The position numbers and the translations under genes are program-made. Under the pieces are notes generated by a model that saw nothing but the letters and a program-made list of their open reading frames with translations, was not told the DNA's origin and ran no database searches. From assembly GCF_001426905.1 (NCBI RefSeq), contig NZ_LMFQ01000012.1:125187-189186 (forward strand): a stretch of DNA of 64,000 nt, given 5' to 3'. Source of the DNA: Caulobacter sp. Root1455. GTDB lineage: Bacteria > Pseudomonadota > Alphaproteobacteria > Caulobacterales > Caulobacteraceae. Positions 1-64,000 of the stretch are shown here, piece after piece. Every line of letters starts with the position of its first letter. Position 1 is the first letter of the stretch.

Positions 1-291
1 ATAGGTCGTGCGTTGATAGTGGAATTTGGTCAGGCACGAGCCTGTCGCGCTCACATCCCAGAGCGGCGCGACCGCCTTGTCGAAATAGCGCTGGTTTCCC
101 GTCTCATCCCGATAGACGCCTTGCTCGAACCCCCCGCTGCCTGTGGAGCGCCAGGCGTAGACGAGCTGACCCAGGCCGGCGATCTGGGCGACGAACTTCT
201 GGGCGTTCTCCGGGGTCTGCTCCTGGGCGGCGGCGGGACCGGCGACGCAAATCAAGGCGACGATGGCCGTCGCGACAGTCTTACCAAACAA
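1..291 (-). CDS. Secreted hypothetical protein (C-terminus outside window)
   Basis: The 97 visible residues open with a clear Sec signal peptide: a Lys near the start, a hydrophobic run, and an Ala-rich cleavage site ending GPAAAQ. After it comes a periplasmic segment with an Asp/Gly/Tyr-rich stretch and a single Cys. I do not recognise the family. The only in-frame start is a TTG at 291, because a TAG lies upstream at 337-339. A GGGGGA ribosome site sits about 5 bases before the TTG, which supports it. The gene runs off the left edge, so length and function cannot be judged. Confidence 0.7.
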   Translation of the reverse strand, partial: MFGKTVATAIVALICVAGPAAAQEQTPENAQKFVAQIAGLGQLVYAWRSTGSGGFEQGVYRDETGNQRYFDKAVAPLWDVSATGSCLTKFHYQRTTY

Positions 292-533
292 GCGATCCCC
301 CGCCCAAACCCGGCTTTGCCGAACCTTGGCTGGAAACTACCGTCGCGCGACCGACCTGTCGAGACGGGGCCCCTGTCGACCTGGTCTGGCGAAGAGCGAG
401 GATGCGGCCCTCGCGCGCGGTGGGCAGGCGTCGGAAAGCGGAATTGTCCGCATGGCGAGCGACAGGATTGATCCTCGTCAACACGGCATGGCTCCCGATC
501 GGACAGGCTGGGCGCATGATCCTGGAGGGTCCC

Positions 534-974
534 ATGTCCAGCAGTCTTCCGGTTTTCGACACCACCATCCAGGAGACCAACGCCTGGTTGAAAGACATCG
601 CCAGCGAGCTTGGTCCCTGTGATCGCCACCAGGCCTATCTCGGGGCCCGCGCGACGCTGCACGTGCTGCGTGATCGGCTGGCCCCAGACTCCGCGATGAA
701 CTTCGCCGCCCAGCTGCCGATGCTGCTGCGAGGCGTCTTCACGGAAGGTTGGCGGCCCAGCCAGACGCCGACCCAGGAGCGGGACGTCGATGCGTTCCTG
801 GCCCGGATCGAGGCCGCCCTGCCGCCCGACTACCCGATCGAGACCGAGAGCCTGGCGCGCGGCGTCCTTCGAGGCCTTTCGACGCGAATGGACCCCGACC
901 TGCTGGTCAAGGTGCTGCGGCAGCTGCCTCTGCCCCTGCGCGCGCTCTGGCCCCAAACCCTGGCGACGCTATGA
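534..974 (+). CDS. DUF2267 domain protein
   Basis: A 146-residue soluble protein with the DUF2267 pattern: an N-terminal helix with TIQETNAWL, then a helical repeat with an ALPPDYP loop, and a C-terminal helix LLVKVLRQLPLPLRALW. Family members are small helical proteins of unknown function, often near stress genes. The ATG at 534 is preceded by GGAGGG four bases upstream; an in-frame ATG at 516 lacks such a site. Its stop overlaps the start of the next gene as ATGA, so the cytochrome gene downstream is probably translated by coupling. The function is not known. Confidence 0.8.
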   Translation: MSSSLPVFDTTIQETNAWLKDIASELGPCDRHQAYLGARATLHVLRDRLAPDSAMNFAAQLPMLLRGVFTEGWRPSQTPTQERDVDAFLARIEAALPPDYPIETESLARGVLRGLSTRMDPDLLVKVLRQLPLPLRALWPQTLATL

Positions 975-1378
975 GCCCGCTCGCTGGCGTTGCGCGGCCC
1001 GGCCGGATCCTTTGGGGCCTCGCGGTGGTGGTCTCCGGCGTCGCGGCGGGCTGCGCCGCCCTGGAGCCTATGCATCCTGGGCCCGAGATCCCCCTTGTCG
1101 AAACGGGGCGCGCGCTCGCCGTCAGCGAATGCTCGTCCTGCCACGCGGTGGGGGCCGGCGGCGGTTCTCCGGCCACCGGCGCGCCCTCTTTCGCGAGCGT
1201 CGCCGAACGCTATCGCAACTACCGGCTGGACTGGGAGCTGGAGACCATTTCGCAGGTCGGTCACTACCAGATGCGGCCCAAGATGCTGACCTCCCCGGAA
1301 ATCAGCGCCCTGTCGGCCTATATCCGCACGCTCGACAGCGGCAAACCCTCCGGGGCCTCGACGCCGCCGCCTTCCTAG
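971..1378 (+). CDS. Membrane-anchored mono-haem cytochrome c
   Basis: This 135-residue protein has an N-terminal hydrophobic segment (about residues 12-27) ending in AAGC, which could be an uncleaved anchor or a weak lipobox. A single haem-binding CSSCH lies at residues 54-58. The likely distal haem ligand is a Met in MRPKM near residues 101-105, and the C-terminal helix ISALSAYIRTL is typical of class I cytochromes c. It should carry electrons on the periplasmic side of the inner membrane. Its ATG overlaps the stop of the DUF2267 gene by four bases. The partner oxidase or reductase is not in the window. Confidence 0.85.
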   Translation: MSPLAGVARPGRILWGLAVVVSGVAAGCAALEPMHPGPEIPLVETGRALAVSECSSCHAVGAGGGSPATGAPSFASVAERYRNYRLDWELETISQVGHYQMRPKMLTSPEISALSAYIRTLDSGKPSGASTPPPS

Positions 1379-1392
1379 ATTCGCGTCGCGCC

Positions 1393-1860
1393 TCAGTTCG
1401 GCCGCCCGTCGGGCTCCAGCTCGAAGGCCGCGTCCAGGGTGACCTCGTCGACGACGGTTCCCTTCAAGGCGGCGTCCAGCACCTCGCCCAGCGAGCTCCA
1501 GACGAAGGCCAGCTGTTCCAGCACGGCGGGCAGGCGTTCGGGCTCGAAGCCCGGATAGAGGTCGGCGACCAGCCACAGGCCGGTCAGCACGTCGAAGCCG
1601 AACCGGCAGCCGATCAGCCGGAACTGGGCGCGGGCGATGGTCTCGAACAGGGCGTCCAGGCTGCGGGCCTGGTCGAGATCGGCCTGGTCGAACACCTGGC
1701 AGCGCACCTGCAGCCAGTCGCCCTCGGGGAACAGGTAGAAGGCCCCGCCGTCCTCGGATCCGGAGACCTCCAGGCCGCGGTCGATCTCGGCGACCAGGTA
1801 GCCGGCCTCGAGGCAGGCCTCGGCGATGTCTTGGAGGCTGATGGGGGTGTCTTCGGCCAT
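1393..1860 (-). CDS. YbjN-like domain protein
   Basis: The product has 155 residues and the two-layer alpha/beta YbjN fold, which resembles type III secretion chaperones. An N-terminal helix (ISLQDIAEACLEAGY) is followed by strands ending in LQVRCQVF, then a central Asp/Ala-rich helix, and an acidic C-terminal helix (VLEQLAFVWSSLGEVLDAAL). YbjN proteins are linked to stress and motility regulation in enterobacteria, but the molecular role is unclear. Start 1860 is chosen because AGAAGGG lies upstream; an in-frame start 27 bases further out (1887) would add nine residues. A palindromic repeat lies directly upstream. Confidence 0.7.
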   Translation of the reverse strand: MAEDTPISLQDIAEACLEAGYLVAEIDRGLEVSGSEDGGAFYLFPEGDWLQVRCQVFDQADLDQARSLDALFETIARAQFRLIGCRFGFDVLTGLWLVADLYPGFEPERLPAVLEQLAFVWSSLGEVLDAALKGTVVDEVTLDAAFELEPDGRPN

Positions 1861-1880
1861 GGGCCTGCCCTTCTTAAATC

Positions 1881-1910
1881 CGCTCATCCCGGCGTTCGCC
1901 GGTATGAGCG
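1881..1910. repeat. Palindromic intergenic repeat, copy 1
   Basis: A 30-base near-perfect palindrome with arms CGCTCATCCCGGC and GCC-GGTATGAGCG around a short loop. Almost identical copies lie at 37051-37080 and 54912-54941, and copies 1 and 2 even share an AT-rich AAAT-C flank. It sits upstream of the YbjN-like gene and downstream of argJ. Confidence 0.8.
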
Positions 1911-1939
1911 GTTCTTTATGGGGGATCAGGGGCGGAGCC

Positions 1940-3445
1940 CTAGCTCCGATAGTCCCCGTTGATCGCCACGTACTGCTTGGTCAGGTCGCAGGTCCAGACC
2001 GTGGCCGAACCCTTGCCGACGCCGACGTCCACCGAGACCTCGAACTCCTGCTTCTTGACGTACTTGCTCATCGCCGCCTCGTCGTATTCGGCCGAGACCA
2101 GGCCGTCGCGGGCGGCGTAGAGGTCGCCGAACCTGACGCTGATCTTCTCGCGGTTGACCGGCTCGTCGGCGCGGCCCACGGCCATGACGATGCGGCCCCA
2201 GTTGGCGTCCTCGCCGGCGAAGGCGGTCTTGACCAGCGGGCTCTCGGCGATGGTGCGGGCGATCTTGCGGGCCGACAGCGGGCTTTCGGCGCCGTTGACG
2301 GTGATCTTGACGAACTTGCTGGCGCCCTCGCCGTCGCGGACCAGTTGCAGGGCCAGGTCCAGCAGCACGGCCTCCAGCTTCTCGCGGAAGTCGGCCAGGC
2401 GGCGGTCGCCGGCGCGGTGGATCTTGGGCGCGCCGGACTTGCCGGTGGCGAACAGCAGCAGGGTGTCGTTGGTCGAGCGATCGCCGTCCACGGTCACGCA
2501 GTTGAACGTGGTGCGGGTGTAGAGGCTGACCAGGGTCTGCAGGGCGGCCGGGGCGATGGCCGCGTCGGTGGCCACGAAGGCCAGCATGGTGGCCATGTCG
2601 GGCGCGATCATGCCCGAGCCCTTGGTGATGCCGGCGATCCGCACCTCGCGCCCGTCGATCAGGGCGGTGGCGTAGGCGCCCTTCGGGAAGGTGTCGGTGG
2701 TCATGATCGCCGCCGCGGCGCCGGCCCAGGCGTCCTCGGTCAGGCGGGTCTCCACCTCGCGCAGGTTCGAGATGATCTTGCTGTCGTCGAGGATGACGCC
2801 GATCACCCCGGTAGAGGCCATCATCACGTCGCGCTGGCGGCAGTCGAAGCGCTTGCCCACGGCCGTGGCCACCCGGCGCACCGCGTCGGCGCCGGGCTTG
2901 CCCGTGAAGCTGTTAGCGCAGCCGGCGTTGACCACCAGGGCGCGGACGTCCTCGCCCTTGCTGGCGGCCAGCTGGCGCTTGCACCAGTCGACCGGAGCCG
3001 AGCCGACGCCGTGACGGGTGAACACCCCGGCGCAGCTGGTGCCCTCGGCGAAGCGCATCAGCAGCATGTCCTCGCGGGCGTGCTTGTAGAAGCCGGCGCG
3101 GCCGGTGGCGATCTCGACCCCGGCGATCGGCGGGATGGTCGGGAACGGCACGGCCAGGGGCGAGACGGCCAAGCCCGGCTTGCCCGGCGTTCCGGCGGGG
3201 GCGGCGGCGGGCTTGGCGGCCTGGATCGCTTCCGGAACGCCTTGGTCGGCGTCCTTCTGGGCGCGGCGCAGGCCGGCGCGCTTGAGGGCGGCGGTCAGCG
3301 GGTCCAGCGCCCGCTCCAGGGTGTGGCCGACGCTGGCGCCGACCTGGCCGACGATCTCGGCCGGGGTGGGCGAGGGCGCGGCGGCGGCCTTCGGAGCCGC
3401 CTTGGCCTTCTTCGCTGCGGCGGCGGGCTTGGGGGACTTGGTCAT
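1940..3445 (-). CDS. argJ: Bifunctional ornithine acetyltransferase / N-acetylglutamate synthase
   Basis: ArgJ moves the acetyl group from N-acetylornithine to glutamate and so recycles it in arginine synthesis; bifunctional forms also use acetyl-CoA. The family hallmark KGSGMIAP precedes the autocleavage site MATML, where the precursor should split between Ala285 and Thr286, freeing Thr as nucleophile. The substrate-binding NGDRSTND-like region and the C-terminal INGDYRS follow. At 501 residues it is about 90 longer than usual: residues 1-90 are an Ala/Lys/Pro-rich, low-complexity extension. Its ATG overlaps the stop of the foldase gene upstream as ATGA, so the two are coupled. Confidence 0.95.
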   Translation of the reverse strand: MTKSPKPAAAAKKAKAAPKAAAAPSPTPAEIVGQVGASVGHTLERALDPLTAALKRAGLRRAQKDADQGVPEAIQAAKPAAAPAGTPGKPGLAVSPLAVPFPTIPPIAGVEIATGRAGFYKHAREDMLLMRFAEGTSCAGVFTRHGVGSAPVDWCKRQLAASKGEDVRALVVNAGCANSFTGKPGADAVRRVATAVGKRFDCRQRDVMMASTGVIGVILDDSKIISNLREVETRLTEDAWAGAAAAIMTTDTFPKGAYATALIDGREVRIAGITKGSGMIAPDMATMLAFVATDAAIAPAALQTLVSLYTRTTFNCVTVDGDRSTNDTLLLFATGKSGAPKIHRAGDRRLADFREKLEAVLLDLALQLVRDGEGASKFVKITVNGAESPLSARKIARTIAESPLVKTAFAGEDANWGRIVMAVGRADEPVNREKISVRFGDLYAARDGLVSAEYDEAAMSKYVKKQEFEVSVDVGVGKGSATVWTCDLTKQYVAINGDYRS

Positions 3446-4467
3446 TTCTTGGCCGGAACTTGAGCGGGGGCGGACGCCGGCGGGGCGTCGTCGAGATCGG
3501 AGGAGGGGGCTTGGTCGGCCGAGCCCGGCGGGGCCGAGGCCGGCTCCTGCGGGGCGCCGGGGACGTCCTGCGGCTTGCCGGTCAGCATCTCGACCTTGGC
3601 GCCGCCGCGCAGCTTTTCCAGCAGGTCGCGGACCTGGTCATAGGTCAGGAAGCGCACGATCTGCGGCCGGGCGGCTTCCAGGGTGATCGGTTCTTCCAGG
3701 CGCTTGTCCTCGACGCGCAGCACGGCCCAGCCGCCCTCGGTCTGGAACGGGCCGACCAGGGCGCCCTTCTCGGCGCCCTGAAGGGCCACGGCGTAGGCCG
3801 GCGGCATGACGTCGACGGTGAAATAGCCCAGGTCGCCGCCGTTGAAGCGGGTGGCCGGGTCGGTCGAGCGCTCCATGGCCAGGGCGTCGAACGAGGCGCC
3901 GGCGGTCAGCAGCTTCTTGACCGCCTCGGCGTCGGCCTGGCTGGCGACCAGGATCTGGCGGGCGCGGATCTCTTCGCTGCGCTTGGACAGCTTCTGCTGC
4001 TCGGCGTAGAGGCCGCGGATGGCGTTCTCGTTGACGGCCTTCTCGACGACGCTCTCGACCAGCATGTCGCCCAGGATGCGCTCGCGCGCGGCGGCCAGGC
4101 GGCGCTGGGCCACCGGATCCTTGTCCAGCTTCTGCTTCAGCGCCTCGGCGGCCAGCAGCTTCTGGTCGACCACCTCGTCCAGGCGCTGGCGGAACAGGTC
4201 GGAACCGATGTCCAGCGGTTCGCCCTCGCTGATCAGCCCCTGGGCCACGGCCTCGCGCTTGACGTCGGAGGCCCAGACCGTGTGGCCGTCGACCCGGGCG
4301 ACCGCGGTGTCGCCGGGCTCGGGCGGGCGCTCGTCGGCCTTGTTTCGGCCGCAGGCGGCGATCAACAGGCTGAGGACGGCGACGGCGACGATGGCCGACA
4401 CGCGAGGCTTGGAAAAACGGGCCTGGGAAAAACGGGACTGGGAAAAGCGAGACTGGACAATATTCAT
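3442..4467 (-). CDS. Parvulin-type peptidyl-prolyl isomerase lipoprotein (PrsA/SurA-like)
   Basis: This periplasmic foldase has 341 residues. A signal anchor with lipobox LIAAC (Cys near residue 39) is followed by a SurA-type N domain (about 50-165), then a PpiC parvulin domain (about 165-270) that begins RARQILV and contains GGDLGYF. The C-terminal tail is Pro/Ala/Asp-rich. It probably assists envelope proteins that leave the Sec channel, which suits its place divergent from secA. Before the signal peptide there is an unusual stretch of about 24 residues built from RFSQ pentapeptide repeats. A GGAG lies about 11 bases before the ATG. Confidence 0.88.
   Translation of the reverse strand: MNIVQSRFSQSRFSQARFSKPRVSAIVAVAVLSLLIAACGRNKADERPPEPGDTAVARVDGHTVWASDVKREAVAQGLISEGEPLDIGSDLFRQRLDEVVDQKLLAAEALKQKLDKDPVAQRRLAAARERILGDMLVESVVEKAVNENAIRGLYAEQQKLSKRSEEIRARQILVASQADAEAVKKLLTAGASFDALAMERSTDPATRFNGGDLGYFTVDVMPPAYAVALQGAEKGALVGPFQTEGGWAVLRVEDKRLEEPITLEAARPQIVRFLTYDQVRDLLEKLRGGAKVEMLTGKPQDVPGAPQEPASAPPGSADQAPSSDLDDAPPASAPAQVPAKK
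4411..4455 (-). repeat. 15-bp tandem repeat inside foldase gene
   Basis: Three 15-base units with few differences (GGAAAAACGGGCCTG, GGAAAAACGGGACTG, GGAAAAGCGAGACTG on the plus strand). They encode QSRFS, QSRFS, QARFS ahead of the lipoprotein signal. Slipped-strand copy change would keep the frame. Confidence 0.95.
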
Positions 4468-4609
4468 CTGGGGCCGATCTCCGGCTGACTCTCCTTCAGC
4501 GCTCTAGCGCGGTTTATCGCCAAGAGGAAACAGCTTCGCGATATGGATCGGAAAACGCGCGAAGCGGTTAAACCCGGCGCAAACCGTCACCACACGCCCC
4601 CGCCTCGCG

Positions 4610-4637
4610 TTGACACCCGCTAGGCCGGTGCTTAAGT
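4610..4637 (+). promoter_or_regulatory. Candidate housekeeping promoter of secA
   Basis: TTGACAC at 4610-4616 is followed after 13 bases by GCTTAAGT at 4630-4637. This fits the Caulobacter housekeeping form TTGACGS-N10-14-GCTANAWC with some mismatches. It lies about 120 bases before the secA start in a 288-base divergent spacer. Confidence 0.5.
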
Positions 4638-4755
4638 CTCCGCGCGCGTACAAGAAGTGGAAATCCCGCTAGCCTCGACGCCTCCAGTTTACCGTAGTGA
4701 AGGCCCTCAAGCCCTAGCGCCGGCCTCACAGACACCGCTCCGGAACCCTCACTTC

Positions 4756-7605
<2,850 letters not shown>

Positions 7606-7630
7606 GGCCTGAGCGCTTGACGAAATGAAG

Positions 7631-7658
7631 CGCCCGCCCCGGGAAACCGGGGCGGGCG
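7631..7658 (+). terminator. Rho-independent terminator of secA
   Basis: Perfect GC stem CGCCCGCCCCGG / CCGGGGCGGGCG with a GAAA loop, followed by TCTTGCTTTTCC. It starts 26 bases after the secA stop codon. Confidence 0.85.
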
Positions 7659-7680
7659 TCTTGCTTTTCCACCTCTGGCC

Positions 7681-7828
7681 TTCCCTCCCCCTTGCGGGGA
7701 GGGTGGCCCGCGTAGCGGGTCGGGTGGGGAGCGGTGCAGGGTGTTGGACGGGGGCGGTCTGCGGACTCAGCAGCCCCCCACCCGACCCTGGCGCTGCCAG
7801 GGCCACCCTCCCCACGAGGGGGAGGGAA
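7681..7828. repeat. Long inverted repeat between secA and helicase genes
   Basis: The outer arms TTCCCTCCCC and GGGGGAGGGAA enclose a 148-base element. It has an inner hairpin near its left end and a second arm pair with CCCGACCC and GGGTCGGGT. It resembles the elements at 24296-24426 and 39487-39609 in design: short C-rich outer arms, inner cloverleaf-like hairpins and no coding content. Confidence 0.75.
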
Positions 7829-7839
7829 GAACCTAAACG

Positions 7840-7872
7840 AAAAACGCCCACCCCGGATAACCGGAGTGGGCG
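7840..7872 (-). terminator. Rho-independent terminator of the helicase gene
   Basis: Stem CGCCCACTCCGG / CCGGGGTGGGCG (minus-strand reading) followed by TTTTT. It lies about 30 bases past the stop of the minus-strand helicase gene. Confidence 0.85.
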
Positions 7873-7903
7873 CTTTGCTCAGTGCGATTAGGACCGCCGA
7901 ACC

Positions 7904-9343
7904 TTAGTCGATCGGGTTCCAGCGTTCCGACGGGGCGGCCGCGCGCTTGGGGCCGCGGAAGTCGCCGCCGCCCGAGCGGGCTTGGCCCTGGGCTTGCGCC
8001 TGGCCGTTACCCTGGCCGCCGCCGTTGCGGCCGCGGTTCGGCTGGCCGCCGGGCTTGCCGTGAGCCTGGCCATTGCCGCCGCCCTTGGCCGGACGGTTGC
8101 GCTGGCGGCGCAGCTCCGACGGGACGTTGTTGCGCGGGTCGGCGCGGCGCGGATCGACGTACTTCTCCGGCGGCGCCAGCTTGTCGGCCACGGCCGCGGC
8201 GGCCGCCAGGTTCTTGTCGTTGCGACGGTCGAAGGTCGGGATGACCTGACGCGTGGCCTTCTGGATGTCCTTCAGCAGCGGACGCTCGTCATCGGCGCAG
8301 AAGCTGATGGCGACGCCTTCCTTGCCCTTGCGCGCGGTCCGCCCGATCCGGTGGACATAGGACTCCGGCACGTTGGGCAGCTCGTAGTTGAACACGTGGC
8401 TGACGTCGTTGACGTCGATGCCGCGCGCGGCGATGTCGGTGGCGATCAGCGCCTTGACCTGACCGGCCTTGAACGCCGCCAGGGCGCGCTCGCGCTGGCC
8501 CTGGGTCTTGTCGCCGTGGATGGCCGCGGCTTCGATGCCGCTGGCGACCAGATACTTGGCCACCCGGTCGGCGCCGCGCTTGGTGCGGGTGAAGACGATC
8601 GAGCGCTCGACGGCCTTGTCGGCCAGCAGTTCGGCCAGCAGCGGACGCTTGCGCTGGGCTTCGATGTAGATCAGCGACTGGTCGATGCGCTCGACCGTGG
8701 TGGCCGAGGGGGTGATCGCCACCTGGGCCGGGTTCTTCAGCAGCTCGCCGGCCAGCTTGCCGATCTCGCTGGGCATGGTGGCCGAGAAGAACAGGTTCTG
8801 GCGTTCCTTGGGCAGCTGGCTGGCGATCTTGCGGATCGGCACCACGAAGCCCAGGTCGAGCATCTGGTCGGCTTCGTCGAGCACGAAGATCTCGACGCCG
8901 TTCAGGTGGGCGGACTTTTCGCCCAGGTGGTCCATCAGGCGGCCCGGAGTGGCCACGACCACGTCGACGCCGGCCGCCAGGGCCTTCATCTGCGGGCCGT
9001 ACTTCACGCCGCCGAAGATGGTGGCGACGGTCAGGCCCATGTGTTTGCCGTAGTCACGGAAGCTTTCGGCGATCTGAGTCGCCAGTTCGCGGGTCGGGGA
9101 CAGGACCAGGCAGCGGAAGCCGCGGCGCGGGGCCGGCTTCTTGTCCTCGGCCAGGCGGTGCAGGATCGGCAGGGCGAAGGCGGCGGTCTTGCCGGTGCCG
9201 GTCTGGGCGATGCCCAGCAGGTCGCGGCCCGACAGCACGGTCGGGATGGCTTGCGCCTGGATCGGGGTGGGGGTGGTGTAGCCCTTGTCGGTCAGCGCCT
9301 TGAGAAGCGGTTTGGCGAGGCCGAGATCGGTAAATTGAGTCAA
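7904..9343 (-). CDS. rhlE: DEAD-box ATP-dependent RNA helicase, RhlE type
   Basis: RhlE-type helicases unwind short RNA duplexes in ribosome assembly and mRNA decay. All motifs are present in order: Q motif (YTTPTPIQAQAIP), Walker A AQTGTGKT, PTRELA, TPGRL, DEAD, SAT, then the second RecA domain with HGDKTQGQRE, ATDIAARGID and HRIGRTAR. The last 100 residues are Gly/Asn/Gln/Arg-rich, a disordered RNA-binding tail as in other RhlE proteins. I chose the TTG at 9343, which gives MTQFTDLGL, the usual family N-terminus. A GTG at 9391 would add 16 residues, and neither has a strong ribosome site. Confidence 0.93.
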   Translation of the reverse strand: MTQFTDLGLAKPLLKALTDKGYTTPTPIQAQAIPTVLSGRDLLGIAQTGTGKTAAFALPILHRLAEDKKPAPRRGFRCLVLSPTRELATQIAESFRDYGKHMGLTVATIFGGVKYGPQMKALAAGVDVVVATPGRLMDHLGEKSAHLNGVEIFVLDEADQMLDLGFVVPIRKIASQLPKERQNLFFSATMPSEIGKLAGELLKNPAQVAITPSATTVERIDQSLIYIEAQRKRPLLAELLADKAVERSIVFTRTKRGADRVAKYLVASGIEAAAIHGDKTQGQRERALAAFKAGQVKALIATDIAARGIDVNDVSHVFNYELPNVPESYVHRIGRTARKGKEGVAISFCADDERPLLKDIQKATRQVIPTFDRRNDKNLAAAAAVADKLAPPEKYVDPRRADPRNNVPSELRRQRNRPAKGGGNGQAHGKPGGQPNRGRNGGGQGNGQAQAQGQARSGGGDFRGPKRAAAPSERWNPID

Positions 9344-9657
9344 GTCGAATGCTTTCGTGCAGCCACGAGACGGCGCATGCGATCCTCGCACGGCTCGCCT
9401 GGCGGCGGGTCGGTGGGGAGCGCCCCGCGTGACACGGGCGGTCTGATGAGAAGCTTTAGGGCGCTCGACAGGCTGAACCGAAAACGGTCCTTCACGCAGC
9501 TGGAGCGCCGATAACGCCAGATGGCGTACGGGCTATGTCGTTTATTGCAGGTGCGAAGTCAAGGGCAGGCCTTGAATCGCAAGGCCTTGCGACATTTCGC
9601 GCCGTGTTGCATCACGCCGTTCGGCAACCCATGATCGAGTTTCGAGGGGCCAGGAAC
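9344..9657. other. Intergenic region, no gene seen
   Basis: This spacer lies between the divergent helicase and KAP ATPase genes. I see no conserved ORF, RNA gene or strong repeat. It must hold both promoters, but no convincing -35/-10 pair stands out. An in-frame start at 9535 or 9631 could lengthen the KAP protein. Confidence 0.6.
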
Positions 9658-12600
9658 ATGGAACCAAGCCAGACAGCTGCGGACAGCGACGACGGCGAGG
9701 TCGTCCGCGAACTGGCGGGCGCGATCTCCGACCGGCTGAAGCTGGCCAGCAAGTCGGCGACGCTGGACGACGTGGTGGCGTCGGGGTGCCGGCACGTCGT
9801 GCTCGACGAAGCCAAGCGCGAGATCGTCTTCGACATGCGCGCCCTCTATCTGGGCTTCCTGGCCGCGGGCCTGCATCCCCAGAAGGGAAACGTCGGCAAC
9901 ACCGCGCGGTGGTTTCAGGACTGGCTGGCCGAAAAGGTCGGCGAGGCGGCGATCGTCTCGGCCGTGGGCCAGAGCACCGACCTGGCCCTGGCGGGGCGCC
10001 TGCTGAGCTCGGGCTTCATGGCCGTGCCGTCGATCTCGGTCGGCGACCTGCAGGAACTGGCCAGAAGCTACGCCCTGAGCACGGTCACGCGCGGGGCCTT
10101 CGACGCGCGGCACCTGTTCGCCGCGATGATCGAGCGCGGGGCGATCACCGACATGACCCAGCGGGTCTTCAAGGTGTCGCTGACGAACGAGGATATCGAC
10201 GACCTCAAGCGCGATCTCGTCGAGCACATCATGCGTTCGCCGCAGCGAGGCGAGACGCAGGATGCCTGGTTCCAGACGTTGCGCTTGAAGCCGCCGCCTC
10301 CGCCCGCCGCCCAAGCTGCGGGGAAGGCCGCGGGGAAAGCCACAGCCCAAGGCGTGGGGCAAGCCGCCCAGGCGGTTTCGCCCCCGGAGCCCGCGCCGCC
10401 GCCCCCGCCGCCCGACGACGCCGTCTCGCCGTTCAACGGCGACACCCCCACCGCCGACGACAACGACGTGCTGGACACCGAGCGCGACGTCGAGGCCCTG
10501 GCGCAGCTGGTCTGCCTGGACCGCGTCACGCCGCTGGCCGTGGCGATCTTCGGCGACTGGGGCTCGGGCAAGTCGACCTTCATGGCCAAGCTGGAACAGG
10601 CGGTGCGCGAAATGCCGGGGCGCGAGGCCGGCCAGGCCCTGCCCCTGGTCGAGGAGGCCAACGCCGCCCGGTTCGTGCATCCGATCGTCCAGATCCGCTT
10701 CAACGCCTGGCACTTCGCCGACGCCAACCTGTGGGCCAGCCTGACCGCCGAGTTCTTCGACCAACTGCGGGCCGGCGGCTACGACCGCTCGGGGCAGGCG
10801 CGGCACGCCCAGCTGGTCCAGCGGGTCAACCAGCACGTCCACGCCCTGTCCGACACCCTGTCGGCCAACCGCAAGGCCATGGCCAAGAACGGCAAGGCGG
10901 TGCTGGAGGCCCAGCAGGCTCGCGACTCGGCGGCGGAAGGCGCGCGCAAGGCGTCGGGCAAGGCGCTGGGCCAGGCGACCCTGGACGTGCTGTCCCAGGT
11001 CCTGGCCGACCAGAAGGGCCTGATGACGACCCTGGGCCTGACGCGCGAGCGCGCCACGAGCCTCCCAGACGTCGCGACGGATCCGAAGGACGACAAGGCC
11101 CCCGACAAGGCCGGGCAGGGGGCGGAGATCGTCGTCGGCGTGGTCAAGGACCTGGCCTCGACCTTCGGCAAGTTGAAGGCGGTGCGGCGGGTGCTGTTCA
11201 GGACGCCGCTGCGCGCGGCGATCGCGGGCGGCCTGGCGCTGGTGCTGCTCGCCTGCGTGGCGGCGGGCTGGGCGATCCTGTTCGGTCCCTGGAAGGCGGT
11301 GAGCGCCCCGGAGAAATGGACGGCCCTGGCGGGGCTGCTGGCCGCGACGGGCGCCCTGGCGCGGGCCGTCGCCCCGGTGCTCAGGCTGGTCAACGGCGTG
11401 GCCGAGCGCGGCGCGGCCATCGCCGCCGAGGTCGACAAGGCCGACCAGGACGCGGTTGGCCTGCTGCTGACACAGGAAGCCAAGCTGCAGAGCGCCCTGG
11501 CCGAGGCCAAGGCGCTGGAGGAGGCCGAACTTGCCTCGGCCAAGGCCCTGGCCCGCTATGTCGACCCGACGGGCAAGGCCAATCCGCCGAGACTGCTGCG
11601 TTATGTCCTGGAGGACGATCCCGACACCAAGGCCCTGGAGAAGGACATCGGCCTGATCGGTCGCACCCGGCGGCTGTTCCAGGCCGTGGACACCATCGCC
11701 CGCCAGGTCCGCGACGAGCGTGAAGCGGCCCGGAAGGCCCAGGTCGAACGCCCGGGCGAAGACCTGCCCGATCATCCGGACAAGGAGACCCCCGAGCGGA
11801 TCATCATCTACATCGACGACCTGGATCGCTGCCACGAGGACAAGGTCTACGAGGTGCTGCAGGCCATCCACCTGCTGCTGGCCTTCGACCTGTTCGTGGT
11901 GGTGGTGGGCGTCGACGTCAAATGGGTGCAGGCGGCGCTGGCCCAGCAGTTCGAGACGGGCGACGCCCAGGCCGATGCGGCCAGCGAGCAGCAGCGCAAC
12001 GAGCGCGCCATGCACTACCTGGAAAAGATCTTCCAGATCCCGTTCTGGCTGCGGCCGCTCAGCAGCGGCGACGAGGGCACCTTCCGACCCTTCATCGAGA
12101 TGCTGGCCGGCGAGTCCGTCGAGACGGCGCGGGACAAGCAGGCCGCGGCCGAGCGGTCCCGCGAACTGGCTGAGCAACGTCAGGGGGGCAAGATCCCCAC
12201 TGTCGGCGGCGCGGCGGGCGGCCAGGGCGGCGCCGACGCCAAGCCGCAAAAGGGCGCGATGGGCGAGGAAGGCGATCCCTCGGGTATTCTAGGCGGCGAG
12301 GGCGGCGCCAAACTGGTCGAGGCGCGGCGTAAGCTGCAACTGACCGAGGCCGAGATCACCTTCCTGAGCTCGCCCCAGATCGCCGCCCTGGCGGCCACGG
12401 CGCCGCGCGGGGTCAAGCGGTTGGTGAACGTCTACCGGATCGCCCGAGCCCGGCGCGGTCAGGAGGATCGCGACGCGGTGCTCGGCGACAGCGGCGAGAG
12501 GGCGCCGGAATATCCCCTGATCGCCCTGATGGCGGCGGTGGAGACCGGACAAAGCTTCAAGATCGCCGAGTGGTTCTACGACCTGTTGAAGATCAGCCAG

Positions 12601-12819
12601 AACAAGTCCGTCTTGAGCGTGCTCCTTGATTTCATGGCGCCGGATCCCGTGGATCCGAATCCCCGCCCTGACACGGACCTGTCGAGCGAGGTGCTGGGTG
12701 CTCTGTACGCCGCTTGCGGAGCCGCGGCGGCGGGTCGGGGTGATGAAGACCTGACCGCCGACGACCTCCTCAAGGCCGCCCGTCTGGTCCGCCGCTATTC
12801 GTTCAATCGCTACCGCTAA
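9658..12819 (+). CDS. KAP-family membrane P-loop NTPase with an N-terminal Clp-N-like region
   Basis: This is a 1053-residue NTPase. Walker A GDWGSGKST lies at about 297-305 and Walker B IIIYIDDLDRC at about 716-726. The two motifs are separated by two hydrophobic membrane segments (about 520-545 and 552-580) and an Ala/Glu coiled region, which is the insertion typical of KAP ATPases. Residues about 110-190 resemble a Clp N-domain repeat (FDARHLFAAMIERG), a tentative reading. A Pro/Ala/Gly linker at about 205-260 joins the parts. Relatives include PifA-type phage exclusion proteins and animal Kidins220; the local role is unknown. ATG 9658 follows an AGGA. The stop overlaps the next gene tail to tail. 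Confidence 0.8.
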   Translation: MEPSQTAADSDDGEVVRELAGAISDRLKLASKSATLDDVVASGCRHVVLDEAKREIVFDMRALYLGFLAAGLHPQKGNVGNTARWFQDWLAEKVGEAAIVSAVGQSTDLALAGRLLSSGFMAVPSISVGDLQELARSYALSTVTRGAFDARHLFAAMIERGAITDMTQRVFKVSLTNEDIDDLKRDLVEHIMRSPQRGETQDAWFQTLRLKPPPPPAAQAAGKAAGKATAQGVGQAAQAVSPPEPAPPPPPPDDAVSPFNGDTPTADDNDVLDTERDVEALAQLVCLDRVTPLAVAIFGDWGSGKSTFMAKLEQAVREMPGREAGQALPLVEEANAARFVHPIVQIRFNAWHFADANLWASLTAEFFDQLRAGGYDRSGQARHAQLVQRVNQHVHALSDTLSANRKAMAKNGKAVLEAQQARDSAAEGARKASGKALGQATLDVLSQVLADQKGLMTTLGLTRERATSLPDVATDPKDDKAPDKAGQGAEIVVGVVKDLASTFGKLKAVRRVLFRTPLRAAIAGGLALVLLACVAAGWAILFGPWKAVSAPEKWTALAGLLAATGALARAVAPVLRLVNGVAERGAAIAAEVDKADQDAVGLLLTQEAKLQSALAEAKALEEAELASAKALARYVDPTGKANPPRLLRYVLEDDPDTKALEKDIGLIGRTRRLFQAVDTIARQVRDEREAARKAQVERPGEDLPDHPDKETPERIIIYIDDLDRCHEDKVYEVLQAIHLLLAFDLFVVVVGVDVKWVQAALAQQFETGDAQADAASEQQRNERAMHYLEKIFQIPFWLRPLSSGDEGTFRPFIEMLAGESVETARDKQAAAERSRELAEQRQGGKIPTVGGAAGGQGGADAKPQKGAMGEEGDPSGILGGEGGAKLVEARRKLQLTEAEITFLSSPQIAALAATAPRGVKRLVNVYRIARARRGQEDRDAVLGDSGERAPEYPLIALMAAVETGQSFKIAEWFYDLLKISQNKSVLSVLLDFMAPDPVDPNPRPDTDLSSEVLGALYAACGAAAAGRGDEDLTADDLLKAARLVRRYSFNRYR

Positions 12820-13166
12820 ACGGGCGGCGGCGCCTCGAAGAACTTCTCCACCTGGGCTGCCCAGGCATAGGTGCTGCTGCCCAACTGGTCGCGGTCGTAG
12901 GCCGGGGCTTCCTTGAAGCGGTCCTTGGTCAGGTCGGCGACATAGACCTCGTCCTTGTCGTCCCAGGTCAGCAGACGCCAGGGCAGGGGGCGGAACTTGC
13001 CGCCGGCCGCGAACAGGCCCGCGGGCTCGACGGCCACGTAGCGGGCGATGCCGGCGTCGCGGTCGATGAACACCTCGCGGATCGAACCCAGCTTGTGGCC
13101 GCCGGCGTCGTTGATCTTCACGCCGATCAGGGTGGCGCTCTTCACCAGGCGGTCTTCGACGCTCAT
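12816..13166 (-). CDS. PRC-barrel domain protein
   Basis: A 116-residue protein with a PRC-barrel pattern: LIGVKINDAGGHKLGSIREV, then DRDAGIARYVAVEP, and LPWRLLTW. PRC barrels are small beta-barrels found in photosynthetic reaction centre H subunits, RimM and stand-alone stress proteins; stand-alone forms have no settled function. The ATG at 13166 follows a strong GAGGAG. The 3' end overlaps the KAP ATPase gene by four bases in convergent orientation, leaving no room for a separate terminator. Confidence 0.8.
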   Translation of the reverse strand: MSVEDRLVKSATLIGVKINDAGGHKLGSIREVFIDRDAGIARYVAVEPAGLFAAGGKFRPLPWRLLTWDDKDEVYVADLTKDRFKEAPAYDRDQLGSSTYAWAAQVEKFFEAPPPV

Positions 13167-13274
13167 CAGGCTCTCCTCGGGCTTGCCGCAAACAAACGCC
13201 GCCGCGTGGCGGATCGATCCACGATGGACTACGACCCTTGGACGTTTGCGACGCGCGGCGGGGCGGTCTATGCG

Positions 13275-13287
13275 TGTTACCGCTACC
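13275..13287. promoter_or_regulatory. Candidate xylose-type (XylR/LacI) operator
   Basis: TGTTACCGCTACC is an imperfect palindrome centred on the CG step. It resembles the operator core I recall for Caulobacter xylose-induced promoters (TGTTAGCGCTACC). It lies 49 bases before the transporter of the sugar module. Confidence 0.45.
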
Positions 13288-13335
13288 GTCATCGGCCCCC
13301 CAACCGAGCCACAAAGACGGAGCGGGGAGAGACGC

Positions 13336-14619
13336 ATGAACGGCAAGATCCGGGCCCTGCGCTGGTGGATCATCGGCCTGGTGATGTTGGGCGCGATTCT
13401 CAACTACCTGACCCGCAGCACCCTGGGCGTCGCGGCCCCGACCGTGCTGGCCGACCTGCATATCGGCCCCAAGGAATATTCCTGGATCACCGGCGCCTTC
13501 CAGCTGGGAGTCATGTTGCAGCCCCTATGCGGCTACGTGCTGGACTCGATCGGGCTGAAGCTGGGCTTCGCCCTGTTCGCCACCGCCTGGTCGCTGATCA
13601 CCATGGCCCACGGGTTTGCTGGAAACTGGCAGGTCTTGCTGGGGCTGCGCGGGGCCTTGGGCGCGGCCGAGGGCTGCGCCCAGCCGGCCGGGATGAAGGC
13701 GGTGTCGACCTGGTTCCCCGCCAAGGAGCGCGGCTTCGCCGGCGGGTTCTTCAACATCGGCGCCTCCATGGGGGCCGTCCTCGCGCCGCCGCTGGTGGCC
13801 TGGTCGATCCTGCTCTGGAACTGGCGGGCTGCCTTCATGGTGGCCGGCGGCTTGGGTTTGGTGTGGGTGGTGCTCTGGCTGTTCGCCTACCAGTCGCCCG
13901 ACAAGCACAAGGCCTTGTCCGACAGCGAGCGCGACCTGATCGTCTCGGGCCAGGAGACCCACCTGGAGGACGCCGGTGCGCGGCCCTCGATGCTCAGCCT
14001 GCTGGGGCGGCGAAACTTCTGGGGCATCGCCCTGCCCAGGTTCCTGGCCGATCCCACCTGGGGCACGCTGTCGTTCTGGGTGCCGCTGTACCTGACCACG
14101 GTCCGCCATTTCGATCTGAAGCAGATCGCCATGTTCGCCTGGCTGCCGTTCGTGGCCGCCGACATCGGCTGCCTGTTCGGCCCGGCCGTGGTGCTGTTCC
14201 TGCAGAAGCGCGGCGTCAGCCTGATCGACGCCCGTCGCTGGGCCTTCACGCTGGGGGCGGTGCTGATGACCGGCATGATGTTCGTCGGCCGGGTCGAGAG
14301 CCCCTACCTGGCCATCGCCCTGCTGTGCGTGGGCGGCTTCGCGCACCAGACTCTGTCGGTGACGGTGATCACCATGTCGTCGGACCTTTTCCGTCGCAAC
14401 GAGGTGGCGACCGTGGCCGGGATGGGCGGGTTCTTCGGCAATCTCGGGGTGCTGATCTTCTCGCTGCTGATCGGCGGATTTGTCGCCACGGTCGGCTACG
14501 ATCCGTTCTTCGTCGCCCTGGGCGTGCTGGACCTGGCCGGGGCCGTCCTGCTGTGGACCCTGGTCCGCGACCCCGCTATTCCGCCGGCCGCCAAGCCCGT
14601 CACCGTTCCCGCCCTGTAG
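13336..14619 (+). CDS. MFS sugar transporter, ExuT (hexuronate/anion) type
   Basis: A 427-residue inner-membrane carrier with about 12 hydrophobic helices. The family signatures are visible: NYLTRSTLGVAAP in helix 1, the long GLRGALGAAEGCAQPAGMK in helix 4, and FPAKERGFAGGFFNIGASMG in helix 5, as in ExuT-like anion:cation symporters. It probably imports uronates or other products of plant cell-wall breakdown. The ATG at 13336 follows GGGGAGAGA. It is seven bases before the GH43 xylosidase gene, so the two form an operon, and a xylose-type operator lies upstream. Confidence 0.88.
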   Translation: MNGKIRALRWWIIGLVMLGAILNYLTRSTLGVAAPTVLADLHIGPKEYSWITGAFQLGVMLQPLCGYVLDSIGLKLGFALFATAWSLITMAHGFAGNWQVLLGLRGALGAAEGCAQPAGMKAVSTWFPAKERGFAGGFFNIGASMGAVLAPPLVAWSILLWNWRAAFMVAGGLGLVWVVLWLFAYQSPDKHKALSDSERDLIVSGQETHLEDAGARPSMLSLLGRRNFWGIALPRFLADPTWGTLSFWVPLYLTTVRHFDLKQIAMFAWLPFVAADIGCLFGPAVVLFLQKRGVSLIDARRWAFTLGAVLMTGMMFVGRVESPYLAIALLCVGGFAHQTLSVTVITMSSDLFRRNEVATVAGMGGFFGNLGVLIFSLLIGGFVATVGYDPFFVALGVLDLAGAVLLWTLVRDPAIPPAAKPVTVPAL

Positions 14620-14626
14620 AGTCTCC

Positions 14627-16267
14627 ATGCCGCAAGACACGATCCAGAACCCGATCCTGCGGGGCTTCAATCCCGACCCGTCGATCATCCGCGTCGGCGA
14701 GGACTATTACGTCGCCGTCTCGACCTTCGAGTGGTTTCCGGGCGTGCAGATCCACCATTCGCGCGACCTGGTGAACTGGCGGCTGCTGACCCGGCCCCTG
14801 ACCCGGCCCAGCCAGCTGAACATGCTGGGCGCGCCCGACAGCTGCGGGGTCTGGGCTCCGTGCCTGACCCATGCCGAGGGCAAGTTCTGGCTGATCTACA
14901 CCGACGTGAAGCGCTACGGCCGCACCACGACGGGCGGGGCGTCGGGCGCGTCCCTGCGCGACTTCCACAACTATCTGGTCACCGCCGACGACATCGAGGG
15001 GCCGTGGTCGGACCCGGTCTACCTCAACAGCAGCGGCTTCGACCCCTCGCTGTTCCATGACGACGACGGCAAGAAGTGGCTGCTGAACCAGCTGTGGGAC
15101 CACCGGCCGGGCCGCAACCGCTTCGCCGGCATCGTGGCCCAGGAATACGACCCCGCCGCCCAGGCGCTGGTGGGTGAACGCGAAAACATCTTCCCCGGCA
15201 CGCCCCTGGGCCTGACCGAGGCGCCGCATCTCTACAAGCGGGACGGCTGGTACCACCTGATCACCGCCGAGGGCGGCACGGGCTTTGGCCACGCGGCGAC
15301 CATGGCCCGCTCGCGGACCCTTGAAGGCCCGTACGAGCTTCACCCCGACGGCCCGGTCCTGACCGCCCGCGACCGGCCGCACGCGGCGCTGCAGCGGGCC
15401 GGCCACGCCGACTTGGTCGAGACGCCCGACGGAACGACCTGGATGGCCTATCTCTGCGGTCGCCCCCTGCCCAATCGCGGGCGCTGCGTGCTGGGCCGCG
15501 AGACGGCGATCCAGCCCATGATCTGGGGCGACGACGGCTGGCTGCGCACCCGCGACGGGTCCGGCGAACCGGAGCTGAGCCCGCCGTCGCCCGGCCTGCC
15601 GCCCGCCCCGTTCCCCCCGACGCCGGACTGGACCGATTTCGACGGCCCCGACCTGCCGATCGACTTCCAGTGGCTGCGCTCGCCGTTCCCCGAGGAGCTG
15701 TTCAGCCTGACCGCGCGCCCCGGCTGGCTGCGCCTGCACGGCCGCGAGACGATCGGCAGCCAGCACCGCCAGGCCCTGGTCGCCCGCCGTCAGCAGGCCA
15801 TGTGCTACAGCGCCCGCACGGTTCTGGATTTCACGCCCCAGCACTTCCAGCAGGCGGCGGGGCTGGTCTGCTACTACGGCGCCAGCAAGTTCCACTATCT
15901 GTTCGTTTCGCGCGACGAGGAGAACGGGCGGCACATCCAGGTGATGTCGGCCCTGCCCGACAGCGCCCAGGCCGACGCCTTCACCGCGCCGATCCCGCTG
16001 CCCGATACGGGCCTGGTCCACCTGCGGGTCGAGGTCGATTTCGAGCGCCTGCGCTTCGCCTTCAGCGTGGACGGACAGGCCTGGACCTGGCTGCCGCAGG
16101 TGTTCGACGCTTCGATCCTGTCGGACGAGGCCACGGCCCCCGGCGCGCCCAACTTCACCGGCGCCTTCGTCGGCATGGCCTGCCAGGACCTGTCGGGCGC
16201 GGCCCTGCCGGCCGATTTCGACGGGTTCGGCTATGTGGAGCGGGCGTATCAGGCGAGCGTAGGGTGA
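14627..16267 (+). CDS. xynB: Glycoside hydrolase family 43 beta-xylosidase
   Basis: GH43 enzymes of this size (546 residues) release xylose from the ends of xylo-oligosaccharides by inversion. The five-bladed propeller domain (about 1-320) shows the catalytic triad: Asp17 in NPDPS (base), Asp139 in GFDPSLF (pKa modulator) and Glu198 in LTEAPHLY (acid). A C-terminal beta-sandwich (about 345-545) carries QHFQQAAGLVCYY, as in SXA-type xylosidases. No signal peptide is seen, so it acts in the cytosol on imported oligomers. That agrees with its cotranscription with the MFS carrier seven bases upstream. Confidence 0.93.
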   Translation: MPQDTIQNPILRGFNPDPSIIRVGEDYYVAVSTFEWFPGVQIHHSRDLVNWRLLTRPLTRPSQLNMLGAPDSCGVWAPCLTHAEGKFWLIYTDVKRYGRTTTGGASGASLRDFHNYLVTADDIEGPWSDPVYLNSSGFDPSLFHDDDGKKWLLNQLWDHRPGRNRFAGIVAQEYDPAAQALVGERENIFPGTPLGLTEAPHLYKRDGWYHLITAEGGTGFGHAATMARSRTLEGPYELHPDGPVLTARDRPHAALQRAGHADLVETPDGTTWMAYLCGRPLPNRGRCVLGRETAIQPMIWGDDGWLRTRDGSGEPELSPPSPGLPPAPFPPTPDWTDFDGPDLPIDFQWLRSPFPEELFSLTARPGWLRLHGRETIGSQHRQALVARRQQAMCYSARTVLDFTPQHFQQAAGLVCYYGASKFHYLFVSRDEENGRHIQVMSALPDSAQADAFTAPIPLPDTGLVHLRVEVDFERLRFAFSVDGQAWTWLPQVFDASILSDEATAPGAPNFTGAFVGMACQDLSGAALPADFDGFGYVERAYQASVG

Positions 16268-16295
16268 GCGCTCTCTGACGCTTTCCCTCGACACC

Positions 16296-16424
16296 GTCAT
16301 CCCGGGCCTGGTGCCCGGGACCCCTCTGTCGGCCGCAGGTGCAGTGGGGGCGGTTCGCTGGCGAACCGCTTGCGCCTCATAGTTCAGCTGAACCAGGGGT
16401 CCCGGGCACGAGGCCCGGGATGAC
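16296..16424. repeat. Long inverted repeat, TCATCCCGGGCC family, copy 1
   Basis: The arms GTCATCCCGGGCC and GGCCCGGGATGAC enclose 129 bases. A second arm pair, GTGCCCGGGACCCCTC and GAGG-like CAGGGGTCCCGGGCAC, lies just inside. A close relative lies at 31268-31391. It separates the xylosidase and mutT genes. Confidence 0.88.
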
Positions 16425-16494
16425 GGCTGAAAAAGGGGAAGGGTAACAACCAAAGCCGTTGCAAACTCGCCCGCCGCATCCGACTAACGCCTCC

Positions 16495-16899
16495 ATGACC
16501 AAGCCCACCGTCCTCGTCGCCGCCGCCGCCCTGATCGATGTCGACGGCCGCGTGCTGATCTGCCAGCGCCCCCAGGGCAAGCAACTGGCCGGGCTGTGGG
16601 AGTTTCCCGGCGGCAAGGTCGAGCCCGGCGAGACGCCCGAACAGTGCCTGATCCGCGAGCTCCACGAGGAGCTGGACATCAAGGTCGCCCAGGCCTGCCT
16701 GGCCCCGTTCGTTTTTGCCTCGCACAGTTACGAGTCCTTTCACCTACTCATGCCACTGTACCTGCTGCGGCGCTGGGAAGGACTGGTGACCGCCAAGGAG
16801 CACGAGGCGCTGAAATGGGTGAAGCCGGACCAGTTGGCGGACTATCCGATGCCGCCGGCCGACCTGCCGTTGATCGCCTGGCTGCGCGATCTGCTCTGA
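16495..16899 (+). CDS. mutT: Nudix hydrolase, MutT type (8-oxo-dGTP diphosphatase)
   Basis: MutT removes oxidised dGTP from the nucleotide pool. The 134-residue length fits, and the Nudix box is complete at residues 40-62: G-KVEPG-E-TPEQCLI-RE-LH-EE-LDI, with all metal-binding Glu present. The N-terminal strand VLVAAAALIDVDGRVLIC and the motif QRPQGKQLAGLWEFPGG are typical of true MutT. The ATG at 16495 is used because upstream sequence lies in a repeat. In many alphaproteobacteria mutT follows argJ, whereas here it lies 13 kb away. Its last 85 bases overlap a possible pilin frame. Confidence 0.93.
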   Translation: MTKPTVLVAAAALIDVDGRVLICQRPQGKQLAGLWEFPGGKVEPGETPEQCLIRELHEELDIKVAQACLAPFVFASHSYESFHLLMPLYLLRRWEGLVTAKEHEALKWVKPDQLADYPMPPADLPLIAWLRDLL

Positions 16900-17066
16900 G
16901 CCGTTTCTGGCATGATCAGCGCGGCGTGACGGCGGTCGAGGTCGGCATCCTGGTCGCCATGATCAGCCTGGCCCTGGTCGGCATCCTGACCGCGCTGCAG
17001 GGCAATATGGCGATCTCGTTCGGCAAGATCGCCTCGACCCTGGAAGCCTCCAACAGCGCCAACTGA
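16815..17066 (+). CDS. Flp/Fap-type (type IVb) pilin candidate overlapping mutT
   Basis: The last 57 residues form a typical Flp pilin: basic/polar leader RFWHDQRG, then VTAVEVGILVAMISLALVG. Cleavage after the Gly would place Glu at mature position 5, as in class III prepilins. The start is uncertain. The ATG at 16815 lies inside mutT in another frame, gives a 26-residue Ala/Gly leader before RFW, and has no clear ribosome site. CTG 16896 and GTG 16926 are alternatives. There is no tad/cpa cluster nearby, so it may be an orphan pilin or a remnant; the protein end point is secure. Confidence 0.55.
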   Translation: MGEAGPVGGLSDAAGRPAVDRLAARSALSRFWHDQRGVTAVEVGILVAMISLALVGILTALQGNMAISFGKIASTLEASNSAN

Positions 17067-17081
17067 GGCGCGTGGCCCGGC

Positions 17082-17996
17082 CTAGCCGCCGGCCTTGTCG
17101 CCCGCCGATTGCTCGATCGTGCCCAGGGCGTCGGCCAGCCGCATCTTGGCCGAGCCCGGGCGCAGGGGCTTCTGCTGGCGTTCGTGCGGCGCCCAGCCGG
17201 TGACGGTGATGATCTCGAACGTGGCCGGCACGCGGCCGTCGGGCTCGGCGAAGCGCTCCTGGTAGAGCTCCATCGCCCGCAGCAGAACCTTGCGGCCCAA
17301 GGGCTTCCTCGAACGGTCGATCAGCACGCTGGTCTCGCCCATGGCCCGCAGATCCTTGAGCAGAGCGATCGGGTGGGCGTAGCGCACCTTGACCCGGTCC
17401 TTGTCGGCCACGGGCAGGGCGAAGCCGGCGCGCTGCAGCAGGCCGGCGGCGTCGACCGTGTCGGCGAACGGCGAGACGCGCGGGAAGGCCCCGCCGGTGA
17501 CCTCGTCCTCGGCGGCCAGCAGAACCTGGCGCAGCTCGGTCAGGGTGGCCCCGCCGAACAGGGCTCCGACGAACAGGCCGTCGGGCTTCAGGGCGCGGCG
17601 AATCTGGATCAGGGCCCCGACCAGGTCGTTGGTCCAGTGCAGGGCCAGGGTCGAGACCAGGAGGTCGATCGTCTCGTCGCCGAACGGCAGGCGCTCCTCG
17701 TCGGCGACGATCCGCACCCCTTGACGATCGCCCAGCATCCTCGTCGACAGGTCGGTCTCGATCAGCACGCCGATCTTGGCGCGCGCGTCGCTGCCCTCCA
17801 GCGCCTTGGAGAAAGCGCCGTTTCGGCTTCCGAGATCGACCGCGATCGGAAACTCCCGCAGGATCGCCTCCAGGCGGATCACCGCGTCCTCGGCGGCGCG
17901 CGCCTTCAGGAAGGCGGCGGCGTCGAAGCCGGGGGCGGCGCGGTTCAGGCGGGCGCGCAGCAGGGCGCGGTCGAAGAGCAGGGGAGCGGTGGTCAT
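17082..17996 (-). CDS. SAM-dependent methyltransferase, BioC/NDUFAF5-like
   Basis: A 304-residue class I methyltransferase. SAM motif I VDLGSRNG lies at about 53-60, an acidic motif IETD follows strand 2, and LVSTLALHWTNDLVGAL is the post-motif characteristic of the NDUFAF5/BioC group. Mitochondrial NDUFAF5 hydroxylates a complex I subunit and BioC methylates malonyl-thioesters, so the exact reaction here cannot be told. The start ATG (17996-17994) overlaps the start codon of comF on the other strand. Both genes therefore share one very compact divergent promoter region with each promoter inside the other gene. Confidence 0.8.
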   Translation of the reverse strand: MTTAPLLFDRALLRARLNRAAPGFDAAAFLKARAAEDAVIRLEAILREFPIAVDLGSRNGAFSKALEGSDARAKIGVLIETDLSTRMLGDRQGVRIVADEERLPFGDETIDLLVSTLALHWTNDLVGALIQIRRALKPDGLFVGALFGGATLTELRQVLLAAEDEVTGGAFPRVSPFADTVDAAGLLQRAGFALPVADKDRVKVRYAHPIALLKDLRAMGETSVLIDRSRKPLGRKVLLRAMELYQERFAEPDGRVPATFEIITVTGWAPHERQQKPLRPGSAKMRLADALGTIEQSAGDKAGG

Positions 17997-18798
17997 GTCC
18001 GCGCAAGATGGGACTTCTCGCGCCGCCTGGAAAGCTTTGGGGAAACCTTTTGGGAAACCGCCCGCTCGCGTCACGGCGTTCGCTCAGGGACTGCTGGACC
18101 TGATCCTGCCGCCGCGCGCCTTCGACGGCGGGGCGGCCCTGACCTCGGGCCTGTCGGCCGACGCCTGGAACCGGATCACCTTCCTGGACGGTCCGGTCTG
18201 CGACGGCTGCGGCGCGCCGTTCGCCTATGACATCGGCGAACTCCGCTGCGCCTTATGCCAAGCAAGACCCCGTGCCTTTGCACGAGCGCGGGCCGCCTGC
18301 CTGTACGATGAGCACTCGCGCGACCTGATCCTCAAGCTCAAGCATGCCGACCGCACCGACCTGTCGGGCCTGTTCGCCCGCTGGCTGTCGCGGAGCGCCG
18401 CCGACCTGCTGGAAGAGGCCGAGGCCGTGGTTCCCGTGCCGATGCACCGCTCGCGCCTGCTGCGACGGCGCTACAACCAGGCCGCCGAGATCGCCCGGCC
18501 GCTGTGCGCCGCGGCGGGGCGGACCTACCTGGCCGACGCGCTGGTCCGTCGGCGCGACACCGACAGCCAGGGCGGCAAGTCGGCCGACGGCCGCCGCCGC
18601 AACGTCGCGGCGGCCTTCATCGTGCCAGAGGCCCGCCGCCGTCGGGTGATCGGCCGCAAGGTGCTGCTGATCGACGACGTGCTGACCACCGGGGCCACCG
18701 CCGAGGGCTGCGCCCGGGCCTTGCTGGCCGCCGGCGCCGCGCAGGTGTCACTCGCCGTCGTTGCGCGCGTTACAGAAATGCAAGCGCGTCCTATATGA
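17995..18798 (+). CDS. comF: ComF family phosphoribosyltransferase-like protein
   Basis: ComF is linked to DNA uptake and replication-fork processing in several bacteria; its PRTase fold probably binds DNA or nucleotides. The 267-residue protein has an N-terminal zinc finger (Cys69, Cys72, Cys85, Cys88 in CDGCGAPF and CALCQ), the amphipathic start LLDLILPPR, and the PRPP loop VLLIDDVLTTGAT at about 222-234 near the C-terminus. ATG 17995 has GGGGAG eight bases upstream, but the family often starts near residue 30, so a shorter protein is possible. grxC follows 32 bases later. Confidence 0.85.
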   Translation: MSAQDGTSRAAWKALGKPFGKPPARVTAFAQGLLDLILPPRAFDGGAALTSGLSADAWNRITFLDGPVCDGCGAPFAYDIGELRCALCQARPRAFARARAACLYDEHSRDLILKLKHADRTDLSGLFARWLSRSAADLLEEAEAVVPVPMHRSRLLRRRYNQAAEIARPLCAAAGRTYLADALVRRRDTDSQGGKSADGRRRNVAAAFIVPEARRRRVIGRKVLLIDDVLTTGATAEGCARALLAAGAAQVSLAVVARVTEMQARPI

Positions 18799-18830
18799 GG
18801 ACCGGAAACGACTTCTGTTACGGATTCCCC

Positions 18831-19085
18831 ATGGCCAAGGTCACTATCTACACCCGTCCGTTCTGCGGCTACTGCGCCCGCGCCCTGAAGCTGCTCAACG
18901 ACAAGGGCGCCGACTTCACCGAGATCGAGGCGGGCATGGACCCGGCGCTGCGCAAGGAGATGATGGACCGTTCGGGCCGCACCACCTTCCCGCAGATCTT
19001 CGTCGGCGAGCAGCACATCGGCGGCTGCGACGACATGTTCGCGCTGGAACGCGAGGGCAAGCTGGATGCTCTCCTAGCGGCATGA
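18831..19085 (+). CDS. grxC: Glutaredoxin 3
   Basis: An 84-residue dithiol glutaredoxin with redox centre CGYC (Cys12, Cys15). The cis-Pro motif TFPQIF and the glutathione-binding GGCDDM are in place. It reduces disulphides with glutathione in the cytosol. The length and ends match GrxC. Its stop overlaps the start of the nitrilase-family gene as ATGA, so they are translated together. The order comF-grxC-nitrilase-DUF1178 is a conserved alphaproteobacterial operon, as far as I know. Confidence 0.95.
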   Translation: MAKVTIYTRPFCGYCARALKLLNDKGADFTEIEAGMDPALRKEMMDRSGRTTFPQIFVGEQHIGGCDDMFALEREGKLDALLAA

Positions 19086-19915
19086 GCCCGTACGCGCCTC
19101 TTCGAGTCGGCCTGATCCAGACCCGCACCCCCGCGACGCACGCGGCCGCGCTGGAGCACGTCGCGCCGCTGGTGCGCGAGGCCGCCGCGCGGGGCGCTCA
19201 GTTCATCCTGACGCCCGAGGGCGTCAACATCCTGCAGAAGGACCGGGCCAAGCTGCTGCCGACCCTGGTGTCGCTGGAGGACGACTTCGTGGTGCGCGGC
19301 CTGCGCGACCTGGCCCGCGAGCTCGGCGTCTGGATCGACGTGGGTTCGGCCCTGGTCAAGCGCGAGGACGGCAAGGCGGCGAACCGCCAGGCGGTGATCG
19401 ACCCGACGGGCGCGATCGTCGCCACCTACGACAAGCTGCACATGTTCGACGTCGACCTGCCGACCGGCGAGACGGCGCGGGAATCGGCGACCTACGAGCC
19501 GGGCGAGCGCGCCGCCGTGGTCGAGACGCCGCTGGGAACCTTCGGCCTGACCATCTGCTACGACATGCGCTTCCCGGCCCTGCATCGGGCCCTGGCGCTG
19601 GGCGGGGCCAAGATCCTGACCGTGCCCGCCGCCTTCACCCGGCCCACCGGCGAGGCGCACTGGGACATCCTGCTGCGGGCCCGGGCCATCGAGACCGGCT
19701 CGTTCGTGATCGCGGCGGCCCAGGGCGGCTTCCACGAGGACGGCCGCGGCACCTGGGGCCGCTCGATCGTGGTCGGGCCGTGGGGCGAGGTGATTGGGAA
19801 ACTTGACCACGACGAGCCGGGCGTGTTGATCGCCGACCTCGACCTGGCGGCCGTCGACAAGGCCCGCGCGGCGATCCCGGCCCTGAAGAACGCCCGTGCT
19901 TTCACGGGTCCCTGA
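19082..19915 (+). CDS. Carbon-nitrogen hydrolase (nitrilase superfamily, Nit1/omega-amidase-like)
   Basis: This 277-residue amidase has the nitrilase triad in order: Glu46 in LTPEG, Lys118 in YDKLHMFD and Cys159 in TICYDMRFP. The Nit-type motif KLHMFDVDLP, with a loop (TGETARESATYEPG) before the catalytic Cys, places it in the Nit1/Nit2 branch. That branch repairs or hydrolyses deaminated glutathione or omega-amides. Being coupled to a glutaredoxin gene through ATGA, a role on a glutathione by-product is plausible, though this is inference. The enzyme should be cytosolic. Confidence 0.88.
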   Translation: MSPYAPLRVGLIQTRTPATHAAALEHVAPLVREAAARGAQFILTPEGVNILQKDRAKLLPTLVSLEDDFVVRGLRDLARELGVWIDVGSALVKREDGKAANRQAVIDPTGAIVATYDKLHMFDVDLPTGETARESATYEPGERAAVVETPLGTFGLTICYDMRFPALHRALALGGAKILTVPAAFTRPTGEAHWDILLRARAIETGSFVIAAAQGGFHEDGRGTWGRSIVVGPWGEVIGKLDHDEPGVLIADLDLAAVDKARAAIPALKNARAFTGP

Positions 19916-19930
19916 CCCCATATATCCAAG

Positions 19931-20365
19931 ATGATCAAGTACGCGCTCAGCTGCGACCACGACCACGCCTTCGAAGGCTGGTTCGGCTCGTCGTCAGACT
20001 ATGACGACCAGGCCGCGCGCGGGCTGCTCGACTGCCCGCTTTGCGGCTCCAAGACGGTGCGCAAGCAGATCATGGCCCCCGCCATCGCCGGGACCAAGGC
20101 CCAGGCGTCCACGCCCGAGCCCAGCGCCCAGATGCGCGAGATGATGATGACCGCCATGGGCGAGGTGCGTCGCCGGGTCGAGGAGAACTTCGACTATGTC
20201 GGCGACAGCTTCGCCAAGGAGGCGCGCGACATCCACGACGGCAAGTCCGAGGAGCGCGGCATCTACGGCGAGGCCTCGCCCCAGGAGGTCAAGGCCCTGG
20301 TCGAGGACGGCATCAAGATCGCGCCCCTGCCGCCGGCCGCGCCGAAGAAGACCGAGGTCAACTAG
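19931..20365 (+). CDS. DUF1178 family protein
   Basis: A 144-residue protein of the DUF1178 family. It opens MIKYALSCDHDHAFEGWFGS and has a CPLCGS pair (Cys35, Cys38), so it may bind zinc. The middle is Met/Glu-rich, and the C-terminus carries DIHDGKSEERGIYGEAS, a family hallmark. It is the last gene of the comF-grxC-nitrilase set, 15 bases after the previous stop. No function has been established for the family as far as I know. Confidence 0.88.
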   Translation: MIKYALSCDHDHAFEGWFGSSSDYDDQAARGLLDCPLCGSKTVRKQIMAPAIAGTKAQASTPEPSAQMREMMMTAMGEVRRRVEENFDYVGDSFAKEARDIHDGKSEERGIYGEASPQEVKALVEDGIKIAPLPPAAPKKTEVN

Positions 20366-20393
20366 GCCCCCTACACCCCCGAAAAGGGGCGTG

Positions 20394-20420
20394 AAAAAGG
20401 GGACGGTTTCCCGTCCCCTT
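20394..20420 (-). terminator. Terminator of the glycine-zipper gene
   Basis: Perfect stem AAGGGGACGG / CCGTCCCCTT. On the minus strand it is followed by TTTTTC. It lies between the convergent DUF1178 and glycine-zipper genes and could serve both. Confidence 0.75.
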
Positions 20421-20443
20421 CCCGACCTGCCTGGCCGAGTCGC

Positions 20444-20755
20444 TTAGTAGTAGCGGTACTCGTAGTGGCAGTTTTTCTTCTTGGAATTCTTCTTGGCGAT
20501 CTGGTTGCCGGCGACCGCGCCGACCACGCCGCCGAGCACCGCGCCCTCGGTCTTGGCGCCGTTGCCGGCGACCACGGCGCCGAGCGTGCCGCCCGTCAGG
20601 CCGCCGATCAGGGTGCCCTTGTTGCGAGCGCTCTTGGTGCTCTTGCAGACCCAGACCTTGTGGCGGGTCTGGGCTTCAGCCGCGGTCACCGCGACGGTGG
20701 AGGCCGTGAAGCCGAGAGCGACGACGACGGCGAGAGTCTTGAGTTGGGCGCGCAT
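20444..20755 (-). CDS. Glycine-zipper envelope protein (short)
   Basis: A 103-residue exported protein. A signal peptide ends near AAEAQ. A Cys-containing strand (VWVCKSTK) follows, then two glycine-zipper helices (GTLIGGLTGGTLGAVVAG and EGAVLGGVVGAVAGNQIA) and a Lys/Tyr tail ending HYEYRYY. Glycine-zipper 2TM proteins sit in the outer or inner membrane and are often stress-induced. Start 20755 is chosen over an upstream GTG because GGAG lies about six bases before it. A second, much longer relative lies 138 bases upstream on the same strand. Confidence 0.85.
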   Translation of the reverse strand: MRAQLKTLAVVVALGFTASTVAVTAAEAQTRHKVWVCKSTKSARNKGTLIGGLTGGTLGAVVAGNGAKTEGAVLGGVVGAVAGNQIAKKNSKKKNCHYEYRYY

Positions 20756-20840
20756 GGCGAGCTCCGTTCTTTGGTTTGTGATCCCTGAGCGCAATGAACG
20801 CCCAGGCGAAGATTGGGTTCGACGAGTGTCGCCTTTCCGA

Positions 20841-20890
20841 CCTGAATGGGGGATGAAGCGGCTCCGACGGCTCCGTTCATCCCCGTTCAG
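20841..20890. repeat. Imperfect inverted repeat after the Tyr-rich glycine-zipper gene
   Basis: Arms CCTGAATGGGGGATGAA and TTCATCCCCGTTCAGG form a long stem. It begins right after the minus-strand stop at 20894 and could act as a terminator, although no T-run follows it. Confidence 0.6.
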
Positions 20891-20893
20891 GCG

Positions 20894-21931
20894 CTAGCCC
20901 TGGACGCGATAGCGGCCCTCGCTGTCGGGGCAGACGCGGACGTAGCGGGTCTCGACGCGGCCGTTATAGTCGGCGTCGGCCGGGGCCAGGCGGCAGCGGC
21001 GGCTGTAGTCGCCGTAGGCGGTGTTGGAGCTGGCGCGATAGCGGTCGCTTTCGCGATAGGCGACCGTGTCGTCATAGGTCCAGTACTGGCCGCTGGCGTC
21101 GCAGCGGCCCTTGGCCGAGGCGTTGCCGATGCTGGCGCCGACGCCCGCCCCGACCAGGGCGCCCAGCACCGTGCCTTCGGGCTTGGCGTTGCGGGCGGCG
21201 ATGTTCGACCCGGCCACGGCCCCGACCAGGGCCCCGATCACGCCGCCGGCGACGGCGTTCTTCTTGGCGTCGGTCCGGCAGGGCTCGTTGTACGAGACGT
21301 TGTCGCCGTAGCCGCCGGCAGAGGGCGCGCTGTAGCGGGTGGCGTAGTCGGGATAGCGGCGGTCATACGAACCCGAACCATAGCGACGGTCGTAGTCGAC
21401 GCGGGCCCGCTCGTAATCGGCGCGATCGCGGTCGTACTGGGCGCGCTGGCTCAGATAATCGCTGTTGCTGGTGGTGTAGTTCCCGCCGTTGACGCTGAAG
21501 CGTCGCGCCTGGTCGGGATGGCGGCGGTCATAGGCGCCGTAGCCGTTGCGACGGTCGTAGTCGCGGCGCGCGTCCTCATAGGACTGGCGGTCGCGATCGA
21601 ACGCGGTCTGCTCGCGATAATAGTCCGAGCTGTTCTGATAGCCGGGGCTGTCGAAGCGGGTCGCGTATTGCGGATAGCGACGATCATAGGCGCCCGAACC
21701 GTAGCGACGGTCGTAGTTGGCGCGGGCCCGCTCGTACTTGGCGCGTTCGGCCTGGTAGGCCTTCTGCTGGGCGCGATAGTCGGCCGAGCGCTCGTCATAG
21801 GCGGCGCGCTGGTCGCCATAGGTTTGCAGGCGCTGCTGGTAGGCGGCGTCCGCCGACTGGGCCAGTACAGGCGCGGCCGTGCTCAGGGCGACGGCCGAGG
21901 CCATCAGCCACACAGTGGTCTTGGAAGTCAT
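20894..21931 (-). CDS. Tyr/Asp/Arg-repeat glycine-zipper envelope protein
   Basis: A 345-residue exported protein. A signal peptide (cleavage near VLAQ) is followed by a coiled region rich in YxxxRAxY spacings (about 25-75). Three tandem units then follow, each holding YDRRYGSGAYDRRYP or a close variant (about 75-215). Next come two glycine-zipper helices (AVAGGVIGALVGAVAGSNIA and GTVLGALVGAGVGASIG) and a Cys-containing C-terminal domain. It probably sits in the envelope with the repeats outside the membrane. The ATG at 21931 follows GGAGAGAG. I do not know a named relative. Confidence 0.8.
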   Translation of the reverse strand: MTSKTTVWLMASAVALSTAAPVLAQSADAAYQQRLQTYGDQRAAYDERSADYRAQQKAYQAERAKYERARANYDRRYGSGAYDRRYPQYATRFDSPGYQNSSDYYREQTAFDRDRQSYEDARRDYDRRNGYGAYDRRHPDQARRFSVNGGNYTTSNSDYLSQRAQYDRDRADYERARVDYDRRYGSGSYDRRYPDYATRYSAPSAGGYGDNVSYNEPCRTDAKKNAVAGGVIGALVGAVAGSNIAARNAKPEGTVLGALVGAGVGASIGNASAKGRCDASGQYWTYDDTVAYRESDRYRASSNTAYGDYSRRCRLAPADADYNGRVETRYVRVCPDSEGRYRVQG

Positions 21932-22072
21932 GATAGCTCTCTCCGTTCCGACGAACGGATCGACGTCTGGCCCCCGAAAACGAGCCGCCAATCCTTTGGT
22001 AGGGTGTCCCTGGCCAATAGAAGGCGCGACAGCGGTACAGGTTCCGTTTGGGCGCTCAGCGCCCGGTCCAGC

Positions 22073-22858
22073 CTAGTCCTTGGTCACGGTCATCATGTAG
22101 TTGATGTCGCAATCGGCCGAGCGGCTCCAGCGTCCGGTCAGCGGGTTGTAGGCCACGCCGAACGGCCCGTGGACCTGCACAGGCTCGCCGGCCAGGAAGG
22201 CGCGCAGCTCGTCGGGTTTCAGGAACTGCTTCCAGTCGTGGGTGCCCGGCGGCACCCAGCGCAGCACGTATTCGGCGCCGATCTTGGCCAGGGCCAGGGC
22301 CTTGAAGGTGCGGTTCAGGGTGGCGACGATCATCAGGCCGCCCGGGGCGAGCAAGCGCGAGCAAGTCCGAAGAAATTCCCCCGGATCGGCGACGTGCTCG
22401 ATGACCTCCATGGTCAGCACCACGTCGAATGGTCCCGCGCCCTCGGCCAGCAACTGCTCGGCGGTGGCCGGGCGATAGCCGATCTCCAGTCCCTGCTCGG
22501 CGGCGTGGGCGGCGGCGGTCTTGATGTTGTTCTCCGAGGCGTCGACGGCGGTCACCGTGAAGCCCAGCCGCGCCATCGGCTCGCTGAGCAGTCCGCCGCC
22601 GCAGCCGATGTCCAGCAGGGACAGGCCTTCGAACGGGGCGCGCGCATTGCCGTCGCGGTCGAACCGCGCCAGGGCCTGCTCCCGAATGAAGCCCAGCCGG
22701 CAGGGGTTGAACACGTGCAGCGGCGCGAACTTGCCGTGCGGGTTCCACCACTCCGCCGCGATGGCCGAGAACCGCGCCACGTCGGCGGGGTCGATGCTCC
22801 AGGAGGGGGCGTTTCCGGCGGAGGGGGGCGCGTCGGCGGACTGGCTCATGCCTCTCAT
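22073..22858 (-). CDS. ubiG: Ubiquinone biosynthesis O-methyltransferase
   Basis: UbiG performs both O-methylations in ubiquinone synthesis. The family pattern is complete: [26 protein letters not shown] near the N-terminus (split here as [11 protein letters not shown] and [10 protein letters not shown]), SAM motif [25 protein letters not shown], the post-motif LTMEVIEHV, and [13 protein letters not shown]. The length is about 261 residues. Start 22858 or 22849 is equally possible; a GAGAGG lies just before the second. ubiG is divergent from lysC, as in Caulobacter and relatives. Confidence 0.95.
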
Positions 22859-23031
22859 GTAGCAATGACACGGCGGGCGGCACAGGGCATGGCGTCACAC
22901 TCGACGAAAAAGACACCTCAGCGACATTGCCGTTGCGCCCCAGCGCCGCTAGAAGACCGCGGCTTGCGCGAGCGGCGGGGTTCGTCCGCTCCCGGCGCAA
23001 GAATTGACCTTAGGTTTTTACGGGGTAGGGC

Positions 23032-24279
23032 GTGTCACGTCTGGTGATGAAGTTCGGCGGCACCTCGGTGGCCGACCTGGAGCGCATCCGCCGGGTGGCG
23101 CGGCTGGTCGCGGCTGAAGTGGCCACGGGCAAGCAGGTGGCGGTGGTGGTCTCGGCCATGTCGGGCAAGACCAACGAACTGGTGGCCTGGACGGACGGTT
23201 CGGGCCGCGCGGCGCAAGGCTTGCCGGAGTCGGACGACGAGTACGACGCCGTCGTGGCGTCCGGCGAGCAGGTCACGGCCGGCCTGCTGGCCATGACCCT
23301 GCGCAACATGGGCCTCAACGCCCGCTCGTTCCTGGGCTGGCAGGTGCCGATCCTGACCGACGACGCCCACGGCCGCGCCCGCATCGAGGAGATCCCGCCG
23401 GCCAATCTGGAGGCCTGTCTCGCGGCCGGCCAGATCGCCGTGATCGCCGGTTTCCAGGGCGTGACGTCCGACCAGCGCATCACCACCCTGGGCCGGGGCG
23501 GCTCGGACACCAGCGCCGTGGCCATCGCCGCGGCCCTGAAGGGCGACTGCGACATCTATACCGACGTCGACGGCGTCTACACGACCGACCCTCGGATCGA
23601 GAGCAAGGCCAAGCGCCTGGCCAAGATCAGCTACGAGGAAATGCTGGAAATGGCCTCGTTGGGGGCCAAGGTGCTGCAGACCCGTTCGGTCGAGATGGCC
23701 ATGGCCCATCGCGTCCCGGTGCGGGTGCTGTCGAGTTTCGTCGAACCCGGGGAAGCTCCCGGCCAAGGTACGATCGTCTGCGACGAGGAAGAAATCATGG
23801 AAAAGCGCATCGTCTCGGGCGTCGCCTATAGCCGCGACGAGGCCAAGATCACCCTGCTGGGCCTGCCCGACCATCCGGGCGTGTCGTCGCAGATCTTCGG
23901 CCGCCTGGCCGACGCCAATGTGAACGTCGACATGATCGTGCAGTCGCGCGCCCGCAGCGCCGACACCGCCAACATGGAGTTCACGGTCGGCAAGCGCGAC
24001 GCCGCCCGCGCCGTCGAGATCGTCCGCGCCGCCCAGAAGGAAATCGGCTTCGAGGACGTGGCCGTCAACGAGGACGTGGCCAAGGTGTCGGTGATCGGCG
24101 TGGGCATGCGCAGCCACGCCGGCGTCGCCCAGTCGATGTTCCAGGCCCTGGCCGAGAAGAACATCAACATCCAGGTCATCTCGACCTCGGAGATCAAGAT
24201 CAGCGTGCTGATCGACGCGGCCTACACCGAACTGGCCGTGCGGGCGCTGCACGCGGCTTACGGGCTGGATCAGCTGTAG
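23032..24279 (+). CDS. lysC: Aspartate kinase, lysine/threonine-regulated
   Basis: LysC phosphorylates aspartate in the first step toward Lys, Met, Thr and diaminopimelate. The kinase domain shows KFGGTSV at residues 7-13, FQG, GRGGSDTSAVAIAAAL and YTDVDGVYTTDPR. Two ACT domains follow from about residue 265 and bind the feedback amino acids. The 415-residue length is standard for the alpha form of alpha2beta2 enzymes. The GTG at 23032 follows GGGGTAGGG; an ATG at 23047 would drop five residues. An internal start with its own ribosome site lies at 23797. Confidence 0.96.
   Translation: MSRLVMKFGGTSVADLERIRRVARLVAAEVATGKQVAVVVSAMSGKTNELVAWTDGSGRAAQGLPESDDEYDAVVASGEQVTAGLLAMTLRNMGLNARSFLGWQVPILTDDAHGRARIEEIPPANLEACLAAGQIAVIAGFQGVTSDQRITTLGRGGSDTSAVAIAAALKGDCDIYTDVDGVYTTDPRIESKAKRLAKISYEEMLEMASLGAKVLQTRSVEMAMAHRVPVRVLSSFVEPGEAPGQGTIVCDEEEIMEKRIVSGVAYSRDEAKITLLGLPDHPGVSSQIFGRLADANVNVDMIVQSRARSADTANMEFTVGKRDAARAVEIVRAAQKEIGFEDVAVNEDVAKVSVIGVGMRSHAGVAQSMFQALAEKNINIQVISTSEIKISVLIDAAYTELAVRALHAAYGLDQL
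23785..23799 (+). promoter_or_regulatory. Internal ribosome site and ATG for a LysC beta subunit
   Basis: GAGGAAG at 23785-23791, then five bases, then ATG at 23797 (Met256 of LysC). Translation would yield a 160-residue regulatory subunit made of the two ACT domains, starting MEKRIVSGVAYSRDEAK. The Corynebacterium beta subunit starts at the aligned place. Confidence 0.6.
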
Positions 24280-24295
24280 GATTTTCTGTCGGAGG

Positions 24296-24426
24296 AACGC
24301 CCCCTCCGTCCGCTTCGCGGCCACCTCCCCGTTGCACGGGGGAGGAGAAGATCGCCTTGTTCCTCCTCACCCGCAACGCGGGGGAGGTGGCGCGCTGCGA
24401 ATACGCAGCGTGACGGAGGGGGCGTT
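24296..24426. repeat. Long inverted repeat downstream of lysC
   Basis: Outer arms AACGCCCCCTCCGTC and GACGGAGGGGGCGTT enclose 131 bases. Inner arms CCACCTCCCCGTTGC and GCGGGGGAGGTGG and a CGCTTCGCGG hairpin lie within. Its design matches 7681-7828 and 39487-39609. Confidence 0.85.
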
Positions 24427-24492
24427 ACGCCGTAAGCAAAACGTCGCCTTCGGACGTTATGACGTCGAAGCGTCCCCCCTCCAGGAGCCTCC

Positions 24493-24954
24493 ATGTCGGT
24501 CTTCCATTTCGATCCCGAGAAGAAGTCCGTCACCTTCGAGGGCGATGCCGGGCTGGATCTGCTGTACGACCTGCTGCTGCGCGCCAAGTTCGGCGACGGC
24601 TACGAAAAGCCCCTGCTGGTCAGCCCCTGGCTGGCCGCCCTGCTCAAGCAGTTGGACCAGTTCCTGCCCGACGACGGCCAGTGGTTCCCCGAGCAGCCCG
24701 GCCGGCCGATCTTCGACGAGGACGACCTGCTGGCCATGGGCGACGCGGTGATCGAGGAAGGCCACACCGTCGGCTGGTGGACCATGACCGAACCCGAGAA
24801 GCGCGCCTATCTGCGCGAGGTCATCGCCGCCCCGCATCCGCTGACGGACGCCGAGGTCGCGTTCATCGAGCGCGACATCGACGGCGCGGTCGAGCAGGCC
24901 AAGCAACTGGTCGAGGCGATCAGCGAGCCGCTGGCGCTGCCGGGCCACGGCTGA
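24493..24954 (+). CDS. Conserved hypothetical acidic protein
   Basis: A 153-residue soluble, acidic protein that I do not recognise. It has a strand-helix start (FHFDPEKKSVTFEGDAGLDL), a Trp-rich middle (PWLAALL, QWFPEQPG, VGWWTMTEPEKRAYL) and a helical, Glu/Ala-rich C-terminus. No signal peptide, metal motif or membrane segment is seen. GGAG lies seven bases before the ATG. It stands alone between a long inverted repeat and a GST gene, so context gives no clue to its function. Confidence 0.7.
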   Translation: MSVFHFDPEKKSVTFEGDAGLDLLYDLLLRAKFGDGYEKPLLVSPWLAALLKQLDQFLPDDGQWFPEQPGRPIFDEDDLLAMGDAVIEEGHTVGWWTMTEPEKRAYLREVIAAPHPLTDAEVAFIERDIDGAVEQAKQLVEAISEPLALPGHG

Positions 24955-25044
24955 CCTCCGGAATTTTCCACGCTCCCTGTCGAAATCGCGCCGCCTGGCG
25001 CGACTTCTCCTCGAAGGCCCCGCGGGGGCCTCGTCACGAGGAGC

Positions 25045-25704
25045 ATGAAGATGATCACGGTCAGTGCTTTCGCCTGGGTTCCGCCCTTCGCCCGAGGTCT
25101 GGTGCGCGATCTGCGCGTGCGGTGGGCGCTGGAAGAGGCGGGCATTCCCTACACCGCGCGGCTGCTGCAGCTGACCGACAAGGACACCGCCGCCTATCGC
25201 GCCCTGCAGCCGTTCGGCCAGGTGCCGATCTTCCAGGACGGCGACTTCGTGATGTTCGAGACCGGCGCGATCGTGCAGCACATCGCCGACCGTTCCCTGG
25301 CCCTGGCGCCCGTGGATCCTCAGGGACGACTGCGGATGAACACCTGGCTGTTCGCGGCCCTCAACTCGGTCGAGCCGGCCCTGGAGAACCTGCTCCACAT
25401 CGACCTGTTCTTCGCCGACGAGGCCTGGGCCAAGGAACGCCGCCCCGGCGCCCTGGCCTTCGCGGCCAAGCGCCTGGAGGGCCTGGCCGCCTGGCTGGAC
25501 GGCCGCGAATATCTGGAGGACGACCGCTTCACGGCCGCCGACCTGATGATGACCACCGTGCTGCGCATCCCGCGCACCACCGACCTGGTGACCTCGATGC
25601 CGGTGCTGGACGCCTATGTCCGCCGCTGCGAGGCCCGGCCGGCCTTCCATCGCGCCCTGGCGGCTCAGGCAGTGTCGTACGATGAGGCGCTGGTCCCGGC
25701 GTAG
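25045..25704 (+). CDS. Glutathione S-transferase family protein
   Basis: A 219-residue cytosolic GST-fold protein. The thioredoxin-like N domain (1-85) has the binding motif GQVPIFQDGDFVMFETGAI, in which the Glu-Thr/Ser pair contacts glutathione. The all-helical C domain (95-205) carries the N-capping box DRFTAADLMM. The catalytic Ser/Tyr/Cys position holds SAFAWVPPFARGL, so the nucleophile is unclear and the substrate cannot be told. The ATG at 25045 follows GAGGAG. It is flanked by repeats on both sides. Confidence 0.85.
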   Translation: MKMITVSAFAWVPPFARGLVRDLRVRWALEEAGIPYTARLLQLTDKDTAAYRALQPFGQVPIFQDGDFVMFETGAIVQHIADRSLALAPVDPQGRLRMNTWLFAALNSVEPALENLLHIDLFFADEAWAKERRPGALAFAAKRLEGLAAWLDGREYLEDDRFTAADLMMTTVLRIPRTTDLVTSMPVLDAYVRRCEARPAFHRALAAQAVSYDEALVPA

Positions 25705-25736
25705 GGCGAACCGACCTTCGGCTTCGGAAGCGAAAA

Positions 25737-25823
25737 CCTCGTCCTTCGACAGGCTCAGGATGAGGTTTTCTACCGCTGCGTCCCGCACAATGGTTCTCAT
25801 CCTGAGCCTGTCGAAGGACGAGG
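25737..25823. repeat. CTTCGACAGGCTCAGGATGAGG-type inverted repeat, copy 1
   Basis: Arms CCTCGTCCTTCGACAGGCTC and GAGCCTGTCGAAGGACGAGG frame an 87-base element; inside them CAGGATGAGG pairs with CTCATCCTG. A diverged copy lies at 61391-61478. Similar short palindromes are scattered in many alphaproteobacterial and gammaproteobacterial genomes. Confidence 0.9.
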
Positions 25824-25917
25824 ACCACTCACCGAACTTGAATGTCGATAGGCCTCCGGATCCCCGCCAAGGCTCCGGGACCTTTCGCCGAGCCTTCCGG
25901 AGCGCTACCTCCCAGGC

Positions 25918-26874
25918 ATGAGCCAACAGCAGCGCCTCGCGATCGGACTTCTCTGCGGCCTCGTCGCGGGAGCGTTCTGGGGCGGGGTGTTCCTGGCGCC
26001 CAAGCTGCTCCACGCCTTCACTCCGCTGCAGATGACCGCCGGGCGCTATCTCTGCTACGGCCTGGCCTCGGCGGTGCTGCTGGCGCCGAGCGCGCGCAAG
26101 GTGCTGGGGCGGCTGACCCTGGCCGACTGGCGCGACCTGGCGGGCCTGAGCCTGCTGGGCAACATCGTCTATTACGTCTGCCTGGCGGTGTCGGTGCAGA
26201 TCGCCGGCGTCGCCCCGGCCTCGCTGATCATCGGCCTGCTGCCGGTCACGATCACCCTGGTGGGCGCCCAACAAAGCAAAAAGGGGCCGGGCGAAGGCGT
26301 CGCCTTGCGCCGGCTGGCCGCGCCGCTGCTGATGGTCGGGGCGGGCGTGGTCTGCATCAACATCGCCGCCTTCCAGACCGCCAGCGGCGTGGGCGTCGGG
26401 CGGCTGGTGCTGGGCCTGCTGGCGGCGGTCGGGGCGCTGGTGATGTGGACCGCCTACGCCGTCTGGAACGCCCGCCGCCTGGCCGCCACGCCGCGCTTCA
26501 ACAGTCACGAATGGTCGCTGCTGACCGGGGTGGTCACCGGCCTGCTGTCCCTGCTGCTGATCGTTCCGGCCTTCTTCTTCGGCGGCGCGCCGCACGTCCC
26601 GAACGCCTGGGTGTTGTTCTGGAGCGTCAGCCTGGCCGTGGCCCTGGGCGCCTCGGTGATCGGCAACGGCCTGTGGAACGCCGCCAGCCGCCTGCTGCCG
26701 CTCAGCCTGTCGGGCCAGCTGATCGTCTTCGAGACCCTGTTCGCCCTGATCTACGGCTTCCTGCACGAAGCCCGCTGGCCCCTACCGCTGGAGGCGACGG
26801 CGATCGTCCTGATGCTGGCCGGGGTGCTGTGGTCGGTGCATCTGCATCGACCGGACGAGAGCGGCGTGCACTGA
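25918..26874 (+). CDS. EamA/DMT superfamily transporter
   Basis: A 318-residue integral membrane protein with about ten hydrophobic helices in two EamA halves. The first half starts GLLCGLVAGAFWGGVFLAPK and carries FTPLQMTAGRYL; the second half carries AYAVWNAR and LIVFETLFALIYGF, the usual EamA ends. Members export amino acids, nucleosides or other metabolites, and the substrate is unknown here. It is a single-gene unit between a repeat and a terminator-like hairpin. The ATG at 25918 has only a weak AGGC upstream. Confidence 0.88.
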   Translation: MSQQQRLAIGLLCGLVAGAFWGGVFLAPKLLHAFTPLQMTAGRYLCYGLASAVLLAPSARKVLGRLTLADWRDLAGLSLLGNIVYYVCLAVSVQIAGVAPASLIIGLLPVTITLVGAQQSKKGPGEGVALRRLAAPLLMVGAGVVCINIAAFQTASGVGVGRLVLGLLAAVGALVMWTAYAVWNARRLAATPRFNSHEWSLLTGVVTGLLSLLLIVPAFFFGGAPHVPNAWVLFWSVSLAVALGASVIGNGLWNAASRLLPLSLSGQLIVFETLFALIYGFLHEARWPLPLEATAIVLMLAGVLWSVHLHRPDESGVH

Positions 26875-26875
26875 C

Positions 26876-26900
26876 GGGGACATGCCGGTGGGCATGTCCC
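26876..26900 (+). terminator. Terminator-like hairpin after the EamA gene
   Basis: GGGGACATGCC and GGCATGTCCC form a perfect stem one base after the stop; no T-run follows. The same GGGGACATGCC word forms the arms of the repeat at 60294-60375. Confidence 0.6.
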
Positions 26901-26926
26901 AAACCCGTTCCGCAAACATGACTGTA

Positions 26927-26948
26927 ATCTGAACATCAGCGTTCAGAT
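26927..26948 (+). promoter_or_regulatory. Inverted repeat upstream of the glycine-zipper gene
   Basis: ATCTGAAC and GTTCAGAT are perfect 8-base arms around ATCAGC, 85 bases before the gene start. An outer pair, AACCCG at 26902 and CGGGTT at 26949, encloses it. This could be an operator or a 5' leader hairpin. Confidence 0.5.
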
Positions 26949-27032
26949 CGGGTTCAAAGCCGGAATGCGACAAAGGCTCCAACAGCGCCGCACCGGACTT
27001 CTTCCGGCCTGACGCTCGCAAGGAGCAACGCC

Positions 27033-27515
27033 ATGAAGACCTTTGGTAAGTTCACGAAGATCGCCGCCGCCGCGGCCGTCACCGGCGCCCTGGTCCTGCC
27101 CGCCTCGGCCGCCTTCGCCGGCGACAAGAGCAACAAGACCGAACGCGCCGTCATCGGCGCCCTGATCGGCGCCGTCGCCGGCGCGGCGCTGTCGGACGGC
27201 GACAAGGGCGGCATCGCCATCGGCGCCGTCGCCGGGGCCGCCCTCGGCGCCTCGACGGGCGGCAACAACCACGATCACCGCTATTCCAGCGGCTATCGCG
27301 ACACCCGCCACGGCTACGGTTCGAGCTACAACAGCGGCTACGGCGGCAACGGCTATGGCTACAACAACAGCCATGGCCAGTCGTACAGCAACGCCTACGG
27401 CCGCACGGGCTACGACAGCCGCTACGGCCGAGACCAACGCAGCGACCGCTACAACACCAGCTACCGCTCCAACGGCGGCCAGTATGGCGACGGCTACTAC
27501 GGCCAGCGCCGCTAA
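27033..27515 (+). CDS. Gly/Tyr/Ser-rich glycine-zipper protein
   Basis: A 160-residue exported protein. The signal peptide ends at SAAFAG. Two glycine-zipper helices follow (AVIGALIGAVAGAALS and GGIAIGAVAGAALGA). The C-terminal half is a low-complexity Gly/Tyr/Ser/Asn/Arg tail (for example YGGNGYGYNNSHGQSY) that is likely disordered and may be surface exposed. It is the third glycine-zipper protein in 7 kb. The ATG follows AAGGAG. A strong terminator ends the unit, so it is transcribed alone. Confidence 0.85.
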   Translation: MKTFGKFTKIAAAAAVTGALVLPASAAFAGDKSNKTERAVIGALIGAVAGAALSDGDKGGIAIGAVAGAALGASTGGNNHDHRYSSGYRDTRHGYGSSYNSGYGGNGYGYNNSHGQSYSNAYGRTGYDSRYGRDQRSDRYNTSYRSNGGQYGDGYYGQRR

Positions 27516-27537
27516 CCGCCTTCCGGCCTGAACGACC

Positions 27538-27568
27538 GGCGCCGTCCCTTCGGGGGCGGCGCCTTTTT
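27538..27568 (+). terminator. Rho-independent terminator
   Basis: Stem GGCGCCGTCCC / GGGGCGGCGCC with a TTCG tetraloop, followed by TTTTT at 27564-27568, 22 bases after the glycine-zipper stop. Confidence 0.92.
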
Positions 27569-27716
27569 CGTGCGCGAACCACGATTTGACCGCGAGCGAA
27601 CGCTGTGCGCCGCGCGAAATCTGCTATAGCCCGCCTGAGGACGTTCGGCTTCTTTAACCCCTGACGCGTTCTGTCAGGCTAAGCCGTATCGGACATAGGG
27701 GAGTGCGCGCGCAAAC

Positions 27717-29981
27717 ATGGCGGCGTCCGGGATCGCTGTTCGGGGACCACGCAGCCTGCTTCGGCAGATTCGCGAGGCCATGGCCGGAGGCGGCCCCGCC
27801 CAGGCCAAGCTCGACATGGTGGTGCGCACCATCGCCATCTCGATGGTCGCCGAGGTCTGCTCGATCTATCTGCGCCGCGCCTCGGGCGACCTGGAGCTGT
27901 TCGCCACCGAAGGCCTGTCGCGCGACGCCGTCCACGTCACCCGCATGAAGCCGGGCGAGGGCCTGGTCGGCGAGACCATGCGCCTGGGCCGGCCGCTGAA
28001 CCTGTCGGACGCCGCCAGCCACCCGGCCTTCTCGTACCGCCCGGAAACCGGCGAAGATCCCTACCACGCCTTCCTGGCCGTGCCGCTGCTGCGCGGCGGC
28101 CGGACGATCGGCGTGCTGGTCGTCCAGAACCGCACCGAGCGGGTCTATGACGAGGAGGAGGTCGAGGATCTGCAGATCATCGCCATGGTCCTGGCCGAGA
28201 TGGTCAGCGCCGGCGAGCTCTTGGGCCTGACCGAACTCAAGGACGTCGAGATCGCGCCGCACAAGCCCGAGCGGCTGAAGGGCACGCGCTTCGCCGAGGG
28301 GCTGGCCTATGGGGTGGCCGTGCTGCACGAGCAGCCGGTGGCCCCCGAGCAGCTGCTGTCCGACGACGCCCTGGCCGAGGAGGCTCGGCTGAAATGGGCG
28401 ATCGAGGCGCTGCAGACCCAGATCGACGAGATGCTGGAAGGCCAGCACGGCCTGGTCGGCGCCTCCTACGAGGTGCTCGAGACCTACCGGATGTTCGCCC
28501 ACGACCGGGGCTGGAACCGCAGCTTGCAGGAAGCCGTGCGTTCGGGTCTGACCGCCGAGGCTGCGGTGGAGCGCGTGCGCTCCGAGCACCGCGCCCGCCT
28601 GGGCCAGGCCCGCGACCCCTATCTGCGCGAACGCCTGCACGACCTGGAAGACCTCAACGACCGGCTGCTGCGCCACCTGTCGGGCGACGTCCACGCCGTG
28701 CGCGTGCTGCCCGAGGACGCGATCCTGATCGCCCGGAACCTGGGGCCGGCCGACCTGCTGGAGTACGACCGCACCAAGCTCAAGGGCATCCTGCTGGAGG
28801 AAGGCTCGGCCGCCAGCCACGCCGGCATCGTCGCCCGGGCCCTGGACATCCCCTGCGTCGGCCGCCTGGCCGGTCTGCGCGACCGGGTCAGCGAGGGCGA
28901 TCCGGTGGTGGTCGACGCCGAGACCGCCGAGGCTTGGCTGCGGCCGCGCTCCGACGTGGTCAAGGCGCTGAAGGCCCGGATGGAGGTCCGCGCCCAACGC
29001 AAGGCCGAGTTCGTCCGGATCCGCGACACGCCGGCCGTCACCAAGGACGGCGACAAGGTCACCCTGCTGATGAACGCCGGCCTGGCCGTCGATCTGGACA
29101 TCCTGGGCGAGACCGGGGCCGAGGGCATCGGCCTGTTCCGCACCGAGTTCCAGTTCATGGTGGCCGAGGAGATGCCCCGGCTCGAGGCCCAGACCGCGCT
29201 CTACGAAAAGGTGCTGGAGGCCGCCGACGGCATGCCGGTGACCTTCCGGACCCTGGATCTGGGCGGCGACAAGCTGCTGCCGTACATGGAGCTGGAGCGC
29301 GAGGACAATCCGGCCCTGGGCTGGCGCGCCATTCGGATGGGCCTGGACCGCCCGGCCCTGCTGCGCATGCAGATCCGCGCTCTGATCAAGGCCGCGCGCG
29401 GACGCGAGCTGCGGATCATGTTCCCGCTGGTGGCCAATGTGGACGAGTTCCGCGCCGCTCGCGCCTTCGTCGACCAGGAAGTCGCCTGGGCGTTGAAGCG
29501 CGGCCGCCCAGAACCGGCCCGCCTGGACGTCGGGGCGATGATCGAGGCGCCCTCGCTGCTGTGGCATCTCGACGCGCTGTTGCCGATGACCGACTTCGTT
29601 TCGGTCGGCACCAACGACCTGATGCAGTACTTGTTCGCCGCCGATCGGGGCAATCCAAGGGTTTCGGACCGCTACGATCCGTTGTCCCCCGCCGCCCTGC
29701 GCGCCCTGAAGACCATCCAGCAGGCCTGCGCCGACACCGGCACGCCGGTCTCGGTCTGCGGCGAGATGGCGGGGCGCCCGCTGGAGGCTTTCGCCTTGCT
29801 GGCCTTGGGTTTCGACCGTCTGTCGATGCCGCCGGCCGGCATCGGACCGGTCAAGCAGATGGTGCTGTCGTGCGACCGTGAAGCCGCTCGGCGCAACGTC
29901 GAGGCCCTGCTCAAGACCTCGGCCGGATCGCTCCGTGGCGAGATCGAGACCCTGGCGCGCAAGCTTTACGTCGCCATATAG
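27717..29981 (+). CDS. ptsP: Phosphoenolpyruvate-protein phosphotransferase, nitrogen PTS enzyme I
   Basis: EI-Ntr takes phosphate from PEP and passes it to NPr, which controls nitrogen, potassium and stringent responses. A GAF sensor domain fills about residues 15-170 and in this family senses glutamine. The EI phosphohistidine lies in GSAASHAGIVARAL (His368). The PEP-binding barrel shows GIGLFRTEFQF, LPYMELERED, and the catalytic SVCGEMAG near the C-terminus. The 754-residue length is standard. It lies in the same order after lysC as in other alphaproteobacteria, but 3.4 kb away here. Confidence 0.96.
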   Translation: MAASGIAVRGPRSLLRQIREAMAGGGPAQAKLDMVVRTIAISMVAEVCSIYLRRASGDLELFATEGLSRDAVHVTRMKPGEGLVGETMRLGRPLNLSDAASHPAFSYRPETGEDPYHAFLAVPLLRGGRTIGVLVVQNRTERVYDEEEVEDLQIIAMVLAEMVSAGELLGLTELKDVEIAPHKPERLKGTRFAEGLAYGVAVLHEQPVAPEQLLSDDALAEEARLKWAIEALQTQIDEMLEGQHGLVGASYEVLETYRMFAHDRGWNRSLQEAVRSGLTAEAAVERVRSEHRARLGQARDPYLRERLHDLEDLNDRLLRHLSGDVHAVRVLPEDAILIARNLGPADLLEYDRTKLKGILLEEGSAASHAGIVARALDIPCVGRLAGLRDRVSEGDPVVVDAETAEAWLRPRSDVVKALKARMEVRAQRKAEFVRIRDTPAVTKDGDKVTLLMNAGLAVDLDILGETGAEGIGLFRTEFQFMVAEEMPRLEAQTALYEKVLEAADGMPVTFRTLDLGGDKLLPYMELEREDNPALGWRAIRMGLDRPALLRMQIRALIKAARGRELRIMFPLVANVDEFRAARAFVDQEVAWALKRGRPEPARLDVGAMIEAPSLLWHLDALLPMTDFVSVGTNDLMQYLFAADRGNPRVSDRYDPLSPAALRALKTIQQACADTGTPVSVCGEMAGRPLEAFALLALGFDRLSMPPAGIGPVKQMVLSCDREAARRNVEALLKTSAGSLRGEIETLARKLYVAI

Positions 29982-30161
29982 ACCCCCGCCTACACATGGC
30001 GGGGTTAACCAAGCGCGGCTTTATAGTGTATTGAATCCGGCGACTTACTTTGATATCGACCATAAAGTATTAACAAATCCCGGCTAGGACGGGTGGGGCG
30101 GTTGCTGGGTTCTTCTCCTTAGTGGGGTCGAATTCTCCGGTGACGCGAAATTTGGGGTCTC

Positions 30162-31256
30162 ATGGCAGCCATGCCGCTGGATACGGGCAGGGTTCCGCAC
30201 TTGCATCTGGTCGCCGACGGCGAGCGTGAAGACGCTCCCGTGGCCGCGCACCAGCCTTCGATCGACCACGGCGTCGACATCGGTTCGGCCCTGCGCGCGG
30301 CGCGTGAATTCCGCGGCCTGACCCTGCAGGACGTCGCCGACGCCACCCGCATCCGCCTGAGCTATATCGAGGCGCTGGAGGACCTGCGCCTGGACGAGCT
30401 GCCCTCGCGCCCGTTCACCATCGGCTACGTGAAATCCTACGCCAAGATGCTGGGCCTGGACGGCGACGCCGCCGTGGCCCGCTTCAAGGTGGACGTGCCC
30501 GACGACAGCGAGCCGCTGCGCGCCCCGGTCGGCGTGCGCCACGAGCGCGACCCGCGCCTGGGCCTGATCCTGGCGCTGGGCGTGCTGATCGTGGCCGCCA
30601 TCGTGCTGTGGAACGTCGCCCAGCGCGCCATCGCCAAGGACGCCCCGCCGGTTCTGGTGGCCGAGGCCCAGGCGACCGCCGCCGTCAACACGCCGGCCGC
30701 CGTTCCGGTCGATCCCAACGCCGCGCCCGGCTCGGTCTCGCTGGGCGCGCCGCTGCCGGCGCCGGTCGAGTCGACCACGCCCGAGCCTTACAAGACCCCC
30801 GGCCTCGACGACGCCGCCGCCAACGGCGGTTCGGCCGACGCCGTCAGCGCCGCCTCCAAGGCTCGTGCGTCCGAGGCGGCCAAGAGCGGCGTCGATCCCA
30901 ACCAGGTGTTCAATGTCGGCGCCCCGTTCCGGGCCAAGGGCCCGATGTACGGCGCGGCCCCGGCCGAGGCCTCCGGCCTGATCCTGCAGGCCCGCAAGCC
31001 GGGCTCGCTGACCGTCCACGACGCCGGCGGCGCGATCTATTTCAGCCGCTGGATGGCGGCCGGCGAGGCGTTCCGCGCCCCGCGCAACAGCGGCCTGATC
31101 GCCGAGGTCTCCGACCCCGGCGCCTTCGAGGTCTACAACGCCGGCGCCCTGACCAGCCGCATGCCCGGCCCGACGGCCTCGCTGGGCAAGCTGACGACCG
31201 CCCCGGCGGCGCCGGCTGCTCCGGTCGCGACGCAACCGCCGAAGCCGCAGGGCTAA
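30162..31256 (+). CDS. rodZ: RodZ-like protein: HTH, one membrane helix, periplasmic DUF4115
   Basis: A 364-residue bitopic protein. A cytosolic helix-turn-helix of the HTH_25 type (about 40-105, ALRAAREFRGLTLQDVADAT) is followed by a basic segment and one membrane helix (about 132-150). A Pro/Ala-rich periplasmic linker then leads to a C-terminal beta domain (about 265-340, with GSLTVHDAGGAIYFSRWM). RodZ links MreB to the wall-elongation machine. Position supports this, since rodZ sits beside ispG in many proteobacteria and ispG follows here after one inserted gene. No clear -35/-10 pair was found in the 180-base AT-rich upstream region, which holds one GANTC site. Confidence 0.8.
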   Translation: MAAMPLDTGRVPHLHLVADGEREDAPVAAHQPSIDHGVDIGSALRAAREFRGLTLQDVADATRIRLSYIEALEDLRLDELPSRPFTIGYVKSYAKMLGLDGDAAVARFKVDVPDDSEPLRAPVGVRHERDPRLGLILALGVLIVAAIVLWNVAQRAIAKDAPPVLVAEAQATAAVNTPAAVPVDPNAAPGSVSLGAPLPAPVESTTPEPYKTPGLDDAAANGGSADAVSAASKARASEAAKSGVDPNQVFNVGAPFRAKGPMYGAAPAEASGLILQARKPGSLTVHDAGGAIYFSRWMAAGEAFRAPRNSGLIAEVSDPGAFEVYNAGALTSRMPGPTASLGKLTTAPAAPAAPVATQPPKPQG

Positions 31257-31267
31257 TCCCACCAACC

Positions 31268-31391
31268 GTCACCCGGGCCTTGTGCCCGGGACCCCTCTGT
31301 CCGCGCAAAGGCAGGGGTGTGGCGCGCTTGCGCGGCATTTCGCTTCACCGTCAGCTGAACCAGGGGTCCCGGGCACAAGGCCCGGGATGAC
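31268..31391. repeat. Long inverted repeat, TCATCCCGGGCC family, copy 2
   Basis: Arms GTCACCCGGGCCTTGTGCCC and GGGCACAAGGCCCGGGATGAC enclose 124 bases. The element shares ACCCCTCTGTC and GCTGAACCAGGGGTCCCGGG with copy 1 at 16296-16424. It lies between convergent genes. Confidence 0.9.
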
Positions 31392-31431
31392 GGCGAGTTA
31401 GAGGGGTGGATGGTTAGGTTTGCGGCGCGCC

Positions 31432-32235
31432 CTAACCCCGTCGCCCGCCCGATTTCGCGAACAGCAGGTCCGACCAGTTCCACCGGCGTGACCCCAGGGC
31501 CAGGCGCGGCGCCCCCGGGGCGTCGCTGAGCGAGATCAGGACCAGTCCCCGCATCGGGTCGTCGCGGCAGGCCTTCGGCGCGAACGCCACCTCCAGCATG
31601 ATCAGCTCGCGCACTCCGGCCAGGCCCTTGCCCTCCTGGCCCGGGCTCTGCACCCAGTCGCCGTTCCAGACCAGCACCGCCTTGCCCTTGGCCGCCGCCT
31701 CGGGGTGGACCTGGACGAGGGCGGCGCGGACGCGCGGGTTCTTGCGCAGGGCGTCCTGCAGCAGCCGCACCATGTCGCAACCGCCGCCGCCCGGGCCGTT
31801 CCCGGCGCCGCCGGCTCCGGATCCGCTGCCGGCGGTCGCGGCGCCGATCAGGTCGGCCTCGCCGAGTTCGGCCACCACCACGGGCGCCGGGGCCGGCTTG
31901 GCGGGCAGGGTCTCGACCTCCCGCGGCGGGACCAGGCGCGGCGGGCGGACGGGCAGCTTGGGCGGCGAGCGCTTGGCCGGAGCCGGATCGCCGGCCGGTT
32001 CGGGCGCGAGCTTCGGCGGTTCGGGCGGGGGAGGGGGCGGCTCGTACAGCGCCACGACGATCGGATCGGGCTCGGGGGTCATCGGCGGCTGGATGCGCAC
32101 CGCCCACAGGGCCAGCAGCAGCGCGCCATGGGCCGCGACGCTGATCAGCCCGGCGATGAAGCCGTCCACCCTCGCTCGCCGACGGCGGACCGGCGTCGGG
32201 ACCAGGGGGTCGTACGGCTGCGGTCGCCCGCTCAT
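31432..32235 (-). CDS. TonB-like bitopic protein with Pro-rich linker
   Basis: A 267-residue protein: short basic cytosolic start, one membrane helix at about 25-46, then a long Pro/Glu/Lys-rich span (about 47-115, PEPDPIVVALYEPPPPPPEP) as in TonB, which lets such proteins cross the periplasm. The C-terminal domain has GGGGCDMVRLLQDALRKN and a strand-rich end. I do not see the YP motif of classical TonB, so a TonB-like or secretin-partner role is tentative. The ATG at 32235 follows TTGGAG. It interrupts the rodZ-ispG neighbourhood on the opposite strand. Confidence 0.7.
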   Translation of the reverse strand: MSGRPQPYDPLVPTPVRRRRARVDGFIAGLISVAAHGALLLALWAVRIQPPMTPEPDPIVVALYEPPPPPPEPPKLAPEPAGDPAPAKRSPPKLPVRPPRLVPPREVETLPAKPAPAPVVVAELGEADLIGAATAGSGSGAGGAGNGPGGGGCDMVRLLQDALRKNPRVRAALVQVHPEAAAKGKAVLVWNGDWVQSPGQEGKGLAGVRELIMLEVAFAPKACRDDPMRGLVLISLSDAPGAPRLALGSRRWNWSDLLFAKSGGRRG

Positions 32236-32367
32236 TGAAACTCCAAGGTCGTCCCGGGATGGGTCTAGAGACCACCCGCCCGCGTCAGGATCGTGGCGCC
32301 CGCGACATTTACGTGACGCTCTTGGGGACCTCTTGGGTTCTGGCGCCAAACCCCTTAGATTGGGCGC

Positions 32368-33507
32368 ATGTCCGCAGACCACACCCACCTCCGCCCCTGG
32401 CGCCAGATCGAGCGCCGGCAGTCGCGCAAGATCCGCGTCGGCAATGTCGAGGTCGGCGGCGACGCGCCGATCACCGTCCAGTCGATGACCAACACCCTGA
32501 CCAGCGACGCCAAGGCGACGCTGGAGCAGATCCGTCAGCTGGAGGAGGCCGGCGCCGACATCGTCCGGGTCTCGTGCCCCGACGTCGACTCGACCACGGC
32601 CTTCAAGACCATCGTCCGCGAGGCCAAGGTCCCGCTCGTGGCCGACATCCACTTCCACTACAAGCGCGGCATCGAGGCGGCGCAGGCCGGCGCGGCGTGC
32701 CTGCGGATCAATCCGGGCAACATCGGTTCGCCCGACCGGGTGCGCGACGTGATCCAGGCGGCCCGCGACCACGGCTGCTCGATGCGGATCGGGGTCAACG
32801 CCGGCTCGCTGGAGCGCGACCTGCTGGAGAAGTACGGCGAGCCCTGTCCCGACGCGATGGTCGAGAGCGCGCTGAACCACGCCCGCATCCTGCAGGACCA
32901 CGACTTCCACGAGTTCAAGATCTCGGTGAAGGCTTCGGACCCGTTCATGACGGTGGCGGCGTACTACCAGTTGGCCGAGCGCATCGACTGCCCGCTGCAC
33001 CTGGGCGTCACCGAGGCGGGCGCCCTGCGCACCGGCACGGTCAAGTCGTCGATCGGCATCGGCTCGATGCTGTGGGCCGGCATCGGCGACACCATCCGGG
33101 TGTCCCTGGCCGCCGACCCGGTCGAGGAGATCAAGGTCGGCTTCGACATCCTCAAGTCGCTGGGCCTGCGCCACCGCGGCGTCAACATCATCGCCTGCCC
33201 GTCCTGCGCCCGTCAGGGCTTCAACGTGATCAAGACGGTGGAGGCGCTGGAGGCGCGGCTGGCCCACATCTCCCAGCCGATGTCGCTGTCGATCATCGGC
33301 TGCGTGGTCAACGGCCCGGGCGAGGCGCTGATGACCGACCTGGGCTTCACCGGCGGCGGGGCCGGTTCGGGCATGGTCTACATGGCCGGCAAGCCCGACC
33401 ACAAACAGTCCAACGAAGGCATGATCGACCACATCGTCGAACTGGTCGAACAGCGCGCGGCCCAGCTGAAGGCGGCGGCCGACGCCGAGGCGATCGCGGC
33501 CGAATGA
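32368..33507 (+). CDS. ispG: 4-hydroxy-3-methylbut-2-enyl diphosphate synthase
   Basis: IspG (GcpE) reduces the cyclic MEcPP to HMBPP in the non-mevalonate isoprenoid pathway, with a [4Fe-4S] cluster. Cluster cysteines are visible in CPSCARQGF (Cys277, Cys280) and [12 protein letters not shown] (about Cys312), and the catalytic Glu follows in NGPGE. The TIM-barrel start [19 protein letters not shown] and QSMTN are conserved. The 379-residue length is standard. The gene is convergent with an OsmC gene, separated by a perfect hairpin. Confidence 0.97.
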
Positions 33508-33510
33508 CTA

Positions 33511-33534
33511 GATCCTCCCCAAGGGGGGAGGATC
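33511..33534. terminator. Perfect hairpin between convergent ispG and osmC-like genes
   Basis: GATCCTCCCC and GGGGAGGATC form a 10-base stem with a four-base loop. No T-run follows on either strand, so it may be a terminator or a small repeat. It overlaps the last codons of the OsmC gene by two bases. Confidence 0.5.
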
Positions 33535-33919
33535 ATCCCAGCGACGTCTGGATCGGGACTCCGCCCTTGATGGCCAGGGTCACGGGCGTCCGCTCCGCCA
33601 CATCCGCCAGCCGCGCCCGCTGAGCCGGGTCCAGCGATCCCGCCGGGACCAGCACGCGCTCGATCCGGGGCGGGGTCTCGCCGCCATGGTAATGCAGCCG
33701 GACCTCCAGCGACTCCAGCGGCCATTGCTTGTGCTCGGCGTACATCTTCAGGGTCATGGCCGTGCAGGCTCCCAGCGAGGCCAGCAGCAGGTCGAACGGG
33801 GCGGGACCCACGTCGGCGCCGCCGTTGCGTTCGGGCTCGTCGGCCGTCAGGGCGTGGCGGCCGGTGGTGATGGCGGTGGCGTAGCGGGCGTCGCCGATGC
33901 GGGCGGTGGCGGTCGCCAT
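33533..33919 (-). CDS. OsmC/Ohr family thiol peroxidase-like protein
   Basis: OsmC proteins reduce organic hydroperoxides with two Cys residues. This 128-residue member has the central helix motif DLLLASLGACTAMTLKMYA holding the resolving-type Cys. The first, peroxidatic Cys region reads GADVGPAPFD and lacks a clear Cys, so it belongs to the YhfA/OsmC-like branch whose activity is unclear. The ATG at 33919 follows AAGGAG; an upstream start at 33976 is less likely. It is cytosolic and convergent with ispG. Confidence 0.85.
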   Translation of the reverse strand: MATATARIGDARYATAITTGRHALTADEPERNGGADVGPAPFDLLLASLGACTAMTLKMYAEHKQWPLESLEVRLHYHGGETPPRIERVLVPAGSLDPAQRARLADVAERTPVTLAIKGGVPIQTSLG

Positions 33920-34007
33920 GGGCGGCTCCTTGGCTGGGGTCTTGAAACAGATCCCGATGGTGTCGGGCGCTTCCACGGAAGGCGCTAGAACAAATCGGCG
34001 GAAACCT

Positions 34008-35390
34008 TCAGATCACCGCACGCGAACGCTCGTCCACGTCCGACACCGCCGCCGCGACGATCCTCAGGCCCCGTTCCAACTCTTCGCGGTCTCGCGCCGC
34101 GCCCAGGCACAGCCGCAGGCCGGTGGTCGCGCCGGGCTCGACGACCGGGGCAGACGGCGGGGTCAGCTCGACGCCGCCGCGCAGGGCCCGGCCGGCCAGG
34201 CGCTCGGCGTCCAGTTCCGACATCGGCAGCCAGACGTGCGGGGCGCTGGCCGACATCGGCGTCTCGATGGCGTCGCCCAGGATCTGGCGGGCCAGGACCA
34301 GACGGGCGGTCATTTCCTCGCGCACCTCGGCGACGATGGCGTCGGCCGTGCCGTCCTCGATCCACTGGGTGGCGATCAGGCCGCCGAAGGCCGGCGGCGC
34401 GTAGGCCAGGGCGCGGACCGCGCGCAGCACCCGGTCCATGTGGTCGCCGGGCGGGGCGATCAGGAAGCCGTGCCGCAGGCCCGGGGCCAGCGACTTCGAC
34501 ACCGCCGAAACGTGGAAGGTCCGCTCCGGCGCCAGCACCGCGAACGGCGGCGGGGCGTTGGGCGCATAGACGGCGTAGATGTCGTCCTCGATCAGCAGCA
34601 GGTCGCGCTTGCGGGCCACGGCGACGATCTGGGCGCGACGGTCGGCGCTCATGATCCGGCCGGTGGGGTTCTGCAGGGTGGGCTGGATGGCGACGACTCT
34701 GGACGCGCCGGTCGCGGCGGCCTCGTCCAGGGCGTCGGGCCGCAGGCCCTCGGCGTCCATGGCCAGGCCTTTCAGTCGGTAGCCGGCGTGCTCGGCCAGC
34801 GCCTTGACGCCGTAGAAGGTCGAGGCCTCGCACAGCACCGTGTCGCCGGGCCGCGCCACCGCCCCGAAAGCCAGGGCCAGGGCCTGCTGGGCGCCGGCCG
34901 TGCAGGCCAGCCGGGTCCAGTCCGCGCCGGTCAGGCCGCCGCTGCGCTCCAGCCAGGCCGCGCCGGCCCGCCGCTGGACCTCCAGCCCGGCCGAGGGCGA
35001 ATAGCCCAGATGCTCGATCAGGTCGGGCCGCCGGCGCAGACGCGTCAGCGTATCGGCCAGACGCGCGTCCGCCGGGCCGCTGGGCGCGATGTTGTGGAAC
35101 AGGTTGATCGGGCCGCCGTCGCCGGTTCGATCGGGCTTCGCCGCCGTCGCCCCCCGCACGAAGCTGCCGCGCCCGACATGGGCCTGCACCAGCCCGACCT
35201 TCTCGGCCTCGACATAGGCCCGGGTCACCGTGCCCAGGCCCAGGCCCAGGCGATGGGCCAGGTCGCGCTGCGGCGGCAGGCGCTCGCCGTCCCCCAGGAC
35301 CCCCGAGGCGATGTCGGCCCGCAGGGCGTCCAGCAGGCGCTCATACAGCGGCGTGTCGCCGGGCGAGAGGGTGGGGGTCCAGCCGGCCAA
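34008..35390 (-). CDS. MocR-type regulator: GntR HTH fused to class I aminotransferase
   Basis: A 460-residue MocR/PdxR fusion. The GntR winged helix-turn-helix (1-75, LPPQRDLAHRLGLGLGTVTRAY) binds DNA. A fold-type I PLP domain follows, with the PLP-binding Lys299 in VSKSLAPGLRHG and the YSPSAGLEVQR region. Such proteins sense vitamin B6, GABA or other amines and usually act on the divergent neighbour, here a LysE-type exporter. The start is a TTG at 35390, supported by GGAGAA about six bases upstream. A TTGTCA/TGACAA inverted repeat sits in the shared spacer. Confidence 0.92.
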   Translation of the reverse strand: MAGWTPTLSPGDTPLYERLLDALRADIASGVLGDGERLPPQRDLAHRLGLGLGTVTRAYVEAEKVGLVQAHVGRGSFVRGATAAKPDRTGDGGPINLFHNIAPSGPADARLADTLTRLRRRPDLIEHLGYSPSAGLEVQRRAGAAWLERSGGLTGADWTRLACTAGAQQALALAFGAVARPGDTVLCEASTFYGVKALAEHAGYRLKGLAMDAEGLRPDALDEAAATGASRVVAIQPTLQNPTGRIMSADRRAQIVAVARKRDLLLIEDDIYAVYAPNAPPPFAVLAPERTFHVSAVSKSLAPGLRHGFLIAPPGDHMDRVLRAVRALAYAPPAFGGLIATQWIEDGTADAIVAEVREEMTARLVLARQILGDAIETPMSASAPHVWLPMSELDAERLAGRALRGGVELTPPSAPVVEPGATTGLRLCLGAARDREELERGLRIVAAAVSDVDERSRAVI

Positions 35391-35403
35391 CGGCGTTCTC
35401 CAA

Positions 35404-35451
35404 AATTGTCACTGGAACAATATAGGTTTTGACTCATGATGCAATTGACAA
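35404..35451. promoter_or_regulatory. Candidate MocR operator in the divergent spacer
   Basis: AATTGTCA at 35404-35411 and AATTGACA at 35443-35450 are near-repeats; TTGTCA and TGACAA are also inverted arms 40 bases apart. The spacer is AT-rich compared with its surroundings, as expected for an overlapping promoter/operator pair of the regulator and the exporter. Confidence 0.5.
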
Positions 35452-35486
35452 GATGACCGTGACATTCCACGTCTGGAGTGTCCGTC

Positions 35487-36176
35487 ATGACCGCTCAACT
35501 GCTGCTTGCCTTCGTCCTGTTCGCCTTCGCCACCGCCGGCACGCCCGGCCCCAACAACATGATGCTGCTGGCCTCGGGCGCGAACTTCGGCTTCCGCCGC
35601 ACGGTGCTGCACATCCTGGGCATCAGCGCCGGTCTGGGCGTGATGGTGATGGCCATGGGGTTGGGCCTGGGCGGGGTGTTCAGGGCCTGGCCGGCGCTGC
35701 ACGAGGGGCTGAAGTGGGTGGGCGGCGCCTACATGCTGTGGCTGGCCTGGAAGATCGCCACGGCCAAGGGCGTCGCCGACAAGGGCGCCAGCTCGCGCCC
35801 GATGACCTTCCTGCAAGCCGCCGCCTTCCAGTGGGTCAATCCCAAGGCCTGGGCCATGGCCCTGACCGCCGCGACCACCTACACGCCCGAGGGGTCGACG
35901 ATCGGGGTGTTCTTCGTGGCGGGGACCTTCATGCTGGTCGGCGCGCCGTGCAGCGCCGCCTGGGCCGGGTTCGGCCAGGGCATGCGGCGCTTCCTGGACC
36001 GGCCGCCGGTGCTGCGGGCCTTCAACCTGACCATGGCCGCCTTGCTGGTGGTCTCGCTCTACCCGCTGGTGGTCGAGACCCGGCCGACTGAGGCGTCGAA
36101 GTCCGGCGCGTCGAAGGAGGCCCCGCGCCTGCTGGCCGACCTGCCGTCCACGCCGCGCTGGTCGTCGCACGGCTAG
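35487..36176 (+). CDS. LysE/RhtB family amino-acid exporter
   Basis: A 229-residue inner-membrane exporter with about six helices. The family pattern starts LLAFVLFAFATAGTPGPNNM, followed by GISAGLGVMVMAMGLGLGG and the long helix FLQAAAFQWVNPKAWAMAL. LysE/RhtB carriers pump out amino acids or related metabolites. The C-terminal 25 residues are an unusual Ser/Thr/Ala/Pro tail. The ATG at 35487 follows GGAG at eight bases; a GTG at 35478 is also possible. It is divergent from the MocR regulator, which probably controls it. Confidence 0.88.
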   Translation: MTAQLLLAFVLFAFATAGTPGPNNMMLLASGANFGFRRTVLHILGISAGLGVMVMAMGLGLGGVFRAWPALHEGLKWVGGAYMLWLAWKIATAKGVADKGASSRPMTFLQAAAFQWVNPKAWAMALTAATTYTPEGSTIGVFFVAGTFMLVGAPCSAAWAGFGQGMRRFLDRPPVLRAFNLTMAALLVVSLYPLVVETRPTEASKSGASKEAPRLLADLPSTPRWSSHG

Positions 36177-36247
36177 GATTGCGGAAACTTAAGTAGGCGT
36201 CGGCGGACGGTTGAGCTCTGGTGCGGCCACCTTATCCGGAGCCTTCC

Positions 36248-37036
36248 ATGTCCCTCGCCGTTCGTACCGCGCTTTCCGCCTCCCTGGTCGCCGTCCTGCT
36301 TGTGGCCGGCGGCGTCGCCACCGCCGCGCAGGCCGCCGTCACCCCGGTGCCGGTCGGCCAGCCGCTGGCCCGTTTCGCCAATCTCAAGCCCGGCGTGCAC
36401 CGCTATCTGCGCTACAAGCAGACCGGCGACACGATCCGCGTCGCCGACGTCTGGACCCGCGAAGTCCGCTTCGAGGACCTGGACGGCCAGCGCCGGATGC
36501 ACATCGTCCAGCACTGGGACGGGGCGGGCGCCACGCCGTCGGACCGTCAGCTGGACAGCTGGTTCGAGGTCGGCACCTTCCGACCCCTGACCCATGTCCG
36601 CCGCTCGCAGAAGGACGGCGTGACCAAGGTCGAGGGCTTCGTTTTCCAACCCGACAAGATCGTCGGCCTGAAGGACCTGGCCGACAACGCGGCCAAGGAC
36701 TTCGAGGTCGCCTCGCCGCAGCCCAGCTTCAATTTCGAGACCGACATGGAGTTCATCCAGGCCCTGCCGCTGGCGGCGGGCTACGAGGCCAGCATCGTCT
36801 TCACCCACCCGGGCGGCGGCCCGCCGGCGGCCTATGTGTTCAAGGTGGCCGGATCGGAGACCCTGGACCTGCCGGGCGGCGGCAAGGTCGACTGCTGGCT
36901 GGTCACCGCCGACTACAACCGCCCGGAAATGCCGGTGACCCGCTTCTGGTTCGCCAAGGGCAGCCAGGTGATGATCAAGCAGATCTCGCCGCTGCCGGAC
37001 GGCTCGGGGGTGATCGGGAAAACCCTGCTGTATTGA
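36248..37036 (+). CDS. Exported hypothetical protein, DUF3108-like
   Basis: A 262-residue secreted protein. The signal peptide ends near AAQAA. The mature part is rich in strands: an N-terminal FANLKPGVHRYLRY, then HIVQHWDGAGA, RSQKDGVTKVEGFVFQPDKI and a C-terminal CWLVTADYNRPEMPVTRFWF. The end RFWFAKGSQVMIKQ recalls DUF3108 proteins, which sit at the outer membrane, but the link is tentative. The ATG at 36248 follows GGAG. No operon partner is evident; a palindromic repeat follows the stop. Confidence 0.7.
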   Translation: MSLAVRTALSASLVAVLLVAGGVATAAQAAVTPVPVGQPLARFANLKPGVHRYLRYKQTGDTIRVADVWTREVRFEDLDGQRRMHIVQHWDGAGATPSDRQLDSWFEVGTFRPLTHVRRSQKDGVTKVEGFVFQPDKIVGLKDLADNAAKDFEVASPQPSFNFETDMEFIQALPLAAGYEASIVFTHPGGGPPAAYVFKVAGSETLDLPGGGKVDCWLVTADYNRPEMPVTRFWFAKGSQVMIKQISPLPDGSGVIGKTLLY

Positions 37037-37050
37037 GTCCCTTTGAAATT

Positions 37051-37080
37051 CGCTCATCCCGGCATTCGCCGGGATGAGCG
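37051..37080. repeat. Palindromic intergenic repeat, copy 2
   Basis: Perfect palindrome CGCTCATCCCGGC - ATTC - GCCGGGATGAGCG of 30 bases. It is the cleanest of the three copies and lies between the exported protein and the broken oxidoreductase gene. Confidence 0.9.
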
Positions 37081-37147
37081 GAAGGGAGGGGGTTGTGCGA
37101 TGGGGCGCATCGGCCCCAGATCGGGCCTCCACACGAGGTCCCCCCAA

Positions 37148-37636
37148 ATGCGTCCGCCGCTTCTGCTCGCCGCCCTGATCGCCCCAATGGCCGTCTGAGC
37201 CGCGACGCCCGCCCTGGCCCAGGACCTGAAGGTCGCCGTCGAGGGGCGCGACTCCGTGGTGCTGACGCCGGCCGACCTGAAGGCCCTGCCGCGCGCCAAG
37301 GCGACGTTCACCGCCCACGGCAAACAGATCACCTACGAGGGCGCGCTGCTGAACGCGGCCCTGCGCCAGGCCGGGGTGGTGTCGGGCGACCGGCTGATGG
37401 GCCGCTACCTGAACCAGATCGTGGTCGCCAAGGGCGCGGACGGCTTCACCAGCACCTATTCGCTGGGCGAGACCGACCCGATCTATCGCGCCAATCCGGT
37501 GATCATCGCCGACAGCAAGGACGGCCAGCCGCTGGACGCCAAGGAAGGGCCCTACCGCCTGGTCGTCGACGGCGACCTGCGGCCGGGACGTTCGCCCCGG
37601 GCGCTGGTGTCGGTGGAGGTCAAGGCGGTTCCGTAG
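37148..37636 (+). pseudogene. Molybdopterin-oxidoreductase-like small periplasmic protein, broken by TGA in the signal peptide
   Basis: From ATG 37148 the reading frame gives MRPPLLLAALIAPMAV, then TGA at 37196-37198 (codon 17), and continues in frame as AATPALAQDLKVAVEG and on to 37636. Without the stop it would be a 162-residue exported protein. Its mature part has the pattern of sulfite-oxidase-like molybdopterin-binding proteins (LTPADLKALPRAKATFTAHG, YEGALLNAALRQAGV, PYRLVVDGDLRPGRSPRAL). Restarting at GTG 37256 loses the signal peptide and the first strand. The rest of the frame is intact, so the mutation is recent, or a base is wrong. Confidence 0.75.
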
Positions 37637-37660
37637 GGGAGCAGTCGGAGCGCCCAATCT

Positions 37661-37704
37661 GTTGTCATCCCGGACAGCCTCTGCGAGGCTTCCGGGATGA
37701 CAAC
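37661..37704. repeat. Inverted repeat GTTGTCATCCCGGA
   Basis: GTTGTCATCCCGGA and TCCGGGATGACAAC enclose a 44-base element with an inner AGCCTC / GAGGCT hairpin. It lies between convergent genes. A degenerate relative seems to lie at 50452-50488. Confidence 0.85.
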
Positions 37705-37728
37705 GGTGGGTGGGCTTTGGGCTGAACC

Positions 37729-38241
37729 CTAGCTCCGCACCGGGCCCATATAGTCCAGCTTGCCGATCTGCACGCCCTTGTGGCGCAGCACGTCGTAGGC
37801 GGTGACCACGTGGAAGAAGAAGTTCGGCAGGGCGAAGGTCAGCAGATAGTCCTCGCCCGTGAAGGTCAGGGTCCCGCCGGGCAGCTTCAGCTCGACGGTG
37901 CGCTCCTCGCTGCCCTCGAACGCCTTGGGATCGACGCTTTCGATATAGGCCAGGGTGTCGGCGACGCGCGTCTTCAGCTGGGCCAGGGTGGTTTCCTCGT
38001 CGGCCATGGCCGGCGCGTCGACGCCGGTCAGCCGCGACACCGCGCCCTTGGAGGCGTCCGAGGCGCGCTGGACCTGGCCTGACAGCGGCAGCATGTCGTC
38101 GGCCAGGCGGGCGCCGACCAGGTCGTCCGGGTTCTGGCCCTGGGCCTTGGCGTGGGCCTCGCCCTTCTCGAGCAGGGTGGCCAGCACCTTCAGGGCGCGG
38201 ACGAAGACGGGAACGGAGGCGCGGTGCATCGACAGGGGCAT
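37729..38241 (-). CDS. DUF1993 family protein
   Basis: A 170-residue soluble helical protein. The DUF1993 pattern is clear: MHRASVPVFVRALKVLATLL at the N-terminus, DDMLPLSGQVQRASDASKGA, then FTGEDYLLTFALPNFFFHVV with a conserved His, and the C-terminal HKGVQIGKLDYMG. It resembles DinB-type four-helix bundles. The function is unknown. The ATG at 38241 is chosen because GGAG lies six bases upstream; the frame extends further without such a site. It is divergent from prfA. Confidence 0.88.
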   Translation of the reverse strand: MPLSMHRASVPVFVRALKVLATLLEKGEAHAKAQGQNPDDLVGARLADDMLPLSGQVQRASDASKGAVSRLTGVDAPAMADEETTLAQLKTRVADTLAYIESVDPKAFEGSEERTVELKLPGGTLTFTGEDYLLTFALPNFFFHVVTAYDVLRHKGVQIGKLDYMGPVRS

Positions 38242-38414
38242 GGAGAGCTCCGAGGGAAAGCGCGGCGCGGGGGATGAGATCGCCGCGACCGGGAGATGGG
38301 GGCGCAAGGCGACGCTTTACAGGTCCTCCGCCCCGCCGCGCCCGCCAAGGGGTGACGCGGCGCGTCCGGAGCGGTAGAGAGACCGCCCGTTCTCCCACAG
38401 CGTGACGTTCCCCC

Positions 38415-39482
38415 TTGCGACTGCCCCAGGCCCGCCTCGACCAAGTTCTCGACCGCTTCCGTGAAGTCGAAGCCCGCATGGGCGCGGCCACCGACGGCGC
38501 CGAGATCGTCAAGCTCTCCAAGGAGCACGCCGAGCTGCGCCCGGTGGCCGAGTCCGTCCAGGCCCTGGCCAAGCTGAGCGCCGAGCGCGCCGAGCTGGAG
38601 GAGATGGCCGGCGATCCGGAGATGGCGGCCATGGTCGCCGACGAGATCCAGGCGCTGGACGAGAAGCTGCCGGTCATGGAGCGCGAGCTGGCCCTGATGC
38701 TGGCCCCGCGCGACAAGGACGAGAACGCCTCGGCCATTCTCGAAGTGCGGGCCGGCACGGGGGGCGACGAGGCGGCTCTGTTCGCCGGCGACCTGTTCCG
38801 CATGTACCAGCGCTACGCCCAGCTGCAGGGCTGGAAGGTCGAGATCGACAGCGTCTCCGAGGGCGAGATGGGCGGCTACAAGGAAATCATCGCCTCGGTC
38901 ACCGGCGACGGCGTGTTCGGCCGCTGGAAGTTCGAAAGCGGCGTGCACCGCGTCCAGCGCGTGCCGGCCACCGAGGCGCAAGGCCGCATCCACACCTCGG
39001 CCGCCACCGTCGCGGTGTTGCCCGAGGCCGAGGACGTCGAGATCGAGATCAACGACAGCGACCTGCGCATCGACACCTACCGCTCGTCGGGGGCCGGCGG
39101 CCAGCACGTCAACAAGACCGACTCGGCCGTGCGCATCACCCACTTGCCGACCGGCGTGGTGGTGACCTCGTCGGAAAAGAGCCAGCACCAGAACCGCGCG
39201 CGGGCCATGAAGAACCTGAAGGCGCGCCTGTACGACATGCAGCGCGAGGCCCTCGACACCGCCCGCTCCGACGCCCGCAAGAGCCAGGTCGGCAGCGGCG
39301 ACCGCTCCGAGCGCATCCGCACCTACAACTACCCCCAGGGCCGGGTCACCGACCACCGCATCAACCTGACGGTCTACAACCTGCCCAAGGTGATGGAGGG
39401 CGACGCCCTGGACGACATCATCAAGCCGCTGATCGCCGAAGATCAGGCCGCGCGGCTGGCGAGCCTGGAAGAGGGCTACTAG
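38415..39482 (+). CDS. prfA: Peptide chain release factor 1
   Basis: RF1 ends translation at UAA and UAG. The 355-residue protein has the helical domain 1, the codon-recognition region and the catalytic GGQ at 228-230 in [13 protein letters not shown]. The GGQ Gln is a substrate of PrmC, encoded 7 kb downstream. The start is TTG at 38415 (reading [12 protein letters not shown]); the next in-frame ATG would cut domain 1. It lies in the same strand order as ptsP and prmC, with an alpha-mannosidase and others inserted after it. Confidence 0.97.
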
Positions 39483-39486
39483 GAGA

Positions 39487-39609
39487 CCACTTGCCCCCTA
39501 CGGGTCGCTTCGCGACCGTCTTCCCCCTTAGGGGGAAGAGGAGCCGCGTTCGTCCTCCGCCCCCTATGGGGGCGGACAGACCGCGAAGCGGTCAGGTGGG
39601 GGCAAGTGG
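39487..39609. repeat. Long inverted repeat downstream of prfA
   Basis: Outer arms CCACTTGCCCCC and GGGGGCAAGTGG enclose 123 bases. Nested hairpins lie within: CGCTTCGCG paired with CGCGAAGCG, CTTCCCCCTTAGGGGGAAG, and GCCCCCTATGGGGGC. It resembles 24296-24426 and 7681-7828 in design and lies between convergent genes. Confidence 0.88.
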
Positions 39610-39617
39610 GTGTGATC

Positions 39618-42350
39618 TCACGCCGACCACCCCACCTTCAGCGTCGCCAGCGCCAGCTCGGCGGTGAAGGCGATGTCGGCCCCCGTCACGGTCGGGGTCT
39701 GGCCCCCGCTGATCGACTGTTCGAGCGCCGTGACCAGGCTGGCGTCGTTGACGGTTCCACCCAGGGTCTGCAGCCCGGCCAGCGACACCGTCACGTCCAT
39801 GCTGGCGTTCGAAGGCTGGTAGGCGCGCAGGATCAAGCTGGCCGGATCGGCTTCCGAGGGCTTGGCGACCGTCAGGATCGGCGTGGACGTCCCTGAAGCG
39901 GCGCTCACCGAGGCCAGGGAGATCGACGCGGGGAGGGCGGTGGTCGAATTGGGCGGGGCGATCAGCGCCGTCAGCGGCGTGGTGTAGGCCAGGGCCTCGA
40001 TCAGTTGGGCGCCGTCGCTGGGATCGGCCTTGCCGTCGCTGTCCACCGTGATCCCGGTGGGCACGCGGAACGCATACTCCAGCGTATGGACGTCGGGATC
40101 GATGCCGCCGGGCGGCGCGGGGATGGGGCACCAGCCGAAATAGTTTTCGCCCGGATTGCGGGCCAGGCCCCCCACCAGCAGCGTGCTGTTCTGGTCGCCC
40201 TGGCCCCAGGCCGGCATGGCGCCGTGATAGATCGCGCAGAGCGGCGCGCCCGAGGTGTTTTCCGGGATCAGGAAATCGTGGGTCGCCTGCATCGACGGGC
40301 CCGTCCAGTAGCGGACCTGGCGGGCGTCGTCCCAGTGGTAGGGCGTGCCCTGGGCGATCACGTCGACCTCGGCGCTCAGGTCGAACATCGTCATCGCCGA
40401 ATAGCCGAACGGGCAATTGCCGGTGGTGCGCATGCGCACGAAAGGCTCGTCGGCGGCCAGCAGGTACTCCAGCTGATAGGGATAGTCCGCGCCGGCCACC
40501 GTGCAGGTGAGCTGGGCCTGCAGGCGCACGCGCAGCGGCCCCGTCTCCAGCACCTGGACCCCGGTCACGACGGTGGTCACGCTGGTGTCGAGCTTCAGGG
40601 GCGGATACGAGGCCCCCTGTTCGCAGCTGTAGCGGTAGTTGTTGCCGTCGGCGTCCAGGTAGAAGCCGACCTGGTTGGAGGTCCCGCCCAGCACATTGGC
40701 CTGGGGATTGGCCGACCGCAGATCCAGGATCGTGTCGATCGCCCACATCGAGGCCGCGCTGACGTCCACCGAGATCAGGGCGTTGGCCAGCGTGTAGGAA
40801 GCCCCGTCGTCCGATGTGGTGATCGTCGCCTGGGTGGTCGGCTGCACGGTGTCGGTGGACAGGTAGCAGGTCGTGTAGCCCAGGCTGTCGCAGGTCGCCG
40901 GAAACAGCAGGCCGCCGTCGGCGTCGGCCTGGAACGGGACGCTCCCGTTCGGGGTGCGCACGCTGGAGAAGGCGGCGAGGTTCTGGGTCGGCGGAACCGC
41001 CAGCTCGACCAGGCCGGTCCGCGCAAAGCCCAGCTGATTGAACACCACGACCGGCTGCTCTCCGGACTGGGGCGCGGCCGTGACCTGGGCGGCGATTTCC
41101 CGCATCGCATCGCGGCGCAGGCCGTTGGCGCCGGTGCGGGCGGCGGTCAGCCGCGGCAGCTGCTCGCCGCGATAGACGTAGTCGGCCGCGGTGCCGGTGA
41201 TGAAGTCGTGGTGGGTGCTGGGAACCAGGCCCAGCCAGGCTTCCCGCAAGGCCGAGGTGCGCGCCTGCAGCTCGACCGTCCACGCGCCGCCGCAGGTCTG
41301 GGCGTTGCGCGCCCCGGCGATGACGCCGAAGATCTCTGCCCCCAGCAGGGCGCGCGTGGCGTCATAGTGCAGCCGCTTCAGGCGGGGCCGGGTCTGGTAG
41401 CAGCCCGAATAGTACGGCTGGGGGCGGAAAGCCTGCGGCGCGCCGAGCAGGCCGCTGCCGACGATGGCCTGGATGTAGTCGTCGAAGGTGCCGGCGACCG
41501 CCGTCACCGCCGAGCCGCTCTGCTGGTTCCAGATCTCGACGCAGCTGGCGGTGTCGGTCGGCAGGGCGAAGTCGGTGCCCACGGGCACGTACAGGGTCGG
41601 GGTCACCGACGACGGCGCGTTGGCGTCGATATAGAGCTGGATCTGGGTGAGCGCGTTGCTCGGGTCGAGCCCGGAGCCCTGGCCGTAGCCGGCCATCAGC
41701 CAGTGGGCGATCGCCGTGGAGCCGTCGCGCGCGCCCCAGACGAACTCGGTGCCGTTGTCCGTCATCCACTGGGCGGGCGACGGACCCTGGCCCTTCAGGG
41801 GCGGGATGTTGGTGGGCTGGCCGCCGGGCACCCGCTCGAAGGCCACGCCCTGCAAGCCCATGGCGGCCAGCATGACCGGCAGCTGCGAGTCGTGGCCGAA
41901 GTCGTCGGGCACATAGGCGTGCTTGGGGAACAGGCCGTAGGCCTGCTGCACCCAGCTCGTGCCCGTCAGATAGTTGCGGATGAAGGCCTCGCCGTGCGGC
42001 AGCAGGCTGTCGGGCGAGGTGATCCCGCCGCCCAGGATCTCGAGGTTGCTGGCCGCCTGCTTCAGCACGCCGGCGATCTGCGGATTGGCGTCGGTGAACG
42101 CCTTCAGGAAACCCATCTCGCAGATCGAATAGAAGTAGGCGGGGTCGGGCGTCCCGTTCGGCGCCAGCAGGTCTGTCGCCTGGCTGAAGATGGTGAAGGC
42201 GTCGCCGCCCGTGGAGCTGAAGTAGCTGTACTCGCCGATGCGGTACGGCGGGATGTTCGAGCAGAGGGCGGTGAAGGGCAGGATCCAGTCCCAGTCCAGA
42301 TGGGGCGTCGTGCAGAGAATGACCTTGCTGATCGTGACGCCCGTTTTCAT
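39618..42350 (-). CDS. Glycoside hydrolase family 38 alpha-mannosidase-like protein
   Basis: A 910-residue GH38 enzyme. The zinc-binding start TPHLDWDW gives His17 and Asp19; the nucleophile Asp lies in VPDDFGHDSQLP (about residue 148), and HHDFITGT marks the second zinc His region of the helical bundle. A large beta-sandwich C-terminal half follows (about 430-910). These enzymes cleave alpha-mannose from glycans. No signal peptide is visible, so it is cytosolic or exported unusually. GAGGAG precedes the ATG. Codon use resembles its neighbours. No mannose-processing partner is nearby, so it looks like an accessory insertion between prfA and prmC. Confidence 0.88.
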   Translation of the reverse strand: MKTGVTISKVILCTTPHLDWDWILPFTALCSNIPPYRIGEYSYFSSTGGDAFTIFSQATDLLAPNGTPDPAYFYSICEMGFLKAFTDANPQIAGVLKQAASNLEILGGGITSPDSLLPHGEAFIRNYLTGTSWVQQAYGLFPKHAYVPDDFGHDSQLPVMLAAMGLQGVAFERVPGGQPTNIPPLKGQGPSPAQWMTDNGTEFVWGARDGSTAIAHWLMAGYGQGSGLDPSNALTQIQLYIDANAPSSVTPTLYVPVGTDFALPTDTASCVEIWNQQSGSAVTAVAGTFDDYIQAIVGSGLLGAPQAFRPQPYYSGCYQTRPRLKRLHYDATRALLGAEIFGVIAGARNAQTCGGAWTVELQARTSALREAWLGLVPSTHHDFITGTAADYVYRGEQLPRLTAARTGANGLRRDAMREIAAQVTAAPQSGEQPVVVFNQLGFARTGLVELAVPPTQNLAAFSSVRTPNGSVPFQADADGGLLFPATCDSLGYTTCYLSTDTVQPTTQATITTSDDGASYTLANALISVDVSAASMWAIDTILDLRSANPQANVLGGTSNQVGFYLDADGNNYRYSCEQGASYPPLKLDTSVTTVVTGVQVLETGPLRVRLQAQLTCTVAGADYPYQLEYLLAADEPFVRMRTTGNCPFGYSAMTMFDLSAEVDVIAQGTPYHWDDARQVRYWTGPSMQATHDFLIPENTSGAPLCAIYHGAMPAWGQGDQNSTLLVGGLARNPGENYFGWCPIPAPPGGIDPDVHTLEYAFRVPTGITVDSDGKADPSDGAQLIEALAYTTPLTALIAPPNSTTALPASISLASVSAASGTSTPILTVAKPSEADPASLILRAYQPSNASMDVTVSLAGLQTLGGTVNDASLVTALEQSISGGQTPTVTGADIAFTAELALATLKVGWSA

Positions 42351-42505
42351 GGCGCTGCTCCTCTGTGTCCTGGGGATGGATCGCGTGCTCGAGGGTCTTC
42401 CGGTGGAGGTTCGGCGGAGGGTTCGGCGGCCTGACCGGCGCGACAGATCGCGGTCGCGGGATCGCGACGCGTCGGCCTTCCGTCATGGCGGGAAATGCGC
42501 CCTAA

Positions 42506-42545
42506 GCTCAACCCCAGATAAAGACTATGCTTGCCAGGGTTGAGC
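42506..42545. promoter_or_regulatory. Inverted repeat in the spacer upstream of the GH38 gene
   Basis: GCTCAACCC and GGGTTGAGC are perfect nine-base arms around a 22-base AT-rich core. It lies 155 bases upstream of the alpha-mannosidase start, within the 233-base spacer, and may hold an operator or a terminator of the GNAT gene. Confidence 0.4.
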
Positions 42546-42583
42546 GGTCAATCGGTTTGGAGTCTGGTCGCGCCGAGGCGGCC

Positions 42584-43114
42584 CTAGAGCGTTTTTTCCA
42601 GCACCACGAACGACAGCTCGCGTTGCGGCTTGCCGAACCGGTCGCCGACCGGGAACGGCTTGGTTTCGCCGGTCAGGGCGTAGCCCCGGCGCTGGTACCA
42701 GGCGATCAGGGTGTCGCGCAGGTGGACCACGGTCATGCGCACCCGCTTCGCGCCTAGCCCGTGAGCGTAAGTCTCGCCGTGGGCCAGCAGGGCGCGGCCC
42801 AGCTGGCGGTCCTGCTGGTCGGGGCGGATGGTCAGCATGCCCAGGTACCAGGCGTCGCCTTCCGGAACCTCGGCGTCGGGCTCGATCCAGACGCAGCCCA
42901 GCAACGGGCCGTCGGGCTCGTCGCGCAGGGTCAGCAACGTGGCGCTGGGCGCCTCGGCCAGGTCTTGCTTGAGGCTCTCCAGGTCGATGCGCTGGCCGTC
43001 GATATAGCCGGCCTCGGTGGTCCAGCCCGCCTGGGCGCCTTGGCCGCGATAGGCCGAATTGACCAGGTCGACGATGGCGGGGAATTCGGATTCGACGGCG
43101 GGGGCGAAGATCAT
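42584..43114 (-). CDS. GNAT family N-acetyltransferase
   Basis: A 176-residue acetyltransferase fold. The acetyl-CoA loop is the stretch LTIRPDQQDRQLGRALLAHG (motif A), preceded by the strand WYLGMLTI; the C-terminal helix-strand reads AWYQRRGYALTGE. GNAT enzymes transfer acetyl from acetyl-CoA to amines, and the target is unknown here. The ATG at 43114 follows AGGA; the longer frame to 43228 reads through a Pro-rich stretch with no ribosome site. The neighbour downstream on the same strand is the GH38 gene. Confidence 0.9.
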   Translation of the reverse strand: MIFAPAVESEFPAIVDLVNSAYRGQGAQAGWTTEAGYIDGQRIDLESLKQDLAEAPSATLLTLRDEPDGPLLGCVWIEPDAEVPEGDAWYLGMLTIRPDQQDRQLGRALLAHGETYAHGLGAKRVRMTVVHLRDTLIAWYQRRGYALTGETKPFPVGDRFGKPQRELSFVVLEKTL

Positions 43115-43139
43115 GCGGGGTCCTGGGAGGGGAGGGGCG

Positions 43140-44357
43140 TCAATGGGCGGCGGCGGGACAGCGGGCCATCGCGACATAGCGCCAGCCCAGCCATCCCGGA
43201 TAGATGGCGACGCAGGCGACGCCGCCAACCCGCGAGGCCTCGAAACGGGCTTTCGAGACCTTGAGGTCCTCGATCAGCGGGAGGTTCGCCCCGGCGTCGA
43301 CCGCGCGGAGGCTGAGGGTCGGATCGTCGTCGGCCGACCCGCCCTTGTGGACGACCACGGCCCGCTGGATCGCCGGCGGCGCCTTGTCGAACCACCAGTT
43401 GGCCAGGCTGATCGTTCCCCAGCCCCAGCAGAAGGTGACGACCGCCAGGAACAGCGCGAGGAACAGCGTCGCCCAGGATTTCGGCGACACCCGCTGGGCC
43501 CGCAGGGCGAAGAGGAACGGGATGGCGGCCAGGCCGAGCCCGGCGCAAAGCGGCTGGATCCAGTCGATCTTGTCGATGTCGAGCAAGGCGCGCAGGGCCA
43601 GGATCAGGCTGGGCATGAACCAGAAGGCCATGAGGCTGATGGTCGGCTCCTCGCCCTGATCCCCCATCAGGCTCACCAGGCCGCGCCAGCGGTTGGCGAC
43701 GGCCAGGGCTATGAGGGGAGTGACGACGTTGATCGCCACCGCCGGCCCGTAGGGGTGCGGATAGAAGAGCAGCCAGCAGGCCAGGCCTATGCCGACCAGG
43801 GAGGCGCGGCCGGTCAGCTTGCGCAGCGAGCCCAGGGTCTCCAGGCGGGCGGTCGGATTGGCGCCCAGGCGCGGGTCTTTTTCCAGGATCGCCAGCTCCT
43901 GGTTGAACGCCACGGCGTCCAGGTTCTCCAGGGTCTCGAACCAAGCCGCCCAGACCGGATTCTTGGCGACGTGCATCGGGACGCTCAGGCCGTGTTTACG
44001 ACCGTCGACCGACTCCAGGCGGATGTGGTCCTGCGGCTCGACGCGAAAGCCGACAATCTTGGCGCGCGAGAGGCTTTCCACCCCAAACAGCCCCTTGGCT
44101 TCGACCCGATCGGGCAACAGCCGCCACCGGCTGGTCCACGCATCGACAATCGCATAGACGGCGCCAAGCGCGAGGATCACCGCGAGCGCGCTAAACAGCC
44201 ACGGGCCATGGACCATGGGCCATAGAAGGTTCATGACCACGCCGAAAATCATGAACGCGGCCAGGGCTCCGCCGCCGATCGTCGTTGTCCAGACGCTTCT
44301 GGTCGGCGTCCTGACCTCGCCGTCCGCAACCGCGACCTTCGATCCCGTGCTCGCCAT
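43140..44357 (-). CDS. Multi-pass membrane protein, unknown function
   Basis: A 405-residue inner-membrane protein with about eight hydrophobic segments: two near the N-terminus (about 25-45 and 52-72), then a cytosolic beta-rich region (about 75-150, LPDRVEAKGLFGVESLSRAK) that looks like a membrane-flanking PH-like domain, then five or six more helices. The C-terminal tail is rich in Val/Ala and ends CPAAAH. I do not recognise a named family. The ATG at 44357 follows GGGGGGAAAG. The gene lies between a GNAT and a BrkB family gene on the same strand. Confidence 0.72.
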   Translation of the reverse strand: MASTGSKVAVADGEVRTPTRSVWTTTIGGGALAAFMIFGVVMNLLWPMVHGPWLFSALAVILALGAVYAIVDAWTSRWRLLPDRVEAKGLFGVESLSRAKIVGFRVEPQDHIRLESVDGRKHGLSVPMHVAKNPVWAAWFETLENLDAVAFNQELAILEKDPRLGANPTARLETLGSLRKLTGRASLVGIGLACWLLFYPHPYGPAVAINVVTPLIALAVANRWRGLVSLMGDQGEEPTISLMAFWFMPSLILALRALLDIDKIDWIQPLCAGLGLAAIPFLFALRAQRVSPKSWATLFLALFLAVVTFCWGWGTISLANWWFDKAPPAIQRAVVVHKGGSADDDPTLSLRAVDAGANLPLIEDLKVSKARFEASRVGGVACVAIYPGWLGWRYVAMARCPAAAH

Positions 44358-44421
44358 GCTTTCCCCCCGGTTCGCGCCTTTCGACATAGGCGAGGCCGGG
44401 GCGCGGTAAAAGCCCCACGGT

Positions 44422-45687
44422 TCAGCTTGGCGGCGGCTTGGTTCCTGTCTCGCCACGCCCCAGCCCCAGCGCGCGGCCCCAGTAGCGGCCGGACACCCGT
44501 TTGACCGTACCGGCCTCGCGCTGGATGAACTCCCAGGGGTGGAAGGCCAAGCCCACGGTGTCGGCCATGGCCGCGCCGCGCTCGCCCATCGGCTTTTCCG
44601 GACCCGTCGTGGAGTCGATGGCGGTCTGGTGCTCGATCTCGGCGTTCAGCTCGGCGCCGACCAGGACGGTCATGATCGAGAACCACATCCAGACCATGAA
44701 GGCGATCACCGCGCCCAGGGGGCCGTAGGTGGCGTCGTAGTGGGCCACGCGGTTGACGTAGACCGAGAAGCCCAGCGAGCCCAGCAGCCAGGCCGCGGCG
44801 CCGAAGATCGAACCCCAGATCACCCAGCGCCAGCGCGGTCGGGCGCGGCAGGGGGCGAAGCGATAGAGCATCGCGAAGGCCAGGGCCGTCACCCCCAGCA
44901 CGATCAGCCACCGCAGCGGGATCCAGATCACCGCCGCGGCGCTCAGGCCCACCCGCTCCAGCAGGATCGGCGCGGCGATCAGCACGCCGGCCAACACCAC
45001 GGCGTATAGCAGGGCGCAGAGGGTGAAGACGTAGGTCCAGGCCGTCTTGGTGACGAAGTTGCGCTTCTCGTCCTCGTCATAGGCGACGTTCAGGCCGTCG
45101 AAGAGCGCTTTCATGCTGGCGTTGGCCGACCAGATCGACAGCAGCAGGCTGAGCACGAAGGCCACGCCCAACTTGGCCTGCTCCTGGCTGGCCAGGCGCA
45201 GCATCTGCTCGCCGATGATGTTGACGACGCTGGCGGGGAAGACGCCCGACATCTCCTGCAGTTGCTTCTCGACCGCTCCGATGTCGGCGAACAAGCCGTA
45301 CAGCGAGACGAACGCGCCGATGGCCGGGAAGATGGCCAGCAGGGTGTAGAAGGTCACGCCGCCTGCCACCGCGGGCAGGCGGTCGACGCTGATTTCGCGG
45401 AAGGTGCGCCACAGGATGTCGCGCCAGCCCAGGACGGGAATGCGGTGCGGATGCCGGGCGGCGCGGCCGCGCATCGGCTCGGCCTTGTCGAAGTCGTGCG
45501 GCGGCATGGCCCGGTCCTCGGACAGGCCGGGCGGGTGGTCGAGCGGCGTCTCGTTCGGCGCGTGGCCGGGTCTCGGCTTGGGCAGGACGAAGGGGACCAG
45601 GGCCAGCAGGGCGATCCAGGGCGCCAGGTGATAGGGCCGCGAGGCGATCCACGACCGGAACGGGCGTCGCGGAACGTTGTCGGTCAT
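44422..45687 (-). CDS. YihY/BrkB family membrane protein
   Basis: A 421-residue membrane protein with the YihY/BrkB pattern: WRTFREISVDRLPAVAGGVTFYTLLAIFP, split here as WRTFREISVDRL and AVAGGVTFYTLLAIFPAIG, followed by six helices and the motif YGPLGAVIAFMVWMWFSI. The family has six membrane spans and was once thought to be RNase BN, which is wrong; the function is unknown. The N-terminal 90 residues are an acidic/Pro extension. The C-terminal 70 residues (GPEKPMGERGAAMADTVG) are also an extension. The ATG at 45687 follows GGAGGG. It is divergent from the MOSC gene. Confidence 0.88.
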   Translation of the reverse strand: MTDNVPRRPFRSWIASRPYHLAPWIALLALVPFVLPKPRPGHAPNETPLDHPPGLSEDRAMPPHDFDKAEPMRGRAARHPHRIPVLGWRDILWRTFREISVDRLPAVAGGVTFYTLLAIFPAIGAFVSLYGLFADIGAVEKQLQEMSGVFPASVVNIIGEQMLRLASQEQAKLGVAFVLSLLLSIWSANASMKALFDGLNVAYDEDEKRNFVTKTAWTYVFTLCALLYAVVLAGVLIAAPILLERVGLSAAAVIWIPLRWLIVLGVTALAFAMLYRFAPCRARPRWRWVIWGSIFGAAAWLLGSLGFSVYVNRVAHYDATYGPLGAVIAFMVWMWFSIMTVLVGAELNAEIEHQTAIDSTTGPEKPMGERGAAMADTVGLAFHPWEFIQREAGTVKRVSGRYWGRALGLGRGETGTKPPPS

Positions 45688-45790
45688 GGTCGGGCCCTCC
45701 GCTGGAGGAACACGCCGCTCGCCGCTCCGTTCCGCGCGCCCCAGTGAGCTTGGCTTGCCAAGCGCTGAGTCGTCGCCGACCTTGCGCGCC

Positions 45791-46552
45791 ATGCACGCCC
45801 GGATCGCCAGCCTCTATCGCCATCCCGTCAAGGGGTTCACGCCCGAGCGCCTGGACGGGGCCGAACTGACGGCCGGCCGGTGCTTTCCCTGCGACCGGCT
45901 CTACGCCGTCGAGGACGGGCCCAGCGGCTTCGATCCCGCCGCCCCGGCCCACGTCTCGAAGATGAAGTTCACGGTGCTGGCCAAGATCCCGCAGGTCGCC
46001 AAGGCCCGCACCGCCTATGATGCGGCGACCGGCGTGTTCACCGCCCGGGCCGAGGGCCGGCCGGACTTCGCCGACGACCTGCGCGGGGCCGAGGGGCGGC
46101 GCGGCTTCGAGGTCTGGCTGGCCGACCTGCTGGGCGAGGCGGTCCAGGGGCCGCTGCGCGTGGTCGAGGGGCCGGGCGACCATCGATTCATGGACAGCCG
46201 CAGCGGCTACGTCTCCATCGTCAACCTGGCCAGCGTCCGCGACCTGGAGGCTCGGCTGGGCCGGCCGGTCGATCCCCTGCGCTTCCGCGCCAACCTTTAT
46301 GTCGAGGGCTGGCCGGCCTGGGTCGAGAACGACTGGGCTGGGCGGACGATGCGGGTGGGCGAGGCGAGGGCGGAGGTTCTCAAGCCGATCGTCCGCTGCG
46401 CCGCCACCCAGGTCGACCCGATCACCGCCGAGCGCGACATCGACCTGGTGAAGGCCCTGTTCGACCACTACGGCCACATGCTGTGCGGCGTTTATCTGAA
46501 GGTGGAAGAGGGCGGGGCGGTGGCCGAGGGGGACGAGATCAATCTCGATTGA
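45791..46552 (+). CDS. MOSC domain protein
   Basis: A 253-residue soluble protein. The MOSC N-terminal barrel domain starts ARIASLYRHPVKGFTPERLD, and the core MOSC domain (about 100-250) carries PLRFRANLYVEGWPAWVEND and the single Cys in RCAATQVDP, which may hold sulfur. MOSC proteins such as molybdenum cofactor sulfurases and YiiM handle sulfur or hydroxylamine compounds, and the substrate is unknown. It is six codons from prmC, so it is probably cotranscribed with it. The start is ATG 45791, and the spacer to the BrkB gene is 103 bases. Confidence 0.88.
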   Translation: MHARIASLYRHPVKGFTPERLDGAELTAGRCFPCDRLYAVEDGPSGFDPAAPAHVSKMKFTVLAKIPQVAKARTAYDAATGVFTARAEGRPDFADDLRGAEGRRGFEVWLADLLGEAVQGPLRVVEGPGDHRFMDSRSGYVSIVNLASVRDLEARLGRPVDPLRFRANLYVEGWPAWVENDWAGRTMRVGEARAEVLKPIVRCAATQVDPITAERDIDLVKALFDHYGHMLCGVYLKVEEGGAVAEGDEINLD

Positions 46553-46609
46553 GGAAATTTGAGCCCGAAAAGGTCGCCTCCGCGCGCGAGGCGGAGTAAG
46601 ACGCCGCCC

Positions 46610-47458
46610 ATGACCCTGACCCTCGTCAAAGCCTGGAACGCCGCCAAGGATCGTCTGAAGAACGTTCAGATCGATCAGCCGGCCATCGACGCTCGCCTGC
46701 TGCTGGAAGTGGCCGCCAACGTCACCCGCACCGACATCATCACCGACCCCTACCGCGTGCTGACCGAGGCGCAGATGGCGACGCTGGATGATTTCCTGAA
46801 CCGCCGCGCGCGTCGCGAGCCGGTCAGCCACATCATCGGCCGCAAGGGGTTCTGGAAGATCCTGCTGCAGGTCAACAAGAACGTCCTGACCCCGCGCCCC
46901 GAGACCGAGGTCATCGTCGACGAGGTGCTCAAGGCCTTTCCCGAGCAGATGAGCTTCAACATGCTCGATCTGGGCGTCGGTTCGGGCACGATCCTGCTGG
47001 CGGTGCTGGCCGAGCGTCCGGCCGCCAAGGGCCTGGGCGTCGACGTCTCGGAAGAGGCCCTGGCCGTGGCCCGCGAGAACGCCGCCAATCTCGACCTGGC
47101 CGGCCGCGTGGCCCTGCTGCGCGGCGACTGGACCAACGGCCTGGGCGACGACAGCTTCGACCTGGTGGTCTCCAACCCGCCCTACATCGCCACCCACGTG
47201 ATCGAGACCCTGGAGCCCGAGGTCCGCGACCACGAGCCGCGCCTGGCCCTGGACGGCGGTCCGGACGGCCTGGACGCTTACCGGTTCCTGGCCGGCGAGA
47301 TCCTGCGGGTGCTCAAGCCCGGCGCGATGTTCGCCGTCGAGATCGGCTACGACCAGTCCGAGGACGTCGAGACCCTGTTCAAGCAGGCCGGCGCCCAGAA
47401 CGTGCGGACCATCAAGGATCTGTCCGTCAACGACCGCGTTGTCACCGGTACCAAATAG
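46610..47458 (+). CDS. prmC: Peptide chain release factor N5-glutamine methyltransferase
   Basis: PrmC (HemK) methylates the Gln of the GGQ motif in release factors 1 and 2. The 282-residue protein has the N-terminal helical domain, the SAM motif LDLGVGSGTILLAVL, and the catalytic NPPY at 189-192. TPRPETE before the SAM motif is also a family hallmark. The ATG at 46610 has GGAG about 12 bases upstream; an earlier start at 46559 reads through an Arg/Pro-rich leader and is unlikely. In relatives prmC directly follows prfA, but here about 7 kb separates them. Confidence 0.95.
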   Translation: MTLTLVKAWNAAKDRLKNVQIDQPAIDARLLLEVAANVTRTDIITDPYRVLTEAQMATLDDFLNRRARREPVSHIIGRKGFWKILLQVNKNVLTPRPETEVIVDEVLKAFPEQMSFNMLDLGVGSGTILLAVLAERPAAKGLGVDVSEEALAVARENAANLDLAGRVALLRGDWTNGLGDDSFDLVVSNPPYIATHVIETLEPEVRDHEPRLALDGGPDGLDAYRFLAGEILRVLKPGAMFAVEIGYDQSEDVETLFKQAGAQNVRTIKDLSVNDRVVTGTK

Positions 47459-47754
47459 CCGCCAAAGTCCCTGATTGAAAAATTCCTTGGAAACCCTGAC
47501 GTGAGGCGGTAGACGAGTAACGTCTCCTTCCAAAACGCCGGGTGAAGGGAAAAGCGGTCGTCTAGATGACCGCGAGGCTCCCCCGGCAGGCGCGAACGGC
47601 CGACCCGGCTGATCGCCGCGCCCGAACCGGGCGGAGGCTCTACGGAAACCAACGTCTCTAGAACATCGAAGGCAGAACCTAACAGGGTTCCACCCCGCTC
47701 CAGAGGCCAAACACCGGACGCGCAGATCGCCGCCGGACAGGTTCAGAAGAGAAG
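47459..47754 (+). promoter_or_regulatory. Long, possibly structured leader of the DUF4167 gene
   Basis: 296 bases with no coding sequence between prmC and the DUF4167 gene. At least three strong hairpins are visible: GCGGTCGTCTAGATGACCGC at 47554-47573, GGCGCG...CGCGCC at about 47589-47622, and CCCGAACCGGG. GAGGCTC occurs twice (47574 and 47634). A Shine-Dalgarno AGAAGAGAAG precedes the start. This may be a cis-regulatory RNA or hold a small RNA; I could not match it to a known class. Confidence 0.4.
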
Positions 47755-48876
47755 ATGAGAGATTTCAAGGGCATGAAGCGCCAGCGCGGCCGCAACAATC
47801 GCGGCGGAGCGGGTAGCGGCGGCAAGCCTCAGCAGCACAACGCCAACCGGGCCTTCGATTCGAACGGCCCCGAAGGCGTCAAGGTGCGCGGCGCGGCCCA
47901 GAGCGTCTACGAGAAGTACCAGCAGCTGGCTCGCGACGCGACGTCGTCCGGCGACCGGGTGCTGGCCGAGAACTATCTGCAGCACGCTGAGCACTATTTC
48001 CGCGTCCTGCGAGCCATCCAGCCGAATCGCCCGGTCAGCGACATCATCGGCAAGGACGCCTATTCGGCTTACGAGATCGATTTCGAGGCCGAACCGGAAG
48101 AGCAGCCCGAAACCCCCGAAGCGACCCAGACCGAGGCTCCGGCCGAGGGCGAGGGCGGCGACGGCCAGGGCGGCGAGCAGCGCCGCGACCGGTTCGAGAA
48201 CCGTCCCCGCGACGATCGTCCCCGTGACGGACAGCGCGACGACCGTCCCCGCGACAACAACCAAAGCCGCGACCGCTTCGACGGCCAGCCGGGTCAGGGC
48301 CAAGGCCGCCGCGACCGTTGGCGCGACCGCGAGGACCGGCCCCGCGACGACCGGCCCCGCGACGATCGCCCCCGGGATGACCGTCCTCGCGATGATCGCC
48401 CGCGCGACGACCGTCCGAGGGAAGACCGTCCCCGTGACGACCGCCCCCGTGACGACCGCCCGCGGGAAGACCGCTTCCGCGACGAGCGTCCGCGCGAGGA
48501 TCGTCCCGCCGCCGCCGAAGGCGTCGAGGTTCAAGCTCGTGACAACCAAGGGGGCGAAGGCCGCCGCGAGCGTCCGCGCCGCGACCGCGCGCCGCGCGAC
48601 CGCGATCCGATGGCGGTGATCGAGCCCCAGGCCACGCCGCTGACCAGCGAGGCCCAGGCCTCGCCGCTGCTGCGGGGCCAGGACGGCGACGTCAGCCACG
48701 CCCCGGCCTTCCTGGGCCGCAAGTCGACCCGCGCCGAGAGCGCCGTGGACACCGGTCCGGTCTCGACCTCGTCGGTGCTGGCGGCCGACGCGGAAGCTGC
48801 TCCGGCCAAGCCCAAGCGTCGCCGCGCCCCGCGCAGCTTCGAAGGCAGCGCCGCGCCGGAGTCCGAAGAGGTCTAG
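47755..48876 (+). CDS. DUF4167 family protein with RDDRP repeats
   Basis: A 373-residue hydrophilic protein. The N-terminal 120 residues are the DUF4167 domain: RQRGRNNRGGAGSGGK, then VYEKYQQLARDATSSGDRV and AENYLQHAEHYFRVLRAIQ. The middle (about 150-255) is a low-complexity run of RDDRP/REDRP units, highly charged and certainly disordered. The C-terminus carries KPKRRRAPRSF, a basic nuclear-signal-like tail. The family is alphaproteobacterial, possibly RNA-binding, and of unknown function. It lies between prmC and clpB in many species, as it does here with two peptidase genes inserted. A strong terminator follows. Confidence 0.88.
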   Translation: MRDFKGMKRQRGRNNRGGAGSGGKPQQHNANRAFDSNGPEGVKVRGAAQSVYEKYQQLARDATSSGDRVLAENYLQHAEHYFRVLRAIQPNRPVSDIIGKDAYSAYEIDFEAEPEEQPETPEATQTEAPAEGEGGDGQGGEQRRDRFENRPRDDRPRDGQRDDRPRDNNQSRDRFDGQPGQGQGRRDRWRDREDRPRDDRPRDDRPRDDRPRDDRPRDDRPREDRPRDDRPRDDRPREDRFRDERPREDRPAAAEGVEVQARDNQGGEGRRERPRRDRAPRDRDPMAVIEPQATPLTSEAQASPLLRGQDGDVSHAPAFLGRKSTRAESAVDTGPVSTSSVLAADAEAAPAKPKRRRAPRSFEGSAAPESEEV

Positions 48877-48904
48877 ACTTCTTCAAGCATCGACTGATCT
48901 TCAG

Positions 48905-48931
48905 TCAGCCCCCGACCTTGTCGGGGGCTGA
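48905..48931 (+). terminator. Terminator of the DUF4167 gene
   Basis: Stem TCAGCCCCCGAC / GTCGGGGGCTGA with a three-base loop, followed by CGTCGTTTT. It lies 28 bases after the stop codon at 48876. Confidence 0.85.
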
Positions 48932-49009
48932 CGTCGTTTTGGCTCCGCCCCCATTGCGCTCGGCGCCGAACCCCGCCTAGCCTCGCCTCCTCACAGTTCG
49001 GGGGCGACC

Positions 49010-50440
49010 ATGCGCGGCAAGACCAAGACCTTTCTCCTGACGGCGGCCGCCCTGTCGGCCCTGGTCGCGACCGGGGCCAGAGCTCAGTCCGCTCCCAAGG
49101 ACTCTGGCGAAGCCGCCTTCCGCGGGCTCTACAAGGAGCTGGTCGAGATCAACACCACGGCCTCGGTGGGCAGCTGCACGGCGGCCGCCGAGGCGATGGG
49201 CGCGCGGCTGAAGGCGGCGGGCTTCCCCGACAGCGACGTGCGCGTGCTGTTCCCGCCCGAGCATCCCAAGTTCGGCGCCCTGGTCGCCACCCTGCGCGGC
49301 AAGGACCCCAAGGCCGGGGCCATCCTGCTCCTGGCCCATATCGACGTGGTCGAGGCCAAGCGCGAGGACTGGGTGCGCGACCCGTTCAAGCTGGTCGAGG
49401 AGGACGGCTATTTCTACGCCCGCGGCGCCAGCGACGACAAAGCCATGGCGGCGATCTTCACCGACAGCCTGGTGCGCTACAAGAAAGAGGGCTTTCAGCC
49501 CAAGCGCGACATCAAGCTGGCCCTGACCTGCGGCGAGGAAGGCGGCGACCCGTTCAACAGCGTGCCCTGGCTGCTGGAGAACCATCCCGAGACCCTGAAG
49601 GCCGACTTCGCCCTCAACGAAGGCGACGACAGCCAGCTGGACGAGAAGGGCCAGCCCCGGCTGCTGGGCATCCAGGTCGGCGAGAAGGTCTACATGGACT
49701 ACAATCTCGAAGTGACCAACGCGGGCGGCCACTCCTCGCGCCCGATCAAGGACAACGCGATCTACCACCTGGCGGGCGGCCTGGCGCGGCTGGGGGCCTA
49801 TGACTTCCCGATCGCCCTGAACGACGCCACCAAGGGCTATTACGAGCAGAACGCAAAGATCGAGCCCGATCCCGAGGTGGCCGACGCCATGCGGGCCATG
49901 GTCAAGGATCCGAACGACGCGGCGGCCGCCGCCATCCTGGCCCGCGACCCGGGGCGCAACAGCATGATGCGCACCACCTGCGTGGCCACCATGGTCGAGG
50001 CCGGCCATGCGCCCAACGCCCTGCCGCAGCGCGCCAAGGCCAACGTCAACTGCCGCATCCTGCCGGGCAACGATCCCGCGGTCATCCGCGACCAGCTGGA
50101 AAAGATCGTCGCCGACCCGGCCATCAAGATCACCCTGGCGGACGAACCCGACCCGGTCAGCCCGCCGCCGCCGTTGACCCCGCGGATCATGGCTCCGGCC
50201 ACCAAGGTCGCGGCCAAGATCTGGCCGGGGGTGCCGTTCGTCCCGGCCATGCTGACCGGCGCCACCGACGGCCGCTTCACCAACGCCGCCGGCGTGCCGA
50301 CCTACGGCCTGTCGGGCCTGATGGCGGGCGTCGACGGCGACCACATCCACGGCCTGAACGAGCGCATCCAGGTCAAGGCGCTGATGAACGGCCGCCAGTT
50401 CCTCTACGAGGTGGTCAAGCTGTACGCCGACGGGAAGTGA
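49010..50440 (+). CDS. M20 family metallopeptidase, exported
   Basis: A 476-residue exported peptidase. The signal peptide ends at GARAQ. The M20 zinc sites are visible: His110 and Asp112 in LLLAHIDVV, the GASDDKAMAA stretch, and EEGG (about 175-178) near the catalytic Glu. NAGGHSSRP marks the dimerisation domain and HIHGLNER the final zinc ligand. It probably removes residues from peptides in the periplasm. It lies with an M48 peptidase and clpB, a proteolysis-rich neighbourhood. The start follows GGGGGCGACC. Confidence 0.92.
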   Translation: MRGKTKTFLLTAAALSALVATGARAQSAPKDSGEAAFRGLYKELVEINTTASVGSCTAAAEAMGARLKAAGFPDSDVRVLFPPEHPKFGALVATLRGKDPKAGAILLLAHIDVVEAKREDWVRDPFKLVEEDGYFYARGASDDKAMAAIFTDSLVRYKKEGFQPKRDIKLALTCGEEGGDPFNSVPWLLENHPETLKADFALNEGDDSQLDEKGQPRLLGIQVGEKVYMDYNLEVTNAGGHSSRPIKDNAIYHLAGGLARLGAYDFPIALNDATKGYYEQNAKIEPDPEVADAMRAMVKDPNDAAAAAILARDPGRNSMMRTTCVATMVEAGHAPNALPQRAKANVNCRILPGNDPAVIRDQLEKIVADPAIKITLADEPDPVSPPPPLTPRIMAPATKVAAKIWPGVPFVPAMLTGATDGRFTNAAGVPTYGLSGLMAGVDGDHIHGLNERIQVKALMNGRQFLYEVVKLYADGK

Positions 50441-50533
50441 GCCTTTCGGTGGTTGTCTCGGACAGGCGCCGTTCAGGATGACAATGGTAGGTGTTGCACC
50501 TAAGTTTTCCCGATAGCCCGTCGGAACTCCGTC

Positions 50534-51271
50534 ATGCGCCCGATCCTGCCTGTCCTCACCGCCGCCCTGGCCCTGTCCGCCTGCGCCTACAACCCCGAAC
50601 TCGGTCGTCAGCAGATGACCATCGTCAACGACGACAGCCTGACCCAGGCCGGCGAGCAGGCCTGGAACCAGGCCCTGGCCAAGAGCAAGGTCAGTACGGA
50701 CCGGCGGGCCAACGCCCGCGTGCGCGCCGTGGGGCAACGGGTGGTCGACGCCGCCGGCCTGGGCCAGCAGCCCTGGGACTATGCGGTGTTCGAGAACACC
50801 GCGCCCAACGCCTTCGTGCTGCCCGGCGGCCATGTCGGCGTCACCACCGGCCTGCTCACGATCGTCGACAACGACGACCAGCTGGCCGCCGTGATCGGCC
50901 ACGAGACCGGCCATGTCATCGCCCATCACGCCGCCGAGCGCCAGTCGCAGACCGTGGCCTCCAGCCTGTTGCTGGGCGTGCTGGGCGCGGCCACCGGCGG
51001 CGACACCGCCCGGGCCATCTCCAGCTACGGCGGCGACGCGGCCAAGTACGGCTTCCTGCTGCCGTTTTCGCGCAAGCAGGAGCTGGAGGCCGACCGCCTG
51101 GGCGTCGACTTCATGCAGCGGGCCGGCTACCGCCCGCGCGAGGCGGTGGTCCTGTGGCTGCACATGCAGGCCCAGGGCGGATCCAGCGCCCCGCAATTCA
51201 CCTCGACCCACCCTTCGGACGCCACTCGGATCGCGGCCCTGGAAAACTATATCGCCCAACGGGGCTGGTGA
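50534..51271 (+). CDS. M48 family metallopeptidase lipoprotein
   Basis: A 245-residue lipoprotein peptidase of the LoiP/YcaL type. The lipobox is LSAC, with Cys17 as the acylated residue. The zinc motif HETGH lies at 123-127, and the third zinc ligand is the Glu in QELEADRLG. Such proteases degrade misfolded outer-membrane proteins. The gene is 96 bases before clpB on the same strand, in line with envelope quality control. The ATG at 50534 is preceded by GGAACTCCGTC. Confidence 0.92.
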   Translation: MRPILPVLTAALALSACAYNPELGRQQMTIVNDDSLTQAGEQAWNQALAKSKVSTDRRANARVRAVGQRVVDAAGLGQQPWDYAVFENTAPNAFVLPGGHVGVTTGLLTIVDNDDQLAAVIGHETGHVIAHHAAERQSQTVASSLLLGVLGAATGGDTARAISSYGGDAAKYGFLLPFSRKQELEADRLGVDFMQRAGYRPREAVVLWLHMQAQGGSSAPQFTSTHPSDATRIAALENYIAQRGW

Positions 51272-51366
51272 GCCTTGTGTGGCTGATCGGCCACACCTAA
51301 ATCCCCGTGGACCGAGTTGCGCTTGATCAAGGCGACTGGGTCAAATCCGCCTGAACTGGGGATACC

Positions 51367-53961
<2,595 letters not shown>

Positions 53962-53986
53962 GCGTCGCCCGCCGGCGAATCCCATA

Positions 53987-54016
53987 CGGGCGCGTCCCAC
54001 GGACGCGCCCGTTTTT
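53987..54016 (+). terminator. Terminator of clpB
   Basis: Stem CGGGCGCGTCC / GGACGCGCCCG with a CAC loop, followed by TTTTT. It ends 55 bases after the clpB stop. Confidence 0.9.
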
Positions 54017-54086
54017 GGGTCTGGCGGAGCGCGAAAAAGAGGTTCAGGATGACCTCTCGCCCCTCACATATCGCAAATATTTCTCG

Positions 54087-54111
54087 GGAACCTTTGGCCG
54101 GGTTTTGCGTA
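54087..54111 (+). promoter_or_regulatory. Candidate EcfG/SigT (general stress) promoter
   Basis: GGAAC at 54087-54091, 16 bases, then CGTA at 54108-54111. The alphaproteobacterial general-stress form is GGAAC-N16-17-CGTT, so one base differs. The rest of the 328-base spacer 53962-54289 holds the clpB terminator, a hairpin GCTGGAC / GTCCAGC at 54228-54250, and nothing else that I can name. Confidence 0.55.
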
Positions 54112-54289
54112 CGCGCGCGTTACTAAGAAGCGGCGTAGAGATGTTCGTGGGAATGGCCAAGTCTGTCCAGAACAGGCCCAGAATTCGCCTCTTTCGAATG
54201 TCGATTTTCAACTGACGAAGCGCCGCTGCTGGACTGTCTGACGGTCCAGCTTGGTGCTCGGTGTTGAAGCAAAGGTGGAAGGGTGTCCC

Positions 54290-54859
54290 ATGATTAGCGT
54301 AAATTATAAGATGATGATGGTGAGCGCTCTGGTGGCTGGCGGGCTGTCGGTCAGCGGCTGCGCGACCAAGGGCTTCGTCAACGAACAGGTCGGCGCGGTG
54401 AACACGCGGGTCGACGCCACCGACGCCAAGGTGGCCGAGGTCGACCGCACCAGCCAGGAAGCGCTGAAGCGCGCGACCGACGCCCACAAGCTGGCCGAGG
54501 GCAAGTTCCTGTACTCGGTGGTGCTGAGCGACGACTCGGTGAAGTTCCCGCTCGACCGGCATGAACTGTCGCCGGAAGCCGAGCAGCGCCTGGCCGACTT
54601 CGCCTCGAAGCTGAAGGGCGACAACAAGAACGTCTATCTCGAAATCCAGGGCTTCACCGACGCCTCCGGCGATCCGAAGTACAACGAGACCCTGGGCAAC
54701 GAGCGGGCCGAGACGGTGCGCAAGTTCCTCAGCAAGCAGGGCGTGCCGCTGAACCGAATGGCGACGATCTCGTACGGCGAGGAAGATCCGGTGGCCCCGA
54801 ACGACACCCCCGACGGCCGCGCCCAGAACCGCCGCGTGGTGATCCAGGTCCTGGCCTAG
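54290..54859 (+). CDS. OmpA family lipoprotein (Pal-like) with an Lpp-type coiled coil
   Basis: A 189-residue lipoprotein. Signal peptide with lipobox VSGC (Cys24), then an alpha-helical stretch with heptad spacing (about 30-75, GAVNTRVDATDAKVAEVDRT), as in Lpp. An OmpA C-terminal peptidoglycan-binding domain (about 80-189) follows, with LEIQGFTDASGDPKYNETLG and the end RAQNRRVVI. It should tie the outer membrane to the wall. The ATG at 54290 sits downstream of a general-stress-type promoter about 180 bases upstream, so it may be induced by stress. Confidence 0.9.
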   Translation: MISVNYKMMMVSALVAGGLSVSGCATKGFVNEQVGAVNTRVDATDAKVAEVDRTSQEALKRATDAHKLAEGKFLYSVVLSDDSVKFPLDRHELSPEAEQRLADFASKLKGDNKNVYLEIQGFTDASGDPKYNETLGNERAETVRKFLSKQGVPLNRMATISYGEEDPVAPNDTPDGRAQNRRVVIQVLA

Positions 54860-54911
54860 AACGCGATCATCGCCCGGCCGGACTGACGCCGGGCGATCAC
54901 CGCTTCCTTGT

Positions 54912-54950
54912 CCGCTCACCCGACGTTGGCCGGGATGAGCGGATTTTTTT
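54912..54950 (+). terminator. Palindromic repeat copy 3 acting as terminator
   Basis: CCGCTCACCCGACGTTGGC...CGGGATGAGCGG is a diverged copy of the repeat at 1881-1910 and 37051-37080. Here it is followed by ATTTTTTT, so it works as a rho-independent terminator of the OmpA lipoprotein gene. Confidence 0.75.
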
Positions 54951-54967
54951 GTCGGGCCGCGATCGGG

Positions 54968-55609
54968 TCAGGCGTCCGCCGCTTCCTTCGCCGCCGCGAT
55001 CAGCGCGTCGTCGATCTCGGCGGCCCGCTTGGCCGCCGGGCGCTGGCTGATGCCGGCCCAGTAGGCCTCGAAGGCCGGGCGCTTCTCGATCGACCCGAAC
55101 ATCATGCCCCAGCCGATCTGCGCGCCGACATAGACATCGGCGGCCGAGAACTTGTCGCCGGCGATGTAGGTCTTGCCGCTGACCGCCTGTTCGAGCGCGT
55201 TCAGGGTGTCCTCCAGGCAGCCGTAGCCGGCCATGGGCTTGCGGTCGTCCGGCACGACGAAGCCCAGGGACTTGTTGGTCACCGCCGCCTCGACCGGCCC
55301 GCAGGCGAACATCAGCCACCGATAATAGGTCCCGCGCGCGGGCGAGGTGGTCGGCGGGGCCAGGCCCGCTTCGGGAAAGGCGTCGGCCAGATAGGCGCAG
55401 ATCGCCGCGCCCTCGGTGACCGTCACGCCGCGATGGGTGATCGCCGGCACCTTGCCCATCGGATTGATCGCCAGATATTCCGGCGCCTTCATCGTGGACG
55501 CGTAGTCCAGCACCACCGTGCGGTAGGGGGCGCCGACTTCCTCGAGCATCCAGCGGACAATGCGGCCGCGCGACATCGGGTTGGTGTAGAAGACGAGTTC
55601 GTCGCTCAT
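54968..55609 (-). CDS. Glutathione S-transferase family protein
   Basis: A 213-residue cytosolic GST-fold protein. The N-terminal thioredoxin domain opens ELVFYTNPMSRGRIVRWML and has the glutathione-binding INPMGKVPAI and VTEGAAICAYL. The helical C domain carries KTYIAGDKFSAADVYVGAQI, the usual N-capping box. The catalytic residue in this group is often Ser, and Ser11/Thr near the start could fill it. The ATG at 55609 follows GGAGG at about eight bases; a longer frame to 55687 lacks such a site. The substrate is unknown. Confidence 0.88.
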   Translation of the reverse strand: MSDELVFYTNPMSRGRIVRWMLEEVGAPYRTVVLDYASTMKAPEYLAINPMGKVPAITHRGVTVTEGAAICAYLADAFPEAGLAPPTTSPARGTYYRWLMFACGPVEAAVTNKSLGFVVPDDRKPMAGYGCLEDTLNALEQAVSGKTYIAGDKFSAADVYVGAQIGWGMMFGSIEKRPAFEAYWAGISQRPAAKRAAEIDDALIAAAKEAADA

Positions 55610-55775
55610 GGGGATGGCCTCCAAGAGCCAGTCCGAAGGACAGGCTCGTCCAAACATCTGGAGCGTGACGGGCGCCGAAACCGGCATCCACCTTCGGCTG
55701 TCACGCTCCGGGGTGGCGATCCTAGCGCGCGCGGCCTCTCGCGCAATCTCGACGATCGATGTTCTTCGAGGGTGT

Positions 55776-58286
55776 TCAGGCCGAGGCTTCGAGCGTCCTG
55801 GCCGGCGTCGAAGCCATGGCGGTGTTGAGCGCGTCGATCAGGCCGGCGACGGTCATCGGCTTGGACACCGCGCCGTCGAAGATCCCGCCTGGACCGCCTG
55901 GGCGGGCGTCGGCCGAGAAGGCGATGATCGGGGTCGCGGCGTTGGGTCCGCCTTCGCCGCGGATGCGCAGGGCGGCCTGGGCGCCGTCCAGGCGCGGCAT
56001 GCGCAGGTCCATCAGGATGGCGTCGAACGGACGGGCGGCCGCGGCGGCCACGCCTTCCTCGCCGTCCACGGCCTCGGCCACCTCGGCCCCCATGGCGGTC
56101 AGGATGGCGTTGACCAGTTCGCGATTGGCCGGATTGTCGTCGACGACCAGCACCCGGCAGGCGGGCGGCAGCAGCGGCGGGGCGGCCTCCTGGGCCGAGC
56201 TGGCCTCGGCCTGGGCCGTCGAGGGGGCGACGACGTCGAAGCTGAAGCAGGCCCCATGGCCGGGAACGCTGACGACGCCGATCTGGCCGCCCATGGCCTC
56301 GACCAGGCCCTTGCAGATCGCCAGGCCCAGGCCCGTGCCGCCATGCTTGCGGGTCAGGCCGGCGTCGACCTGGGAGAAGCGGCGGAACAGCAGGTCGACG
56401 TCCTCGGTGGCGATGCCCGGGCCGGTGTCGAGCACCGAGACGCTGAGCCGTTCGGCGGCGTCGTCATAGGCGGCCGTGACGGTGATCGACCCGGCCTCGG
56501 TGAACTTCGCCGCGTTGCCGATCAGGTTCAGCAGCACCTGGCGCAGCCGGCCGCCGTCGATCAGCAGGTCGGCGGGCAGGTCCTCAAGGCCCTCGGTGCG
56601 CAGGGCCACGCCTCGGGCCTCGGTCTCCAGCGAGAACAGGTCCAGCGCCTCCTCGATCAGCGAGGCGGGGGCGACGGGCTCCAGCTTCAGCTCCAGCTGA
56701 CCGGCCTCCAGCTTCGAGAAGTCGAGGATGTCGTTGATGGTGGTCAGCAGCGCCTTGCCGCCGCTCAGGACCCGGCCGATGAAGCGGCGCGCGTCGGGCG
56801 ACAGGTCCGGCTCGTCGTCGACCAGACGGGCGAAGCCCAGCACCGAGGTCAGGGGCGTGCGCAGCTCGTGGCTCATATTGGCCAGGAACTCGCCCTTCAC
56901 CGCGGCGGCGGCCTCGGCCTCGTTGCGGGCCTCGCGCAGCTGGCGCTCCATGGCCTTCTGCTCGGTGACGTCGCGAACGATGTCGGTGATGCCGGTGGCC
57001 TTTCCGGTCAGCGGATCGTGCTGCAGGCCAGGGCGCGATTCCAGCCAGATCATCTGGCCGTCCTTGCGGAGCGCGCGGTACTCGATGCGACGGGGGCCGG
57101 CGTCGTGATGGTCGGCCAACTGGGCCAACTGCTCGACGACAATGGCGCGCACGGCGTCGCGATCGTCCTGGTGGACGATGAACATGCCCTCGCGGCCGAC
57201 CAGCTCCTCGGCCGCGAAGCCGGTCATCTGCAGGCAGCCCGGCGAAGCATACTGGATGATCCCGCGCATGTTGCTGTGGATGATCATGTCCTGGGCGTTC
57301 TCGGCCAGCTGGCGGAAGCGCGCCTCGCTGCGGACCATCGCGGCGTTGGCCTCGGTCATGCTCTGCAGCATCTGGCGACGGTGCCGCTGGATCGAAGCCA
57401 CGGGCAGGCTGATGAAGATCGCCGTGGCCAGGAACAGCTGCAGCACGATCGCCTGGTCGGACGATCCGGTCCGGAGCAGGGTGATCGGGCCGTGACCGGC
57501 CATGGTGAAGATCACCGCCACGACCGCCACGAGGGTCGCGCTCAACGCCGCGCCCAGCACTTCCAGGCGCCAGGCGACCACCAGCATCACCGGCGGCACG
57601 ATGAACAGCAGGGGGCGGGATTGGGTGAAGACGTAGACGGTCACCGCCAGCAGCAGCACCAGGCTGCCGACGCCCGAGATCGACAGCGGCCGCTCGCGCA
57701 GGTAGCGGCGCACGCGCACCAGGGCCAGCAGACAGGGGGTGATGGTCATCAGGCCTAGAATGTCGCCCAGCGACCAGACGCCGATATTGGCCAGCAACGC
57801 GCCGCCGCGCATGGCGGTGTGGATCGTGGCGGCGACCACTCCGGTGGCGATCGGAGCGGCCAGGCCGCAGATCAGGGCGAAGGCGATCATGTCGCGGGCC
57901 CGGCCCAGGTCGATTTCCGGGCCGCAGATTCGGCGCATGCCCCAGGCGCAGGCGAAGATCTGCATGATGTTGCAGCTGACCAGCACGATGTTGACGGTCG
58001 CGAGGTCACCCACATGGGCCCCGGCCGCCAGACCGCCGACCAGGCAGCCCAGCAGCACGGCCGGCCAGTGGCGGTTGCGGCACGACAGCAGGCAGGCCAC
58101 GCCGAAGCCGTTGGACAGCCAGATCGGCGCCACCTGATCGTAGTTGCGGGGGAACTCGACGCAGAGATAGGCCAGCAGGGCGTAGCCGGTCGCCGCGATC
58201 ACGGCGAGGGCCGCGGTCTTCAGGAAGTCGCCGCCTGTCCACTTCCAGATTGGCCCGGTGGAGGCCGAAAAGGTCGTCTCTGTCAT
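55776..58286 (-). CDS. MASE1-type membrane hybrid histidine kinase with PAS and receiver
   Basis: An 836-residue hybrid kinase. The first 300 residues are a multi-pass MASE1 sensor of about eight helices (YDQVAPIWLSNGFGVACLL is typical). A PAS domain (about 330-450) follows, with SEARFRQLAENAQDMI at its start. The HisKA helix has the phosphohistidine His473 in ANMSHELRTPL, and HATPase motifs include LIGNAAKFTEAG and DTGPGI. A C-terminal receiver has Asp760 in LMDLRMPRLDG. No response regulator gene is near, so the output is elsewhere. The ATG at 58286 follows AGCAGGG. Confidence 0.93.
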   Translation of the reverse strand: MTETTFSASTGPIWKWTGGDFLKTAALAVIAATGYALLAYLCVEFPRNYDQVAPIWLSNGFGVACLLSCRNRHWPAVLLGCLVGGLAAGAHVGDLATVNIVLVSCNIMQIFACAWGMRRICGPEIDLGRARDMIAFALICGLAAPIATGVVAATIHTAMRGGALLANIGVWSLGDILGLMTITPCLLALVRVRRYLRERPLSISGVGSLVLLLAVTVYVFTQSRPLLFIVPPVMLVVAWRLEVLGAALSATLVAVVAVIFTMAGHGPITLLRTGSSDQAIVLQLFLATAIFISLPVASIQRHRRQMLQSMTEANAAMVRSEARFRQLAENAQDMIIHSNMRGIIQYASPGCLQMTGFAAEELVGREGMFIVHQDDRDAVRAIVVEQLAQLADHHDAGPRRIEYRALRKDGQMIWLESRPGLQHDPLTGKATGITDIVRDVTEQKAMERQLREARNEAEAAAAVKGEFLANMSHELRTPLTSVLGFARLVDDEPDLSPDARRFIGRVLSGGKALLTTINDILDFSKLEAGQLELKLEPVAPASLIEEALDLFSLETEARGVALRTEGLEDLPADLLIDGGRLRQVLLNLIGNAAKFTEAGSITVTAAYDDAAERLSVSVLDTGPGIATEDVDLLFRRFSQVDAGLTRKHGGTGLGLAICKGLVEAMGGQIGVVSVPGHGACFSFDVVAPSTAQAEASSAQEAAPPLLPPACRVLVVDDNPANRELVNAILTAMGAEVAEAVDGEEGVAAAAARPFDAILMDLRMPRLDGAQAALRIRGEGGPNAATPIIAFSADARPGGPGGIFDGAVSKPMTVAGLIDALNTAMASTPARTLEASA

Positions 58287-58420
58287 CACCCTGCTTTCGC
58301 GGGTTGCCCAGCTCCATCCAAGCTAAGGCGAACCGTCAGACACGACTAGGGCAAAGGGCTTAAAGAACAGTGGCTTGCGACGTGGCTCATCGCCGCGCCC
58401 CTGAGGTTGTATTTGAGGGC

Positions 58421-59320
58421 CTACGACCCGAAGCCCGCCGCCGTGACCAGGCGCGCGACCTCGGCGATCACGGCGTTGCGGCCGTCGTTACCCAGCGTCG
58501 AGCGGCTCAGATAGGCGGTGATCAGCAGGGGCGAACGACCTGGCGGCCAGATCACGGCGATGTCGTTGGTGGTCCCGATCTTGTCGTCGCCCCAACTGCC
58601 GGTCTTGTCGCCGACCTTCCAGCCGGCGGGCAGGCCGCCCCGCAGACGCGCGTCGCCGGTCTGGTTGGCGACCAGCCAGGCGATCAGCTGCCGGCGCGAG
58701 GCCGGCGACAGGGTCGAGCCGAGGGTCAGGGCGCGCAGGGTGGCCAACATGGCGTTGGGCGAGGTGGTGTCGTGGATCTCGCCGGGGCGGACCACGTTCA
58801 GCTCGGGCTCGTAGCCGTCCAGGCGGGTGACCTTGTCGCCCAGGCCGCGGAGGAAGGCGGTGAGAGCCGGCGGCCCGCCGAAAGTGTAGAGCAGCACGTT
58901 GGCGGCGGCGTTGTCGCTGAGGGTGACCGTCGCCTCGCAGAGGGCTCCGACCGTCATGCCCTCGCCGACATGCTTTTCGGTGGCCGGCGAATGGGCCAGC
59001 AGCACGCTCTTGCCGTAGACGATCCGCCGATCCAGCCGCTCAAGGCCCTGGTCCACCCGCCGGAGCACCAGGCCCGCGACCAGGGCCTTGAAGGTGCTGC
59101 ACATGGCGAAACGCTCGTCGCCGCGATAGGCGAAGGTCTTGCCGTCAGCCGTATCCAGCACGGACACGCCCAGCCGGCCGCCGCCGCGAGCCTCCAGGGC
59201 GACGATACCCCGGCTAATGCCGCTGGTCAGTCGCGCCGTCGTGGCCGAGGCGGCCGGACCGGCGAGGGAAAGGGCGGGGACGGCGGAAAGAGCCGTTAAT
59301 ACTTGGCGTCTGTCGATCAT
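58421..59320 (-). CDS. bla: Class A beta-lactamase
   Basis: The enzyme hydrolyses beta-lactam rings through an acyl-serine intermediate. The 299-residue protein has all class A boxes: Ser75-Thr-Phe-Lys78 (SxxK), Ser135-Asp-Asn (SDN), Glu171 in EPELN, and Lys239-Thr-Gly (KTG). The residue after KTGS is Trp rather than the usual Gly or Cys, which is unusual. The signal peptide MIDRRQVLTAL has a twin-arginine-like RR and an AASA cleavage site. The start 59320 is chosen because GGAGAA lies upstream; an upstream ATG at 59332 is also possible. It is divergent from an AmpR-type regulator. Confidence 0.92.
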   Translation of the reverse strand: MIDRRQVLTALSAVPALSLAGPAASATTARLTSGISRGIVALEARGGGRLGVSVLDTADGKTFAYRGDERFAMCSTFKALVAGLVLRRVDQGLERLDRRIVYGKSVLLAHSPATEKHVGEGMTVGALCEATVTLSDNAAANVLLYTFGGPPALTAFLRGLGDKVTRLDGYEPELNVVRPGEIHDTTSPNAMLATLRALTLGSTLSPASRRQLIAWLVANQTGDARLRGGLPAGWKVGDKTGSWGDDKIGTTNDIAVIWPPGRSPLLITAYLSRSTLGNDGRNAVIAEVARLVTAAGFGS

Positions 59321-59388
59321 CGGGTTCTCCATGGCCCGCAGGATGAGCGACGAGTGACCCCCGGATCAAACGATGATACTTCGGCGCA

Positions 59389-59415
59389 GGCCCTAGAAAA
59401 TTTTGGCCCTAGAAA
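59389..59415. promoter_or_regulatory. Direct repeat in the bla-ampR spacer, candidate AmpR operator
   Basis: GGCCCTAGAAA occurs at 59389-59399 and again at 59405-59415, with a 16-base period, separated by ATTTT. The second copy ends near the ampR start. LysR-type sites are often spaced by about one and a half turns, which fits. Confidence 0.5.
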
Positions 59416-59429
59416 TTCTGAGTGTCGAG

Positions 59430-60293
59430 ATGAGCCGCGCGCAACTGCCCCTGAACGCCCTGCGCGCCTTCGAGGCCTCGGCCCGGCATCTGAGCTTCAC
59501 GCGGGCGGCCATCGAACTGTGCGTGACCCAGGCCGCCGTCAGCCACCAGGTCAAGGGTCTGGAACAGCGGCTGGGCGCGACCCTGTTCCGCCGCCTGCCG
59601 CGCGGCCTGGCCCTGACCGACGAGGGCCTGGCCCTGCTGCCGACGGTGCGCGACAGCTTCGACCGCATGGGCGAGGTGCTGGAGCGGTTCTCGGCCGGCC
59701 GGGTGATGGAGGTGCTCAGCGTCGGGGTGGTGGGCACCTTCGCGGTGGGCTGGCTGCTGCCGCGCCTGCCCGCCTTCCGCGAGGCCCACCCGTTCGTCGA
59801 CCTGCGTCTGTTCACCAACAACAACCGCATCGACATCGCCGGCGAGGGGCTGGACTGCGCCGTGCGGTTCGGCGACGGGGCCTGGCACGGCACCCAGGCC
59901 GTGCCGCTGTTCGCCGCCCCGATGACGCCGCTGTGCGCCCCGGCCGTGGCCGAGCGGCTCAGGACGCCCGAGGCGTTGAAGTCGGAGGTTCTGCTGCGCA
60001 GCTACCGCGCCGACGACTGGCCCGACTGGTTCGCCGCCGCCGGCCTGACCCCGCCGCCGATCCGCGGGCCGGTGTTCGACAGCTCCTGGGTGATGGTCGA
60101 GGCGGCGATGCAGGGGGCGGGCGTGGCCCTGGCCCCGTCGATGATGTTCGCCCGCGACCTGGAGCAGGGCCGGCTGGTGCGGCCGTTCGCCCTGGAGGTC
60201 GGGTCGGGGATGTACTGGCTGACCTGGCTGAAGTCGCGAGCGGTCACGCCGGCGCTGGCGGCGTTCAGGGATTGGCTGGCCGAGCAGGTTTAG
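59430..60293 (+). CDS. ampR: AmpR-type LysR regulator of beta-lactamase
   Basis: AmpR senses muropeptides that build up when beta-lactams block the wall and activates the divergent beta-lactamase gene. This 287-residue LysR protein closely follows enterobacterial AmpR: PLNALRAFEASARHLSFTRA at the start, then VTQAAVSHQVKGLEQRLGA in the helix-turn-helix, GVVGTFAVGWLLPRLPAF, FTNNNRIDIAGEGLDCAVRFG, FDSSWVMVEAA and MYWLTWLKSRAVTPA. It lies 109 bases from bla in divergent orientation. The ATG at 59430 has GTGTCGAG upstream. Confidence 0.93.
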   Translation: MSRAQLPLNALRAFEASARHLSFTRAAIELCVTQAAVSHQVKGLEQRLGATLFRRLPRGLALTDEGLALLPTVRDSFDRMGEVLERFSAGRVMEVLSVGVVGTFAVGWLLPRLPAFREAHPFVDLRLFTNNNRIDIAGEGLDCAVRFGDGAWHGTQAVPLFAAPMTPLCAPAVAERLRTPEALKSEVLLRSYRADDWPDWFAAAGLTPPPIRGPVFDSSWVMVEAAMQGAGVALAPSMMFARDLEQGRLVRPFALEVGSGMYWLTWLKSRAVTPALAAFRDWLAEQV

Positions 60294-60375
60294 CCGGGGA
60301 CATGCCCTTGCGGCGTGTCCCCTGTCTTGGCGCCGTGGATGCTGATGGGGACACGCCGCGAGGGCATGTCCCCGG
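60294..60375. repeat. Inverted repeat CCGGGGACATGCCC
   Basis: Outer arms CCGGGGACATGCCCT and AGGGCATGTCCCCGG enclose 82 bases, with the inner arm pair GCGGCGTGTCCCC and GGGGACACGCCGC. The words GGGGACATGCC and GGCATGTCCC also form the hairpin at 26876-26900. It starts at the last base pair of the ampR stop region. Confidence 0.88.
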
Positions 60376-60380
60376 TCGGC

Positions 60381-60650
60381 CTAAGCGATGATCTCCGGAT
60401 CGTTCCGCTTCAGCCACGCCGCCGCGTAGCTGCACAGCGGCACGATCTTCATGCCCTCGCTGCGGGCGGTTTCGGCGACCTTGCCCATCAGGCGGCCAGC
60501 CGCGCCCGTGCCGCGCAGGGCGGGATCGGCCTCGACGTGGGGGATCACCAGGCGATGGCCGCTGCGCTGGTAGTCGGCGAAGGCGATGCGCCCGTCGACC
60601 TCCAGTTCGTAGCGGCTCTTGGCGGGGTTGTGGCTGAAGGCGTCTGTCAT
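60381..60650 (-). CDS. Short GNAT-type N-acetyltransferase (YjdJ/GtnA-like)
   Basis: An 89-residue acetyltransferase of the compact GNAT_acetyltransf_2-like type: it opens FSHNPAKSRYELEVDGRIAF, has HRLVIPHVEADPALRGTGAAG with the acetyl-CoA binding GTGAAG, and ends CSYAAAWLKRNDPEIIA. The length is complete for this short family, which is widespread and has unknown substrates. The ATG at 60650 is used; another at 60659 would add three residues. The gene is on the opposite strand to its neighbours on both sides. Confidence 0.85.
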   Translation of the reverse strand: MTDAFSHNPAKSRYELEVDGRIAFADYQRSGHRLVIPHVEADPALRGTGAAGRLMGKVAETARSEGMKIVPLCSYAAAWLKRNDPEIIA

Positions 60651-60728
60651 GACTCGCATATGGGCTGGACGGCGCGGCGCGCCAAGGTTGTTATGGGCCT
60701 GGGGGCTAACGCACGAAAGAGGTGGGCG

Positions 60729-61358
60729 ATGCGGGCTCTAGCGGTGTTTGTGGCGTTCGGAACCTTGGCGGCCGTGGCCGCCTGCGGCCAGAAGTCCGGG
60801 ACCAAGACGGCGGAGACGCCCAAGGCCGCGACGGCGACATCGCCGGCGCCGTCGACGGTGACGGGGGAGGCCGCCGCGACCGCGCCGGCCGCGCCCGCCC
60901 CGACCATGCCGTCCTGGCCCAAGCGCAAGCCGGGCCTGTGGACCCAGACCATGACCCTCAAGGCGCAGGGCTTCACGCGCAGCTTCCGCTTCTGCGTCGA
61001 CGAGACCAGCGACGAGAAGATGGGATTGGATAGCCAGGGCGACGACAAGCGCTGCCAGCGCAAGTCGATGACGCGCGGAATGGACGGCGGCTGGACGGTG
61101 GTCTCGGCCTGCGACATGGGCGCGGCCGGCAAGACCGACAGCACCATTCACGTCGCGGGCGATTTCAACACCCGCTACGTGATGGACGTCACCAGCACCA
61201 CGACGGGCGCGGCTCAGCCGGCGATGAACGGCGAGCACAAGATGAACATGACCGCCGAGTGGTCGGGGGCCTGTCCCGCCGGGTGGAGCGGCGGCGACGT
61301 CGAGATGCCGGGCGGCCGGCGGATGAATCTGCTGACCAAGACGGTTTCGGCGGGGTAG
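60729..61358 (+). CDS. DUF3617 family exported lipoprotein
   Basis: A 209-residue exported protein. The hydrophobic start ends LAAVAAC, so it could be acylated. A Thr/Ala/Pro-rich linker (about 20-60) leads to a DUF3617 domain: KRKPGLWTQTMTLKAQG, FRFCVDETSDEKM with a Cys, then CQRKSMTRGMDGGWTVVSAC and a second Cys pair, and the C-terminal GACPAGW. The domain is found in periplasmic proteins of unknown function in Caulobacter and sphingomonads. The ATG at 60729 follows AGAGGTGG. Confidence 0.85.
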   Translation: MRALAVFVAFGTLAAVAACGQKSGTKTAETPKAATATSPAPSTVTGEAAATAPAAPAPTMPSWPKRKPGLWTQTMTLKAQGFTRSFRFCVDETSDEKMGLDSQGDDKRCQRKSMTRGMDGGWTVVSACDMGAAGKTDSTIHVAGDFNTRYVMDVTSTTTGAAQPAMNGEHKMNMTAEWSGACPAGWSGGDVEMPGGRRMNLLTKTVSAG

Positions 61359-61390
61359 GAGCGGGCGACATTTGACGCTCGGTGCGAGGT

Positions 61391-61478
61391 CCTCGTCTTT
61401 CGACAAGCTCAGGATGAGGACCTTTTTGCCGGCCGCGGCGGTAGAAAAACCTCATTCCGAGCTTGTCGAAGGACGAGG
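61391..61478. repeat. CTTCGACAAGCTCAGGATGAGG-type inverted repeat, copy 2
   Basis: Arms CCTCGTCTTTCGACAAGCTC and GAGCTTGTCGAAGGACGAGG frame 88 bases between convergent genes. The copy at 25737-25823 has AGGCTC in place of AAGCTC in the left arm. Confidence 0.88.
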
Positions 61479-61510
61479 TTTTCGTCTCGGACGCTGAACG
61501 TCGATGCGCT

Positions 61511-62698
61511 CTAGACCAGCTCCACCGCCATCGCCGTGGCCTCGCCGCCGCCGATGCACAGGGACGCTAGGCCCTTCTTGCCGCCACGCGCCTGCAGGGC
61601 CGCGATCAGGGTGCACAGGATGCGCGCGCCCGACGCGCCGATCGGGTGGCCCAGGGCGCAGGCGCCGCCGTTGACGTTCAGCTTGTCCGGATCGATGCCC
61701 AGCTCCTGCTGGGCGATCATCGCGACCACGGCGAAGGCCTCGTTGACCTCGAACAGGTCGACGTCGGCGACCTCCCAGCCGGCCTTCTTCAGCGCCTTGC
61801 GCATGGCCGGCACGGGGGCGGTGGTGAACAGGCCCGGCTCGTGGGCGTGGGCGGCGTGGGCGGCCACCCGGGCGACGATCGGCAGGCCCAGGCGCTTGGC
61901 GACGCTCTCGCGGGTCATGACCAGGGCGGCGGCGCCGTCGCTGATCGAGCTGGAATTGGCCGCGGTGATGCCGCCGTCGCGGCTGAAGGCCGGGCGCAGG
62001 GTCGGGATCTTGGCGGCGTCGGCCTTCAGCGGCTGCTCGTCCTGGCTGACCGTTTCGACGCCCTTGCGGGTGGTGATGGTCACCGGGGTGATCTCGGCCT
62101 CGAAGGCGCCTGACGTGACCGCCTTCTGGGCCTTGGCCAGGCCCGCCACGGCGTAGGCGTCCATGGCCTCGCGGCCGAACTGGTAGGTCGCGGCGCTGTC
62201 CTCGGCGAAGGCCCCCATCAGCTTGCCGGGGGTGTAGGCGTCCTCCAGCCCGTCCAGGTACATGGAGTCCATCATCTGGTCGTGGCCGATGCGGGCGCCC
62301 GAGCGGTGCTTGGTCAGCAGGTAGGGCGCGTTGGTCATGCTCTCCATGCCGCCGGCCACGATGATCTGCGCGCTGCCGGCCGCCAGGGCGTCGTGAGCCA
62401 TGATCGCGGCCTGCATGCCGCTGCCGCACATCTTGTTGACCGTGGTGGCCTCGACCGAGAGGGGCAGGCCGGCGCCGACCGCCGCCTGGCGGGCGGGGGC
62501 CTGGCCCAAACCGGCGGGCAGGACGCAGCCCATGAAGATCTGCTCGACCAGCTCGCCCGAGACGCCGGCCCGCTCGATCGCCGCCTTCACCGCCGTCGCC
62601 CCCAGCTCGGTGGCCTTGGCCCCGGACAGCGCCCCCTGGAAGCCGCCCATCGGCGTGCGGGCGAACGAGACGATGACGACGGGATCGGCGTTGGACAT
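61511..62698 (-). CDS. Acetyl-CoA C-acetyltransferase (thiolase)
   Basis: A 395-residue biosynthetic-type thiolase that joins or splits two acetyl units. The nucleophile Cys91 lies in NKMCGSGMQA, the family NEAFA loop reads FEVNEAFAVVAM, the His in GHPIGASGAR (about 352) and the general-acid Cys in LCIGGGEATAM (about 382) complete the site. PhaA, AtoB and the degradative FadA share this pattern; no FadB or PhaB partner is nearby, so the pathway is open. The ATG at 62698 has GGAG eight bases upstream. It is divergent from an HxlR regulator, a possible control pair. Confidence 0.95.
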   Translation of the reverse strand: MSNADPVVIVSFARTPMGGFQGALSGAKATELGATAVKAAIERAGVSGELVEQIFMGCVLPAGLGQAPARQAAVGAGLPLSVEATTVNKMCGSGMQAAIMAHDALAAGSAQIIVAGGMESMTNAPYLLTKHRSGARIGHDQMMDSMYLDGLEDAYTPGKLMGAFAEDSAATYQFGREAMDAYAVAGLAKAQKAVTSGAFEAEITPVTITTRKGVETVSQDEQPLKADAAKIPTLRPAFSRDGGITAANSSSISDGAAALVMTRESVAKRLGLPIVARVAAHAAHAHEPGLFTTAPVPAMRKALKKAGWEVADVDLFEVNEAFAVVAMIAQQELGIDPDKLNVNGGACALGHPIGASGARILCTLIAALQARGGKKGLASLCIGGGEATAMAVELV

Positions 62699-62918
62699 GG
62701 ATAAGCTCCGGCCTTGGAAAATCGTGGCGGAATAAACCCCCTCCGGCGCGTCGGGCGCAAGCCTTTCGCGCAAAAAGCGGCCGACGACAGAATGCGGATG
62801 TTGCTGTCGCCGGGCCGCAGTGCGCAACCGAGAGAGTCAATTGCTATAAAAAACCTACTGCTGTCGGTCTGCAAAAGCAACCCTTGCATTCCCCGGCGGA
62901 AGGCTTCACCTTCGCGTG

Positions 62919-63422
62919 ATGGGCCGTACCGCCGACTACACCAACGAACGCTGCGCCATCGCCGCCACCCTCGAGGTCGTCGGTGATCCGTGGACCCTGC
63001 TGATCCTCCGCGACGCCTTCCAGGGCGTGAAACGGTTCGAGCAGTGGCAGGAGCGCCTGGGCGTGGCCCGCAACGTCCTGGCCGCCCGCCTCAAGAGCCT
63101 GGTGGCCAACGGGGTGCTGGAGCCGCGCCGCTATTCGGAACGTCCGCCGCGCCAGGAATACGTGCTGACGCCGAAAGGCCGGGCCCTGTCGCCGGTGCTG
63201 CTGACCATGGCCGAATGGGGCGATCAGCACGTCTACGGCGTGGGCAAGGGACCGGTGCATTTCGTGCACAAGACCTGCGGCTGCGACTTCCATCCCAAGC
63301 TGGCCTGCGAGGCCTGCGGCGAGATCGTCGACGGCCGCGACCTGGGGCGTGTGGTGCACGAGGAGCAGGCCCTGACGGTCGGCGAGGCCCTGGAGGCTTC
63401 GGTTAAAATCGCCGCCGAGTGA
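62919..63422 (+). CDS. HxlR family transcriptional regulator
   Basis: A 167-residue winged-helix regulator. The HxlR core has CAIAATLEVVGDPWTLLILRD at the start, then the recognition helix VARNVLAARLKSLVANGVLE and wing YVLTPKGRAL. The C-terminal 60 residues hold HKTCGCDFHPKLACEACGEI, a Cys/His-rich region that may bind zinc or sense thiol stress. A GCTATAAA -10-like box at 62843-62850 lies upstream. The start is ATG 62919 next to a GTG at 62916. It overlaps the next small gene by GTGA. Confidence 0.9.
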   Translation: MGRTADYTNERCAIAATLEVVGDPWTLLILRDAFQGVKRFEQWQERLGVARNVLAARLKSLVANGVLEPRRYSERPPRQEYVLTPKGRALSPVLLTMAEWGDQHVYGVGKGPVHFVHKTCGCDFHPKLACEACGEIVDGRDLGRVVHEEQALTVGEALEASVKIAAE

Positions 63423-63646
63423 GCTACCGCTTCCACGTCCATCGCGCCAAGCCGGCCTACCGGCTGGTGACGGCGGACATGGGGGCAGAGGACGGGGCGG
63501 GGTTTCCGGCCGGAGCCGATCCGCGAGACTGGCGCTTCACCCGCGTCCGCGACCGTGCCGACACCAATCCCGACGTGGCGCGGCTGGTCGACGAGACCGG
63601 CTACTGCCTGTTCAAGATCGGCATGGATTTCGAAGAGATCGTCTGA
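63419..63646 (+). CDS. Small hypothetical protein
   Basis: A 75-residue soluble protein coupled to the HxlR gene: its GTG start overlaps the HxlR stop as GTGA. It begins SYRFHVHRAKPAYRLVTADM and ends CLFKIGMDFEEIV, with a Cys and an acidic tail. I see no signal peptide, membrane helix or named domain. Overlap with the regulator suggests it is made with it, but no function is evident. GAGT precedes the start. Confidence 0.65.
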   Translation: MSYRFHVHRAKPAYRLVTADMGAEDGAGFPAGADPRDWRFTRVRDRADTNPDVARLVDETGYCLFKIGMDFEEIV

Positions 63647-63682
63647 TCCGACCGTTCCACGCGGAGCGGGACGTCGGCGAGA

Positions 63683-63814
63683 TCAGCGCGCGATGACCGC
63701 GAGGCCGACAATCAGGCCGGCCCACACAGCGAGATTGGCCAGGATCACGGTCAGCCTGGTCAGCGACACGTGGCGGGCCGGGCGGTGCTTGTAGGTGCAG
63801 GCGGCGGTGGCCAT
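63683..63814 (-). CDS. Small single-span membrane protein, 43 residues
   Basis: ATG 63814 to TGA 63683 gives 43 residues. A basic start (CTYKHRPARHVSLTR) is followed by one hydrophobic helix of about 21 residues, LTVILANLAVWAGLIVGLAV, then IAR. The positive-inside rule predicts the N-terminus in the cytosol. A GGAG lies 11 bases before the start, and AGAAAG lies closer. It is too short for most gene finders. Function unknown; small membrane proteins often regulate transporters or kinases. Confidence 0.6.
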   Translation of the reverse strand: MATAACTYKHRPARHVSLTRLTVILANLAVWAGLIVGLAVIAR

Positions 63815-63840
63815 GGGCTTTCTGCTCCGAATTCTACGCC

Positions 63841-63860
63841 CGCGTCAAAAACTTGACGCG
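63841..63860. promoter_or_regulatory. Perfect palindrome with embedded -35-like TTGACG
   Basis: CGCGTCAA - AAAC - TTGACGCG, an 8-base perfect inverted repeat, sits upstream of the small membrane protein. Its right arm contains TTGACG, the Caulobacter -35 form, so it may be an operator over a plus-strand promoter. From here to 64000 no gene is visible, only AT-rich promoter-like sequence with a TTGACA near 63978. Confidence 0.5.
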
Positions 63861-64000
63861 CACGTAAAGTAGATACGCCTACATGCCACAAAGGTTTCGG
63901 TTGTCACGCGCTTGGCGTGTGATTTTTCGGCCCGCGGAGCAATTATTTTTCGAAATGCGACGTGATGTGGATCAGTTTTTGACAGAAGCGCCAAATATCC

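Follow-up and report, generated by a model that had tools for sequence, protein, structure and literature searches.

A rare KAP-type NTPase gene with a predicted Clp N-domain head, inserted in the Caulobacter sp. Root1455 chromosome: a candidate mobile conflict factor

In silico analysis of a 64,000-nucleotide stretch of the Caulobacter sp. Root1455 genome (here called the window) was directed at a solitary gene encoding a large KAP-type NTPase. The gene is rare and horizontally moving, and is inserted in the chromosome; the N-terminal domain of its product (the head) is predicted to adopt the Clp N-domain fold, at a very distant sequence relationship. With a confidence somewhat above even, the protein is regarded as a mobile single-gene conflict factor, most likely acting in anti-phage defence or phage–phage exclusion, the defence role itself being one that we infer.

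The gene, its insertion site and the encoded protein

The longest reading of the gene, at 9535-12819 on the plus strand, is open for 1094 codons. The ATG at 9658 is preferred over 9535, since a Shine-Dalgarno-like stretch containing GAGG/AGGA lies 5' of it, and since the DNA up to about 9570 is kept in genus members without a KAP gene at this site and thus belongs to the neighbour. The resulting protein carries the following elements:

9658..12819, plus strand: KAP NTPase with a Clp-fold N-terminal domain, 1053 aa (Pfam KAP_NTPase and full-length relatives)
9739..10248, plus strand: predicted Clp-N-fold domain, residues 28-197 (AlphaFold2 with Foldseek/VIA; prediction only)
10288..10443, plus strand: Pro/Ala-rich linker, residues 211-262 (sequence)
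10552..10575, plus strand: Walker A GDWGSGKS, residues 299-306 (sequence motif)
10786..11577, plus strand: insert between Walker A and B, residues 377-640 (low-confidence model and hydropathy)
11212..11277, plus strand: probable membrane helix 1, residues 519-540 (hydropathy maximum 2.32; helix in the low-confidence model)
11317..11391, plus strand: probable membrane helix 2, residues 554-578 (hydropathy maximum 1.71)
11800..11832, plus strand: Walker B IIIYIDDLDRC, residues 715-725 (sequence motif)
12793..12813, plus strand: C-terminal signature RYSFNRY, residues 1046-1052 (identical in all four full-length proteins, that of the window included)

The match to KAP_NTPase (PF07693) reaches 91.6 bits against a curated cut-off of 20 (E 7.1e-26; residues 320-844 of the 1094-aa ORF), which rules out a chance ORF, and it is the sole match above cut-off in the genome of origin. 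KAP proteins are characterized by membrane segments between Walker A and Walker B. The same trait is present here, as judged by motifs and hydropathy only; the FGxWGxGKS and DDxDR signatures are invariant in nine aligned KAP proteins, including that of the window, and the insert combines long helices, predicted by a low-confidence model, with two hydrophobic segments (residues 512-549 and 554-578). Hydropathy is the sole basis of the membrane assignment. Residues 280-299 and 729-763 exceed the same hydropathy threshold; both flank Walker motifs and are taken for core strands, not membrane helices. Among the four full-length proteins the mean identity is 34% for the head and for the insert, against 56 and 64% for the less variable NTPase blocks, and two of the 52 linker positions are invariant. 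The motif FDARHLFAAMIERG occupies residues 148-161 of the head (1053-aa numbering). The fold model of the full-length protein is poor (pLDDT 50), and no AAA+ unfoldase modules were found by Pfam in the KAP protein.

The insert is just big enough for the single KAP gene. Its approximate extent and the flanking genes are:

7904..9391, minus strand: flanking DEAD-box helicase gene (Pfam DEAD, 172.5 bits)
9585..12830, no strand assigned: one-gene insertion, approximate extent (breaks in homology to genus members)
12816..13403, minus strand: flanking PRC-barrel protein gene (Pfam PRC, 29.9 bits, cut-off 21.2)

Homology to nine syntenic genus members ends at 9566-9591 and restarts at 12821-12833; a tenth, G022, was left out of this breakpoint comparison. 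In G023 and G018 the matches of the two flanking genes are separated by 301 and 367 bases, and these loci therefore represent empty sites. Both flanks also occur in eight further loci, with 1.1 to 8.4 kb of different DNA between them. Together with G003, which is without a helicase match, 11 loci were available, drawn from 18 genomes, among 41 of the genus, in which PRC was matched, and in none of the 11 was the KAP protein matched at the site at E 1e-8. The ORFs in the different DNA of the eight genus members look mixed by eye, and the helicase/PRC site was not called a defence hotspot. The KAP gene is solitary, the downstream gene lying on the opposite strand, tail to tail, and the upstream gene being reversed. 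The five window neighbours scanned encode SecA, the DEAD helicase, the PRC-barrel protein, an MFS protein and a GH43 protein. No Rfam match at gathering scores was obtained in 7600-13500, and 9390-9800 showed neither a consensus promoter nor a consensus terminator.

These results bear out several points of a preliminary description of the locus: the KAP-type NTPase, the start at 9658, the two membrane helices before Walker B (as hydrophobic segments of the insert), the solitary position, and the Pro/Ala linker and Walker A and B motifs, all located in the 1053-aa protein. The outcome opposed there to a defence role, a core gene present in every relative and devoid of Clp-N similarity, was not found, because the gene is rare, absent from the site in the genus members examined (two of the sites being empty), and related to phage and plasmid genes. 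The part in abortive infection or membrane surveillance suggested there is a putative one, the window gene itself standing among ordinary genes.

Distribution and gene neighbourhoods of the relatives

KAP-level matches are present in 3 of 101 relatives and in 6 of 385 genomes of the class, the genome of origin being included in both counts. The head profile identified one of 398 genomes of the phylum, namely the genome of origin, and the full-length profile one of 17 in the order of G439, namely G439 itself; scanning of genome contigs with the single window protein gave no match. Three further full-length relatives share 38-40% identity with the window protein. In total, the head was located in seven loci: the window, L024 (in a record titled Mycobacterium sp. 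KBS0706), L025 (the same as L013, a Dongia MAG), the phage contig L068, and the plasmids L019, L020 and L021, the last of which (the same as L026) is broken. The head alignment found no match among viral contigs and the full alignment found L068, which indicates that pattern searches lose divergent members and that the counts are lower bounds. In named phage records, no relative was detected at E 1e-5 or 1e-3.

In a tree of the NTPase blocks, the window protein, L024, L025 and L068 are united with support of 97/98, and the plasmid pair L019/L020 falls elsewhere. It follows that the head either passed from one KAP lineage to another or was present ancestrally and later replaced; the latter is allowed by the N-termini of the sister proteins L014 and L015, which look Clp-like.

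The phage relative lies among genes for the portal, head protease, major head, major tail and head–tail adaptor proteins. On plasmid L019 the KAP gene, a SIR2 gene and a nucleoside deoxyribosyltransferase gene follow one another with successive overlaps of 4 bases. On L020 it overlaps a DUF2971 gene by 4 bases, with VapBC and an integrase nearby and, upstream, a HATPase protein with a REase_II match of 29 bits. On L021 the neighbours are a partial AbiEii (54 bits, cut-off 22.5), a DUF6088 gene with an AbiEi match below cut-off, and a HEPN/nucleotidyltransferase gene. As raw counts, three of the seven head carriers are near defence-type genes, one is in a phage and three stand beside ordinary genes. 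The last group consists of the window, L024 and L025, whose neighbours include genes for SecA, MdoG and a periplasmic binding protein; the scan covered two neighbours of L024, one of which gave no family, and two of L025. Among the sister KAP proteins, those with a TIR_2 domain (44 bits, cut-off 28) have DarT, macro and SIR2-HerA genes as neighbours, others carry WD40 in place of the head, and an EVE-like region scores below cut-off (18.2 against 23).

Two roles are the main rivals of a conflict factor. The first is that of a factor serving phages or plasmids, through superinfection exclusion or stabilising of the element, which was left on the chromosome and benefits the element, not the cell. 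In its favour, a phage contig holds one of the four close members, and plasmids hold another three head carriers; against it, the insert of the window is filled by the KAP gene alone and so leaves no carrier-element remnant to point to. This explanation, which we consider doubtful, overlaps with defence, because exclusion is itself defence against rivals.

The second concerns membrane proteostasis or stress. Clp N-domains bind substrates and adaptors. The head would recruit such Clp partners to the inner membrane, where the KAP NTPase would handle them, with no role in phage infection. That the head has the corresponding predicted fold and that three of the seven head carriers lie among ordinary chromosomal genes agree with this role, and for ClpC the binding of substrates or adaptors by the N-domain is described in PMC12583610. 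Rarity and empty sites are unlike a housekeeping part, and the phage carrier, the plasmid carriers near defence-type genes and the replacement of the head by TIR or WD40 in sister proteins fit poorly, which makes a proteostasis factor distinctly unlikely.

Fold and putative ligand pocket of the head

The head was modelled with AlphaFold2 from five sequences (pLDDT 85.0, pTM 0.83). Foldseek comparison of the model with the PDB gave 193 matches at E up to 10, none of them under 0.001; the best has E 0.017 and a TM-score of 0.45 over the query and 0.58 over the target. Among the best 50 of the 193, the first 26 are Clp/Hsp100 N-domains, ClpT or Clp complexes (Clp rows with TM-scores of 0.30-0.45 over the query), 22 of them by title. 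The remaining four (rows 3, 5, 7 and 15), whose titles give a malarial secretion system only, we take to be the Plasmodium Hsp101 N-domain; row 27 is haemoglobin. VIA-align, which re-examines the hits of Foldseek, superimposed the head on a ClpC N-domain with Z 10.5 and an rmsd of 3.2 over 131 residues. The best 50 of the 121 chains with Z of 2 or more were all Clp-type, by title or, for a heat-shock protease, the SMAX1 complexes and the malarial structures, by presumed identity. Since Z values of about 13 or 14 are attainable by helical folds that lack clear kinship, the uniformity of the match lists and the coverage, which extends over both repeats (residues 28-197), outweigh the Z value.

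At the sequence level, PF02861 (Clp_N) left the window protein unmatched even at E up to 10; as a positive control, the model recovered the window's own ClpB (51367-53961) at 79 bits. The family was also absent in 14 relatives, eight scanned at E up to 1 and six at 0.01 (among these, the best 25 of 53 families for L023). Direct comparison of a six-head profile with 15 ClpA/ClpB N-domains fell within column shuffles, 8 of 100 reaching the score; with an enlarged set 17 of 100 did so, and a comparison of head and ClpA/ClpB profiles with 30 shuffles likewise gave no signal. A signal appears through the sister proteins, represented by six segments: the N-termini of four sister KAP proteins and the second segments of two plasmid members. 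The heads match these segments with probability 90 and the segments match the ClpA/B N-domains with probability 69, in both cases with 0 of 100 shuffles reaching the score, and heads and sister N-termini pooled match ClpA/ClpB with probability 53, above 100 of 100 shuffles. This transitive link is only moderate, because (i) omission of single sister rows lowers the value from 69 to 10-56; (ii) the comparison with ClpA alone fails, 2 of 100 shuffles reaching the score; and (iii) taken singly, two sister segments match the head with probabilities of 67 and 39 and four with 1 or less.

The Clp-N-like N-terminus of the preliminary description, proposed there on the strength of a single motif, is thus upheld by fold prediction and, moderately, by the transitive profile link, and not by PF02861 or the direct profile test. 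That the resemblance is a common helical arrangement and the head an unrelated helical domain, as the Pfam and direct profile results, the Foldseek E-values of 0.017 and above with TM-scores under 0.5 over the query, and the caution on helical Z values would allow, is very improbable given the Clp-type composition of the first 26 Foldseek and best 50 of 121 VIA rows (by title or presumed identity), the span of the match over both repeats and the sister N-termini connecting the two families.

ClpC binds phospho-arginine via the acidic residues E32 and E106 (PMC12583610). In contrast to these acidic sites, the equivalents in the head appear basic by alignment: the favoured register places Arg 61 and Arg 151 at the E32 and E106 positions, and a shift by one residue places Ala 62 and His 152 there, the register resting on the L014–ClpB alignment and on the ClpC sequence. 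Direct head–ClpB alignments put His 152 at the pocket position. All six heads of alignment A3, and the phage head as well, have Arg 151 and His 152; at position 61, five of the seven distinct heads have Arg and the other two Lys. Two residues before Arg 151, at position 149, all seven heads keep an acidic residue, which counts against a simple charge reversal. The apparent basic replacement is accordingly offered as a lead. Extended further, and tentatively at best, it would make the head a Clp-N fold reused as an infection sensor, whose basic pockets read an anionic or phosphorylated signal and gate KAP assembly at the membrane, within an NLR-like platform of exchangeable heads. The signal in such a scheme could be of phage or host origin, the basic residues being Arg or Lys 61, Arg 151 and His 152; the exchangeable heads would be Clp-N, TIR, WD40 and EVE-like.

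Proposed mechanism and comparison with known systems

For a conflict factor of this type, the following order of events may be proposed. In keeping with the binding properties of Clp N-domains, the Clp-fold head, held on the flexible Pro/Ala linker, would bind an infection-linked ligand (a peptide, modified protein or adaptor). Binding would release the KAP NTPase, which would assemble in an ATP-dependent manner at the inner membrane. In the one-gene forms the membrane part itself may stop the infected cell or block the phage, and in the plasmid forms the operonic partner, a SIR2 or DUF2971 protein, may be the effector.

Counted for the conflict reading were the KAP core, the Clp-N fold and the transitive profile link; the empty sites, rarity, the phage and plasmid carriers and the TIR/WD40 sisters; the variation of head and insert above that of the NTPase blocks; and the published KAP/STAND and PifA context. 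Counted against it were the ordinary neighbours of the window, L024 and L025, the want of a well-fitting defence model or a named phage relative, the Clp_N and direct profile failures, the weak Foldseek scores, the poor full-length model, and statements in PMC8594841 and PMC13279940, which weaken the PifA and QatA analogies. If the reading is true, a substrate-binding domain of Clp machines now serves a membrane immune ATPase as its recognition head, and KAP NTPases are a platform for exchangeable heads, as STAND proteins are. The gene also offers a testable one-gene protein for studying infection sensing and membrane action by KAP ATPases such as PifA. The combination of Clp-N with a KAP NTPase, and a Clp-N domain in an anti-phage role, were not found in the literature covered, most subscription journals lying outside its scope.

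None of the defence models fits the protein well. The best PADLOC model (55 bits) and the sole NCBIfam match are QatA of the qatABCD system, which is a KAP NTPase too; membership was rejected at 73.4 bits against a cut-off of 600 (NF041923), and also by the neighbours, no qatB, qatC or qatD being found among the five scanned. QatA assembles into a heptamer or octamer and binds DNA, and defence against some phages does not require it (PMC13279940).

PifA of plasmid F, a single-gene phage exclusion factor, has in common with the protein studied here a KAP core in which probable membrane segments lie between Walker A and B. The PADLOC PifA model matches weakly, in two stretches (E 1.4e-7, 28.5 bits), the better covering residues 325-360 of the 1094-aa ORF at Walker A, or 36 of 720 model positions. 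We know of no Clp-fold head in PifA. Earlier work suggested that PifA senses T7 proteins and kills by membrane depolarisation, and the same source questions whether PifA evolved for immunity at all (PMC8594841).

The Clp/Hsp100 N-domains (ClpC, ClpA, ClpB, ClpV and ClpT) have the same two-repeat fold as that predicted for residues 28-197. In contrast to the Clp/Hsp100 proteins, the KAP protein is without Pfam AAA+ unfoldase modules and its head is below PF02861 detection. KAP can replace STAND NTPases in conflict systems (PMC8195603), and ClpN repeats are present on vWA proteins of ternary conflict systems (PMC7159879). In the ternary systems ClpN is joined to vWA, whereas in the window protein the predicted Clp-fold head is joined to a membrane KAP NTPase.

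Occupancy of the helicase/PRC site

The chromosomal site between the DEAD-box helicase and PRC-barrel genes, which holds the KAP NTPase gene under study, is occupied by different DNA in further genus members, and therefore seems to acquire DNA repeatedly. In another genus member it contains a reading frame that, by eye, looks autotransporter-like:

L083: 9006-14996, 1996-aa ORF at the helicase/PRC site

The helicase start and about 180 bases upstream (window 9301-9570) share 82-94% identity across nine genus members, irrespective of the DNA that comes next. This segment, without a match to Rfam, is possibly the helicase promoter and 5' leader.

Sister KAP proteins with other N-termini

Three related proteins possess a different N-terminal region:

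L022: 6621-10115, TIR-KAP fusion, Sinorhizobium plasmid
L023: 6081-10070, WD40-KAP fusion (11 WD40 stretches), Pseudonocardia plasmid
L015: 8504-12592, KAP protein whose N-terminus is EVE-like

The EVE-like region scores below the Pfam cut-off and is followed by a possibly Clp-N-like segment. The TIR-KAP gene is flanked by a DUF4062 gene with ThsA-like similarity on one side, and by macro, DarT and SIR2-HerA genes on the other.

Relatives carrying the predicted Clp-N-fold head

The nearest relative of the alphaproteobacterial-type study gene adjoins MdoG in a record entitled Mycobacterium sp. KBS0706 (L024), a species label that may be wrong. Another carrier is encoded on a plasmid of Rhizobium sp. 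CC1099:

L019: 7932-13680, KAP - SIR2 - nucleoside 2-deoxyribosyltransferase operon

Its KAP protein combines the head with a second Clp-like segment. The operon genes show 4-base overlaps, and the whole looks like a three-gene defence system.
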